DNA of 64,000 bases, from NCBI RefSeq assembly GCF_025399195.1, contig NW_026252108.1, positions 62,001 through 126,000 of the forward strand, read 5' to 3'. This DNA is from Umbelopsis ramanniana AG. Lineage: Eukaryota > Mucoromycota > Umbelopsidomycetes > Umbelopsidales > Umbelopsidaceae. Below the pieces are notes generated by a model. The model was not told the DNA's origin. It did not search any database and saw only the letters and a list, made by a program, of their open reading frames with translations. Both the position numbers and the translations under genes were made by a program. Within the stretch, counting starts at the first letter, position 1. Every line of letters starts with the position of its first letter. Shown here piece after piece: positions 1-64,000 of the stretch.

Positions 1-1
1 A

Positions 2-1109
2 ATTCTGGTTTCACAAGAGAAAGGTATGCTATTTTTGAACGTTGATCGAAGTGTATTTCGCTGGCTGAGCCGCATTTCTTGTAGTCGCATTATCCTCATT
101 CAAGAAACAATCAAAAACTTGATACTGTCATATGATCCCGACATTATGTTGGATGAAACCTCCCAAATGCGAAGATTGTTGACAACTTTTGATGATGTCT
201 ATCGAAGTTATGGGGGTCATAACTTGCAAGAATTGCACAAACACACAGTCAAAACCCTTTTCACGTGGGCTGATGAAAGAGAATATGAAGTCAAAGCCTT
301 AGCTGAGCTACAGAGCAGCCGATTTGGGAGACTCGACATGAAACGTAAATTTTCTCGAGTAGATGTACTTCGACAAGCATCGAGCATTTCCAAGCAACTG
401 GTTGCTTTGGAAGTGCGACCAGAAGGCTGGAAACGATTGCAATTCAGCCACATTAAGAACTTTCCATTCACACATTGGTAAGGATTTACTGCGTAGGTGG
501 CTGCTGAAACACCTGTAATAACTAAAAGTTCGATGCTGATTTCATTTTATAAGCACTCACTGTCAGCTTGAGCTATGCCTACAGTGCGGTGAACCCGCTC
601 ATCCTGATGCTAATTGTATAGTTAATATGGAGAAAAAGATAGTGCGCAACACTGAAACAGCTGATGCGATAGAGACGTTGCAATGGAAATTGAAGAATAG
701 TCGTCCATGCCCTTCCTGCTACATCATGATAAATCGTGACGAGGGATGTAACAAGGTTGACTGTTCTTACTGCGGTCATGCGTTCTGTTGGTCCTGCCGT
801 TCATCTTGGTCGGAGGTAAGTTGAGCTGAGCACATCGTTTTTAGAGTATCAAAGTACTGATCTCCGGCGTATGGATAGAAATGTGGATTTTACCAATGTC
901 GAGATCCAACTACATCAACTAGCCTTGTGACCGCACCAAATGAAGTGGAAAAGGTATCGGAAATAAAGGTACAGTTGTCAATTTATCGCACAAAGCAGTG
1001 GGACGGAAACAATGTCAGCTTACAGCCATATTTGACATCCCAGACGGAGCTTGGTGTACCCAATGTATTTCTCATTCAAACAAGACTTTCTACCACGGTG
1101 CAAGCGTAA
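2..1109 (+). CDS. RBR-type (IBR/RING2) E3 ubiquitin ligase, 5' end outside window
   Basis: Three exons are visible: 2-477, 554-815 and 879-1109; the frame is open to the left edge, so the gene is truncated there. Exon 2 opens with CTHCQLELCLQCGEPAH, the second half of an IBR zinc site. A RING2 follows (PCPSC, then DEGCNKVDC, CGHAFCWSC) and exon 3 adds KCGFYQC. RBR ligases pass ubiquitin through a cysteine in RING2. The acceptor at 554 was chosen because it restores the cysteines and keeps the frame; the next AG (573) would not. Oddly, the first two zinc ligands expected of an IBR are not evident in exon 1, which is mostly helical and cysteine-poor, so this IBR may be degenerate. RING1 must lie upstream. 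The RBR assignment is good; the subfamily is not recognised. Confidence 0.75.
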
Positions 1110-1626
1110 TAGTGTATTCAAACATAACCGATGGGTTTGCTACATCATAATGTTACTCGATCATTGGCCCCTATGGTAGCACCATAGTGTATAGCAGTCA
1201 ATGATCGAGTATCACATTCTCTACCTCATGTCATTAAATTAGCTTTAGATTTTGTAATCAGAATTAGTATTGAAAATATTTTCCAAATTCTGTTCTGTTC
1301 TGGTATAGGCCTGTTTATTTCATTCTTCAACAAATAGTGTGATGCACTTGGGATGAAAACATGAAGTGAGAGGAAAAAAGAGATTAGTCAGACATCTAGA
1401 CAAGTTTGTCTATGACATTTATGAATCTTGTCGCCTTTTTTTTTTCCAATTTTTATACATTAATAATCCTTTCAAGTTTTCATGCCTATTTGTATTCAAA
1501 TACGGTATATGAAAGCGAACAATATGATTCATCTGCTGTCATAACTTGGTCGACCGAGAAAAACTTTTATACCCCGCCGGCAAAAAGTTGCATAAGTTTC
1601 AACAATTTTGAAGATCGATCAGTTGC
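1110..1626. other. intergenic, RBR gene to CDC123
   Basis: About 517 bases between two genes on the same strand. It carries the nested inverted repeat described separately and T-rich stretches (around 1438-1446) before the CDC123 start. I see no further ORF with a recognisable product. It presumably holds the 3'UTR of the ligase and the CDC123 promoter. Confidence 0.6.
1154..1211. repeat. nested perfect inverted repeat (hairpin)
   Basis: The 13-base arms TACTCGATCATTG (1154-1166) and CAATGATCGAGTA (1199-1211) are exact reverse complements. Inside them sits a second perfect stem, CTATGGT (1171-1177) and ACCATAG (1181-1187), with a 3-base loop. It lies just beyond the stop codon of the RBR gene, so it may be a 3'UTR RNA structure or the remnant of a small inverted-repeat element. 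Confidence 0.7.
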
Positions 1627-3166
1627 ATGAACATTTCGACTCCACTTAACATGCCTGCCAGCATAAGCTCTGAAACCCCCACCGATGAAGCAATTGCCAT
1701 TGAGCCAGTACAAATTACCAGAGAGGATATTATTCGGTGTCGATTCTCTTCTTGGTACGGCCGATTTCGAGATGCCACATTCAAATCTCGTGTGATACCG
1801 TTGCCGAAGGAATTCATTGACTATTTGAACGCAGATGGCATATATCTTCCCGACGAAGGGTAAGAAATAATGAACATTTTAAGAAAGTATTCCTTTGCGC
1901 CTATTTTCTAACTTTACCCCAGGCAAGCGCAAGCAGCTCGACTGATGGAACAAGACAGCGATGATGAGGACGCTTTAGACGACTTTGACACAGATGGAAA
2001 CGAAACGGAGGTAAAGCTAACAAAAATTTTCAATTGAAATATGTGTTTTTATTCTAACGGTTGTGAATAGGAGCAAAGCAATGCTCCATCTTTTCCGGAA
2101 GTTGAGGATGCTATTCGAGATGCTGTGGCAGAGTACGAAGGTGCAATCTTCCCAAAGCTCAATTGGAGTTCGCCAAGGGTAAGTGTGTTTACGTAATCAT
2201 TTCAGTTATTGTGTTCATTGCTAACCATAGTTTTGTTTATAGGACGCAGCATGGATTACCGCAACGCAATCTTTAAAGTGCACCAATGCATTCGACATTT
2301 ACTTGCTATTGAAATCTTCTGACTTTATCAATTATGACTTAAGCCATGCATACGATGAATGCACCGACGGGCAACATTACGATTCAGACCAGAGCTACGA
2401 ACTTGTACTCAGGAAATGGTATGACTTACACCCATCAATGGAATTTCGATGCTTCGTACGAAATCGTGAAATCATTGGTAAGAGATGATGTGTAATTGGA
2501 AAGGATGCAATGTTGGCATAACATTCTTATACTCTATGGCTTGATAGGCATTTCACAACGGGACATCAATTACTATGAGTTCTTAGCCGACATGAAAGAT
2601 GAACTGGAAACCACGATACATGAATTTTTCGAAGACCGGGTTCGAGACCAGTTCGAGAGTGATAATTGTAAGCATCGTGTTCTCATTCCCCACCACTGTA
2701 TGTCATTACGGACGGATCACTTATTTTTTTTTTCAATGTTAGATGTCTTTGATGTATACGTATTGCAAAATCGACGAACGGTAAAGCTTGTTGATTTCAA
2801 TCCGTTTTCACCAACAACTGACGGCCTTTTGTACGAGTGGGCAGAGTTATATCAAAGTAAGTTGAGCTGAGGGTGAATCAACAGGGAGTGAAGCCAAAAA
2901 AAAAAAAATCAGGTTCTAACAATTTGGTTGCAGTTTCACCAGACGATAACAACGCAGATATTCGAATCATTACTTCCCAAGTTGAGGCCAACATGAGAGC
3001 ACGGTGCGCCCCATCATTTTCAGCGAACATGGTTCCCAAAGACGTTGTCGATTTGTCCAATGGACAAACTATAGCCCAGTTTGCAGAGGATTTCCACAAA
3101 GCCATGGCAGGACAGAAGGTCGAGGACTCAAGTGACGAGGATGACGAGCCATTTGTACAGAAATAA
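1627..3166 (+). CDS. CDC123: Cdc123 / D123 family, eIF2 assembly chaperone
   Basis: Seven exons (1627-1859, 1923-2010, 2071-2178, 2243-2477, 2548-2667, 2743-2856, 2934-3166) give 376 residues, in line with the family. Family marks are visible: CRFSSWYGRFRD near residue 38, IPLPKEFIDYL, FRCFVRNREIIGISQRDINYYE in the middle, and VDFNPFSPTTDGLLYEW towards the end. An acidic linker (DSDDEDALDDFDTD) follows the first block and the tail is acidic. Cdc123 is an ATP-grasp protein that joins the gamma and alpha subunits of eIF2 in the cytosol, so it is expected to be essential. The start is the first ATG of the open frame; an in-frame ATG at 1651 is possible. All junctions are GT-AG and the frame closes. 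Confidence 0.93.
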
Positions 3167-3599
3167 TGGACCCATAGACACACACACAACACACGCACGC
3201 AATATCTATAAGCTATAAATTTTTCTTTCATATTTTTTTTGGAGCATTTTGATTGATTGGATAGTCGCAACTTTGTGATGGGAGGGGGAACATCGGGAAG
3301 AGGGGCGGGGAAGAAGGTGGGATAAAAGGTTTACGAATTCAATAAGAGTTTCGGAGAAACATGCGGATACCATTCAGCAGGTAAACAAAAGGAGTGTGTT
3401 CAAATTGCCAATAAAAAAAGAAAGATGGTGTCTTCGCAGGAAGGAATAAAAAACACGCCATTGTCGACCAATCGAAAGGGAGAAGAAGAAGAAGAAGTAG
3501 AAGAAGAAGAAATTCAAATTAGAAACATAGAATGAAGGAATAGAATGGTTTACTATATCAGCATCATGGTGTAGCGAAATCATTGAACACACGCTCCGT
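3167..3599. other. intergenic between convergent 3' ends
   Basis: About 430 bases between the stop codons of CDC123 and 14-3-3. It contains a short CA-rich tract (3178-3200), G-rich sequence (3280-3325) and the GAA repeat. There is no credible coding region; an ORF on the minus strand here is a low-complexity product of the GAA repeat. Confidence 0.6.
3480..3512. repeat. GAA trinucleotide repeat
   Basis: An interrupted run of GAA/AGA triplets with one TAG interruption, in the gap between the convergent CDC123 and 14-3-3 genes, probably in the antisense of the 14-3-3 3'UTR. Confidence 0.8.
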
Positions 3600-4372
3600 C
3601 TACTGTGCTTCCTCGTCAGCTCTTGATTCTTCGGCCTTGCTGTTTTCATTTTCTATAGAATAACGAAAGATATGTTTAGTCAGTGAAGCAACGACATCAC
3701 ACGGGCTTCCTTAATACTAACCATCTTGCAAGTCTGAGGTCCACAAAGTCAAGTTGTCTCTGAGGAGTTGCATGATGAGTGTAGAATCCTTGTAGCTCTC
3801 TTCGCTCAAAGTGTCAAGCTCGGCAATAGCATCATCGAATGCTTGCTTGGCGAGATGGCAAGCTCTGTCGGGTGAGTTCAAAATCTCATAGTAGAAGACG
3901 GAGAAGTTGAGGGCAAGACCAAGACGGATGGGGTGGGTAGGAGGCAATTCAGTCTGGGCAATGTCAGTGGCAGCCTTGTATGCCTCGTGTGCGAAGGTAG
4001 CAGCACCCTTGCGTTCATCACCAGCGGCGAACTCAGCGAGGTAACGGTGGTAGTCACCCTTCCTATTGAGTGAGAAAAAAGGAAAGTGCATGTGAGCATG
4101 TTTCAGAGACAACGAGCGGCAAGAGCCAAAAATTTCTCAAAAAAAAATTAAAATCGGGCCCTTACATCTTGTAGTAGAAGACCTTGGATTCACCAGCTTG
4201 GGACTTGGCGATCAAAGACTCGTCAAGAACCTTAAGGATATCAGTGCAGACATCCTTCAACTCGAGCTCAACCTTTTGACGGTAGTCCTTGATAATCTCA
4301 ACTTGTCTGGCATTACCCTTGGATTCCTCCTTCTGTTCGATGGAGGAGAGGATACGCCATGAGGCACGACGA

Positions 4373-4404
<32 letters not shown>

Positions 4405-5270
4405 CAAATTGCGTTCCTCAACGGTAAGTTCCTCACCAAGCTAAAGTAAAAAGAAAAATAGAACGGGAAGGGAAGGAGGATAGAGAAAAAATTGTGAGTT
4501 AGGTCTAACTGCGGCAAGCCATGAAATAATGTCGCACTGTATGATTCACTTACACCAGCAACTTGCTTCATATACTGAACCATTTCTGCATATTGTAAAG
4601 AAGAATTATTGTCAGTTCAAACACATGGTGATAACCCTGCTGTCCCTTATCCATGACAGTCGCCTCCTTTTTACTCCCCCAGCGAGGTGTAAAAAAAAAA
4701 GGTTAGCTATTTGGATTTCAGATCACGCCAGCTTACCATCGTAGCGTTCGGCCTATTAAAAAGTCACAAAGAAAAAAAACATGCAAGATATATTAGCTAT
4801 GTAACCAGCAGCAAAGAAAAGAGGTTCAGCCATCAACACATACCTGCTCGGCAACCTTGCTCATATAGACCTAATAGAGTTATTTTGAAACGGAGTCGTT
4901 AGCATGATATCAGAATTCCCATACTCCGCATCCAGCCTCTCTCCCTCTCATAATTTTCTTATCAAAGCAAAGCAAAGTAAAACGCATACATATTCGTCAC
5001 GACTCTGTGGAACAGAAGATAGTTTAGTAAACGTTGATGTCATCAAAAGGAAAGCAATACGTCAAAAGTCGAAAGAATAAGTGATGGATGCGGAAAGAAA
5101 GGAAAGGAAGGGTAGGAAACACGACACAGCCAAAAAATAAGGTGTGGTGTGTGAAGTGGCAGGAGATGTTTGAGCAAGATGAAGATGAAATGGAGGGATA
5201 CACAGATAAAAGACCATCTTGGCGAGGTAGGCGAATGTCAGAATGAATTACTTACGTTATCCAAAGACAT
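3600..5270 (-). CDS. 14-3-3 protein
   Basis: Eight exons read from right to left: 5256-5270, 4990-5004, 4844-4870, 4737-4752, 4554-4585, 4166-4440, 3722-4062 and 3600-3652, coding 257 residues. 14-3-3 proteins are dimeric phosphoserine/phosphothreonine-binding scaffolds in the cytosol. The phosphopeptide-pocket regions are visible: [42 protein letters not shown] and [12 protein letters not shown]. The last exon adds the usual acidic, divergent tail (ending ADEEAQ). The first five exons are only 15, 15, 27, 16 and 32 bases, yet they assemble exactly into the conserved N-terminus ([35 protein letters not shown]). Donor 3721 is GTTAGT. It shares a 272-base divergent promoter with METTL4. Confidence 0.95.
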
Positions 5271-5542
5271 TTCGATAATTAGGATTGATTTCTCAAGTGT
5301 AAAGGGAAGAGAAGAAAGAAAAAAAGTAGCAAAGCAGCTTGCGTGACGAGGAGGCGGGAGGTTAAATACAGCAGCGCACACCAAGCCAAGCAGAAACCGA
5401 CCAAAAAAAAAAAAAAAAATGACTCCCCCCAAAAACCCATATCAACGACGCCACCCAAAGTCAGACACACACACAGCTTTAAGCAAGCTGTACCCTCGCT
5501 CCCCCAACTTCGGACTTCCTTCCGAGCCCCCCACCTTAAAAG
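5271..5542. promoter_or_regulatory. divergent promoter, 14-3-3 / METTL4
   Basis: 272 bases separate the two start codons. The 14-3-3 proximal half is A-rich on the plus strand, with a 17-base A run at 5403-5419, and the METTL4 side is C-rich (5455-5530). No clear TATA box is visible. The short distance implies that the two genes share regulatory DNA. Confidence 0.6.
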
Positions 5543-7017
5543 GTGATGAGTGTAGTAGCAAGAACTGACAAGACTGTCGTACTCGATCCCAGACCAGCAT
5601 TTAGTCATGGTTTACAGAATGATCAGGACACCTGGAAGTTGAGATCAGGCCAATTCAATCTAAGTCAACCTTATTTTGGGCCGAAAAGGGACATGCCTCA
5701 AAGAGCCAAACGACGGAAAACAGTGCCTAGCAATACAGAACAGCAGACATTGGAAACATTTCAGAGCCTTCAGCCGTATTTTGAACAATGTATGCAAGAA
5801 CTCATCAGCGCGTGGCCCGCTATCAAGGATTCCCTTTGTGAACCTGATAACGAAAGCGCGATATCGCAAATCAACCACCCTTCGATGATTGATTTCGTTA
5901 AAAGCGCAGAACTGGTCAAGGTAGTGAAATCATTTGCCTTTCAACTTGATCCCGAGCAAGCTGAAAGAACCATGACTTTACAAGGTAAACCCAATGACTA
6001 TCATAAAAATATATACAAGGCAGCTAAACCTTGCTGCAATCAGACACCAATAGCATTGAGTTGCCAGAAATCTACAATACCATAATAAGAAATCGCTCAA
6101 GTCAATATGTAACCTTGGCGGTGGAGCCAACTCTGCAGCGGTATTTGATACCAGCCAAGTCAACCTTCTTAATGGGTCAACTTGATGACAGCATGGACAC
6201 GTTAAGCTCTCATGGTATGTGGCATACATGCACTTGCTTCAAATATGATGGGCACTCAATACTCTACTCTCACTTAGCCGAAGACCAAGGAGGCTATGAC
6301 TTTATCGTCATCGACCCACCATGGCCGAACAAATCAGGTATCGTGTCCTTTTCAGCGCATCGCGAAATCGCCTTTCCTCGTCTCACATGGAAAATCTTTT
6401 TATCTCTCAGCCCACCGCTCCAAGAATTATGACACCCTTGATATTTATGCTCTATTTGATATCCCAATGGCTAAACTATTGTCATCCGATGCCTTGGTGG
6501 CCGTGTGGGTGACGAACCGTCCAAAATACAAACAATTTCTTATTGATAAACTTTTTCCTTCATGGAATCTTGAGCTTGTAGGAGAGTGGTATTGGATGAA
6601 AATGACGACCATGGGTCAACCTGTCATGCCACTTGATTCTACCCATCGTAAACCTTACGAGCTATTACTTGTGGCTCGTAGCAAGGCTGGTAGCTCAATC
6701 ATCCATGTGCCTGAGAAGCTGGTGTTTGCCAGTGTTGCAAGTCAACACTCGCGCAAACCTCCCTTAAATGGTAAGACCCCAGGTCCCTTTTTTTTCGTAG
6801 TGGGAAGGCCCATGGAATGTGGTGGTGGCTAACAAACAAAAAAAAATGTGCTTCAGATCTATTCTCTCTGTTTGACTCCAACCATCCCGATCGTCGTTGC
6901 TTGGAGCTCTTTGCAAGATGTTTAGCCTATAACACAACCAGCTGGGGCAATGAGTGTCTCTTGTTTCAACACGACTCGTATTTTACAAAAACTTCCAGCG
7001 CGCCAGACACACCATGA
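5543..7017 (+). CDS. METTL4: METTL4-like MT-A70 family N6-adenine methyltransferase
   Basis: Five exons (5543-5984, 6044-6214, 6278-6337, 6411-6770, 6857-7017) give 397 residues. The MT-A70 catalytic motif DPPW lies in FIVIDPPWPNKS. It is followed by YDTLDIYALFDIPMAKLL, then VAVWVTNRPKYKQF, then WYWMKMTTMGQPVMPLD and the C-terminal NHPDRRCLELFARC, an arrangement typical of METTL4 rather than METTL3/14. The N-terminal 180 residues resemble the METTL4 accessory region. The family transfers methyl from SAM to the N6 of adenine; U2 snRNA (m6Am) and DNA have been reported as METTL4 substrates. Which one applies here cannot be read from sequence. The intron at 6215-6277 is 63 bases long and stop-free, so its retention would keep the frame. 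ATG 5546 is an equally plausible start. Confidence 0.9.
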
Positions 7018-7549
7018 GATCAAGCTGACATGCTGTATCTTTGTCCTACGCATGCCACTGGCGGACGGAACTTTAGAAAACAATACACAGCAAACCTGTA
7101 ATCGATCGCCTCCTTACATTCAATTAGACCAGCATTCTGGAAAGTTTTACCGTATTGTACCGCAACACTTTTACAGACTTTCCGTAGCTTGACCGATTTC
7201 TCGATTGAAACGAGTGATCGGAAAATTTTGACATGTCTGCCATGCTTGTCGTTGCGACACGAACTGTCATTCGATGAAAAAGCGTTACAATAAATTGTGA
7301 TAGCTTCCTGTATATAACATATCAATGCTATACATTGTGAGGTAGATGTGGCTTAAAAGAAAGCACTTTGTATGGAGTGTCCTCTGATGTTTATTGTACT
7401 TGGTACCTGCAGGTGTCAGGACCACTACAGCGGAGTTGTGATTGCCCACACTATACAAAAAAAAATCGTTTCCCTGGGACAAAAGAACGACTGATTTACC
7501 AGGAAACATCAAGGCACCTATCCTACAAATCAACAATCACTTCGATATC
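7018..7549. other. intergenic, METTL4 to small thioredoxin-fold gene
   Basis: 532 bases between two plus-strand genes. ORFs on both strands overlap each other without any recognisable motif. It probably holds the METTL4 3'UTR and the next promoter; no RNA gene or repeat is evident. Confidence 0.5.
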
Positions 7550-8061
7550 ATGGGCATATTCGACTGGCTGCCGCTATTTAGGAAGGAAGAAAATGCTGAC
7601 GAAATCTCAAAGAAGAATTACTGTTATCACATTGTAAGCAACATGTAAAGAGTAGATCCATCTTACTAGAATGGCGACATCTCACTTACAACATTTTTTT
7701 TTCTGTCTGTAGGAAGGGTTTCTATCATGTGCGTATTTCCATGCAGCGACAGATGTCGGTGATCGTTTGACAGATAAGATGAAGGATGTTAAAATCGACG
7801 TCAGCGCTTATATGAAAGCACAGTGGCAGGATCGCTTGAACCAACTACAACAGGCAAGTGAAACGAGCTCAAACTTGTTTTTTATTGTCCCAGTGCTGAC
7901 TCGTTCCTCCATCATTTCAGGAGCTAAAAGCCGGGTATCATTCAACTTCCCCATTCATCTATGAGGGCTGTTCTGGGAATGAACTCAAATTTGTAGGCGG
8001 CTATAGTGACTTTGCTAGACTTGCGCGAGATCGTCACCGTATATCGGTCCCATTAGACTGA
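7550..8061 (+). CDS. small thioredoxin/glutaredoxin-fold protein
   Basis: Three exons (7550-7633, 7713-7853, 7921-8061) encode 121 residues. The order of elements is that of a glutaredoxin-like fold: a beta strand with YCYHIEGFLSC, a helix, a central strand-helix (KDVKIDVSAYMKAQWQDRL), then TSPFIYEGC and KFVGGYSDF near the end. The pair 'SPFIYEGC...FVGGYSDF' resembles the N-terminal domain of malate dehydrogenase 1B-type proteins, here standing alone; that comparison is from memory. No CxxC redox motif is present, so classical oxidoreductase activity is unlikely. The second intron starts with GC (CAG|GCAAGT at 7854), a GC-AG intron. The start is the only ATG in the frame that gives a compact domain; an upstream in-frame ATG at 7442 would add 36 unstructured residues. 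Confidence 0.7.
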
Positions 8062-8255
8062 AAGCCAAAAACAAAAACTACACAATAGAACTGTATAGAA
8101 ACTTTGTATCATATAAAAACCTTCTTCTTTTCGATACTTGCATCTGTGGGTTATTCCATAGCGGCTCATGAGTTGCACGTGGCAATTCAACTGACTGCTT
8201 TTTGGGGTGGTGTGGAGAGCTTTGGTTTTAACATCCTTCTCTATTGTGTCCAGTC

Positions 8256-10968
8256 ATGTCGCATCAGTCGCTCAAGCTGTAAGTAGATCCACTAATGATG
8301 TAGTGCTACACTTAATGCATCTTTTTAATTCTTTGATGTCTTGGTTCACACCACTTCTATAGCTACATTAATGAAGAGACCTTCACTGTAGTCCCAGAAT
8401 TCTACGACCCTGAGGTGTCGAGAGAGGTTATTGTCATTAACCGATCTACTGGAACCTTAGAATGCACTGGTATGTCTTATCGTACTTCATTATACGAATA
8501 TTGGCCCTGACATGCAGAGACCGTACTAAACATAGTTCAAACATTTCTCAGCTGAAGCCTCGACACACGCTACTCGAGAGAACGTATGGAACATCTATGG
8601 TATCATGGGATTCATCAAGCTACTAGCTGGTAATTATGAAACTCTCATGGTTTGATACAACAACTGCCGTTGACAGTAGATCGACGTTCCTTTTTTAGGT
8701 GAATATATGATAGTCATCACTAATCGGAAACGTGTTGGGCAAATCCGCGGCCAAGACATATACCGTATTACTTCCTTCGAGATTGTGCCATTTGTAAAGG
8801 ACTTGTCGTCACTGACTCCTGCTCAGGTTAGTCATATGGAGTGTAAAAAGAGCAGATGGAACTTGGATTTTAACTTTCAGACTCCTTCTTTCAGGCCGCC
8901 GATGAACAGAGATATGTAGATCTGTTAACAGATCATCTCAAGATCAATACCTTCTACATGTCATATACTTATGACTTGACACAGACTATTCAAAGGCAAG
9001 CGCAGTTCAGCAAAGAGACTATGAATCAAGTTCCTTCACAGCGGGTAAAGTTTGAACTATTGTCTACGAATAATGAAATACCATGCTTAACTTTGTGGTT
9101 CTGATAGGCCGATGACCGGTTCTTCTGGAACAAGTTCATCTCTACCAAGTTGATTGATGCGGCCAAAACTACTGAAAATCCATCCGAGGTAAGTTTTGAA
9201 GAAGGCATATTTCTATGTAACATGTTCTAACATGGTTATAACTCTGATTTCTAGCTGTACAAATATATCCTTCCAGTGATGCAAGGCTGTAAGTAACGTC
9301 GATATGTGGACTATGCATATCTTGCTAGCGCTCATAATTCTAATCTTATCATTTTAGTTGTGCAAGTTCTCCCAACTAAGATCAACAAGAAGCAAGTCCT
9401 CTTCGCTTTGATTACTCGTCGTAGCAGATATCGCCCCGGTACACGCTACTTCTCTCGCGGTATTGATGCTAAGGGTCATGTATCCAACTTCGTCGAAACT
9501 GAACAAATCGTACTCTATGATGGAGATAAAGAAAGCACCTCTGACGTTGTCGAGGGAAGAATACAGCTCTCGTACGTACAAACGCGTGGATCTATCCCAG
9601 TCTATTGGTCTCAAATTATCAATTCAAAGTATACACCAAAGCTTTGGGTTGGAGATAGCCGAAAGAGTGTGAGTAAATACGAATTATCTGGGTGACTTAT
9701 CAATTTATATCGACACTGTCTCTGAACCTCGCTTTTCTTTTTTTTTTTAGCTTGAGGCCAGCAGAGCTCACTTTGACGAGCAGATCGCCATTTATGGCCC
9801 ACAACTCCTTGTCAACTTGGTCAATAAGAAAGGATATGAACTTCCAATGAGCCAAGCCTACGCTCGCAACGTCGAGCAGTTGAATGACGGTCGTCTTATT
9901 TACACTCATTTCGATTTCCATCACGAGTGCCGCAAAATGAGATGGGACCGTATTTCGTTGTTGTTGGATCAGTTAGAGCCAGAATTGGTAAAACAAAGCT
10001 ACTGCTTCTTTGACGCCAGCAACCTAAAAAATCCTGTTCTCCAAAAGACACAAACCTCAGTCGTCCGTACCAACTGCATGGATTGTCTCGACCGTACCAA
10101 CGTCGTGCAAAGCACATTGGCTCGCCATGTTCTTAACCAGCAACTGCGTGACATCAAGGTCCTTGATGTGAAGGAAAAGATTGAAGAACACGAAGACTTT
10201 ATGGTATCTTTCCGCAATAGTAAGTGTTTCAGGTGGTAGAGAGTTATGCACAATGATCAATACTAAAGTCGTTGTCTTAGTTTGGGCCGACAATGCTGAT
10301 GCCGTCAGCTTCACATACTCTGGCACTGGCGCTTTGAAGACTGATTATACCAGGTAATAGGAATAACCGAAAGATCAGCCCGAAAATGTTGAATACTCGA
10401 ATGCCTAATCATCTCCGAATAATACAGAACTGGTCAACGAACCAAGGCTGGAGCTTTACAAGACTTCAGCAACTCCGCCACTCGATATGTCAAGAATAAC
10501 TATCTTGATGGTAGCCGACAAGATGGATTTGACTTGTTTTTGGGCAACTTCTCCGTTAAAGCAGCTGTGGCAGGGAAATACGTCAGTCCATTCCATACTG
10601 AAAAAGCACTTCGAGTACGAGTGGTAAGTAGAAGTGAAACAACCATGTCTAGTGCTATACGATAAGCAGTATCTAATTGCCTTGCATTGAAGGTTCCTGC
10701 CATTCTGATCTTCGCCTTCATCATGCTCCTGGTCAACCTTATCTTCCCAAGATTTTCCGGAAGCAATTCAACATTTATGTATCTGTTGGTAGTTTCTTTC
10801 TGGTTCTCGGTCCTCGTATCGGGAGTTCGTTATATCGTCCAGAATGGATCTGAGTTTGTGCAATGGCCAAAATTGGTACCTGTTGGAAACGATCGCGAAC
10901 AAGTCGCTGTCGAGAACGCAAGTATTAAAAAGCCAGTTGAAGAAATTCCTCTCAAGAATCTGTCCTAA
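8256..10968 (+). CDS. SAC1: Sac1 phosphoinositide phosphatase
   Basis: Twelve exons (8256-8278, 8363-8469, 8552-8629, 8699-8826, 8895-9044, 9108-9188, 9255-9288, 9358-9668, 9751-10219, 10281-10353, 10428-10623, 10693-10968) give 641 residues. The Sac catalytic CX5R motif is in [17 protein letters not shown], near residue 412. Before it come [17 protein letters not shown] and [11 protein letters not shown], hallmarks of the SAC domain. Two hydrophobic segments (about 551-570 and 577-598) anchor the C-terminus, as in Sac1 of the ER and Golgi. It dephosphorylates PI4P and keeps it low in the ER. The first exon has only 23 coding bases. All introns are GT-AG and the frame closes, so the model is secure. 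Confidence 0.96.
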
Positions 10969-11298
10969 AAATTATGGTTGGATCACTATTTGCTATATTA
11001 CATTACATTTAGGCTACTACAACTAGATGATGGTTATAAAATAAATAAAAATGCTATTATTAGGAGATGCGTTTACTCTTCTGCCTTTTCACAAACCCCA
11101 CTGTGTGCTGTACGCTATACTTGATGGAGTAGGAGAAAGATGCTGAAGTTTATGAAATATGCGAATCGATTGCTTATGACCAGTAACCGTAGAAATAGTT
11201 AAACATGGCACAAATGTGGTATACTTGGACGATAGTGCCATTATTATACAAGGTAATGAAAAATGAGCATACAATAGGGGTTAAGATAAAGCCTACGA
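10969..11298. other. intergenic between convergent SAC1 and MscS genes
   Basis: 330 bases between two stop codons. An AATAAA (11040-11045) lies shortly after SAC1 and fits a polyadenylation signal. Nothing else is recognisable. Confidence 0.5.
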
Positions 11299-14279
11299 TT
11301 AGCCTCGGACAGATTGGGCTATTTTTTGAGCTTCGCTTATGACTGGGTCAGCGGCCTGGTACTTGTCATATTCCTGTATTATGGATGAGTCCACTACTGT
11401 CATTGGGCGACAGTCTATTCCAATATCACGAATCTGGTCTTGCAAGAATAGGAACAGACGGACTTTACGGCGGTTCTTGCGGGTTGCGTCTTGGAAGTTT
11501 CCTCGACAAGTCATTTGAATATTGATACGCAACCTATATCCATCAAGAACACCATCGATGATAATATCTGCACTTCGGTAGTCGGCAATTTCGGAGTCGC
11601 GAGTAATGAACTCTCCAAGGCTGGTTCTCAAAGCGTATATTTGGGCAGCTGACGTTAATTTGTTGCAGTCAAGTCGAATCTCCTCCACCATGTCACCTTC
11701 AGAACAAATCGTTAGTCGTGGTATAAAGCTATGTACGTACAAGCACAAATGTATACCTGAACGCCTGATGTTGGCGATGAACTGCTGAGCAAGGATATGA
11801 TTTGCAACATAAAAGTACTAATCGTTTCAGCAAGATTAGATGTCTGAGCCAAACGTTTTGTCAATGCATTGAGTAGTTCAGAAACTTACCAGGCCATCAC
11901 CTCTACAGCAAGATAGAAAATTCTTCGTTAGCAGATGAGGATGCTATGGAATCATACAAAAGCCGTTTTCATTACCTCTCAAGCACTGTTGTTAATATAT
12001 GTAATTTGTGGATTATATAAATTCTGTTGTCCAGAATGATGCGATCTCCGACGTCGAATGGATGCTGTAAAAATAGACTAGGATGAGTCTCGCCACGTCT
12101 TTCGTTTTCACCAATTCCATATCTGCTTACCACAATGAAAAGAAAGACTAGGCAGTCAAAAGCATTTTTGGCCGAATTACCCAGTATAAACGCCATGCTC
12201 ACAAACACCTAAATGTTGAAACTATCCATTTTAATTGCATGCAATAGTGAGCAAGGTAAAAAAGAAAGATATCCTTACCGAAGAAAATGAGGCGATAATA
12301 CTGACAACGCTGACCTCTATAAAATTCAAAATACATTTAATCTCTGTGATATTGGTCATGTAATTCTAATATGGCATTAAGCTTACCAAACACCAACATG
12401 GTCACCAGCAGCAGCAGCACTGTAGTTATGGTCTTGAAGATGATATCAAGTTTGTGAATTGCGCTCTCTAGATCCGATAACGTTTTTGCCAAGTTTCTTC
12501 TTTCCTTATACGTCCGTCTTACGGCTGAAGGACATTTTAATATATTGGCTTTACCAAGAATGATATATTAATCTCGCTTGTGATAATGTGTGTAATCTTA
12601 CCTTCCCGCATATCTGTTAAAGTAATTTTGCCATCCATATCTTTGTCCAGCAATTGGAAGGCAAATTCTTGAGTATGCTTTGAATGGAAAACTCTCTGAA
12701 AGTCATCTGGTACTATATAGGCTCTGTTTCGGGGGCATATTCGGAAAAAGATCTTCTTGGCATACTTGTTTGAATCTTCTATTGATCCAATCACATTGAG
12801 TAATTTTTTGCTGCGAATTTGGCGAATGTACTTTGCCATCTGTGTCATATTGATATTTGCTGGTTTCCGATCCCCATACTGACTACTGTTTCCGTCAAGG
12901 AGACATTCTGGAATAATTAAACCAGCCTTTGAAGGCTTTCGCAGTTTTTCTTCAAGCTCTACGCTTATTCTGGTTGCAATCGATGGTGCTGCTCCAAATT
13001 GTGATTCTGATGAACAGTGAACAAGTTGAGATGGGTATTCTGGCTGCGACTTTAGAACTTGGCCAAAGTTGTGCCTCGTACTGGCATTTGAGACATTCAG
13101 ATCAAACATATCACTGCCAGATGGTCTTCGGCCTTGCGACTTGGCCATTTTTCGCTCCACTCGGTCGATATGTCGGCATTTGAGCATGGCTTCCATCATG
13201 TCTGCCTCAAACCGGCACTGTACTATTCGGTCGTGATAAGCCCCCTTCTTGAAAATTGTGGATACCTGCGTCAATGCGATACGCTCTAAGCAGAATGCAA
13301 AGCATGCACAGACTAGACTTTCAATGGCGTTACCAATAATGGCAAATAATTTCCCTACATCCCCACATTGATTATCTGGACATGCAGGTGCTTTGATTAT
13401 GTAATGCCAGCCAGATAAGCATACAACTGACCAGACGCAAAGGGCAATGTTGATTTGCACAAATTGTAGCATTTCAATCCTAGCTTGTGCTTTTCCAGCG
13501 GTGGATAGCCATGTTATCTTGAGGACTACGTAGACGAATAGTCTGGAAACGTGCAAACCAAAGAAAACCAAGCAAAGAAATTCCGTCCAGCGGTCAATAG
13601 GAATATCCAATATGGTATAATCTTTCGAGACAACTAGCCTCGTAACAATGCCCGGGACGAAGATTAAAATGAAAACCAATGCGTTGGTGACAATCCTTCG
13701 AAACAGCTTGGATCTCTGTAGCCACCATGACGGACAGCACCGGCATGAAAAGCTTGCAACCGGTTCGTCATCCTCATCTTCCGAGTACACCGATGCCGAG
13801 CCGTACAAAGTATCTACGTTGGACATTCTATCATCTTCGTCGTCCGTGTCTGCAACATAATTTGTTTTGTATTTTCTTCGTTGCCGTTCATAGTCTTCAA
13901 TGGATGTTCTCGGAGTATAATCAATATCTTCCGATATTACGGGGCTAGGCATAGTCGGAGTGGCAGGTGGGGAAGTATGTGGTCTTTCGATAGTACTTGG
14001 CATTGCTATAGCTTGTGCTAAGCCTTGAGAGTTATTTGATTGTTGCAAGGGTGAATTGGTGACAATAATCTGGGGTACTGACGATAAAGATGGTGTGGAA
14101 ATAGAATATTGAGGGTTGAACGCAAACGAAACATGCTGTGGCTTCAGTTCATTGCTTCTGCGAGGAGAAACCAATTGGCGTACTCTTTCTGCAACATTTG
14201 GGTGTTGAACACTGCGATTATAAGCTGCTATATCCTTCTCAAGGTCAGTGTCTTCTCCATGGTCGTTTGAAACAGTCAT
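11299..14279 (-). CDS. MscS-family mechanosensitive channel with EF-hand
   Basis: Eight exons from right to left: 12602-14279, 12387-12524, 12279-12316, 12131-12208, 11976-12064, 11890-11902, 11757-11817 and 11299-11696, totalling 830 residues. The first ~180 residues are low-complexity and acidic. Several membrane segments follow (for example around LVFILIFVPGIVTRLVV), then an EF-hand loop DKDMDGKITLTD near residue 545. The pore region (TTVLLLLVTMLVFG), the MscS signature HPFDVGDRI and YFYVANHILAQQFIANIRRS come next. This is the layout of the fungal Msy1/Msy2 channels of the ER, which adjust calcium during hypo-osmotic shock. The sixth exon has 13 bases (encodes GDGL plus part of Arg), yet removing it would break the frame. 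It is divergent from verprolin across 724 bases. Confidence 0.93.
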
Positions 14280-15003
14280 TTCCTGTGAGAGAAACAGAAA
14301 ATGAAAGGGACAAGCGCTGTTTTTACAAAACCAATATGTTGATAAAATGTCACTTTACTGTTTATGAGGCGGCGATCACAACAGTCTCGTTTAAAATGCG
14401 TGATGTGTTTAAATCATTTCGGTTACATGATACCGAATGTACTTTCCCATACTAGAGCGTTCTTTCTACTCAAGGGCATGCGACTCTGTCTCATAGATCC
14501 TTGCATTATTCATTTCAACGCGTGGTGCTCAATTCAGATCAAACACGCTTATATTATCAGGGTAGATTTGATCATCTATGCATAGATTATGTTAGACAAC
14601 TATCTTTCATTTCAATGAAGGCAATGTTTTCTAGACATGCGTTTAAATGTAAGACCCGGGAACATGGACAATGTTTTTAAAATTACAAACACGAAGTTTA
14701 TTCACCGTAAATTTTGTGTGATTGATGGTGTTCTACCAGTACACTGATGCAGTACTTTTCGAATTAACTATAACAGAGCATAGAATGATCGTTTCGTTCG
14801 TCAACGTACGTAACTATCAGGGTCTTTGACGTCTTGGATGCTCAAGTTTCTTGGCTAAAAGCATGACTTCTGCAAAGCTGGTTTCGTTTTTCGCGGGAAT
14901 TACCAAATCGGTCACACATTGTGCATGACATCAACTCCTCCATAATTTTTGTGTGCCGGTAAAGCTTGGCTTTCAGACAAACTCTTTCCGCTTACCATAC
15001 AAG
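14280..15003. promoter_or_regulatory. divergent promoter region, MscS channel / verprolin
   Basis: 724 bases between the start codons of the two genes. I see no TATA box, no strong repeat and no coding signal; small ORFs on the plus strand lack motifs. The last 50 bases are in frame with verprolin (ATG at 14953) but encode nothing conserved. Confidence 0.5.
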
Positions 15004-16941
15004 ATGGCCGATAGAAATGCTTTACTGGACCAGATCCAAAAGGGAAGGAGACTCAAAAAGGCTACAACCAACGACAGATCAGCACCCATTGTCGGTAAGT
15101 GGAATTTTAGTAAAGTGACGAAGAATGAGCGGATGTCTCAAAACGTCGAGGGATTGAAATATTGACTGGTTGTCATGTGCTTTTTAGACGCTAAACCGTC
15201 AGGAGGAGGAATGGGAGCAACTGCTATGGCTAGACCACCTCCCATGGGTGGAAGTGGTATGAAGACAGCTACTGCTCCAGCGGCAGCAGCTCCACAAGCC
15301 CCGCAACTCGGTGGCCTGTTTGCTGGTGGTATGCCAACACTGAAGAAGACTCAAGGCTCAGCTGTTGAAACTGGTCGAAGTAAGTGAGCGGGTGGATGCA
15401 AATATACTGAATTTATAGATACGGGATAAGCACAAGTTAAATAGTGTCTGATACTCATGACTTGACTGTGTAGATACACCTTCGGCCCCAGCATTACCAC
15501 CTCAGGCGCCGCGGTCGAACTTCAACACTTTTCCCAAAACTTCAGCACCATCTACTCCTGGTAGATTTTCCAAACCACCAGGCATTCCTGGTCGTCCAAG
15601 TGTTCCTCCTCCTCCACCACCACCGGGCGGCGGCTCTTCAGCAGCACCACCTCCACCACCTCCCCCACCACCTCCGCCTATGCCCGGTAAATCCGCACCT
15701 TCACCTCCATCAATGCCCGGACGACCCACTGCAGGAATACCTCCACCACCTCCAATGCCAGGCAGGTCTTCTGCAGCAGTACCTCCACCCCCTCCACCAA
15801 TGCCAGGCAGATCGTCCCCGGCAGTACCTCCTCCCCCACCTCCAATGCCAGGCAGGGCATCTCCGGCAGTACCTCCCCCAATGCCCGGTAAACCTTCGCA
15901 AGCTGTACCTCCACCGCCGCCGCCTATGCCAGGTAGAGCCTCGCCAGCCGTACCGCCACCTACTCCATCATCTTTTGGACGTAGTGCTGCTCCTTCTGCG
16001 CCACCCCCACCTCCCCCGATGCCCGGTAGGACTACTCCGTCTGCTCCGGCAGCTCCTCCGCCACTACCAGGTTTTGGTCGACCACGGCCAAGTAATGCAG
16101 CACCAGCTACACCACCCCCACCTCCGCCTGGACTTGGCGCTGCTGCAGCAGCTAAAGCGGCTCCTAAATTACCAGGAAGACCACGCGCAAGTAGTTCACC
16201 GCAAAGGGACTTACCGATTCCACCCAAGCCTGTGCCTTCACCGCTCAATAGTCCCGTTTCGCCATCAGTATTATCGTCGCGGCCGAACCGCCCGGTACCC
16301 ATTCCTGGCCTAGCGAACTCTGTAAACACCTCTTCACCCCGCCCTAGCAACTTGGCTGTACCACCATTACCACCAGGTAGACCTCGTTCTGCGTCATCAT
16401 CAGCACCTCAATCGCCTGCAATGCCTTCTAGTCCTTCTACTCCTGCTCCACCACCGCCACCACCACCGCCGCCGCCTCCCTCTGCTGCATCACCAGGTCG
16501 ACCAGCGATGGCTACACCACCTAGATCAACGCTTCCACCACCTCCTCAGCGAAACATGCCAGCTGCACCTAGCGCTCCACCCCCTCCACCACCGCCTGGA
16601 GGTCCGTCAATGCGGTCTCCACAATTGCCAATGGGTAACAAGCCAAGAACTGCAGCATATAGTCCACCGGCACCTGTGGGTAATGCTCCATCGTTTGCAA
16701 GTAGCCAGCAATCCGACGAGCCACCCGTATCAGAAGGTCAAGGGCGCTGGAGATTCCGACCTATGCGTGAAATACCAGCTCCCAGTGGACGATTTATGAA
16801 GACGCATAAAGCCTACCCAAGTGGAGAGCGAACTGGAAATGGTAAGAGATCAATGGCAGGAGTGACGAATGTGTGATAGTAAAGTGCTAATCTGGATGCT
16901 TCCTTGTAGCTTACGCTCACAACTTGGCCTCATTGCGATAA
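15004..16941 (+). CDS. VRP1: verprolin / WIP, WH2-domain actin regulator
   Basis: Four exons (15004-15094, 15188-15379, 15474-16841, 16910-16941) encode 560 residues. The WH2 actin-binding motif sits at the very N-terminus (RNALLDQIQKGRRLKK). The bulk is polyproline, including about six near-repeats of PPMPGR..PAVPPP. The C-terminus has the WASP-binding type sequence RWRFRPMREIPAPSGRF and ends with a short conserved exon. Verprolin links WASP/Las17, actin monomers and type I myosin at cortical patches, acting in endocytosis and polarity. The start at 15004 is chosen because WH2 lies at the tip in the family; an upstream in-frame ATG (14953) adds 17 unsupported residues. The Gly-rich ORF on the opposite strand mirrors the proline codons and is not a gene. 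Confidence 0.94.
15674..16036 (+). repeat. proline-rich tandem repeats inside verprolin
   Basis: Degenerate units of about 45-60 bases encode MPGR(S/A)SPAVPPPPPP-like blocks. Repeated CCACCTCC and ATGCCAGGCAG motifs are obvious. Such tracts bind profilin and SH3 domains and may vary in copy number between strains. Confidence 0.75.
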
Positions 16942-17187
16942 AGAGCTAGCTGTATCTATAGTATAAAATAGTTGATGTTGGCAGGACGATAATTTTTTCT
17001 GTATTTTAATACACTCCTTGGCTATAGATCAAGCCATTTGTGTTCGTAAACACCTTTATGGTCTCTGTTTATAAATAATGGATGATTCAATAGTTTGTAA
17101 ATGGCGGGTAGGGCAGGGATTTGTTTAATAAAGGAAAGCATGGTATGTATATAAATATGAACTGTATCGGGCGGGGGGGGGGAGATT

Positions 17188-20100
17188 TTAAAACCGTACA
17201 CCATACGGAATATTTTGTCTAGGGGCATTTTCTTGGCTCTTCACACTAGCGATATCATCGCGGTTTAAGTCATAGCTTGGACGACTGCGAACGGCTGCTG
17301 GGAGTTGAGGACGGGCAGCGCTGGGCGAGGGAGTAGAGCGACTGTTCACAGGCGATCGACTACGAAGATGGCTGGGCAAAGCGGGCAAATCGTCGTCGTC
17401 TTCATCGTCATCGCTGTCATCAAGGTAGCTTGTCAGGAACGCGGACATGGTATCTGTTTTGTTGGCCCTTTTGTTGGGGACAGGCAGCTGCTTGTTCTTG
17501 TACGAATTGGTGGTTTCGAGCTGTTGCGTCAGATCCTTCACCTTTTCTTCGGCTTCGGCCCTTTGGCTTTGAACACTGGTCAATTGCTTCTTTATATCCG
17601 TTATCGCTTCCTCTTTCTCTGCAGTCATCTTTGCCGCTTTTTCTTTTTCTTTTTCAATTCGAACATCCCGTTCATCCAGATCTCGTTGCTTGGATTTAAT
17701 CAATCCTTCCAGATCTTGCACAATGGTATTCAACTTGGTTACCTGCTGCCGTTGTGAGTCCATTTCAGTTTCCATTTTTTTGCGGAAGCTGGGGGAAAAA
17801 GTGGTAAAAGTATCGTTAGTGACATGATTGACTTTCTATACGTGGTACACAGATTCAAATTAAAACTTCATGATCTCTAGCTTACCTGACTTCTTCATGA
17901 AGGCGTGCTTCGTATTCCGTTTCAAGCTCCTCCATCATCTTTTCATGCTTATGAGACATCTCTTGCATTTCAGCAACGGTGACAGACTCGGGCTTTACAG
18001 TCGGGGGATCGATTGAGGTTGCAACAGAGGAAGTACCTTTGCTCTGGAAATCGGTAAACATGGGTCCTTCCGAGCTACGATCGCTATCCAGACTACCCAG
18101 GTTACCAGTGAGCTCAAGTAAGCTTGAATCCAGCACGTGTCGTAATTCACTTCCCATGGTCAGACGATGAGGCATATTTGAAGAGACTGCAAGCTTTTCA
18201 GTAACAGCGTCCTCCTTCTCCGAAAGGTCACGTAATTCTTCTACAACAGACAAGGGTTGGTCTTGAGTATCTGAACCGCACTTCTTTTCCCATAGTTCAT
18301 GAACCAAATGTTTAATTTCAGGAAGGGCGTCGTCGGTTTGTTTTTTGGAAAGCTCTTGGACAGCCTTTTCCAATACCTTCATTCGAACATAGATCACATC
18401 AGGTGATGATGCAGAGCCAATAGGCGATAATTTAGAGTATTCATCCATCACGGTTTCTCCTGTGGAGGTGGTGTTTGAGATGTTGGCGATTTCATCTTGA
18501 ATGCGAGCATCCACGTCCTCTGGCACAGTCCATACACCCGCTTCGGCTGACTTCACACGTAGCATCAATTTCTTGTTGCCATCATCCAATCTTCTCATAC
18601 CGACATTCAAGGTGGCTGCGGTGTGTTCCAGAATACGTCGTTGGACTTCATTCATGCGAGAAAACGCATGCCAGAGCTCAGTGGTGATATTCCTTACATG
18701 GGCCTCGGCTTCACGCACCTTTTCACTAGCAGCGGCAAGTTCACGATGGGTGGCTTTGGTTCGGAAGGAGGCGGACCGCGACACCTTTTGTCCGCCAGAT
18801 TGTTGCTGCTGCTCCAACATTCGAAGCAAATCTTGAGCCGAATGCAAGATTCGCATTTCGCGGGAATGAGAATCAGCTAGTGAGCGTACGCGTGAGTCAA
18901 GTCGTCGATACTCGGCCTTGAACTCCTCATGCTCCTGTGAATCAAACAAGACACCGTATTCCTTCGAATCCGCTACCGCCTTGGTAATAAGAATGTGCAT
19001 GGCATCGGGATGTATACGTTGCATAGCCTCAAATGGTGTCAAGTAAGGTACCGTCGAGACATATGAGTTATGTTTTCGCTGAACACCACCAACGATGGGA
19101 TCCAGGTTCTTATTATCATAAATAACAGAGTTCTTCGGACTACTGCCCGAGGACGCAACTGAAGGCCGGCGATCTGATCTTTGCGGCCGCTCGGGTGTTA
19201 CCGTTAGCTGTGGTACTTCAGCAACACCTTTACCCTTTTCCTCGCTGGTATGTTTGGGTGGAACAGGTAAAGGAGGATAAGGTATGTTAGCATTGGCTGG
19301 AGATCGAGCATGAGGTACGATTGGCGAAGATTTGGATGGTACAGGGTTATTTCTTGACGCTGATCTTGGAGGAGGTTGGACAGTTAGATTGTACGCCTGC
19401 TTCTGTGGCGATTGCCTTATCCGTGGGTTGGTGACCGAATTTGTATCACTAGATTGGCTTGAGGACTGTGATGGAGAGTAATCATTGGATCGAGCTTCTG
19501 CTTCCAAAACCTCGTGGATTCCCATGTGGTTCTGAGGAGTAAGCAAGCGTGGCATAGGTGGTGTAGAGTTGCCTGGAGTGGGATTGGCGGCTGGATTTCG
19601 ATTTCTTAAAGAGTGTGTTCTGCGAGGAGGAGTAGACTGAGATTGGGTTGGCGTAGGTGACATGGGTGGTCCATTGGGTTGTTGCTGAGGATTTCTAGAT
19701 CGGTTCATATCGATGGGTTGTGGATCTCTTCCCCGCAACGACGATTTTCTCTGGGGCAGAGGTCTTTGACTAGCATTAGAGGCGATGGTGGCATGAGATG
19801 GGGTAGGTGAATGATAAGGAGGACCACCACTGCTTTGGATGGAATTGTGAGGACTGGAGGAAGGATATGAGCTATTTTGGCTCTGGCTGTCCGGTGTGCC
19901 TGAATATTGATGGTCAAAGTTGCGGAGAAGCGGCGCGTTGGGAATGAATGTACTCAGAGTATCTGAATTTCGATTTGTCGGCAAGTTCAGCTGCTAATTA
20001 AAAAAAATATGAGGAAACTTTATTAGTACCCAAGTGTGGGTGGGTGGAACCATTTCATATAAGCACTTACAGGTCTATAATGATTGTTGTTGCCATATCC

Positions 20101-20247
20101 ATTGAGATATGGCTGTTGATATGCTGGAGGAGGAGAGGCCATGCTTCGCATGGATCCCTGCTCGGACAATGTTGGAGATGCATAACGGGTTGGAGGAGAT
20201 GAGGGATAATAGTGTTGAGGTGGTGGACGATAATTATTGGAAGCCAT
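17188..20247 (-). CDS. Uds1-domain (up-regulated during septation) coiled-coil protein
   Basis: Three exons from right to left: 20071-20247, 17886-19993 and 17188-17788, coding 961 residues. The first ~330 residues are disordered and rich in Ser, Pro and Gln. The Uds1-type domain follows (PYLTPFEAMQRIHPDAM, then YGVLFDSQEHEEFKAEYRRLDSR). Long coiled coils come next (ELETEYEARLHEEVR, running across the junction at 17886/17788 into a Lys/Glu-rich helix), then a short basic, Ser/Pro-rich tail. The name comes from fission yeast, where the gene is induced at septation; the molecular role is not known. The second exon has a tandem acceptor (TTAG/CAG) at 19993/19990, which would include or skip one Gln without a frame change. 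The stop-side neighbour is the convergent verprolin gene, 246 bases away. Confidence 0.85.
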
Positions 20248-20656
20248 ATCAGGACCAAGTAAAGGGAATGAGAGACGGGGTCTATTTAAAGGGAGGATGC
20301 ACTAGGCATCGCTGGCTGGAGATGGAGAGAATAAGATCGTAAGTGGTTTTTAAAAAAAGCCTTGTTATTTTTTGCGCGCGGACGTTGGCTTCTTCTTCTT
20401 CGGTCTGTACGACCGAGCTATTTTTGATTTGGCGGCGGCCAACGGCAATGCGTACAACGAAATATGGAGTAACGATGGGGGCAGTTGGTTTTGGAAATAT
20501 GTATATTTTGCAACAAACACGCTTTGATCAAAAAGTCAAGATTAATACATAGATTCTACGGATATGTACATTTGATATATGGATAAACAAAAAGTCAACG
20601 CTCGGACTAGCCAGCACGCGCGTGACATAGGATTAAAATCATGCTAGCAAGGGTTT
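20248..20656. other. intergenic, upstream of the Uds1 gene
   Basis: About 410 bases upstream of the Uds1 gene and downstream of the small secreted peptide, both on the minus strand. It includes a GCGCGCGG patch near 20374 and CTTCTTCTTC. No TATA box or ORF stands out. Confidence 0.45.
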
Positions 20657-20827
20657 TCATTGTTCCACCTGGTTATTCCTTTGACGCACCCTGGCAGCTT
20701 GACCTTTCTTCAACTGAAGTTGGTGTATGAATGGGCTTGATACAAGATCAGTGTCGATAGGAATAGATTGCACGGGGGCAAGCATGAAGAGAGTAAAAAC
20801 CAAGAGTGATAACGACCAAAGCTTCAT
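20657..20827 (-). CDS. putative small secreted peptide (56 aa)
   Basis: A 57-codon ORF on the minus strand. The first ~21 residues form a clear signal peptide: MKLW, a hydrophobic core (LSLLVFTLFML) and a small-residue cleavage context APVQS. The mature part of about 35 residues (IPIDTDLVSSPFIHQL, then LKKGQAARVRQR) is polar and basic and has no cysteine. A dibasic KK could be a Kex2-like site. A good TATA-like box (TATAAAAA, 20948-20955 read on the minus strand) lies 121 bases upstream of the ATG. I recognise no family. It could also be the first exon of a longer gene, since GTGCGT and GTGGAA near the end are weak donor possibilities, but no continuation is obvious. Confidence 0.5.
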   Translation of the reverse strand: MKLWSLSLLVFTLFMLAPVQSIPIDTDLVSSPFIHQLQLKKGQAARVRQRNNQVEQ

Positions 20828-20947
20828 GAGGGACCAGAAAGGGCGGGAAAAATGGGAGAAAGAGATGCCAGCAAATCCAAATCGCGGGTTGTCCTAGCGT
20901 TCTTAAATACAAAGTCGTCATTGCTATATGGAGCAAAACGGATATGC

Positions 20948-20955
20948 TTTTTATA
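20948..20955 (-). promoter_or_regulatory. TATA-like box for the small secreted peptide
   Basis: The minus strand reads CTATAAAAAG here, 121 bases before the ATG of the secreted peptide ORF, a plausible distance allowing a leader of about 90 bases. Confidence 0.4.
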
Positions 20956-23461
20956 GAGTCAGTCTTTTTTGGGGGACTGGCTCTGTGCGAGTAAGCCATC
21001 ATCTTTTTCATCATCCACGCTACAAAATTTGCCACCCCCCCACCACCACATCCCTGCCCTAAATCCCCTCCTAGGGCGCATGGTTTATGATCAGAAAATG
21101 TCCCTGCTTCATACCATAGAAACGACGCGAAAAGCCCTGGTCATGCGATCAGCCATGGCTTCGAATGCCGTATCTTGAGTATATTCCCTGATGTTTCATA
21201 ACTGCCAGTTACCACAAAGAAAAATTCATGCGAATTTTCTAAGCATAACGTACGACTGAATGAGTTCTATATTTCATTATGCGTACAGACTAGTGAATGG
21301 ATTACGAGGTGGCGGCGTGTATAGAAGGTACATTTACAAAATCTCTGCCTACTGTGGATCATAACAAGAAAACGCCATTGCTTTATTTTCTGGTTGCGCG
21401 CCATCCACCAAAATATGCGGAGCGGGGCAACTGTTTACATATCCATTCCATGCCCAGACAACCCTATAGCCGTTATCCGAAAAGCAAACGATTACAGGCA
21501 TATTGGAGTGTCTCGGAAGTGATATCTCAACAAGAGCTTGGCTTTGCCGGATCCGGTCGATGCACCTTCTGACCGAAAATCCTGGTTACATCTTGCATGA
21601 ACGATTTTTTACATTGTGGTGCAGACAGAGTTTGGTACCATGCGGCCTTGAAACATCTGCGCTTTGTTCACCGGATTGCCCGCTACAAAAAGAGATTTCT
21701 CCAAGGGAAGCATAGGAGCGGTTTGAAAACGAGAAAATTCAACACGTACCCGATAGATAGTGAGTGAATGATGGTCCTGGTTCCTAAATGAAGGTACTGT
21801 TCCTTATCTTACCTTAACCATGGACTCTTTGCTATTGCCTCTTTTAAAACTCCTGTGATCTCATTTTCTCAGAGCTTTCCTAACTCAGCACTGCTGGCGA
21901 AAGTGTACCACGCTGGTTGGAACGCATACACAATGGAACTTTTTCTTTGTCTTACCTGCTAATCCTATGTAATTTTTACACCATACGTTGCATTATTATC
22001 CGTAGTATTTCATCGTCACTGGCACAAGAGCATAGCAGGTGATTTGTATTTTGCAGCGGTGACAATCGTACATGTTATGTTTCGATATCCGCTACCAGAA
22101 ACGGTCGCATAAGGGTTGGCTGTCGTCAGATGAATCTCCACTTGCACATTGCACATTTTTATTTTATTTTCACCAAACGCTATGGCTTCTTATCTGATCT
22201 GCTCACCCTTAGCTACACCTAAAACGATGGAAGATACGAATCTCATCATTACAATGAACAACATCATACGATTTCTCTTTGCTTGCAGTGTGGGGAGTGG
22301 GGCTATGAACTTCAGGTGTTGGTGTAAGTGGTTGTTAGTCTCATTATGGTAGAGTAACTATCACCATGCGCTTTACATTCGCTTGCAACGCCTTTAGTAA
22401 GGCGGTGGATCATAGGAACTGGTGCATACGGCAATTCATAACCCATTGAGTTATGAGCACTTTGGCGATTTGGAATGCTACCGGTCCCAAGAAGTCACTG
22501 GTCAGTTAAGGTTTGCTGGAATTGGCATCCAGGTGTGTAGAGAGATTGAAAGACGAGAGTATTATGCCCTGATCCTACTCTTTAAAACACATCCATCCTT
22601 TGTTATCTAAAACGTGGCAATCGGACGCCTGGCACTCGTACCACGTAATGGTTAGCAAAGTAAGTAACAGTGAATCTACAAGCTGCAACTCAGGTAGAAG
22701 TCGATGAAAAATTCGCCACCTCTGTAACGCAAAGCCGAGAATGATGGCCATTTATAAAGTCGGACGTACAGGGAGTAAGTGGGTAATTGGCTAAAACAAC
22801 CAGTGTGGTATCGCTTGAAGGCTCCTGCGGAGTAATAGAACCTTAACCAGCGTAACATATGCCTTGTACTGTGGAATAGCTCATTGGTTGCATTGGGTGC
22901 AATATATGAGGATGCATGAGATGAGAATACGTCCTTGTGTGGAAGAAAAATACCCAATTTGCCGACAAAACATTCTTGGCAGAAACCCGTTTTTCCATAT
23001 ACGGTATTTGATGCTGCAGGCTACAGTAACCCGGGCAAATCCATTGGTATGGCGGTGGCATATTGAAGAAGCTGGTTGGCAATACTTGGCTATCGTACTC
23101 GCTTCAACATCCATATCTCTCTGATTCTCGGTCAACTTGTCATGATGAAAGCTGATAGACTGAAATCAAAGTATATTCGTGAAGACGAGTCCATGGTGTC
23201 GCGAGTGTTGTTGTTATTCAGCCAATGAAGGCTGCATTTGACAACATTCTTTTCATTTTCCGTATATTGCTTATTCCTTCAAGCGTGACTGATGTTGTTT
23301 TCTCAGATATCCTTTTTCCCGACATTTCAGCATTATGACCTGTTTGTCCAACGTGCGGTCAATTATTGCAGTATGATAAACTGCCTTTCTGCCGGACATC
23401 TTCGTCTCATCTATCTTTTTTCTTCTTCTCCTCTTATCTCCTTTTCTTCAAAAAATCAATC
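20956..23461. other. long gene-poor intergenic region
   Basis: About 2.5 kb before the glycosyltransferase gene. Small ORFs occur on both strands and overlap one another (for example 22843-23135), but none shows domains, a codon pattern or splice-linked continuation. No tRNA-like box, long repeat or transposon terminus was seen. It may hold a long promoter, an unrecognised noncoding transcript or a lineage-specific gene. Confidence 0.45.
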
Positions 23462-25581
23462 ATGAATCCCCTGCGACGCTTTCCTGTCTATTTGGCGGCT
23501 TGCGCTGTTGCCGTCTTCATAATATGGACATACGGTCAATTGTATCCTCAATCATGGAACTGGTCTCCCAATGACCACTCTATGTTGCAAAAAAACTCGA
23601 ACGGATGGAGTGATGATAACACTACAATGTCAGTAGACCTTAAATCAAACCATTTCGCTTTCGCTACATCTGCTTGCAATGCCGATCAGGTATGATAAAC
23701 AATGTAGAAATTGATGGTGTTAAACACCGTCTGTCTATCTATTATGAAGTGCTTATTAACTCTTTTTTATTGATACTTCCATCTTAATTCGTGCACAAGG
23801 TTGAACATGCACTTGTTCTAATTCACTCTATAAAAACTTCGAAAACGCCTTATTCAATACTGGCTGCACTAAATGACGATGTCTCCTCTCATTACGAAGG
23901 GCTTTTTCTGTCACTGGGCGCCGTAGTTGTACGAGTACATAACGCTGATTGTAACGTCGCCAAGATGGCTCTATGGTCATTGACATCATATAAGAAGATC
24001 ATCTATATCGACTCTGGGAGTGTTATGATCCATGTATGTTGTCTTTCGATGTTTTAATTGGCCTTGCTTATTTTCAATGCTAGGTACTCATAACGTCATT
24101 TGACACTTGACTTGACATCTTAATCTAGAACTTTGACGACATGTTCGATTTACCAGCCAACTCACTGCTTTTACAAAACTGGCCAAACAACATCGAGAAG
24201 CTGATCATTTTGAAACCAAGTAGCTCAACGTACGACAAGCTACTAAAGCTATCTATTCATCAGCATAGTTCTACAGATGGAGTTTTAGGTACCTATTTGA
24301 TGGCCGACACATTCTATCCCATACCTTATTCTGTTGTCAGGTTGGTAGGTGACAAACCACGCACGCTACAGGACGCTAAACTTTTGATGTTCGATGGAAA
24401 TATCAAGCCTTGGAACTGGTACACTGCTCAAGACGATGCTTGGCTGAAGAATTGGGATCCCGATAGTATGTGGCAATGGAGACACCATCGCAACGTCATT
24501 CAGTATCTGTTTAACGGATCCAAAGGTATGATAGTAAATGGGCATTCTAGTCCACCTTATTCGTAACATTGGAAAGCCTTACAATTTTTCAACCCATTGT
24601 AGGACTGAGCAACAGTATTAACCGAACGAGAAATGTGTGTAACCAAAAACAATTGTCAAAGTTCTTCCCTATCACAGACAAGTTTTCGGTTCTGCTTAGT
24701 ACATACAATCCTGATCGCATTGATCATGTCACGACGCTAATAAGGCACTTGGCAACATCTGATTTGGTTCATACCATCTACTTGACATGGCACAATCCGA
24801 AATTGGAGGTTAGCAAGGAACTTCAAGAACTACAGGAAAAGCTACGCAAACCACTAGTGATACTCCGGCAGCAATTTGATTCGCTCAACAATCGATTCAA
24901 TCCAATCGAGGGCTTGGAAACGTCGGCTGTATACATTTTGGACGACGATATTGTTGTATCTGTGCCGGATTTGGAATTTTCTTTCCAGGTAATTTCCAGG
25001 CTCAATATTAACCATGGTGTGTGTATGCATGATGACATCCTAACCATGCTCAACAAACTCACTAGGTGTGGCAGAATCGGCAACATTCAATCGTTGGTCA
25101 TTTCCCAAGATTTCACAGCTATAATTCCACCAATGGTCGAGCGATATATGCCATGGCAGATAACAAGCGACCAACCTATTCTGTTGTCTTGACAAAGAGC
25201 ATGTTTATCAGATCAGAGTACTTATTCGCTTATACTTGTCTCATGGACCCTGCTTTGCACGAATATGTCGATGCCAACTTAAACTGCGAAGATATCGGCT
25301 TCTCACTTATGGTTAGCGGATTAACATCCGTAACGAATGTCTACGTCGCAGTCAAATCTCGGATACGGGACTATGGCCTCAGCCAGGGCATAAGCACCAA
25401 CGGCAACCACATCAAGGCTCGTAGGGAATGTATATCCAACATGATCGGCACCTTCTGGAAAGGTAATGATCCAACCCGTATGACAAGTGAAATGGTCTCA
25501 TCATTTGAAGCAGCCCGTTATGCTCGAGGAACTTGGGATCAACTCGCCAAGGAGGTTGAAAGTATTGAAAGCAGATTTTAG
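23462..25581 (+). CDS. GT8-GT64 fusion glycosyltransferase, type II membrane
   Basis: Five exons (23462-23689, 23800-24033, 24129-24525, 24603-24988, 25066-25581) code 586 residues. A signal anchor (VYLAACAVAVFIIWTYG) at residues ~9-25 suggests a Golgi type II topology. Residues ~75-290 are GT8/glycogenin-like: HALVLIHSIKTSKTPYSILAAL, then YKKIIYIDSGSVMIHNFDD, then STDGVLGTYL. Residues ~300-570 are a GT64 (EXTL2-like) domain: FSVLLSTYN, NRFNPIEGLETSAVYILDDD, IVGHFPRFHS, NCEDIGFSLMVSGLT. In GT8 enzymes the metal motif is DxD; here it reads DSG, so this half is probably inactive, while the GT64 DDD is intact. GT64 domains transfer HexNAc from UDP donors; the acceptor here is unknown. The junction at 24525/24603 joins both halves in frame. 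Confidence 0.85.
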
Positions 25582-25892
25582 AATTTTATACATCACAAAG
25601 CAGCAATCCCACTTAAATCAACATCGATAGATATCATCCAATTCTTTTTTTGGGTTCGTTTTCATTTATTTTACAGATTTTTCGTCTGCTTTCGTTCTGT
25701 AGTAATTATATTAAGCCATCTGTACAGATATACAGCAATGAAATTCGCTCATAGCGAAGGGTAAACGCAGCCATGATGCTTTCTTGGTGCCTTCGCAGGT
25801 TACGATTTAGAAATCCTCTCCTTCATTTGCAAAGAAATGCGTGTATGCGATGACTATTACCAAAAAGCAATGAGTAAAAAAATTCGGCTATG
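25582..25892. other. intergenic between convergent genes
   Basis: 311 bases between the stops of the glycosyltransferase and VPS55. It is T-rich near 25645-25685. No gene is seen. Confidence 0.5.
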
Positions 25893-26803
25893 TCACAAAT
25901 GTCCTTCTCGCGTATACATACTGGTGCCATATACTAAAATGCCGCCAATGATGCTCATGACCATTGCTGGAATCGTTATCTAAAGTACATTTGTTTTAGA
26001 CATTGTACACGGTTTACGGTGGTAGAAATGCAGCAACTTACCACTTCTGCATGAGCAAGAACAAGGGGCAGACCTATCAATTCGAAACAGTGAGTATTCA
26101 CATTTTTGAGGATGGCTCGTTGTGATTGCTACTTACAAAATCCTGTGACAATAAATATCCCGGTTATAAATTCGCCAGCATCAACGGCACCACTAATTGT
26201 ACGCGTAATTTCGCATGGTTAGCCGACATAGAAAGTGTCTCATCTAGATATACCCGAATGACTTACTTGTGGTAATCAGACATCAAGTCATCTCCTCCTG
26301 CGCACCGTGCACTCAAGGCGTTTGGAAGGGGAGCAAGTACATAGGTTGCAACTAGACAAGAGAACAATTACCAAAACCGATCCAACCCTTGATGACATAT
26401 GATATATAACATACCAACAAACAATGGCCACCAGTTACTATTGATGTAAAGGGAAAAAGATGAGTCTGCGGGGTACCATAAAAGCTGCCAAGTGAGATCG
26501 GAACTTACTGATATAAGGCACATGACAATATGACAAGCAAAAATCCAACAGCCAAAACGAAGGCAAGAGCTATGATACTAAAGTAGTAGAGTCTAAGGTG
26601 TTAGTGGGTACTGGGTTTGTTTCGTCATGGAGAATCAAAAATAGCTTACGCTGTTCAGTTCCGACGATGCACACGAATGAATGAGAGTAAGTTCAGGAGC
26701 AAGTGGTGAGTTTTTGACAGACCAATCCAAAAGCCTAAAGTTGTATCACAGGCACTTTCTCTTCCAATACGCTAGACAACAACTTACTTCGTAGTCCAGC
26801 CAT
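25893..26803 (-). CDS. VPS55: Vps55 / LEPROT family endosomal membrane protein
   Basis: Exons from right to left: 26788-26803, 26509-26577, 26415-26437, 26267-26351, 26137-26192, 26042-26073 and 25893-25979, about 122 residues. There are four hydrophobic segments with family landmarks: MAGLR start, LAVGFLLVILSCALY, HNWWPLFV, YVLAPLPNAL, and LPLVLAHAEV near the third/fourth segment. Vps55 acts in late-endosome-to-vacuole transport and pairs with Vps68. All junctions are good except between the first two exons: the donor after 26788 (phase 1) and the acceptor before 26577 (needs phase 2) leave the frame one base short. An AG directly followed by C and a strong GTAAGC (C at 26650) would supply exactly one base. 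It shares a 199-base divergent promoter with TOM70. Confidence 0.88.
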
Positions 26804-27002
26804 TGACTTTAAGAAGGGGTTTTGTGGGACAGTGGAGGGGCAGAGCGGGAAAAGCAGACCGGGCCAGTCTGAGTGAGTGTCAGCGACGTCATTTGGTCTG
26901 CAAAAATTGTGCAAGTTCACCTGCCGCCAAATACTCACCCAGGGATTTTTATTTTTTTTGGTTGCTGACTTCGTTCACTTTTGCAATCACTCATTGACAG
27001 CC
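26804..27002. promoter_or_regulatory. divergent promoter, VPS55 / TOM70
   Basis: 199 bases between start codons. A GACGTCA core (26885-26891), resembling a CRE/bZIP half site, is visible, and a T run precedes TOM70. No TATA box. Confidence 0.5.
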
Positions 27003-29137
27003 ATGGTCGCCGTCATTAAACCAGACATTAGTGGTCCAGCTACCTCCAACACCACAGTTACCGATGCATCACCTGCAACCGAGAGAATCAAGAAGTTTTT
27101 TGAAGACAAGGACTGGAAGTTTTACGCCGCTGTTTTCGCTGGCGTTGCTGTCGCTGGTGCCGGTGCTTACTATTTAACTGCTGGCTCATCGTCCAAGAAG
27201 CAAAAGAAGTCCTCTTCTTCCAAGAAGAAGGAGGCTGACGAAGCTACTGGCAAAGGAAAAGCGCCTGCCTCTGATGCAACCGGTAAAATTACGCTTACAA
27301 CTTGCTTGAACACCCTAGGAACCTACCAGCTGACGCATACGCTTCTTTTGAATATTAGGCAAAGCTGACAAAACCTCTGAACCATCATCTGTTGATGGCT
27401 GGGTTAATATGACTCCTGAAGCAATTGCATCGCTTACTGACGCTGTAAGTACACGTTTGTCGCCAACCCATTGACAACAATGAACTCACTGTTTGTTTTG
27501 GTATAAAATTTAGGATCGCGCTGAAGCTGCTGGTGCCTTGAAGGCTAAGGGAAACTCTTTCTTTAGTAGCAAAAAGTATCAGGAGGCTATCGACTTCTAT
27601 ACTCAAGCTATCCTTTTCAAGCCGGATCCCATCTTCTATTCCAACCGTGCTGCTTGCTACGCTAATCTTGGAAAGAGCGATGAAGTCATTGCTGATTGCA
27701 ACGAAGCTTTGAAATTGGACTCTACTTATATCAAGGCATTGAACAGACGTGCACAGGCTTTGGAAAAGAAGGGCAATCTTTCGGATTCACTTTATGGTAA
27801 TGTTTCGAGCCTGTTTTGCTTGAATGGCTTGGCAATTGATTAACGACTTTGTCTCTGAATCATTAGATTTCACTTGTGTCTGCATTCTTGATGGTTTCAA
27901 GAATGAGACTGCTGCTAAGGCTATGGAACGCTTGTTGAAGAAGGTTTCCGAGGAGAAAGCAAAGGAGTTGATCAAGGTATGTGCTCGGTCATCATGCTAT
28001 GTTGTAACGCTATTTTATTTATTAAACGATGTACCGTCAATAGACCAAGAAGCAAAAGTTGCCATCACCTACCTTTGTCTCAGCTTATCTTGATTCTTTC
28101 CACCAAGGTATGCGACATTCATCACGTTGTCATCTGACACGGGTCATGAACTAAAAAATCTCTATTTTCTAGATCAAACTCCCATGACCTCCACTGAAGA
28201 TGGAAGTGGTGATGCTTATTATAACCGTGCCCGTAAGGCATTGCAGGAAAAGAAGTATGAGGAGGCTATGGATGCATTTGATAAGGCTGTTGAGTTGGGA
28301 TGCTCGCAACAAGCTCAGGCTCTCAACATGCAGGGAACATTTGTCTTCTTGAAGGGTGATACTAAGGGTGCCGTTGCTGCATTCAACAAGGCCATCGAGC
28401 TTGATCCCAAATACGTCCAAACTTATATCAAGCGTGCCAGCATCTATATGGAGCAAGGTGACATCGCTGCTACTTTCAAGCAATTCGAAGATGCCATTGG
28501 TATTGACGCTAGCAACCCTGATATTTACTATCATCGTGGACAAGTTAACTACATCAATGGTAACTTTGAAGCTGCCGCCAAGGATTACAGTGAGAGCATC
28601 AAGTTGGATGATTCATTCGTCTACAGCCATATTCAGCTTGGTGTTGTTCAATACAAGCTCGGCTCTATTTCTTCTGCTATGGCAACTTTCAAGAACACTC
28701 TCAAGAAGTTTGAAAACAATGCAGATGTTCATAATTATTATGGTGAACTTTTGGCTGATCAACAAAAGATCGAGGAGGCTATGGAGATGTTTGGCAAGGC
28801 TGTGGAACTTGATGCTAAGAACCCATTACCTTATATTAACAAGGCTATGTTGATGTATCAAGTCAGAGGTGATGTTCAACAAGCTATGGATCTTTGCAAG
28901 GGAGCCTTGGAAGCTGATCCTCTGTGTGACGCCGCCGTTGCATCTTTGGCTCAAATTTTGTTGGAGCAAGGTCAGCCTGCTGAAGCTGTACGTTATTACG
29001 AGATGGCTATCGATCTTGCCAGAACGGAGGCTGAACTTGAACACGCTATTTCGTATGTTGAAGCCACCAAGACTCAAATCCGATTTGCTCAAGAATATCC
29101 TAGCGCTGTTCCCAAGCTCAATGCTCTTAGAGGTTAA
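27003..29137 (+). CDS. TOM70: Tom70 mitochondrial import receptor
   Basis: Six exons (27003-27282, 27359-27444, 27514-27796, 27867-27976, 28044-28107, 28173-29137) give 595 residues. A single N-terminal membrane anchor (FYAAVFAGVAVAGAGAYYL, ~40-58) is followed by a Lys/Ser-rich linker, then a TPR clamp (ALKAKGNSFFSSKKYQEAID, IKALNRRAQALEKKGN). Many further TPRs follow (AYYNRARKALQEKKYEEAMD, YIKRASIYMEQGD and so on) up to the C-terminus. Tom70 sits in the outer mitochondrial membrane, receives preproteins from Hsp70/Hsp90 through the clamp and passes carriers such as the phosphate carrier, also encoded in this window, to Tom40. Length and domain order are typical. Confidence 0.96.
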
Positions 29138-29405
29138 ACAATAACCAAATATCTTCATTTAACAAAGTTTTTTTTTCCCCCACCATTTTATTACAATTAA
29201 AAATAAATCCCCTCACCGCTAACGATGAAAAATGAAACAACTTCTTTAGTGCGTTTTTTACCTTCCAAAGCCGGTAGACAGCACTGTTATGCGGTATTCC
29301 AAATTGGGAACGAAAGCGCTGCAGAAAACAGTCACTGGAACCACAAAAACGCATTTTTTTTTGTGTTTTCTCGCACATCCCTACCCTCTAAAAGTTCATT
29401 CCAAC

Positions 29406-30655
29406 ATGATCAGTGACGAAATTCAACAGCAGCTCGAAAGAATCGGCAAGGACACTGCTGATGCCGATAGACAACTGTTCCTTCAGAGAAACAAGCTCAT
29501 GAAGCCCATTTATGCTAAACGACGCGAAATCCTCAAGAAAGTCCCTAACTTTTGGGGAACTGCCGTAAGTACTCCCACACAGTACTATGCCACCTCTACG
29601 TTGAGGTCGACAGAGAGAGAGGAAAGCTGTTGTTGTACTACGAGCCAGTGTTTCTTACAAATCAAACGAGCCCGCGTTGCTAACTTCATATTTTTCATTG
29701 CGCAGTTGGGCAACAACCAAATGATGGTCACTTTGTTTGAAGACGTTGATCAAGATGTTTGTATTGCTGAAGTTTCTTTTATCGATCTCTTTTCATGTTT
29801 CAGTAGCTAACTTAGCGTCTTACTTTGCGGTGTACAGCTTTTGAACAACATCACTGACTTTCACGTCGAGCATGACGATGAAAACCCCGACACTTATACT
29901 ATTAGTGTGGTAAGTAGTTAAATTTTTTTATTTGGCTCTCCGTTACATCATCTTGTCTTGGAGATCCCCCGGTCATTGACTAACCCTGTATTCCTGCTAG
30001 TCTTTCGCAAAGAACGATGACTTTGAAAATGAGACTTTGACCAAGGTATGGCTGATTACTTGCATTCTACCAGTTGGCTCGTGTTTCATGATTTAAATCT
30101 AATCGTTTGGCTTGCAGAAAATTACCGTTAGCGATGATGGTGAATCAGCTGAAGTTGTAAAGTCAACTATCAACTGGAAGGGTGGAAAGAAGCGCAAGGC
30201 GGCTGCTGCTGATGAGGAGGCTACATCTTTCATTGACTGGTTTAGCAATGACGATCATATCATCGGCTCCTTCTTCAGGTATTTTGAATTGAGTATTTTG
30301 AAAATATAGGTGCACCACGCGTAGTATTAAACAAATAATTTCCATGCAGAGATGATTTCTTCCCTGATGCCATCAAGTAAGTGGTTTTACATCTGCAGTG
30401 TGATGATACAGTGTGTGTGTGGATATCTAATTCCTCTCGTTGCATAGCTACTACAATGGCGAAGATGACTCCGACGACGAAGAGTATCTTGATGAGATTG
30501 AACTTGGATCAGAAGACGAAGATGACGAAGAAGATGACGAAGAAGAAGAGGAAGCACCCAGTAAGTGATGAAGATCCATTTTACCTAGTGGTGGTCACCA
30601 TGATCTAATTACTTCTATCCTTGCCCATTCAGAGTCCAAGAAAGCTAGAAAATAA
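29406..30655 (+). CDS. SET/NAP-family histone chaperone
   Basis: Eight exons (29406-29564, 29706-29756, 29838-29909, 30001-30045, 30118-30278, 30350-30376, 30448-30560, 30633-30655) code 216 residues. An N-terminal dimerisation helix leads to the NAP fold: RREILKKVPNFWGTAL, then ITDFHVEHDDENPDTYTISVSF, then INWKGGKKRK, then SFIDWFSND and DDFFPDAINYY. An acidic tail (DDSDDEEYLDE, EDEDDEEDDEEEEE) precedes a basic KKARK end. SET and Vps75 bind H3-H4 and related histones; the spacing here is closer to SET/TAF-I. Donor 29757 is GTTTGT, a weak match, but it joins conserved sequence in frame. The final coding exon has only 23 bases. Confidence 0.92.
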
Positions 30656-31065
30656 ATCAGCTTTCGTCTGTATTTTTTTTTCAAAGAAGTTGAAAGAAAG
30701 AAAAGCAAAACTTGAACCTTTGATCAACACGGAATGGCATGATTGCCCATAATATGTTTTCTTTGCCGAGAAAAGTAACTTCATTAACTAGATTGCCGTA
30801 CCTTCTCCACAACATAGCTTCTTCCAACCTTTATTCTTTCTTATTACTATGTTATCTATGTGCCTTGGGTCTCTGTACTCACTTTTAGACGTACCTTTTA
30901 CGTACTTTTAACGAACTCTTTTTTTTTTACTTTGGTTATAAACCAACCAGTGCTCTATCTGAGACTCGAAGTGTGACTGCTGTAATTTGGGAAAAACCCG
31001 CTGCCCTTTTTTTTTGTCTCCTGTGCAAGCCCGCCTTATCGCCCATTCATCAGTAGTACTTTACG
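30656..31065. other. intergenic, SET gene to F-box gene
   Basis: 410 bases between plus-strand genes. T-rich runs (30676-30683, 30919-30928, 31007-31014) are the main feature. No ORF or RNA gene is evident. Confidence 0.5.
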
Positions 31066-32310
31066 ATGCTCCTAGATGAACTATCGGAAGAGTTGCTTAT
31101 CAATGTTATTGGATTTTTGGATGACGAGAACAACTTGAACCTGAGCCAAACAAGCAAACATTTCCTCAACCTCTGCGGTAATGAGTCAGCATGGAAACTC
31201 ATGGTCCTGAGGCAATTCGGTGTCAGCTACAAGGTCCCCGACGAATCGTGGAAGGAAATGTACGAACGTTGCAAGGACGATCCACGACACAATAGAATTT
31301 GTCCACATCTCAGCTTTATAACCCCTAAAGTAGTCCAACGTCACTATTCCGCTCGATACCAGGCCGCCATTGAATCCAAGACACCGCTCGTTTGCATGGC
31401 ATGTCGAAAGCATGACGAAAGTAGCCTATGCTTTTACATGTGGCCCGGACGAACTCGTGTGTGTAAGTTATCCGCTCAGATGGCGAAATGCATTTCTGTT
31501 GCCGATCTATGGTTAATAATGGTCTATTAACAATTTACCTGCAACTCACCTTATGTCATCGAATTATGTTGGTTTTAGACTGTAAAGAATGCTGTTATCG
31601 ATACCACGCTGCTGAAAAGGCTCGCCATGGCATCCTCGTACGAATTAACATGTTGCAGCTCTATTGCTACACATGCTCTAGAATTGTAAGTGTTACATTG
31701 CTCTCATTCCTTTGCCACCCTTATGGCATTTATTCTAACCCCAATTATTTCTGCGACCATCAGCTGGGTGAAACTCGAGGTGACCCAAGCGAATCTCAGT
31801 ATGTCGACAACTTGCTGGAAACTTTGACGGAAGGATGCGAGAAGGGTAGACAGGAAATGAAGAAGCGAAGGCGATGTCTAGCGGAGCGCGAAATGTACTA
31901 CAATGAAGTTGACAAGCTCGCAGTGCTTCGAGGAGAAAAGTATTATTTTATTGATAGACTCTGGATGACTAAATGGTTCTTGAGCTTGTGTGATGGACGA
32001 ATTGCCGAAGAGAAGGTCACCAATCAGCATCTGACTGATGACGACGGACGGTTTTCTCACATTTCTCGACCCAATGGTTCGTTTACTGGTGGATTCAGCA
32101 TTGTATCACCCTCACTATGGGAATACCTTAGTAATGCGTACGGCGTTGTTGGTGGTACTTTTACTTCTGGTAAGGATCCCTTTGTAGTGTTTTTAAAACC
32201 CCATTTTGACCTTCTTGTCGCTCATCAATTGATTTCTTTTGTTAGACGACATCCAGGACCCGGTATATAATGAGCTGAGGACCGCATTACAGCGTTGGGG
32301 AATAACATAG
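31066..32310 (+). CDS. F-box protein with zinc-binding centre and C-terminal DUSP domain
   Basis: Four exons (31066-31462, 31579-31685, 31764-32169, 32246-32310) code 324 residues. The F-box is at the start (LDELSEELLINVIGFLDD, then LSQTSKHFLNLC). A cysteine-rich centre follows: CMACRKHDESSLC, YCKECCYRYH, then CYTCSRI. A charged helix leads to a DUSP-like domain (YYFIDRLWMTKWFLSL, VTNQHLTDDDGRF, SPSLWEYLSNAYGVVGGTF). F-box proteins select substrates for SCF ubiquitin ligases; DUSP domains are best known from USP4/15-type deubiquitinases. The pairing on one chain is unusual as far as I know. The start is the first ATG, directly before the F-box. Confidence 0.82.
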
Positions 32311-32700
32311 ACGACAGAATACCATTTTATTGTATAGTAAAGTTATAAAAAGTGCTTTTTAAACCTATGCCAGCGTGATTAGTCAACCTATGGCGGTGGC
32401 AATGTATGAGACATCTTTCACATCCTTCTCTTAACTGTTCATCTGTCTGAATGCATACACTTGCATGAATGATATTGATCATATTCATTTCTCCATGAAT
32501 CTTTATGCAATGTCTCATCATATCGTTCGATGATAGGATAGCCTCAGAAGCAAAGTAATTGTGATATAATTCTGGTGAAATGTTTTATGCTAAAGTGACT
32601 TCGACTATGCAGTTTGGATTCCATAAACTAGCACTTTGCGGCTACGTCAATACTATTGCTTTTTTCTCATTAATTTCTACAGCTCAGAAAAAAGAAGGAA
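32311..32700. other. intergenic, F-box gene to first MDR gene
   Basis: 390 bases. Nothing recognisable apart from the likely 3'UTR and the promoter of the dehydrogenase; TTTTTTCTCATTAATTT precedes the start. Confidence 0.5.
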
Positions 32701-33765
32701 ATGACAAATCAATATACAGTATTTCGTCTACCTGACAAGGGAAGTAGCTTGGACGCGCTCAAGTCGTACAAGGAACCCATGCCTGAGCTGGACAAACATC
32801 AGGTTGTGGTCAGAATTTGTGCTGTAGCATTGAACTACCGCGATATTGCTATTGCAGAAGGAACCTACCCGTTCCCAGTCAAGAAGTCTGTTATTCCATG
32901 TTCAGACATGTGTGGTGTAGTCCATCATGCAGGCTCCAGGGTCAAGTCCCTCAAGAAAGGCGACAAAGTCATTTCTCTCTTTATGCAAAATGCATTGTAT
33001 GGCCCATGCACTGATTGGCACGATGGCCTGGGAGGTCCTATAGATGGCGTCCTCCAAGAGTACGCAGTGTTTCCCGAGCATGGACTCGTGAAGATCCCAA
33101 AGGAAGCCCTGATGACGGACGCTGAAGCGGCTTCTCTGGTTTGTACCGGAGTAACAACCTGGAATGCGCTGTACGGCAATGTTCCTCTAAAACCAGGACA
33201 AACAGTGCTTGTCTTGGGCACGGGTGGCGTCAGCATCACAGCACTGCAAATTGCCAAAGCAGCTGGTGCAAATACCATTGTAACATCGTCCTCAGATGTT
33301 AAACTGAAGCATGTCCAACGCGCTTACAAACCAACCCATGTTATCAATTACAAGAAGTGTCCAGACTGGGAAAAAGAAGTTTTGGATTTCACCGGTGGTC
33401 ATGGAGCCGACTACATTGTTGAAACTGGCGGCGCCGGCACCATTGAAAAATCTTTGCAATGCGTTGCTTTCGGTGGCATCATTTCTGTCATTGGGTTTTT
33501 AGCAGCATGTCCTGCAGATCAAAGACCAGATATGGCCGGCCTTGCCCTAGCCAAAGGTGCTGTTGTGCGCGGCATAATGGTTGGCAACAGGCAGCAACTT
33601 GAAGAAATGGTCAGGTTTACTGTAGTGAACAATATCCATTTGCCAGTAGATAAAGAATTTCCTTTCAGTGATAGTGGAGTCATGGAAGCCTTCCAGTATA
33701 TGGCTCAAGCTGGCCATGTGGGTAAAGTATGTATCAACTTCACACATGACCTTGTACCCAAGTAG
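32701..33765 (+). CDS. MDR-family NAD(P)-dependent alcohol dehydrogenase/quinone oxidoreductase, copy 1
   Basis: A single-exon gene of 354 residues. The N-terminal GroES-like domain carries VALNYRDIAIAEGTYPFP and PCSDMCGVV. The Rossmann nucleotide-binding motif is LVLGTGGVSITALQIAKAAG (~178-197), followed by VINYKKCPDW and GADYIVETGG. The GHE catalytic-zinc signature of classical zinc ADHs is not visible, so a zinc-independent reductase is more likely; the substrate cannot be read. It is strongly similar to the next gene (roughly two thirds or more identical by eye), on the same strand 341 bases away, so they are tandem duplicates. Lack of introns contrasts with nearly all neighbours. Confidence 0.88.
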   Translation: MTNQYTVFRLPDKGSSLDALKSYKEPMPELDKHQVVVRICAVALNYRDIAIAEGTYPFPVKKSVIPCSDMCGVVHHAGSRVKSLKKGDKVISLFMQNALYGPCTDWHDGLGGPIDGVLQEYAVFPEHGLVKIPKEALMTDAEAASLVCTGVTTWNALYGNVPLKPGQTVLVLGTGGVSITALQIAKAAGANTIVTSSSDVKLKHVQRAYKPTHVINYKKCPDWEKEVLDFTGGHGADYIVETGGAGTIEKSLQCVAFGGIISVIGFLAACPADQRPDMAGLALAKGAVVRGIMVGNRQQLEEMVRFTVVNNIHLPVDKEFPFSDSGVMEAFQYMAQAGHVGKVCINFTHDLVPK

Positions 33766-34106
33766 AACCTATGGTCATACCATCAAGATGGTGGACAGTA
33801 CGATATGGGATCAGTATAATTGAAAAGCAGTATATTTGTAGCGAATAAGCAAATAAAACATTTTGTGTTTAAGTCATGAATAAATAGATTGCTCTCAATG
33901 CGTAGTTCAATACAATGTTTTCATGCTGTCAACAATTGGGTCACTCTGTATTGAGCGAATTGGGCGGTGTTCAAGTCGACGAAACTTGCATACATTAATA
34001 AGCATTCCAATTTTTTCTGCCCCAGTTCATGCTAGCAAAAAGGTATATAAGTACCTGAAGCAAACAACAATCTTTCCGTGTATCTTACACATTAAAGAAA
34101 CTCACC
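33766..34106. promoter_or_regulatory. intergenic with TATA box between the MDR copies
   Basis: 341 bases. AATAAA (33852-33857) lies after the first copy. TATATAA at 34044-34050 lies 57 bases upstream of the second copy's ATG and is a good TATA box, suggesting strong or inducible expression. Confidence 0.55.
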
Positions 34107-35162
34107 ATGAATGCGCAGAAGCACACTGTATTTCGTTTATCTGCATTCGGAGCTACGCTGGATGGCATGAAGTCGTTTAAGGAGCCTCTTCCACCGGTTG
34201 ATAAGCAGTCAGTGTTGGTCAAGATAGGCGCTGTAGCTCTCAATTACCGTGACATTGCTATTGTGGACGGAACATATCCATTTCCCGTCAAAGATTCTGT
34301 TGTGCCGTGCTCCGACATGTGTGGTGTCGTTGAGGAAGTCGGTGCTCTGGTAACCAACTTCAAGAAAGGAGACAAAGTCATTGGCAATTTCATACAAGAT
34401 GCCTTATACGGTGCACCCACCAACTGGAATTCTGGATTAGGGGGCCCATTGGACGGTGTGCTTCGAGAGTATGTTGTACTGCCTGAATACGGTGTGGTCA
34501 AGATTCCCAAAGATACGAACATGTCCGATGCTGAAGCGGCTTCGCTAGTCTGCACTGGTGTGACCACTTGGAACGCTCTTTACGGCAACGTACCGTTAAA
34601 ACCTGGACAGACCGTCCTCCTTTTGGGCACCGGAGGCGTTAGTATGACAGCGCTTCAAATTGCCAAGGCTGCCGGAGCGAAGACCATCATCACGTCTTCT
34701 TCAGATGAAAAACTGAAGCTAGTTCAAGAGCAGTACCAACCAACCCATGTTATCAACTACAAGACCAAGCCAGATTGGGACCAAGAGGTGCTTAAGCTTA
34801 CCGATGGTCAAGGCGCTGACTATATCATCGAAACAGGAGGAATAGCCACCATTGCAAAGTCTTTGGCATGCGTAGCCTATGGCGGAAATATATCGGTTGT
34901 TGGACACTTAGGCGGCAACCCTCGACCTGAAGATCGTCCAAATGTTGCAGCCCTTGCCTTGGGTAAGGGTGCTGTGGTTCGTGGAATCATGGTAGGCAAC
35001 AAACAACAACTTGAAGAAATGGTCAGATTTGCTGTAGTCAACGACTTGCACATGGCTGTTGACACAGTATTTCCCTTTACTGACTCCGGGGTAAGAGAAG
35101 CTTATGAGTATTTGCTTCAGGCCAAACATATAGGCAAAGTGTGTATCAATTTTGAGAAGTAA
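34107..35162 (+). CDS. MDR-family NAD(P)-dependent alcohol dehydrogenase/quinone oxidoreductase, copy 2
   Basis: A single-exon gene of 351 residues, paralogous to its upstream neighbour across its whole length. It shares VALNYRDIAIVDGTYPFP, PCSDMCGVV, the Rossmann loop LLLGTGGVSMTALQIAKAAG and the C-terminal HIGKVCINF. Differences concentrate at the N-terminus, in residues 95-120 and in the loop after the cofactor domain, so substrate range may have diverged. No catalytic-zinc signature was seen. A TATA box is present 57 bases upstream of the start, which is less evident for copy 1. Confidence 0.88.
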   Translation: MNAQKHTVFRLSAFGATLDGMKSFKEPLPPVDKQSVLVKIGAVALNYRDIAIVDGTYPFPVKDSVVPCSDMCGVVEEVGALVTNFKKGDKVIGNFIQDALYGAPTNWNSGLGGPLDGVLREYVVLPEYGVVKIPKDTNMSDAEAASLVCTGVTTWNALYGNVPLKPGQTVLLLGTGGVSMTALQIAKAAGAKTIITSSSDEKLKLVQEQYQPTHVINYKTKPDWDQEVLKLTDGQGADYIIETGGIATIAKSLACVAYGGNISVVGHLGGNPRPEDRPNVAALALGKGAVVRGIMVGNKQQLEEMVRFAVVNDLHMAVDTVFPFTDSGVREAYEYLLQAKHIGKVCINFEK

Positions 35163-35534
35163 TGCAGTACATTTCCCAATAAATTGAAACGAATTGAATT
35201 ATTCGCCTTTGCCCGCCAACACACCCCAAAGATATCAGAAACAGTGCATACATTCATACATAGTGAGAATAAAAAAAAACGAAATCGCCATCTATATTTA
35301 TTCGAATACTTTTTTCTTTGAAAGAATAGTTTTTAGGAGGGAGAAAGGACATGGCGTCCAAAAGAAAGAAAAAAGTAGGTAAAGGGAAGGAACCAAGTCA
35401 CTGAAGTTTTCATCAGGCTCGGCAATGCATTGTTTCTTAAACACTAAAGAAGGAAATAAAAGGTGACATGTAAAAAAAGAGAAGGAAACAGTAATTGCTT
35501 GTAAGTCAAGCAGCGTATTTAGTCATACAATGCC
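35163..35534. other. intergenic between convergent MDR copy 2 and KGD1
   Basis: 372 bases, A-rich (35271-35280, 35338-35400). No ORF with a motif. It holds both 3'UTRs. Confidence 0.5.
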
Positions 35535-38500
35535 TTACACCCAGACAGGAACACCGGACTGGACGTCCTTGGGCTTCTCAGCGGCGCCAAGGAGTGCTTT
35601 GCTGAGGAAAGAGTACTCTTCGTGCAAATGTTGCTTCTTGTTACCAGTGGCAACAGAGGCAGAGGGTTCTCGGCCAGCATAGCTAGGAGATTTGCCAGAG
35701 TGATGCTCGGATTTAGAGAGAGCGGTGGTGATACGGGGTTGGACATGAGACCATGCACCCATGTTCAAGGGTTCTTCTTGACACCAGATGATTTCAGCGT
35801 TGGGGTACTTGTCAGCATGTTCCTTAACTTGCTCGTATGGGAAAGGATTGAGCTGTTCAACACGAGAAATAGCAATGTTGTTGAGCTTGTTCTGCTCACG
35901 AGCACGCAACAAGGCATAGTAAACTTGACCAGAGCACAGAATATGCTTGGTGATCTTTTCAGGAGCCTCGAGATGGTCTGGGTGGGCCTCAGGAATATAC
36001 AATTGGAATGAGGTGTTACCAGTCATGTCAGAGAGAGTGGAGCGAGCCAAAGGATGACGGAGCATGGCCTTGGAGACGGGCATAATCAAAGGCTTGCGGA
36101 ATTCACGATGAATCTGTCGTCTCAAAGCGTGGAAGTAATTAGCGGGGGTGGAAGCATAGATGACTTGCATATTGCAGTCTTGGTGCATGCGGTTAAGCTT
36201 CTCAGGCGATGGGTAGACGTAGGGATGGTCATCGCACATTTGGAGGTATCGTTCAACACGAGAAGAGGAGTGCTCAGGACCTTGACCATCATAACCGTGG
36301 GGCAAGAGGACGACAAGACCAGTACGCTGGAGCCACTTCTTCTCACCGGCAGCAATGAATTGATCAATGATACATTGGGCAGTATTGGCAAAATCACCGA
36401 ACTGAGCTTCCCACATGACGAGAGAGTTAGGATCGACCAAAGAGTATCCGAGTTCGAAACCAAGGACACCATATTCAGACAAAGAAGAGTTAGAAATGGT
36501 GAAAGCAGCTTGTTCAGGAGAGATGTTGCCCAAGAGAGTATAGGGGGTCTCGTTCTTTTGGTCGTGCAAGATAGCATGACGTTGAGAGAAGGTACCACGT
36601 TCAACATCTTGACCAGAAAGACGGACGTGCTTGCCCTCCAACAACAAAGTACCCCATGCAAGGGCTTCAGCAGTAGACCAATCGATATCCTTGCCTTCGT
36701 TCAAGTTCTTTGCACGTTGCTGGATGATACGGTTGAGGTTACGGTGAATGTTGAAATCATGGGGAACGGTGGAAATGGCCTTTCCGACTTGTTGCAAAGT
36801 CTCAGTGGAGACACCAGTAGGGTAGTGAGGCAAAATCTCCTCAGCAAGTTCCTTTGGTGACTTGAAACCGGGCCATGAGCTGGAAAGCCATTCACGGGAG
36901 GTAGGCTTGTAATCCTTGGACTTGGTATAGCTCTCTTCAAGAATTTCCCAAACACGCTTCTTGTTTGCCTCAATTTCCTGAACACTAACAGAGCCTTCTT
37001 CCTTAAGCTGCTCGGTGTACTTTTCCAAAACAGGCTTTTGCTTGGCGATCTTTTCATACATTCTAGGTTGAGTGAAGCTGGGCTGATCAGTTTCGTTGTG
37101 ACCGTGCTTACGGTAGCAGACAAGATCAATAACGACATCACGCTTGAAGGTTTGACGCCAGTCAGCGGCCAACTTCATGACAAAGGTAACAGCTTCGGTA
37201 TCATCGCCATTAACGTGGAAGACGGGAGCATTGATCGACTTTGCAATATCGGTACAGTAAGGGGTTGATCGGGAGAAGCGAGGATCAGTGGTGAAACCAA
37301 TCTGATTGTTGACAACAATGTGAATGGTACCACCGGTGGTGTAAGCAGGGAGATCGTGGAAGCCCATGGTTTCGTAGACGACACCTTGACCGGCAAAAGC
37401 GGCATCACCATGCATCAAAACAGCCATGGAGTGATCACGGTTCTCGTCCTTGCTGTAGAATTGAAGAGCACGAGTCTTGCCGAGAACGACTGGGTTGACA
37501 GCTTCCAAGTGAGAGGGGTTGGCCACCAAAGACAAATGAACACGCTTGCCAGATGGGGTAGGACGAACGTAGTTCATACCAAGATGGTACTTGACGTCAC
37601 CAGAACCTTCAGCGCTGGGTTCGATGGAGCCAGAGAATTCACAGAAAATAGATTCGTTGGGCTTGCGAACAACGTTGCTAAGGACGTTAAGACGACCACG
37701 ATGAGGCATACCAATGACGATGGACTCGACACCGAGATCAACCGAGCGGTCAATCTAAAGCGTGGTAAAAAGCGGAATTCATATGTCAAAAAATTTTCTC
37801 ACAAAATCGAGCAACAAGGAATCAGTCAATCACTTACCAAAGCCTTCATACCAGGAATCAAACTCTCTCCACCTTCTAAACCGAAACGCTTCTCACTAGG
37901 GTACTTTGTTGAAACGAAACGCTCAAAGCTGTCAGACCACACAAGACGATCCAAAATCATCTCCTTCTCCTCCTTGGTGTACTTGAAGGGTTGAGGTGTT
38001 TCAACGCGTTGGCGAATCCAATCGCACTGAGCACGATCAGGGATGTGAATGTATTCAATACCAATGGAGCCGCCTGAAATGAAAGAAAACAATAAACAGT
38101 AAATACATATGAACCAACATAGTCCTAATCCGAAAAGTATTCCGTCATATCCCGAACTTACAGTAAATTTTTTTCAAGCTGTCAACAATCTCACGAAGAG
38201 ACATCTCCTTGGAGCCATCGATGAAGGCAGGTAAGATACCAGGACCGAGGGTGAACTTACGGTCCAAGTCCTTCTCGGTGAAACCATAATAGCTCAATTC
38301 CAGCTCCTTGGGAGTGCTGCTCTGGAGGTCGACGTGCTGGATACCAAGAGGGTCCAAGTTGGCGATGTGATGTCCACGAACTTGATAAGCACGAACAAGC
38401 AATTGAATCTTCATATGATCAATGACTTCAGACGATGAACCAGTGGCCATCTGTGCGCCAGGGAGGGCAGGCAAACGTGCAGAGGCGGATGGCACAATGG

Positions 38501-38813
38501 TGGGAGGGGGCTGGTAGGCTTGGCCAGGGCTGACACCATTAGCCATGTTCTTAAAGTAAATCTGCCAGGAAAGATGGACGCTGGAAGGATCCTTGAGCCA
38601 TGCTTCGAACATTTCTTCAATGTAAGCAGCCGAATTGCCTTGCATGAAAACATCATTAGGTTCAGGAGCTGTCTTTGCAGCGGCCAAACGAGAAGACATG
38701 GTGTGGAATGCAGCGACATTCTTGTGTTGCTTCAAAGGCAAACGAGTAGACATGTGTAATGCACGCGAGCCATTAGAAGCCAAAGGCTTCATGGCACGAG
38801 AGAATCGATACAT
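35535..38813 (-). CDS. KGD1: 2-oxoglutarate dehydrogenase E1, mitochondrial
   Basis: Three exons from right to left: 38162-38813, 37838-38073 and 35535-37754, coding 1035 residues, the usual length. The N-terminus is a basic/hydroxylated mitochondrial presequence ([26 protein letters not shown]). The E1 N-domain follows ([20 protein letters not shown]). Thiamine-diphosphate and substrate regions are clear: [44 protein letters not shown] and [12 protein letters not shown]. It decarboxylates 2-oxoglutarate as the first, rate-limiting step of the TCA-cycle complex. The 5' introns fall where [15 protein letters not shown] joins perfectly. It shares a promoter region with the phosphate carrier, which has three CCAAT boxes. 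Confidence 0.97.
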
Positions 38814-39462
38814 TATGGGGAAAAGATGGAATTAAAAATGTAAAGAAAAAAACCACTTCTGTGTACCCCGCTGTTTACTCGCTTTAAGGGTTCTTTTTCT
38901 GCCTTGGCTCATGCTGGCTGGACGGCACTTTCCGGGTGACCGTCATTTTGGCCGGCCCAGCACTTTTTCCGAGGGAAAATCCGCTTATTCAATTCATTTC
39001 ACTGAGCAGAGGGTTAAAAATACTCAAGTTTCTCTGAATAAAGAGCAACCAGGTCATGACTTTAGCTGACTTGACGTGACCTGACCTGAAGAACCCCATA
39101 TATTCTATCCATGGGACCAATGATATTACTCAAGACCAACTTGATTCAGACTGAAAAACGAACATCATCATAGAGTTAAAACCCTATGTATCCAAGTAAC
39201 CTTCATTTTCCATGGTCATTATTTATGACTACACAGTCGAAAGGCCAATGGTAGAAAGCCTTAAAGATGGCAACAAAGTCATAACCAAGGGAGAGTGGTT
39301 CAATAGCTGGAATTTTATTGGTCAATTACCCGCAAAGTTCCACCCTTGTTTATCCTTCGACGTCAACACAAATTTTTTTTTTGTTCCAATTTTTTTTTTT
39401 AAGAGCCGTGACAGGGACAGTGCCTGATACTTTCCTCATCTTCCTCCTCTACTTCACCAGAA
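38814..39462. promoter_or_regulatory. divergent promoter of KGD1 and phosphate carrier with CCAAT boxes
   Basis: 649 bases between two nuclear genes for mitochondrial proteins. CCAAT occurs at 39117-39121 and 39245-39249, and as ATTGG at 39317-39321. A striking 5-base periodic array of TGACN lies at 39067-39090 (TGACT TGACG TGACC TGACC TGAAG). CCAAT boxes bind the HAP complex, which activates KGD1 and respiratory genes in yeast; its action here is inferred. Confidence 0.6.
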
Positions 39463-40712
39463 ATGTTCCCATCACAATCTGCCCTTCAAAAGAACTTCGT
39501 TGCCGCTGCTCCCGCCGGTGATGTTGCTGCTCCCCCCTCTGGAGCCAACCTTTACGCTCGTTTCGCCTTCGCCGGTGCTGTTTGCTGCTCCATCACTCAC
39601 GGTGCTATGACCCCCGTCGATGTCGTTAAGACCCGTATTCAGCTCTCTCCTGAGATCTACAACAAGGGTATGATTGGTGGTTTCCGTCAAGTCATCGCTG
39701 CCGAGGGTGCTGGTGCCCTTTTGACTGGTTTCGGACCCACTGCTGCTGGTTACTTCCTCCAAGGTGCCTTCAAGTTCGGTGGTTACGAATTCTGGAAGAA
39801 GACTGCCATTGATTTGGTTGGTCTTGAGAAGGCCAAGGAGAACAGAACTGCGTAAGTATCATAGCTTTGGGTCATTGACTCATAATTTGGTGTTGTCTTC
39901 CGGTAATGGCCGGAGTGCCAAAAATTTCATCCAAACTAACCGATACATTTTCTACCAATAGTATCTACCTTGTCTCCTCTGCTATTGCTGAATTCTTCGC
40001 CGATGTTGCTCTTTGCCCTCTTGAGGCTACCAGAATTCGTCTCGTAAGTGTCCTTTTCCATATCACCGGTTTGGTCGAGAGCCGTTCTAATTTCTCTTAT
40101 ACTATGTACAGGTCTCTCAACCTTCTTTCGCCAATGGTTTGTTGGGCGGTTTCTCTAGAATCTTGAAGGAGGAGGGTGTCATCAGAGGTTTCTACTCTGG
40201 TTTCGGACCCATCTTGTTCAAGCAAGTTCCCTACACCATGGCCAAGTTCGTCGTCTACGAAAAGGCTGCTGAATCCATCTACAAGTCCATTGGAAAGCCT
40301 AAGGATCAACTTTCCAACAGCACTGTCACCGCTGTCAACTTGGGCTCCGGTATCATTGCTGGTACTGCTGCTGCCATCATCTCTCAACCCGCTGATACCT
40401 TGTTGTCCAAGATCAACAAGCAGAAGGGTGCTGAAGGTCAATCTGTCACCTCTCGTCTTGTTACCATGTCCAAGGAACTCGGTGTTAAGGGTCTTTTCAC
40501 TGGTCTTGCTCCTCGTATTGTCATGGTTGCTACCTTGACTGCTGGTCAGTTCGCCATCTACGGTGATATCAAGAGGTACGTATTCTGGTGGTCTTTTTTT
40601 TAGAGCCAGATTGAACTAGTGTATGCCTTACGTTGTTTTCCGCTTTTATTAACTTTCCGCTTTTTACAACAGAGTTCTTGGTGCTACCGGTGGTGTTGAA
40701 ATTGCTCAATAA
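39463..40712 (+). CDS. mitochondrial phosphate carrier
   Basis: Four exons (39463-39851, 39962-40043, 40112-40575, 40673-40712) code 324 residues. Three mitochondrial-carrier repeats are visible through their signature motifs: [23 protein letters not shown] and [11 protein letters not shown]. The sequence matches the phosphate carrier (Mir1/PIC type): [51 protein letters not shown]. It imports phosphate with protons across the inner membrane for ATP synthesis. Codon use is strongly biased (many C-ending codons), as expected for a highly expressed gene. It is divergent from KGD1. Confidence 0.95.
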
Positions 40713-41099
40713 GCGAGCTTTATGATCATTGTTATTCCGAACATTGTCAACCAGCCAAACCTTGATTCATAAAAAAAAATTACCAGCCTTCTTTAGAGAT
40801 TCATAGAGATCATTTATTATCCTTCACTTCACATGTATAACTCATACCTTTTTTTGTCTATGGGCAACAGTCACGTACCCCCCAAATGCTCTTTCGCCCT
40901 AACTCTATGATGCGAAAATACATTGTTTTAAACAAAGGATGGTCTGTGCATGAATGGTGCAAGCTTTGGCGGAGGTCGCATGCCGAACGCCATCATATTT
41001 GTAAGAAGTCGGATATCCCTGGATAGGCTTCTGAGTTTAGATCGAGAGTCACCAGATCGGAATTCACAGTCGGATTGATGATCTCTCGACTTCTAACCA
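40713..41099. other. 3' region after the phosphate carrier
   Basis: About 390 bases. An A run (40770-40779) follows the carrier's stop. A minus-strand ORF (40993-41202) overlaps the end of the doubtful gene at 41100-41500 and has no recognisable motif. Confidence 0.4.
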
Positions 41100-41500
41100 T
41101 CACAAGATGAAAAGAGAAGCAGCGTAAACACGCCAGGCAGGTTCTGCAACTGGTGAAATGGTTATTAAAGTTTAAGATAATAGACTTATCAAACATCGGC
41201 AAAACAATATTGACAGGGTGTTTGGATGATCTTTGTACAACAGATTAAAGAAGTCTCCTGGATCATCCTCAATAGCCTCAAATAGAATGCTTCGATTCGA
41301 CGTCATGACGGCTACATCATCTACATGTTTTTCCTCTGCTCATAAAATGATGATGCTATTCTAGCTGTCCTCTCACTGCCAATCACTCACTTTGATAAAG
41401 TTCGGTGCAAGGCTTGAAACAAGCTCAATCCCCAAGCTTGTTTCATCAGACGATCAACGCGATTAAAGTTGAAATCAGGAGTGGCTCTAGCTTTGTCCAT
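41100..41500 (-). CDS. possible unrecognised small gene
   Basis: Coding-like blocks are visible on the minus strand. One starts at the ATG 41498-41500 (MDKARATPDFNFNRVDRLMK, to about 41391). A second, acidic block spans about 41338-41200 (ILFEAIEDDPGDFFNLLYKD). A third is hydrophobic and ends at 41100. The first two do not join in frame with simple GT-AG splicing, and the donor between the second and third (GTTTGA) is weak. I do not recognise the protein. It may be a small real gene whose splicing I could not solve, a decaying gene, or chance. Its right neighbour, the NmrA-like gene, lies on the same strand 114 bases upstream. Confidence 0.3.
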
Positions 41501-41614
41501 TTTATATTTTTGTTAAGACAGTGAGACATATGTTACCAGTGAGTAAAGCTAGCTATTTATACATTTAGGAGTAGACATGCATGACTGGTATCTATTCTTC
41601 ACAGGGTTATTCTT

Positions 41615-42686
41615 CTAGTAGGTAATACCTTTCTCCGATCTTTCGACAGCAATCTTGGTAAATTCATCCAAATCTTCCTTTGGCAAGGCCAATTTATCGC
41701 TATCAAGGCCTCTGGTTAATGCAGTATTACCCGCATTGTCTTTGAAGAAGCTGCGTGAATAGAGTACCGTAACCAAGGCAGAGTAATCTCCTTTTTGAAG
41801 CTTCTGTGAGGCTTCATCGTATATGTCCTGGATCGGGCGACTTTGGATCTTCCAATCTTGCTCAGTCGTGTTAGTGACGCGCATAACGGAATCCAACATC
41901 TCTCTCTGGTTGACGGTGAAGGAACCGATGTAGGCAAACTTATTCTTGTAGTTACTCAAGCATGGAGTGGTATCTTGTTCATTATCGGGAGAAACCTTCA
42001 AGCTGAGCAGCTGTGCGACTCCACGACCAACTTGAGGGAAGGTAGAGGTGGTAATACGAGTATTGCCGTCGTCGAAGAAGGTCACGGAGCGATTCTTGAT
42101 GTCAATTCCGTAATTGCCGAGACCGAGACTGAATTCGTACCAGAAGCCAGTGCAGATACCGATCCAAGAGCTCACTCCAAGCTTTTCAATGTGATCGCGG
42201 TATTGAGTTTTGGCCGCGTTGACAAAGACATCCTCGCGACTTACCACGTTGGCATTGTCGCCACCGAACTCATTAGGGAGGATAAAAGGAACTTTGGCAG
42301 CAGCGGCGGCTTCGATCAACTTTGTCTGCTGATCACTTGGTGCTCTGGTGCCCATGGTGATAAGAAGGACTTCTTGACCTTGAAGAGCTTCGACAATGGA
42401 TGTTTGATTGTCATAATCAATGCGCTTTACCTCGACACCGGCGGGAACTTGTGAGGTGCTGTCGCTGCGAGTGATAGCAGTGATCTTGAATTTACCTGTC
42501 TTTAGGAGCGCTTCAGTGATGTAGCCACCGATTTGGCCGCCTGCCTACGAAGATAAGGTTGTTAATACATGCTGACGCAGACAGACTTGAAATCATATTA
42601 CTTTTGAATCGACTTACTCCGACAATAGCAATTCTTTCAACGTGATTGTTGTTGAAACTTGTGGTAGATTGGTTAGCGTTGGACAT
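41615..42686 (-). CDS. NmrA-like / isoflavone-reductase-like NAD(P)-binding protein
   Basis: Two exons from right to left: 42618-42686 and 41615-42544, coding 332 residues. The nucleotide-binding loop spans the splice junction: ERIAIVG then AGGQIGGYITEAL, an atypical short-chain dehydrogenase (GxxGxxG) loop. Then come ITAITRS and PNEFGGD, as in fungal NmrA/CipA and isoflavone-reductase relatives. Such proteins sense or use NADP(H) as reductases or redox-dependent regulators; the substrate is unknown. The long upstream gap (1.4 kb) may hold its promoter. Confidence 0.85.
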
Positions 42687-44133
42687 GTTGGAAGTTCGAT
42701 CTGGAGTTGAGACGCTGGAAGCTATAGCTGTGGAAGAAAGATTTACGCTTTTAAGCTTGAAGCAGCGGAGAAGACTGTTAACAACAATGAAAGCTTTCGA
42801 AAGCCTTTCTTATACTATTGTTCACCACGGATAATTAAGTAACCGTGTGAGGTCTCGACAAATGAATCTCCGATACAACAGTAAAATCGCGGCATGTCGA
42901 TTGCCGAAACACAGGGTAGAAAAAATCATCGTTTCAGGGCTACCCAATACAAACTATAGGTTGAGGGCGTCGAATTCGCTTCTTGGTGAATAATCGGATT
43001 TCAAATATTAAAAAGATGTCGTGCCGTGGTTGATGAGAGCTGACTAACACCGTGCCCTCATCCGTGTTTTGCTTTGGTCCAGCAAACCGCCATGTTCAGC
43101 CAGTGCGTTTCCCTCGGGTATCAACTTTCGATCTGATGTATTCGTATGGTGTTTCGATTTACTCAGCACCGTCTTCGGCTTCTTATTTTTTCTCGCAACG
43201 TCTTGAGTGATGTCGTATTGCCTTCACTCTCTTAGCCCATGGTTCTCTATGGCTATTTCTATTTACTGATCTCCGGCCTTCTATAAACTTCGTGGTCTGA
43301 TGTGGCTAACGGTTGTGTCCCACTCTGATCTGACTGCGGTCTCTTACATAAGCTATGGCAATTTGGATGGCTACTCAACTTATCCATCACTGTCTCCTTA
43401 GGCCGGTTACTTTGATCTAGTGAAAACGGGCTTGATGCAACATCATCTTAACTTTGGTTTCCAAGGAAAACGTATGGGTTATTCCCTATCCCCAACAGCA
43501 GCATCCTCTCATTTGGTTTTTGATCTTGATCTGTCTAGCAGCTTTCATTCAATACCTTATTCCCGTCGGATACTATTGTAATCTCGTAACCATTATATCG
43601 AGCGTCGAAACCCATTTCCTGTCACACGAGCGTCTCAATTCGAAATTCGCGCAGTAACTTCGATATTTCTTGCCTAGTCTGTACGGAGTTTTTTTTTCTT
43701 ATTCTGGTGTACCGGGGCGACTTCGGTACATGCGCATATGAGTTGTTTTAACCACAGGTTGGAAGAATGTATACTATGCTCCTTCAATGAGTTCACGCGA
43801 TGTGGCAGCTATGACATTAAAGATTATCATACTCCCATAAGGCAATACTATACCGTATACTGGTGGTCGACTCCGCTGTCAAGTTCTTCAACTGCACTTC
43901 TCCAAATGGTACCATCAGTACAAATATCAGCACCACGCACTACTGCAATCGCAAGCAAAACGCTATAAAAATTTACGCCTCATATAAAAGAAACCATAAT
44001 GGTAGTAGAAGGTGCAAAGATATCGAGTACCGTGAATGCATTTTAGTGAGTGGGGAAATAGTGTGAATGATTTTGTAAATAAAGGTACATAATAGTAAGT
44101 GTACATATGTTCAACGTTATAGCTGAAAGATTT
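42687..44133. other. long intergenic region upstream of the NmrA-like gene
   Basis: About 1.45 kb between two minus-strand genes. It is Pyr-rich around 43100-43450 and contains short ORFs without motifs. No repeat, tRNA-like box or splice-linked coding was found. The left part is the NmrA-like gene's promoter; the right part is the ferric reductase 3' region. Confidence 0.45.
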
Positions 44134-46374
44134 CTACCAGCTAAATGATTCCTCGTAGTATGGAATACCTTCCTCAGAGACTGCACAACGAACCTCGTCG
44201 TTCAGGCCAGGAGGACCGCATGCAAGGACAGCAACCGACGAAGGGGAGACCGTCACAATTTCGTTGATTCGCTTTATCACGTTGGGTCGTGCTCCAAAGT
44301 GGATTGAATCGGCCAATGGTTTTGGTAGGTCTTCAGCCTGAGATTCTTTAGTAATGTAAATCTCCACGTCTATGGCGAGTGAAGAGTCTGCTTCTTTCAA
44401 AAGCTTGCAGAGATCCTCTTGAACCCAGTGCAAGGCTTGACTAGTGCGAACAATCCAGATAAATATAATATGTCTAGTCCTTCCAGGGCTCTTGGTGATG
44501 GCTTTCTGTAAATAGGGATATGAGGCAGTTATGCCTACACCACCAGTGATATAAACTGCCGTGTCGTATTGATCCATCGGTGCGGTATGTCCATAAGGGC
44601 CTTCAATGATAACATTTAGCTCGAGTGGCTTATGGTTGTCCAAAATCTTTCTGTACAGCTTGGCAGTCAGACCTCGTTGGGGTCGAATTAAGAGATCAAA
44701 GCTAGGTCCATTGAAGGTTTGAGATGTTGAAGAACCGGAGGCTGATGCTCTGTCTCCTTCGGTTTTAGCTATATCCGTCTCCGGGACGGGAAGAGTTTCA
44801 TTAACTGATGCTTCCAGACTAGATGGCTCGGACCATTTGGCAATTGTAAAAGGATGAGACTGCCATAGCGAGATAGAAGGAACATATATGTAGACATATG
44901 CACCAGGTCGAATGTTTCGCAAGAAAGGGCGGTTTGCAGGGACTTGTAGCAGAATGCAATCTTCTGGTAGTACTCGGGCAACACAGGATTGGTAACCGGT
45001 TTTGGCTAATTTGATATTTAGCAGAATCAATCTGACAAGGCGAATAAATCGATCAAACGACCAGATAGCTACGGAAGCATAAAGCCAAGGCATGAAAGCC
45101 ATTAACGGGATGTACTCCACGTGGTACCATAAACCGATCATAAAGAAAACCACCATAAAGATGTGGGTAGCAAGGAAAAATTCGTAGGCACGAGTGCGGA
45201 AGGTCGGCATTGCCATTGCCAAAATGAATGCACCCAGAATGGTAGCGACGATACCATATTGAAAGTACAAGTCGGTAGCATACAGCTTGTATAAAGTCCA
45301 TCCGTCGTAGCCAATAGTGAGATAGGGGTATACCGTGTATGCGATGGAATGAACCAAGCCATGGAAGAACATGGTACGACTGATCCATTTGTGAGCGACT
45401 GTAAATCGGTCGTAACTCCAGCCAGTGACATAAAGCATGACGTTGTTTTTGCTTGAGAATAAAAACACCATAGGAAGTTGTGTGAATGAGACGATGCCAG
45501 TACGATCAGCAATATAGCGACAAAGTTGCAAAGGATTGTTGTCTGGCCAATATGTATTGTCGGTAAACAGGCGATAGTTGGGAAACAAGATGACAATGTT
45601 GACAATCAAGAAAATGGCAAGGGCAATGCTTTCAATACGCGTAGGGATTGTCACTCGCACACCGAGGAGACGACCTTGGCGACTATGTAAGCCATTGTGG
45701 AATAATGCAGGATTGATGAACTTCTTTCTCAAATACTGGCTGGATCGGGAAATCATAGACTTCTTCTTTGATACTCTACTTCTTGCTGCTCTCAAACCAA
45801 GGTGATGGTATATGTTGTTGATCACGCCAAGAATAATGTATATGAGGACGACTACGTTGGTAGCTCCTCCGTAAACATTTGCAAGCCATATCTGTCTGTT
45901 GTATTCATTGATAGTACGAAACGTAGGTTCAATTTCTTCTTGGCTGAATAGCACTGTGGAGTAGATAGGTTGTGTTTTGTCGATTGTAGATCCAGGGAGG
46001 ATATAGTGCGTAGCGTTATTTAGAGTTGAGATGTACTCGGTATTTGCAGCAAGGCCGCCACAAATATCTTGTTGCAAATAGTCCCATGCGACTGCAGCCT
46101 CACTTTTGCAGTTATTTGCATAGCAAAGTGCCATAGAACCTAAGTAGGGAACACTTCCACATTGGCAACTTGCGAAATCGACCAGCGAGAGATCTGTGCT
46201 GCTGCAATTGGAGAACAAATAGGTGGTAGCTCCAGCTTGACAACCTGAGTAGCATATGGGTTCGTCAGCAAGGACGGTCTTGGCAACTTGTATTAGGGTT
46301 AAGAAGCTGGATAATACCAATGCCCTGGTAAACATTTTTGGTGCAAGAGTAATTTTCCAAGGCAACAAAAACAA
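44134..46374 (-). CDS. ferric reductase with N-terminal CFEM-like domain
   Basis: A single exon of 746 residues, or 733 from the ATG at 46335 that starts the signal peptide (MFTRALVLSSFLTLIQVA). Residues ~41-107 hold eight cysteines spaced C-x3-C-x11-C-x12-C-x-C-x11-C-x4-C-x15-C after PIC, close to the fungal CFEM (heme-binding) consensus, including a TD before the CxC. A ferric-reductase membrane domain follows, with paired histidines (FFHGLVHSIAY; THIFMVVFFMIGLWYH). Then come FAD (HPFTIAKW) and NADPH (ITGGVGITASYPYL, ACGPPGL) sites. Ferric reductases move electrons from cytosolic NADPH across the plasma membrane to Fe(III). The CFEM part suggests that heme or iron is held next to the reduction site. 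The gene is intronless. Three ATCTGATAA sites lie upstream. Confidence 0.88.
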   Translation of the reverse strand: MFLLPWKITLAPKMFTRALVLSSFLTLIQVAKTVLADEPICYSGCQAGATTYLFSNCSSTDLSLVDFASCQCGSVPYLGSMALCYANNCKSEAAVAWDYLQQDICGGLAANTEYISTLNNATHYILPGSTIDKTQPIYSTVLFSQEEIEPTFRTINEYNRQIWLANVYGGATNVVVLIYIILGVINNIYHHLGLRAARSRVSKKKSMISRSSQYLRKKFINPALFHNGLHSRQGRLLGVRVTIPTRIESIALAIFLIVNIVILFPNYRLFTDNTYWPDNNPLQLCRYIADRTGIVSFTQLPMVFLFSSKNNVMLYVTGWSYDRFTVAHKWISRTMFFHGLVHSIAYTVYPYLTIGYDGWTLYKLYATDLYFQYGIVATILGAFILAMAMPTFRTRAYEFFLATHIFMVVFFMIGLWYHVEYIPLMAFMPWLYASVAIWSFDRFIRLVRLILLNIKLAKTGYQSCVARVLPEDCILLQVPANRPFLRNIRPGAYVYIYVPSISLWQSHPFTIAKWSEPSSLEASVNETLPVPETDIAKTEGDRASASGSSTSQTFNGPSFDLLIRPQRGLTAKLYRKILDNHKPLELNVIIEGPYGHTAPMDQYDTAVYITGGVGITASYPYLQKAITKSPGRTRHIIFIWIVRTSQALHWVQEDLCKLLKEADSSLAIDVEIYITKESQAEDLPKPLADSIHFGARPNVIKRINEIVTVSPSSVAVLACGPPGLNDEVRCAVSEEGIPYYEESFSW

Positions 46375-46420
46375 GTAGAGGCGAATAAATAAATAAAAAG
46401 GAAAAAGAAAAAAAAAAAAA

Positions 46421-46429
46421 TTATCAGAT
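46421..46429 (-). promoter_or_regulatory. iron-type GATA site 1 (ATCTGATAA)
   Basis: TTATCAGAT on the plus strand, read as ATCTGATAA towards the ferric reductase gene. It matches the ATCWGATAA site of fungal iron-repressing GATA factors (SreA/Fep1/Urbs1 type), 86 bases from the ATG at 46335. Confidence 0.55.
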
Positions 46430-46506
46430 CCGAAACTTTTTTTTTTATTTTACCATCGCACCATCTTTATTATTATTTTCAAACACGGTGGGGGGCGGAC
46501 AAAAGA

Positions 46507-46515
46507 ATCTGATAA
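46507..46515 (+). promoter_or_regulatory. iron-type GATA site 2 (ATCTGATAA)
   Basis: An exact ATCTGATAA on the plus strand, followed four bases later by the near match ATCTGATGA (46519-46527). It is upstream of the ferric reductase. Confidence 0.55.
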
Positions 46516-46890
46516 TAAATCTGATGACTCCGTTGCTGAGGTAGGAATACCAGTTAGAATGAGCAAGCTTCATGTCCATCATTATCAATGCTTTTCTTTT
46601 GATACAAACATACACATCAATAGAAAGAAAAGCATGCTCAATTGTACATGGAAACGAATTTTAAGGAGTGGTTAAATATGTAGAAATTAAAACGTTTTGG
46701 TTGATCCCTGGCAACAAGTTGCTCCATGGTCGCGGGGTTTCGAGCTTTTAGCTTCCTGGAAATCCATTCGACACCTCCAAAACCAGAGTGGTGGTTAATA
46801 TTTCCCCAACTTAACGAAATTACTGACCCGCACCCGCTTTCACCGACATTTTATGTTACGCATGCAGGTTTTGAAAGCGATCTGACTGGC

Positions 46891-46899
46891 TTATCAGAT
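46891..46899 (-). promoter_or_regulatory. iron-type GATA site 3 (ATCTGATAA)
   Basis: TTATCAGAT on the plus strand, a third exact copy about 556 bases from the ferric reductase ATG. Confidence 0.45.
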
Positions 46900-47462
46900 C
46901 CTTTTTTGCATGAAAGTCCATTGTCTTGTTGTGCACATCTTGACTCGGGACCGTACCTCACGTCATCTGAGCTGCATGTTCTGAACTGTAAACCTTACGA
47001 TGCCCGCCTGAACACCTGGAACCCGGCCATGGCTAGATCGTGTTGTCCATCATTTTTACGGTATGATATTCTGTGCACTCAATTTGAATGGCGTTCGGAA
47101 GCGGTCATTTTATTTTAACCCGTTAAGACTAAAATGAAAATTATCGCCATTAAAAGCGCGGAGGCTCTACAGATGTAGCTTAACGAAAGCCAGGTTAATC
47201 AATGTCTCTGCGTATAGTTACTAGCCGCTTATGCGTTAAACCATAGCCATAGACATGACGAAAACCTATTTTGAATTTAGGAATAGGAAAAGCTAAAAGC
47301 TTCTTAAACGGACCTGCGAGACCAGCTATTACAAAGCATCAACGAACATAAGCCCAGTTATAGAAAAGAGGAATGGTATCTGATTATGTAAACGAAAAAG
47401 ATCTTGCAAAAAAAGGTTTGTGAAAGGGGGGGGGTAGACTAGTAGATACTTGATCCTACTTT

Positions 47463-48562
47463 TCAATTATTGATTCGATTGCCAGTAGTTGTGTTGCCTT
47501 CAGAATTACCACCTCCACCTCCTGAGGTCACGCCACCATTACTATCTACGGGTGCATCAGTAACTATCAGTCTCTTGATCATAGCCGCCCAAGATTCTGA
47601 TGAACCAAGAATTGCAATCTGCGACAAAGGATGGATGTTAAATGGATATACACTGCTCATAGTTATCAAAGGCAAACTCTAGGAGCATAGACCTACCTGA
47701 TATGGAAATGGATTGCCTTCGGTGGTGGTGATAGAGGGTATATGTTCCTTATGGTCATTGATGATATTTAGTATTTTCATCAAATTTTGGTTCAGCTGAC
47801 GTTCCGTTGATTTCCGTATTTTCTGTTTTTCTAAAGTTGGGATGAGTTGTGTGAATCAAAAGAATATAGTCACCGCCATAATGAGTAATAAAGTAAATTT
47901 GTATAAATGTACCTTGCTCAGACTGCGGCTCCAAGACCGTAATTGTAATCGCCCATTGCTCCCAACATATGAGCTCTTCCGATTTTGAAAACTGCCACCA
48001 GTTGTTTTTTAACCGCTTTTCATAAAAGAGTACTGCTATCTGATATCATTCAGTGTGAGTATGCAAAGGACACCACAGCGATTCCTCTCCAAAATGACAT
48101 TTAGATACCTTTCCTTGCCGTTTGGCTTGTCCCGTTGACATACCCATATAAAATTCTACCACTTTTTCCTCAATCAAATCTTCTACCTCCTTGTTTCCTG
48201 TCATTGACTATCACCGAGGTTCGATTAAAGGGTCGTTTTGCGGGGATTCAACTGATATTATACCTACCACAGTGGTATCCAGAAAGTGTCCCTCACGAGG
48301 CGTTACGTTGATGAGTAGTCGATGAAAGAATATAGAATGTAATAAAGCTGAGAAGCTGTTCAATTTTCTCGTCTGTTTGGGATGTTATAGCTTTCTGGAT
48401 TGGTTGGCGATTGCACACTTACCACGCAATACGTCTTTCAAGTAACTTTTTGAAACGGCTGTCTGCACAAGAAGTTAGTATTCTGCCAGCATCCCAAGCG
48501 AAATGGAGAACAGCTACACTAGTTACCATTTCAAGAGAAAATACCAAGCTGTTGGCCGACAT
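47463..48562 (-). CDS. ATG101: Atg101, autophagy initiation (HORMA) protein
   Basis: Seven exons from right to left: 48527-48562, 48423-48462, 48264-48347, 48109-48197, 47913-48039, 47697-47830 and 47463-47618, coding 221 residues. Family sequence is clear: LKDVLRALLHSIFFHR, EVEDLIEEKVVEFY, VLFYEK, NNWWQFSKSEELICWEQWAIT (equivalent to the WF-finger region), HIPSITTTEGNPFPYQ and the C-terminal IAILGSSESWAAMIKRL. Atg101 pairs with the Atg13 HORMA domain in the Atg1/ULK complex and recruits downstream factors; budding yeast lacks it. The third intron starts at GTATAA (donor 48263), chosen because it alone restores the frame. A Gly/Asn/Thr-rich tail of about 30 residues follows the conserved end and is unusual. 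Confidence 0.9.
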
Positions 48563-48779
48563 TTCCGGAATGATAAAGTAAAGAGATAGAAGCTGAGGGG
48601 CAAAGGCGAAGATCACTTGACTGCCTTTTGATTTTCACGGTCATATCGGAAATCGTTGTCTCTGGGTTTTTGTCGCAACAGGTGAGTAAATGAAGAGCCA
48701 GGATGCTTGCAATTTGAAGACAAAGAGGTTAGATACTAAAGCAGTATTTATATGGCCCTTATCCAGAGTATAGGTGTGA

Positions 48780-49910
48780 ATGCTCAAAACATTTCGGACA
48801 TTATTACCCTATTCACGGCCATTTGTGCATTTGAACACAACTTTTTGCAAGGAGCCATTGGCAAAAGTTCACTCTGTTAGACCACTACGACCTTTTTTCC
48901 GTACATATATAATGACTGAAACTATGAGTCAACCTCAAATCGTAACCGCTGCATGCTGTATCATTGGGTAGGCCTATTACTACGTATTCTTGTTGAAACT
49001 GTATCTGATGTTTTTTAACTCGGATTTTGTTCCCTAGCGATGAGATATTAAATGGAAAAACTCGAGATTCCAACGCTAATTATCTTGGTATGCACGATTT
49101 TTCAGTTGGCTATCTTATTACTTCACATCGAAATCTAATAATTGCTAGCCAAAATGCTTTTTGACCTTGGAGTGGAACTCAAACGAATTGAGGTTATAAG
49201 CGACGATCGCGACGAAATTGCCGAAACGGTACGGAAGATGTCGAATAAGTACGATCTGGTCTTCACAAGCGGTGGTATAGGTAGAGTTATTTTCTTGATG
49301 ACGTTTTCAATCTTGTGTGGAGGGTATTAACTGGATAGTAGGGCCTACGTTGGATGACATAACATATAGCTCAATTGCTCATGCCTTTGGATTGGAGCTG
49401 AAACTGGATGATGCGACATGTCAGTCTATGATCGACATTTCAAGCAAGAGAATCAATGATTGGTCTTTAACGGAAGCTCGCAAGCGAATGGTCATCTTCC
49501 CGCATCCCGCCGAAATCGTTCGAACCAGAGAAGATATGTGGGTTCCGATCGTTGTCGTCAATGGCAATGTGCATATATTGCCAGGTATTCCCAAACTATT
49601 TGAGAGCCTAGCACACTCTCTCACTCCACGGATTCTCGATTTGATAGAAAAGCGTGGCCTTAAGGACACGAAATTTTACCGCGCACAAATTGCCACTTCG
49701 CATAACGAAGGCGAAATTGCCCCATATCTGTTAGATCTGCAGGGACGTGCATCTGCAGTAAAAATTGGCTCGTATCCAAAATGGGGTACGGATTCCAACG
49801 GCGTTAGAGTAGTTGTAAGCGTTGTAGGCAGAGATGAAGAACAGGTCAAGAAGTATGGTGACGAAGTGCAAGAAAAGCTAAACGGCTGGAAATATCAGGA
49901 ATCAGAATAG
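48780..49910 (+). CDS. molybdopterin-binding (MoCF/CinA-like) domain protein
   Basis: Four exons (48780-48967, 49038-49087, 49149-49280, 49342-49910) code 312 residues. The domain begins with VTAACCIIGDEILNGKTRDSN and contains the glycine loop FTSGGIGPTLDDITY, classic for the molybdopterin-binding fold. The rest includes FPHPAEIVRTRE and VHILPGIPKLFE, as in the N-terminal domain of eukaryotic FAD synthase (FLAD1), where FAD hydrolase activity has been reported. The PAPS-reductase-like FAD synthase half is absent. The first ~44 residues are basic and lack acids (SRPFVHLNTTF, RPLRPFFRTY), like a mitochondrial presequence; an inner ATG at 48912 (MTETMSQ) would give a cytosolic form. Confidence 0.82.
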
Positions 49911-50026
49911 CATAAACGGCAGCTGATACTATAAATAAAAAAAAAAATTGATATTACCTGGGATGTCTTGTCACTTCGCTTCTATTCCTCTAATTCCTAA
50001 CATCTCAGCATAACTGCCTCTGGTTA

Positions 50027-51293
50027 ATGCCGAACATCAAACACTTGTTAATAGCTGCCATTGTACTGGCTTGTCCACTTTTCATTTTGGCTGTTAACTT
50101 TGGTGACCCCTGCGATCCCACCACTAGTCACCTCAACGCATACCTAACATATATTGACGCTTGGTGAGCTTAACCCCTGACCCTATTGACAACTCGCTCC
50201 TTTTACCTTGACATATCTAATGGCTCGAGCTTTTCAGTGATGATCCAACAGGCATGTATGCTTGTGCTCGTAAGTTGATTTTATATTTATATTTCTGACC
50301 TTTAATGAACGTCAGTCTAAAATGCAGAATGATATCGCGATGTTAGAAAACAGCACCTGTGCATTCAAAACCTGTGTCAACACAAACTATCTAAAGTAAG
50401 TCGTTGGAACTTGTATTATTTATAGTATAACTGTGCTTATTTTTATTTTTTGATAAGGGGTTGGTCAAATTCTACCTATAAGTTTCCATCTCGTTGTATG
50501 GATCAAACATACTGCCCCGATAATGGTCTACAATGTACGCCACTAGTAGCGCAGGGCGGTCGCTGCGAGCTGGATCGAGACGACGAGTGCGTGGGTGGAG
50601 CATCTGCTATATGTCTGAATTATGTTTGCGTGATCAAAGGTGTGCCGATCGGCGGCTTCTGTGGTGTGGAATCGTATGTAACATCTCGTGCAGTCTCGTT
50701 TACTTTACGCCAACCCATTAACTCTTATTATGCACGTGTACGATATCTTTAGAACTCAGTTCACATACTCAGAGCAGACTGGTGAAGAAATGACAGGAAC
50801 GTTCCAAAGAGATAATTGTACCGTTGGAGCCTATTGCAACAGTGGATTGTGTGTCCAAGGTTTAGCGAATGGAGAGCAATGTACACAAGATAGAGAGTGT
50901 TTCAGCAATTCCTGCTTCAATAACGGCGCTGGCGGCGTTGGTTACTGTGGTATCCCACCTGATTCTTTCAAAGAGGTACCTATGTCAACCTGGGTAGCAA
51001 TTGGTGTTTCCATATTGGTCTTTATGATTATAGTGCTGGTCGCCCTTTGGCTACTCCATCGATATCAATCAAGGAAGGAACATGAAAAAGTAAAGCGATT
51101 TTTTGACATGCAAGAGCAATTACGACAGCAAAGTGGTCGGGATACTCCAGATATGACAGAAGGCGCTATCTTGCTGGGTACTCCACGACTATATGCTCAT
51201 TCCAACAAATCAGACTCGTCCATTATATCAGATATACGTAATCGTATGTCTTTGCCAGGTACACGACCCCAGTCACAAATGGTGAATGAATGA
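50027..51293 (+). CDS. cysteine-rich type I membrane protein of unknown function
   Basis: Five exons (50027-50163, 50238-50269, 50347-50395, 50458-50673, 50753-51293) encode 324 residues. A signal peptide (hydrophobic core LLIAAIVLACPLFILAV) is followed by an ectodomain of about 200 residues with some 22 cysteines in CxxxxxC-type clusters (CMDQTYCPDNGLQC, CNSGLCVQG, CFSNSCFNN), resembling small knotted modules. A transmembrane helix (VAIGVSILVFMIIVLVALWLL) and a cytoplasmic tail of about 80 residues follow. N-glycosylation sites (NST, NCT) are present. I recognise no family. The acceptor at 50347 was chosen because others give stops; it joins ACAQNSTCAF smoothly. A surface sensor or wall-linked role is possible but unproven. 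Confidence 0.75.
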
Positions 51294-52260
51294 TAACCCG
51301 ATCGCATCAGCTATGCTTTCATTTACCCTGTTCCACTCCACCACCCGTCATAAAATCTAGCTACTTTCTTGATAGAATATATCGTTCGTCAAATAATGTA
51401 TTTCACACGGAATTTACGAAGACTTTGATGTATCCACTGTGGAGTGCTGTTTTCACATTGCCAAAACATGATACATATCGAAGTTTTAACGAAGTCACCA
51501 ATTTGCCATAAGCGTATGCCTAAGATCTCATTGTATCTTGTGTATATAGAACATGCTGTTTCGTAAGCACCAAACCTAGTCAAAGTCAATGACTGCACAA
51601 ACAGGACATACTGCAATAGTGATTTATGTTTTTCAGGACCACTGAACAAAAATGATGCACACTAGAATAGGGTGACACAGAGTTTTAAAGTGGGTTCTGT
51701 TACCTGGCGATATTCTTAAATGTAGCGAATGACGCTCTTCCTATAGTACTATTGCATTCATGACATCGATTTCAATTTTGAAGGTACGGAACAGAATTTA
51801 AGGGGACTCCTTTCTGGCAAAGAGGCACAATGGCGATTTCACTGAAATACCCCAATATAACTGAAGTCTAATGTCGTTTGGGCAAGCTGTCGCTACAAAT
51901 ATCTGGTGTCGACCATGACTTTTCAAATACCTTCTTTATGTGACACTATGTTGCTATCACTGCTAATATATTTCAATTTTCATTGTAACACCATCAATGA
52001 TTCCATTCTCTGCTTTCTTCTGAGGTATTGCCTATCCATCTTCTTAACTATTTGAAACAAATTCAAGTTAAAGACATGAATAAATTACATGCTGTTGTAG
52101 ATCAGATTCAATGACATTACGTCTTAACACTTGCTTCAAAATAAGAGACTGAACGTGACGGAGACACACCAAATGAATTTTTCATTATAAAAAAAAAAGA
52201 TGATTGTATTTGGATTTGTGCCTTTTTTATTGTCATTTCCAATTTTAACCTCTGACTTTA
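51294..52260. other. intergenic, membrane protein gene to RING/RRM gene
   Basis: About 970 bases. AT-rich with short ORFs of no recognisable content; an A run lies at 52190-52198. No RNA gene or repeat identified. Confidence 0.45.
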
Positions 52261-54603
52261 ATGCATGCGTCAAGGTACGATGCCTTGAGACACTCTAAAA
52301 AAGGTGCTCACAAAGGTAAAGGAAAACCTCCCAGAATCAATGCAAGGTCTCAAGGTACGACGACCGATTTTTTATAGTAGCGCACACATCATGTATGCAT
52401 CTAATATATTCTCAAAGATGAGTGCAAGTCAGCCAGTGATATCGACGACGTTGAAACAGCAAGCACTGTAACGGGAATCAGCTTAAGCAATGCATCAAGG
52501 TTCAGCTCTTTCGATATGAAGCCAAAATATTTTCTTGATCTCGTCCAATCGTCACAAGAGGTATTGTCCGATACAGTGAATGATTGTTATGGCACGTTGG
52601 GCGGAATACAACAACAGGTCAATCATAACTTTTCGTCGAGCTTATTCGAAACTCAATGGAGTCCAATGTGCTCTACTTGTCACGTACATCAAGCCACTTT
52701 CTCTTTGATTCCTTGTCGGCATTATGTATGCAACTTGTGCTATCAAATTCGTTTCCGGCCACCAGTTGATTTCGATGCCGTTGGGGGTGAATTACTCAAT
52801 ACATGCGACGTTTGTTTCAAGGTTAACTTCATCTCATATAAAACTATCATCACGATATACAGCTAATCTTTTCAAGAAATAGACGGTTGAAAACCTTAAA
52901 TCACTGAGTGACAGTACTGATGACAGCGATTGTAATGATAAACGAATTGGGACAATTACACCGATTGGCGTGTATCGATCTTTAGCAGATACAACATCCT
53001 ATCGAAGACTTTCCTCTTCTGAGCAAGTAAGCGAACACCTGACAACATCAATCAAATGGCCGGTCATAAAGATATCGAATGTGAGTTTATTAGCTAAAAT
53101 GATACCTATTTGAGCCTTTACTTGAACAAATTTCTCCATTGTTGAAGATACCATGGGACGTGTCTGTTTCTCAAGTTACGCAATTCTTCAAATCCATTAA
53201 ATTTCCACCGCCTCAAATGCACTCTCACTTTGTTCATGTAAGAAGTATTTTAATTCCTGTATGATATCTTTATGGCAGTATCCTGTTAAACCAGAGCAGA
53301 TCATCATCGATCGCAGTACAGGGAAAACCGTATCAAACGCATTTGTCGAAGTGCTAGAACCTTCAGAAGCTCAGCGTGCTGTTACCACCTGCCATCGAAA
53401 GCCGTTAAAGGGAAGGCTGGTTCATGTGTCCCTTAGCGACCAGGATGAACTTCTCAAATCATTATTTCCATGCTGGGCTGGAAATTTTGTGAAAGGAATG
53501 GCCATCCCTGTTGAGGCTCAATCGGTATCACCAAAACAAGGTCAAACGTTCATTACTCGCCAGGAGATCAATTCAATCTTAACAATTTGCCGAAACTACA
53601 AGGTAGCATACTTTACATACAATCAAGGATATAGTTGCTTTAAATTAATGAAATGGGATGGAATAGATTCACTTTTCAAGAAAGTGCCCTGAAAGACCAT
53701 TTGAGAACATCATGTCGATTGTCTGCAAATATCCATGGTATCAGCCCGAACTGGTGACAGCTCTACAACGAGATCATATCTATGAGTGCTTGAAGCTAGC
53801 GATCGGCAAGTATATGGTATTACCAGGTCAATTTGAACAGAATTATTACCGATTAACATGGTATAGAGTGCTTGTGCTCTCACATTGCCAAAGATTACAT
53901 CACAATCGATCCTGCTCTGGTTGTTCGTATGGTTAGAACCGGTGTAATGTGCCCTACATTTACAGAACGACAGCAAAATGTGATACTAAATTCTGCGTAA
54001 GTTTAGTGGCTCTTTCTCGCCTCTTCGTATTGCTCAGGTTTATCTGATGATAGTGTTACCAGCGGCCAGGAGTGTCCTGAGGATATCAAGCATTTTATTG
54101 TTCCTGATCATGATAAGAACACTGACTCAAGTAGCGAAGGGACATTCACTGAATATGCACCCACAGAAAGTGATGATGAAGATTCTGATTTATCAATTGG
54201 AAGTTCCAAATTATCGAAGAAGGACTCGTCCTCTCACAAATTACTTGCTCCGCACACTCATAAGCATGATGAAGCTGGTGGTGACGACACAACATCTGAT
54301 CTTAATGCCTGGTACGATGCACTGCCTACAAGCATACTGGATATCCTTGACAATGCAAGTAACATGAGGCATGTTGGAATGAAGGAGTTTCATTCTTCAT
54401 TTTCAACTCGGGTGGAGGTTCAGCAACCGAAAGGGAAAGTTACAAGTCAACTTGAATCGATACCCGTAAGAAAGCTTCCAAGTGAAAGTACGTCTCTCAA
54501 GATCGAAACACAACCCGACAGTCGGTCAGCCATTGAAGAACGAATCAGACTGCTTTGCGAACAGCTACAACCTCTATGTAAGCGAAAGGGCAATATCATG
54601 TAG
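52261..54603 (+). CDS. RING-like zinc finger plus RRM protein
   Basis: Eight exons (52261-52354, 52418-52821, 52883-53080, 53148-53237, 53279-53602, 53667-53805, 53894-53996, 54054-54603) code 633 residues. Residues ~105-165 hold a RING-like set: CSTCHVHQATFSLIPCRHYVC, NLC and CDVC. Residues ~232-320 form an RRM of the RBM12/hnRNP-F type (IPWDVSVSQVTQFFKSI, IIDRSTGKTVSNAFVEVLEP, GRLVHVSLS). A conserved second block (CPERPFENIMSI, YPWYQPELVTAL) and a long acidic, Ser-rich disordered tail follow. The combination suggests an RNA-binding ubiquitin ligase, different from CNOT4 in layout; function is unknown. Exon 6 has two in-frame donor choices: GC at 53806 or GT at 53827, differing by seven residues (640 with the latter). 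The start is fixed by the phase of exon 1. Confidence 0.78.
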
Positions 54604-54941
54604 TATTCAATGTTCCTTCCAATGCCGTCAACAAAATATTGGATGGTATTGCTTTAAAGTCTTTTGTCTCAAGCACAGATTATCTTGCGAATAAATAGAA
54701 CAGTGATATGTTAAAAAGTTTTCATACACAAACACATAGATTAGGCCATTTAAGAAATGGTGCTCCTATGCCATCTGCCTCTGTTTCTTCTATGGAAATT
54801 ATTCTACATTTTATTGGAAAAGAAAAAAAGAGAACCTTGAAGGACATAAACCCGAATTTCAAAGTAAATCTATACAAAACCACATGCTATGATGAACAGC
54901 CGAGCATGCGGGGAGGGAAGAAAGAGATCGTATAGAGAAGT
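54604..54941. other. intergenic between convergent genes
   Basis: 338 bases between the stops of the RING/RRM gene and bL17m. Nothing recognisable. Confidence 0.5.
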
Positions 54942-55636
54942 CTAAAGCTTTGCGCTTGACATTTGCTCAGAAAGCTTTGCCAGTTCAGCTTCGATACCAG
55001 TTTTGAGGGATGCGGCATTAGATGAGTTCTGCAACTTCTTAAGATCACGCTGGAACTTGTTTCCACCCAAGACCTCTCCCTTTCCAGCGAGAATATCTTC
55101 CACGGACATGTTGGGGATAGGTTTGCCTGAAGCTGGGGACAAAGCATGAGCAATCTGCTTGGTGACAAATTCCTTCTTCAAGTCGTTCTTTCCGTCAATG
55201 TATTCAATGACAGCCATAGGGGCATTATCACCATATCGCTGACCAATACGCTGAATGCGAGTGTATCCTCCGTTACGGTTGGCGAATCGAGGGGCAAGGG
55301 TATCGAACAGAATAGGAATGGTAGTGCCATGTTCCTGTAGACGAGACATGCAGCAGCAAAAATTTGGTTAGAGCTGCTATGGGAAGCGCAATATTATCCC
55401 AATCACAGTGAGCTTTCTCTTACCCGCAAGTACGCCATAGCACTTCGCTTAGCATTAAAGTCTCCCTTCTTGCCAATAGTGATCATTTTGTCAGCGATTT
55501 TCTTCAATTCCTTAGCCTTGGGCAAGGTCGTTTCGATTCGCTCATGTTTTATAAGGGCCGAAACCATGTTTCTAAGCATGGCCTTTCGATGAGCCGACGT
55601 TCGGTTCAAGCGACGAACATGCTTTCCGTGGTGCAT
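54942..55636 (-). CDS. mitochondrial large-subunit ribosomal protein bL17m
   Basis: Two exons from right to left: 55424-55636 and 54942-55334, coding 201 residues. The N-terminal half is the bacterial L17 core: [55 protein letters not shown], then [12 protein letters not shown] and [14 protein letters not shown]. The C-terminal extension of about 80 residues is charged, as in mitochondrial homologues (yeast Mrpl8 family). The extension points to the mitochondrial ribosome. The promoter is shared with IBA57 across 169 bases. Confidence 0.94.
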
Positions 55637-55805
55637 TTCGAATGTTGAATTTCAAGGAAGGGGACTCAAAAAAAAAATTGTTTGTGATAAAATTGATGGA
55701 AATTTCAGCGATCACGTGGACGGGTTCATCTCTCAAATTGCTAGGCATTGTGAGTGAGCTGGAGTGTGGGCCTGTCGGTATTTTTTTTGAACAGTAATCC
55801 CAACC
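55637..55805. promoter_or_regulatory. short divergent promoter, bL17m / IBA57
   Basis: 169 bases between start codons of two mitochondrial-protein genes. GATCACGTGGACG (55709-55721) contains a perfect CACGTG E-box, and T runs lie at both ends. Centromere-binding/bHLH factors such as Cbf1 bind CACGTG in yeasts; use here is inferred. Confidence 0.55.
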
Positions 55806-57307
55806 ATGCTTGCTAGAGCCAGTATTCGCAAGAGCTTTACCCATGCCCGGCTTGGATTGACATTTGCGTCCTGTAAGTCATTGTGCGTTAGAGGCAAAGT
55901 CTTAAGATTCTCCTCGGTTTGCTAACGGTCACTGCGTTTGAAAGGCAAAAGGAGCTCTTCTTCGGCGACATCAAGCTCATTTGCTGAAAAAGACCCCTTG
56001 CACGAAGGCGATTGCTACGCACTTGTTCCAAACAGAAGTCTCATTGAGATTGAAGGTGTAGATACGTCAAAGTTCTTACAGGGCTTGATTACAAATCATA
56101 TGCCATTGATTGCCACTGGCGGGAATGGTTTCTACACGGCGTTCCTATCACCACAGGTAACTAAAAATGAATAGAAGTAAGTGGGATATATCAAACATCT
56201 CTAACCTATTATAAATTTAAAGGGACGCCTTCTGTACGATACATTTATATATCCTGTCAACGTGGGAGTCAACTTCCCGCATCCAAAGTTCATCATCGAG
56301 TGCGCTGGTGGAGCAATTGGACCTTTGTCACAACACTTGAAGCGGTATATCCTACGGTCTAAGGTGAAACTAAGAGATGTCACATCAGAATATTCTATAT
56401 TCAGTATATGGGGACAGGGCACGGCACATCTTCGCTCCGTCACCCATCAAGAGCCATCACATCACGAAAAGCATCCAGCAGGCAGTCTCGTGAAGAAAGA
56501 GTCGAGATTTGCAGATATTGGATGTCTAGACCCCAGAGTTCCCAACTTTGGGATACGAGTCGTGACAAAAAGAGATGAAGGTGGGTAGTTGGACATTCTG
56601 AATTGAGCGCTACAATGTAGGTGTGATTAATCATGGTGTAAATTAAGGCCTGTCTTTGCCAAGTTCCTTCAAAGAACTTCCCTCAAGCGAGTACACGATA
56701 AGACGCATTTTGCACGGAATACCCGAAGGGTTAGATGATTTGTGGCCGAGTCAATCTTTACCATTGGAATCCAACTTTGATTATATGAACGGAGGTTAGT
56801 GACATGACTTTTTCATCTTTAAATTGCTATGTGGAAGGCGGCTAACTTCCATAAACCCCTTAGTTGATTTCCGTAAAGGATGTTACATCGGGCAGGAATT
56901 GACTATTCGTACTTATCACACCGGTGTAGTACGAAAGCGAATTGTCCCAGTCCAGATATACCGGGAGAAGGATGGGTAGGTGTTGTAAATTATTCTCACA
57001 CTAAATGCTATGATGACATGCTAATGTATTTGGACATAGGGTACCGGAAACTTTGACAGTCGACCGAAATTACGATATACAAACGCTGCCTTCAATTCAA
57101 GCAGACATAAAACCAGCAGAGGAGGGAAAGAAGCGAGCAGTGGGCAAATTCGGATCTGGTATTCACAATATTGGGCTTGCATTGATGCGTCTTGAAGCAG
57201 CAGAAGCAGAAGGAGCTCAGTTTGTTGTTGACGAGGCTGGTAGTGATATACGTATTAAACCCTATATTCCATCGTGGTGGCCTGTTGATGAAGAGTCATC
57301 GAAATAG
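55806..57307 (+). CDS. IBA57: Iba57/Caf17, mitochondrial Fe-S cluster assembly factor
   Basis: Six exons (55806-55872, 55945-56156, 56223-56580, 56648-56794, 56864-56975, 57040-57307) code 387 residues. The protein starts with a presequence ([18 protein letters not shown]). The T-protein-like (folate-binding) fold shows [24 protein letters not shown] and [11 protein letters not shown]. The hallmark [19 protein letters not shown] (KGCYxGQE) carries the invariant cysteine. Iba57 acts with Isa1 and Isa2 in the matrix to mature 4Fe-4S proteins such as aconitase and lipoate synthase; the 2-oxoglutarate dehydrogenase complex encoded nearby depends on that lipoylation. Gene structure and length fit the family. 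Confidence 0.95.
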
Positions 57308-57508
57308 AAGGCTACTAAGTATTCCATTTCACCAAGCCTTGATAATAAAAAAATTTAATATGAACCATGTGTCAGCAGCCATGACGTTTAAACTGTTTGA
57401 GACTGAAAAAGCTAAAATGCATGCCAATAAGTGGGGTAAAACCCTATAGTTCTGCTTAGCCAAGACACAACCAAAGTTAATCCCCCATTTCACAGTCTCA
57501 ACCATCCC

Positions 57509-57844
57509 ATGTCTATGCAATCTAAATCATCCAACATCAGCAAGGGAGGTCATGCTGAAGGTACTACCGAACGTCTGAATGAGCGACTGAAAGAAGAGTG
57601 TCGTTCATACCCTGTCAATGAAAATCCACAGGCATCCTATCCGCCTGACGATCATGATGAAGGTGTTGATGGTTCAGGTATCTCGTGGCCCTCTCGGACC
57701 GAAGAGCAGCAAAAGCTGGACAGAGAGGACGAAAAGAAGTACCAATATTTGACACAGAAATTCCAAAAAGATAGGAAAGATGCAGAAACCAACTACGATG
57801 AAGGTGTTGATGGATCTGGCGCACAATGGAAGCACAGTCCGTAG
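57509..57844 (+). CDS. small hydrophilic protein with two DEGVDGSG repeats
   Basis: A single-exon ORF of 111 residues, charged and probably disordered. The motif DEGVDGSG followed by W three residues later occurs twice (residues ~49-59 and ~97-107), separated by a Lys/Glu/Gln-rich helix. No family is recognised. It lies 200 bases after IBA57 on the same strand. The internal repeat and lack of stops support coding, but I cannot say more about its role. Confidence 0.55.
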   Translation: MSMQSKSSNISKGGHAEGTTERLNERLKEECRSYPVNENPQASYPPDDHDEGVDGSGISWPSRTEEQQKLDREDEKKYQYLTQKFQKDRKDAETNYDEGVDGSGAQWKHSP

Positions 57845-58205
57845 TTAATTGATTGCCGGAGAGTGGACAATAAAATATTCATCTTGTAGCCTAGTATCCC
57901 GCGATGATCAAGCGAGTGTCTCGCGTGCCATAGACATTTATGCATGAGGGTTACCTCATGTATAGCATAACAATTCACATTTTTCATTCTACCCAAACAT
58001 TGATTATGCTTGTAAAAAAATAAAAAAAGAAATAACAATTCCTTTTTGTATTCAAGAGACTGAGCGGTACGGGTGAAGCGCAGAATAGCCCGAACGCTTG
58101 AACACGTCGGTAGATCTCCACGTGACACACTGCGATAAACTTTTTGGCTCATTCAATAAAAAAAAAAAGGCCGCCCACCCCAATAAAGCGCAAACCAGCT
58201 ACTGC
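57845..58205. other. intergenic upstream of FPGS
   Basis: 361 bases, with a 10-base A run (58159-58168) close to the FPGS start. A CACGTG-like core is absent; CCACGTGACAC at 58119 contains CACGTG, a perfect E-box on closer reading (58120-58125), 80 bases before the first FPGS ATG. Confidence 0.45.
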
Positions 58206-60605
58206 ATGACCATTGCTCAGCTCTTTTCACCGATCCGTCTACCATTTCGAAGACTGTTGAGCACATCCACCATGCCCTTTACATACGAGGTAATGTCCCC
58301 GGCTTTCCATTTGAACGCCTTCACATTGGTTTCCACTTTCTGACAGGCTTGGCCGCTTTTGGCCACTGCTCATAAATAGGAAGCTGTAACAAAGATAGTG
58401 GGCTTGCAAACCAATGCAGCCGTTTTGGATGCTTTGCGAAAGGCCGGTCCAAGAATGAACGATAAAAGTCTTCCCGAGATGCGCGACTACTTGCGCAGAA
58501 TCGGATATGAGGTACGTTGATGTTGGAGATATCAGTATCAGCGACCCCTGATGATTGAACCGTTTATTCGATGGATAGTCCAAGGACTTGGACTGTATGA
58601 ATATCATTCATGTTACTGGAACCAAGGGTAAAGGATCAACCTGTGCCTTGACCCAGTCCGTCCTTCATAACTGGACATCACCAGATGGAAAGCCATTGAA
58701 GACTGGCCTTTTCACATCTCCTCATCTGGTTGCTATGCGTGAGCGTATCCGTATCGATGGTGCCCCCATCTCCGAAGATTTATTTGCAAAGTACACGGAA
58801 GACGTATGGAATAGACTCGAAGCAACCAAAGATCAAGCTGCTTACCTCCAGCACAGCCAAGACCCCAAGAAGGTAATATTATCCAGAAACAGGTGGAAAA
58901 GAAAAAAAAGCACGAGAAAAGAGGTGATAAAGAGGTGGATGTGTCTTTACTAATCACGTCTGAATATCTCTGCATAGATTATCAAAAACCAGCTGCCTAA
59001 TCCCGATAAGCCTGCCTACTTCCGATTTTTAACCCTAGTGGCTTTTCATGCCATGATGCAGGAGAAGGTCGACGTTGCCATTCTCGAAGTTGGTGTAGGT
59101 GGTGAATATGACTCGACCAACATCGTCGAAAACCCCATCGTATGTGGTATCACTGCGTTAGGCTTGGATCACGTCACTGTCCTAGGCAATACAATTGATT
59201 CTATTGCCTGGCACAAAGCTGGCATCATCAAGGTAAAAAAAAAAGTTCCACAGCGCTCTCTGCAAAACTGGGTTATGGCACTTTTTTTTTCGCCATATTT
59301 ATTCATTTTGTGTCACCCTCACTTTTCAGAACAAAGTGCCTGCTATAGCATTTAATCAGGTGCCTGAAGCCATCGAGGTTATCAAGCAGCGAGCTGCTGA
59401 AAAGGAGGTAAGCGATCATTGGCTTTCGAGATCAGGAACAGGCGAAACAACGGTTTGCAAAGATGGGTTCTAAGCTCAGGATCAACTAGGCTCCTCTTCA
59501 AATCATCTATCCCGAAAATGTCACAGCTCTTGATAATGTTGAAATAGGTAGGTGGGGGGGGCCTTTATGAAGTACCAATATTATATTTGAGGTAATTTTG
59601 CTGGTGGATGTATCAATTAACCGCGCCCCCGATTGCCCCATCCTCTTATTTACCCATTACTAGGACTTCATGGTGTTCACCAACGCTACAACGCATTGGT
59701 TGCCGTTGAGCTGTGCAAAATATGGTTGGAGAAATGCAAAGGCGTGAAGTTTGATGAACCTCAAGGCGTTGTCCCCGCCAGCTTTTTCAAGGGACTCAAG
59801 GAAGTCAAATGGCCAGGTCGTGGCCAGGTTATGCCTGTTCAAGATACCAAGTACGCAAGTGAAGTCCAACCTGATACCGACTTAAAATGGTACCTAGATG
59901 GAGCCCATACAGCAGAGAGCTTACAAGTAAGGTTTTCATTACCCGATTGAGGGAGGGTTGGAATATATATGTCTAGGATATTGACTTTTGTGGGTATTGC
60001 TGTTTTTCTGAATAGGTGTGCGCCGAGTGGTTCAAAGATACCGTGAAGGAAAAGGACGACAACACGAAGCGTGTTTTGGTATTTAATTGTACACACGGAA
60101 GAGATGGTTTGCGACTGCTGCACAGCATTTCAGCTATCCATAAAGTGGTCCAATTTGACCATGCCGTTTTCTCCACAAATGTAACCTTTAAGAAAGGCTA
60201 CACAGCAGGTGAGAAAAGAAAAAGGAAAATTCCTTGGAAAAGAAGTCCCTCCTCACGTCGCGAAAAGGACAGTACCCAGCCAGACCAGTGCTGGGGAAAG
60301 CGATCCAAAGCCGTCTACCTATATTAACTTTAAACCTTGTTGCCCCTACAGACAGCGCCAACTTCACCGTGGCCATTGACGAAAAGTTAACGTTACAACA
60401 TGAGCTAGCCGATGCCTGGATGAAACTTGTTCCAGAATTTCCACAGGACCATATTCACTACGCAGCTAGTGTGGAGGAAGCCGTTTTGTGGTCGGTTGAT
60501 TTCAGCCAAAAAGCGGGACTTGGCCAGAAGACGCAAGTGCTATCTACCGGCAGCTTGATCATGGTTGGCAATACGCTGACGGTGATGGATATCCCACCTC
60601 AATAA
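58206..60605 (+). CDS. folylpolyglutamate synthase
   Basis: Nine exons (58206-58289, 58380-58511, 58579-58872, 58978-59232, 59330-59407, 59490-59547, 59664-59926, 60016-60208, 60352-60605) code 536 residues. The ATP-binding P-loop is IIHVTGTKGKGSTCALT. Further ligase motifs are FTSPHLVAMRERIRIDG, ILEVGVGGEYDSTNIVE and WYLDGAHTAESLQ. FPGS adds glutamates to folates, keeping them in the cell and the mitochondria and supporting one-carbon metabolism. The first exon has two in-frame ATGs: the first (58206) adds a basic, Ser-rich presequence (IRLPFRRLLSTST), and the second (58272, MPFTYE) lacks it. This fits known dual mitochondrial and cytosolic FPGS. All nine exons close in frame. Confidence 0.96.
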
Positions 60606-60793
60606 TAGAACGAAATATTGAGTGGGTGGGGGGTGTCCGGGTACACACAGTCTTAAAAAAAATAATAGCCCAATGATCATGCGAGGGAAATTTCCTATAA
60701 ATCCTCCCTTTAAATTTCACACACAACTCATAACCCCCTCTTTTCTCTCTTTATAACAAGTTTTTTCTTATTGTTCCATTCTGAATTATTACC

Positions 60794-61747
60794 ATGGTGG
60801 TAAGCAGTGAGATTAGCGGTCATCTCAAGCTATTGCTGAGATTCAACCCAAAAACACTAAATGCATAATGTTAAAACCAAATTCTGTTCGCTAGGACCAC
60901 GCTTTTAATGAAGTTGAACTCAAGGAACTGAAAGAATCCTTTGGACTCTTTGACCAGGGTCAAGGTATCACTGCCGAAACCCTTGGTGAAATTTACAAGC
61001 GCATTGGATTCAACGTTTCTGAAAGCGAGATTGCCGAACAGGTAAGGCGGGGGTTAAAGTCCGGCTTGTCTCTCAGCAAGCCGAAGCGTTGTACAATTTG
61101 TATACTAACTGAGTATCTTTTCAGATCCGTCTAGCTGACAGACACCACAGCGGCCGCGTCAACTTTGACGACTTTTTGGCCGTCATGGACAAGGTGAGTA
61201 TTTCGTACCTTTCATGTGCCTATTCCGCCATCGTGCCTGACCCTTCTATTTTCCCAAATTTTTATTACAGCAACACCAACACAATCCTGAAGAAGGTTTG
61301 TTGGAAGTCTTCAAGATCTTTGATAAGGACAATGATGGTCTTGTGTCTGGAGAAGATCTGAAGGAAGGCATGACCAAATTCAGTAAGTGAACAGTTTTAC
61401 CGGCTGGATAATCTTTTCAGTCATTGGTGTTATCACCCACATCTTTTTCCTTACCACTCCTTCTCAGATGAAAAGTTCACTGAACATGAAATATCCGAAA
61501 TGGTCCGTGAAGCTGACGTCGACGGTGATGGTTTGATTAACTATGAAGAATTCGTCAAGATGATGGTACGTAATTTTCATATTGCCCTTAGATCATAGTG
61601 CCTGCCTGCCCTCGTATGCCCGTCTTTTCGCCTTAGCCGCTAGAATGTGACGTAGGCCAAATGCACGTGGTCGCGACTATAGAATGTGTCGTACTTACCT
61701 TTTCCCCCCTCTCATAGACCCCTCCTAGAGTCAAAGGCCGCGATTAA
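60794..61747 (+). CDS. calmodulin-like EF-hand protein
   Basis: Six exons (60794-60799, 60895-61041, 61125-61193, 61271-61382, 61468-61565, 61718-61747) code 153 residues, calmodulin length. The first exon holds only ATG GTG. Four EF-hand regions are visible: [12 protein letters not shown] (degenerate), [12 protein letters not shown] (altered), [12 protein letters not shown] and the fully canonical [12 protein letters not shown]. Only the last two are likely to bind calcium well. The last exon adds a divergent PPRVKGRD tail. It may be a myosin light chain, centrin-like protein or calmodulin-like sensor; the first-lobe degeneration argues against true calmodulin. Confidence 0.88.
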
Positions 61748-62948
61748 ACAAGTGGGCCACTAAGAGATTTACTTTCTTTTTATTATTCCTCTTTCTTTTT
61801 GTTTGATAAACGAAGAAAAGAAAAGATTTACACTACACTGGCTCTTATATTCATCACTTTACTTTCCCTCGCTTACTATCCCCCTTTTTTGATTATATAT
61901 GCTCGATGTCTGATCGATGCGTCAGACATAATGACATTGTTTTAACGAAAACCAAAAACCTTTTTTTGTGAAAAGAACACCTGTTTGAACAGGCATCATG
62001 TGAGATGAAACCAATGAGGGGTTACGCAAAGTTAAAAAAAAAATGGCCCCGCGCGCGGCATTGCCTTGCTAACATTGGTGAGGAAGTGTGAAAGAAACCA
62101 ACCGGTATGCCTTAATAAAGATAAACCTCCCCCTTTTTGTGCCAGATTGTCTCGGGCCATGCCGGGGAAATGCACTGACTCACGCTGGTAATACAACAGC
62201 ATTGTGAGAGGACCCTTGGGGGATTTCGTTTGTTACAACAATATCCATGTCACAAACATCTCAATGTTGACGCTCGCTTGATTCATCGTTTTTATTGGGC
62301 GTCCTGGATAAATAATAGGTGAGGGTAAGGTGTCTGAATTTTGAGAAAAAATAAAAACACTCTCTGCCCCTCTCGGGTATACATTAGAGAAATCAAAAGG
62401 AGAAAAGGAAACAACATAGAACACAATGAAAGAAACACAAAACAATAAAGTAACCACATTGGAGCAACAAAAAGAAAGAGAAAAAACCGGAAAAATGGCC
62501 ATGTGTGGCATATAGACAATGGATAGACTGAATGAAAAAGAAGAGAGATCGAAGGTATATATCACTGCAAAAGATAGGTTGATTCCACCATCCCGGCTAT
62601 GCAACAGAGGGCATACCGCTCTATTCCACGAGCCAGGACAAAGAAAAACCGGAAGGGGATGCAATGTGTCTTTTTGGTTACGTGCGAGCTTTCGTATTTT
62701 GTGTACGTGAGTTGAAGGGAACAGAAGAGGTAATATATGTAAAAGGAAAAAAAGAAATGGAAAGGAACATAGAAAGAACACAACAGTAAAAGAGAAAAAG
62801 ACAATCAATATAACAAGCAGAATGTGAATGTGAGTGTGTGAGAGTGTGTGTATGTGTGTGTATGTGTGTTGCTGCTTTTTTTTTTTTTTGTTTCTGGGTC
62901 GAGTAGTTTGAAAAGGATGTTGTAGTCTGTGTTGTTTTTTTTTTTCTT
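61748..62948. other. intergenic, low-complexity, convergent 3' ends
   Basis: About 1.2 kb between the calmodulin-like gene and the partial gene at the right edge. It is rich in A and T homopolymers. A 240-codon minus-strand ORF here is Phe/Ser/His low-complexity sequence and not a credible protein. The GT repeat is described separately. Confidence 0.55.
62823..62870. repeat. GT dinucleotide repeat tract
   Basis: Interrupted TG/GT repeats with GA and TA interruptions, followed by long T runs (62878-62889, 62935-62945). It is a likely source of length variation. Confidence 0.8.
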
Positions 62949-63796
62949 TCACCAAGTGTGGTGGTTTTCCATAGCGTTTTGATTGTTTAATGAAGTAGGC
63001 ATTTGTTGTTCAACCAATTCTTCTGAAGTCTTCTTCTCATCTAGCCGATTAGCGATACTGGGTTGTTGAAATACTTTTCCAGAAGATGCTGATTTAGGGG
63101 CATACGGATGGTGTCGTGGACTAGCCACACGTTGAGGGGTATCAAAAATCGCACTTTCACGACGATGAAGGTAAGGGGATGTGGGCGACTCTTCAAAGTA
63201 ATGCGAAGGCATATCTGCTCGTGGGGTAGGTGGCGACATGGTGACAGCCGAAGGAGAAATCAGTCTCACAGCTTGTTGTTGATAAGGAGTTTGCTGCTGC
63301 TGATGATGCTGCAATTGGTGACGAGACCCAGGCGAAGACGATCTGGATGAGGCGGCGGTTTCTAGCACATTATGATTCTCGTCATTGTAAACACCACCGC
63401 CCGTTGTTTCAAATTGCGATGGTTTTCCAGATGGCATATGAATCGGTGAAGTGAATGGGGGGATATCATCCACATGCCTTGGTTGAGGGGGGCGGAAGTT
63501 ATTATTAGTGTTGTTGAAATCACGCCTACGTTGTTCAAGCATTATATCTTGCGACGTTTCACGTTGGTGTGCATATCGAGACTGGTCTACGAATGGGCTG
63601 TCAGGCGAATGCTGCTGATATGGAGAATATATTTGTCCATAATTGTGTGAGGCATGCGATGGGTGCTGTTGTTGGCTCACCATTCCACCCACGGTATTAT
63701 CATCGGTACGGTAATCGAGAGGCGGGTGGTTTTCGAGATAAAGGTTTTCGTCACTTGACGGCAGGTCATGATGTGAATAGGTGGGAGGACGAAATC
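62949..63796 (-). CDS. Pro/Ser/Gln/His-rich disordered protein, partial
   Basis: An exon of about 282 residues, read from right to left, starts at an acceptor (TTAG before 63796). It continues to the stop at 62949. Composition is rich in Ser, Pro, Gln and His (HHQQQQTPYQQQ, PPTPRADMPSHY, SASSGKVFQQPS) with no fold or domain recognised; such regions occur in fungal transcription and signalling proteins. The exon needs one base from an upstream exon (phase 1), which is probably beyond or at the right edge of the window. So this is the 3' portion of a larger gene. The window ends inside T-rich sequence, where an upstream ATG cannot be decided. Confidence 0.6.
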
Positions 63797-64000
63797 CTAA
63801 GTTTAAAAAAAGAAACGAGAGAGAGAAAGAGAGAGTGTGGGTAAGTCAACTCGGTCAAACACAGGGGAAAAAAGGGAGAATGACGATGGGCGGGCTGGGT
63901 CAGCAGAGGAGGGGAGTCCCAAAAAAAAAAAGGTAGGGTTTTTTTTTTTTTGGCAGATGGGCTGAGAGGTTTCGATTCATCCCCCAAATTGTAAAGAAAC

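Follow-up and report, generated by a model that had tools for sequence, protein, structure and literature searches.

The closest described counterparts of the gene reported here are the FRE ferric reductases of Candida albicans, which have been linked to the CFEM hemophores of the same yeast. When the five CFEM hemophores of C. albicans are set aside, FREs make up six of the eight proteins of this yeast whose predicted structures come closest to Csa2, and it is their N-termini that match (Roy et al., 2022; PMC9635878). The matching N-termini carry six of the eight cysteines, and the authors' conclusion was that FREs bind their substrate through a domain with the CFEM fold (Roy et al., 2022). 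With regard to the origin of the domain, a published survey reported no CFEM in 36 species from Zygomycota, Chytridiomycota, and Microsporidia, and proposed that the domain arose once, in the common ancestor of Ascomycota and Basidiomycota (Zhang et al., 2015; PMC4530338). In a partial literature search, no description of an eight-cysteine FRE, or of a CFEM domain in Mucoromycota, was found; in the accessible text of the articles retrieved, CFEM is named only in a reference (PMC12380104), discussed in Candida (PMC7693903; PMC12153323), or named as a domain without a link to Mucoromycota (PMC12543289).

A 64,000-nucleotide stretch (hereafter, the window) of contig NW_026252108.1 of Umbelopsis ramanniana AG, a soil fungus of the Mucoromycota, holds the gene laid out in Table 1. 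Its open reading frame is uninterrupted and requires no intron; the ATG lies 39 bases downstream of the end given in an earlier note on this DNA (46374). A U. ramanniana record (P0002) is of equal length and 91% identical over the full length, so in the annotation of that record, too, the N-terminal part is assigned to this gene. Three reductase domains lie on the one chain, all above their Pfam cut-offs (Ferric_reduct 99.8 bits, NAD_binding_6 76.8 bits, and FAD_binding_8 59.2 bits), and the HPFT, GGVGIT, and CGPPG motifs and paired histidines named earlier are all in place. The histidines form two H-x13-H pairs, H315/H329 and H391/H405, the last of which sits just past the end of the Ferric_reduct domain; in an alignment of 17 FREs, H315, H329, and H391 never vary, and H405 is found in at least 90%. 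The two histidine pairs of this superfamily hold two hemes in series. The glycosylation sequon is likewise kept across 17 aligned FREs (N107 in 17/17, T109 in at least 90%). Judged by its sequence, the window protein is an ordinary, complete FRE.

Table 1. Features of the Umbelopsis FRE gene (window positions) and of a stand-alone CFEM gene elsewhere in the genome.
Feature	Position	Strand	Remarks
Complete FRE-type ferric reductase gene	44134..46335	(-)	Single exon, 733 aa, ATG to stop
Signal-peptide-like hydrophobic N-terminus, residues 1-23	46267..46335	(-)	Read from sequence by eye
Eight-cysteine CFEM-like ectodomain, residues 28-92 (C28 to C92)	46060..46254	(-)	
N-glycosylation sequon N107-A-T	46009..46017	(-)	Read from sequence
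Ferric_reduct membrane domain, residues 279-401	45133..45501	(-)	Holds H315, H329, H391
FAD-binding domain, best stretch residues 453-512	44800..44979	(-)	HPFT at 494
NADPH-binding domain, residues 590-719	44179..44568	(-)	GGVGIT at 598, CGPPG at 706
Stand-alone CFEM gene	L007:1273-1803 (G000 C2 about 203766-204296)		One short intron, L007:1384-1455

The ectodomain cysteines (residues 28, 32, 44, 57, 59, 71, 76, and 92) are spaced C-x3-C-x11-C-x12-C-x-C-x11-C-x4-C-x15-C, which is of CFEM type when judged against the CFEM consensus. This spacing agrees exactly with that given in the earlier note, and the PIC it described is found as P26-I27-C28. The TD that it placed before the CxC is also present (T47-D48), but D48 lies nine residues ahead of C57 of the CxC. 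A loose form of the eight-cysteine pattern occurs in one of the 360 stop-to-stop frames of 60 or more amino acids in the window, namely the FRE frame; when residues 24-120 were shuffled with their composition kept, it never arose in 200,000 trials. The full set of cysteines is also found in each of the six other close homologues whose N-terminus is complete (P0002, P0004, P0005, P0006, P0007, and P0014; 54-91% identical). The earlier note is thus borne out in part: a CFEM-like ectodomain with eight cysteines and a whole FRE do lie on the same chain, in a fungus of an early-diverging lineage.

The fusion is not, on the other hand, a one-off, as many FREs bear this ectodomain in a form with six of the cysteines. 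The comparison drew on 121 FRE records, a sample that leaves out Basidiomycete, Mortierella, Glomeromycotina, and chytrid FREs. Among the homologues, P0121 is an odd record of a Candida FRE fused to a candidapepsin domain, perhaps a gene-model error, and P0097, perhaps a binning error, is an FRE that resembles those of yeasts but carries the label of an Asgard archaeon MAG. Thirty-three rows, picked mainly for a readable N-terminal pattern, were aligned: eight of Umbelopsis type (the window protein, four records named Umbelopsis, and three close others), six from Mucorales, and 19 others (ten yeasts, one labelled Asgard MAG, and eight further). C2, C3, C4, C5, C6, and C8 are found in 32-33 of the 33. 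C1 is present in seven of the eight Umbelopsis-type rows (P0003 starts after it) and C7 in all eight, while both are missing from each of the 25 remaining rows (six Mucorales, 19 others). By pattern over all 121 records, C2-C6 appear in 73, representing 42 distinct first 150 residues, and C1 with C7 in exactly the same seven Umbelopsis-type records; FREs without the cysteine pattern are also common (48/121, some of them incomplete records). When the search was restricted to residues 20-120, only four FREs of Umbelopsis type came back among 93 candidates; how widely the ectodomain occurs is therefore judged from alignments and patterns. In a tree of 43 of the 121 records, rooted by midpoint only, eight Umbelopsis-type proteins form one group (100/100) and seven Mucorales proteins another (100/100), and the two are joined as one group (100/100) with 28 other proteins outside, 13 of which bear the six-cysteine pattern. 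Since C1 and C7 are present or absent together, they may be bonded to each other; their absence from the compared Mucorales and yeast FREs would most simply be one disulfide missing. Eight more distant ferric-reductase/NOX-like paralogues were seen in the genome (L002-L006, L014, L016, and L017; G000 C33, C5, C24, and C59), and in a six-frame scan neither the eight- nor the six-cysteine pattern occurs within any single open frame of these loci, their exons being unassembled.

The genome (22.8 Mb in 123 contigs) was also searched for stand-alone CFEM genes with PF05730. No match was obtained at E <= 0.001, a threshold at which the controls were undetected as well; at E <= 10, locus L007 was matched with 22.2 bits on one exon. 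Its spliced product is a 152-aa protein that scores 22.9 bits for Pfam CFEM against a cut-off of 22; judged by eye, it begins with a signal-like segment, contains eight cysteines and a run rich in Ser and Ala, and closes with a hydrophobic tail of the GPI type. Matches to it are found in U. ramanniana (95%), U. vinacea (70%), and Umbelopsis sp. WA50703 (66%). Three of its five homologues are at or over the cut-off (P0123, 22 bits; P0124, 25.5 bits; P0126, 22.5 bits) and two are under it (P0122, 21.8 bits; P0125, 17.9 bits). These putative Umbelopsis CFEM genes, with scores close to the cut-off, speak against a Dikarya-only origin of CFEM. Another weak match (L009, 18.6 bits) was set aside as chance, as it lies opposite a 785-codon open frame and contains a stop. 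A tentative reading, which we regard as possible rather than probable, is that the Umbelopsis FRE represents the ancestral state behind both CFEM hemophores and six-cysteine FRE ectodomains; CFEM would then be older than the split of Mucoromycota and Dikarya, would first have been a reductase's substrate platform (or have joined one very early), and would have lost C1 and C7 separately in Mucorales and yeasts. Alternatively, the eight cysteines in Umbelopsis may be a regain rather than ancestral.

Against PF05730, the window protein scores 16.3 bits over the whole chain, 20.5 bits over residues 1-101, and 18.8 bits over residues 24-140, all below the curated cut-off of 22 bits. The best match of the predicted ectodomain fold is Csa2 (4y7s), as obtained by a second look with VIA-align at the chains ranked by Foldseek; Csa2 is the first row for both predicted models, with a lead for one of them (3.0 vs. 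2.3) that counts as a tie. With Foldseek alone, neither model has a significant match in the PDB, and Csa2 is absent from the Foldseek list at E <= 10. Sequence searches of the PDB returned nothing relevant, either with the FRE N-terminus or with the stand-alone CFEM alignment, a profile that likewise missed Csa2. When FRE ectodomains were compared by hhalign with three of the five Umbelopsis stand-alone CFEM proteins, no signal was obtained (Umbelopsis set 8.5, probability 0.1; Mucorales set 10.9; all 13 rows 11.0), and the score of the Umbelopsis set was equalled or exceeded by 183/200 cysteine-keeping and 184/200 full column shuffles; because both profiles hold fewer than two effective sequences, this comparison has little power and lends no support. 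According to the earlier note, lack of a CFEM match together with an unlike fold would have told against its reading: the Pfam score does stay below the cut-off, but the predicted fold best matches Csa2.

The ectodomain could instead be a cysteine-rich helical domain specific to FREs and unrelated to CFEM, resembling it in spacing and helices by coincidence or analogy. Such convergence would account for the sub-threshold Pfam score, the absent profile-profile signal, the lack of a significant Foldseek match, and a C3-C4 stretch without an Asp where the strict CFEM consensus wants one. We nevertheless consider it quite unlikely, as all eight cysteines match in order, Csa2 ranks first for both models, and the C. 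albicans FREs supply an independent structural argument (Roy et al., 2022). Moreover, cysteines 1 and 7 are jointly missing from a CFEM protein as well, MbCFEM10 of Marssonina (PMC9684206).

The window protein is thus quite probably a plasma-membrane ferric-chelate reductase of the FRE family whose substrate would be held at a CFEM-like platform, and transmembrane reduction of that ferric substrate is its likely activity. Pointing to this role are the NADPH and FAD domains, the membrane domain with two histidine pairs, and the secreted-type N-terminus ahead of the first membrane helix. By analogy with the family, electrons would pass from NADPH to FAD, to the inner heme, to the outer heme, and exit on the outer face. 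There, the ectodomain would adopt a CFEM-like fold, a helical basket braced by disulfides and placed above the outer heme, and could hold or guide a ferric substrate (a chelate, a siderophore, or possibly heme) for one-electron reduction. The freed Fe2+ would pass to a permease; FTR1-type permease homologues occur at two places elsewhere in the genome. Together with a partial heme oxygenase match elsewhere in the genome, these make both a reductive iron route and heme breakdown possible.

The earlier note proposed that a single protein may capture and reduce heme or iron. Its structural premise, a CFEM-like ectodomain and an FRE on one chain, holds; the residue that would bind heme is less constant. 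T47 is kept in all eight Umbelopsis-type rows, but position 48, the D of the TD, is Asp in only two. Position 53, four residues ahead of C57 in the window protein, is Asp in three, Asn in two, Ser in two, and Glu in one, and hence Asp53 is present while a conserved heme-coordinating Asp before the CxC is not found. Elsewhere, Asp stands at -3 or -4 from C4 in 1/6 Mucorales rows and at -3 in 7/19 other rows, and for C. albicans FREs, Asp is reported at this site in four and Asn in six (Roy et al., 2022). This variability is expected for a platform with differing substrates. A dedicated heme receptor-reductase, in which the ectodomain would bind heme through the Asp before the CxC, as in Csa2, and the reductase would reduce the captured heme iron for uptake or release, is accordingly unlikely, even though it would fit the full cysteine set, the resemblance to heme-binding Csa2, an Asp53 that suits the D-x(2,5)-C consensus, and the heme oxygenase homologue (with one in-frame stop, and so intron-split or broken). 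Heme as the specific substrate is possible, if improbable. Nor do the Frp proteins, invoked earlier on behalf of heme capture, lend it support: Frp1 and Frp2, FRE relatives needed for heme use, lack the FRE N-terminal domain (Roy et al., 2022).

The surroundings of the gene also bear on a role in heme uptake. A family scan covered ten of the 23 other ORFs of 150 or more amino acids in the window; none of the ten showed similarity to a family for heme or iron uptake, and three had no family match at all. Closest to the gene among the scanned ORFs are an NmrA-like fragment just under the cut-off (41615-42355) and, on the other side, a FAD synthase middle domain (49428-49910; 48.9 bits), whose position about 3 kb from the gene for a flavin-dependent reductase is probably a coincidence. 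Further away, two adjacent, similar dehydrogenase ORFs in one orientation (32701-33765 and 34107-35162) are apparently a tandem duplication, as judged by eye; the first was scanned.

Among known systems, the Mucorales FREs (Absidia, Cunninghamella, Halteromyces, and Chlamydoabsidia) share the domain order of the window protein, form its sister group in the tree, and are, for six of them, 38-42% identical to it over the chain, but have cysteines 1 and 7 in 0/6 rows. The C. albicans FREs also have a CFEM-like extracellular N-terminus followed by the FRE membrane and FAD/NADPH domains; among the 12 that possess the N-terminal domain, six cysteines are present in 10 and four in the other two (Roy et al., 2022), and in a C. 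albicans FRE record (P0047) C2, C3, C4, C5, C6, and C8 align with those of the window protein. In contrast, the Umbelopsis FRE has all eight, as well as a longer C3-C4 stretch (12 residues). Frp1 and Frp2 share the FRE-related membrane core but have no such N-terminal domain (Roy et al., 2022). The CFEM hemophores Csa2, Rbt5, and Pga7 resemble the Umbelopsis ectodomain in having eight cysteines in the same order and, for Csa2, in being the best match to its predicted helical fold, but they are stand-alone proteins without a membrane reductase, whereas the candidate Asp of the Umbelopsis ectodomain is unconserved in its orthologues and its Pfam CFEM score is below the cut-off. The link between FRE ectodomains and CFEM is already in print for a yeast, Candida, and the Umbelopsis protein is a fuller example from an older lineage, not a new kind of protein. 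As such, the eight-cysteine FRE is well suited to experiments on the ligands of the ectodomain, and it strengthens a link for which the earlier case had been built, in a single yeast, from predicted folds and six cysteines out of eight (Roy et al., 2022).
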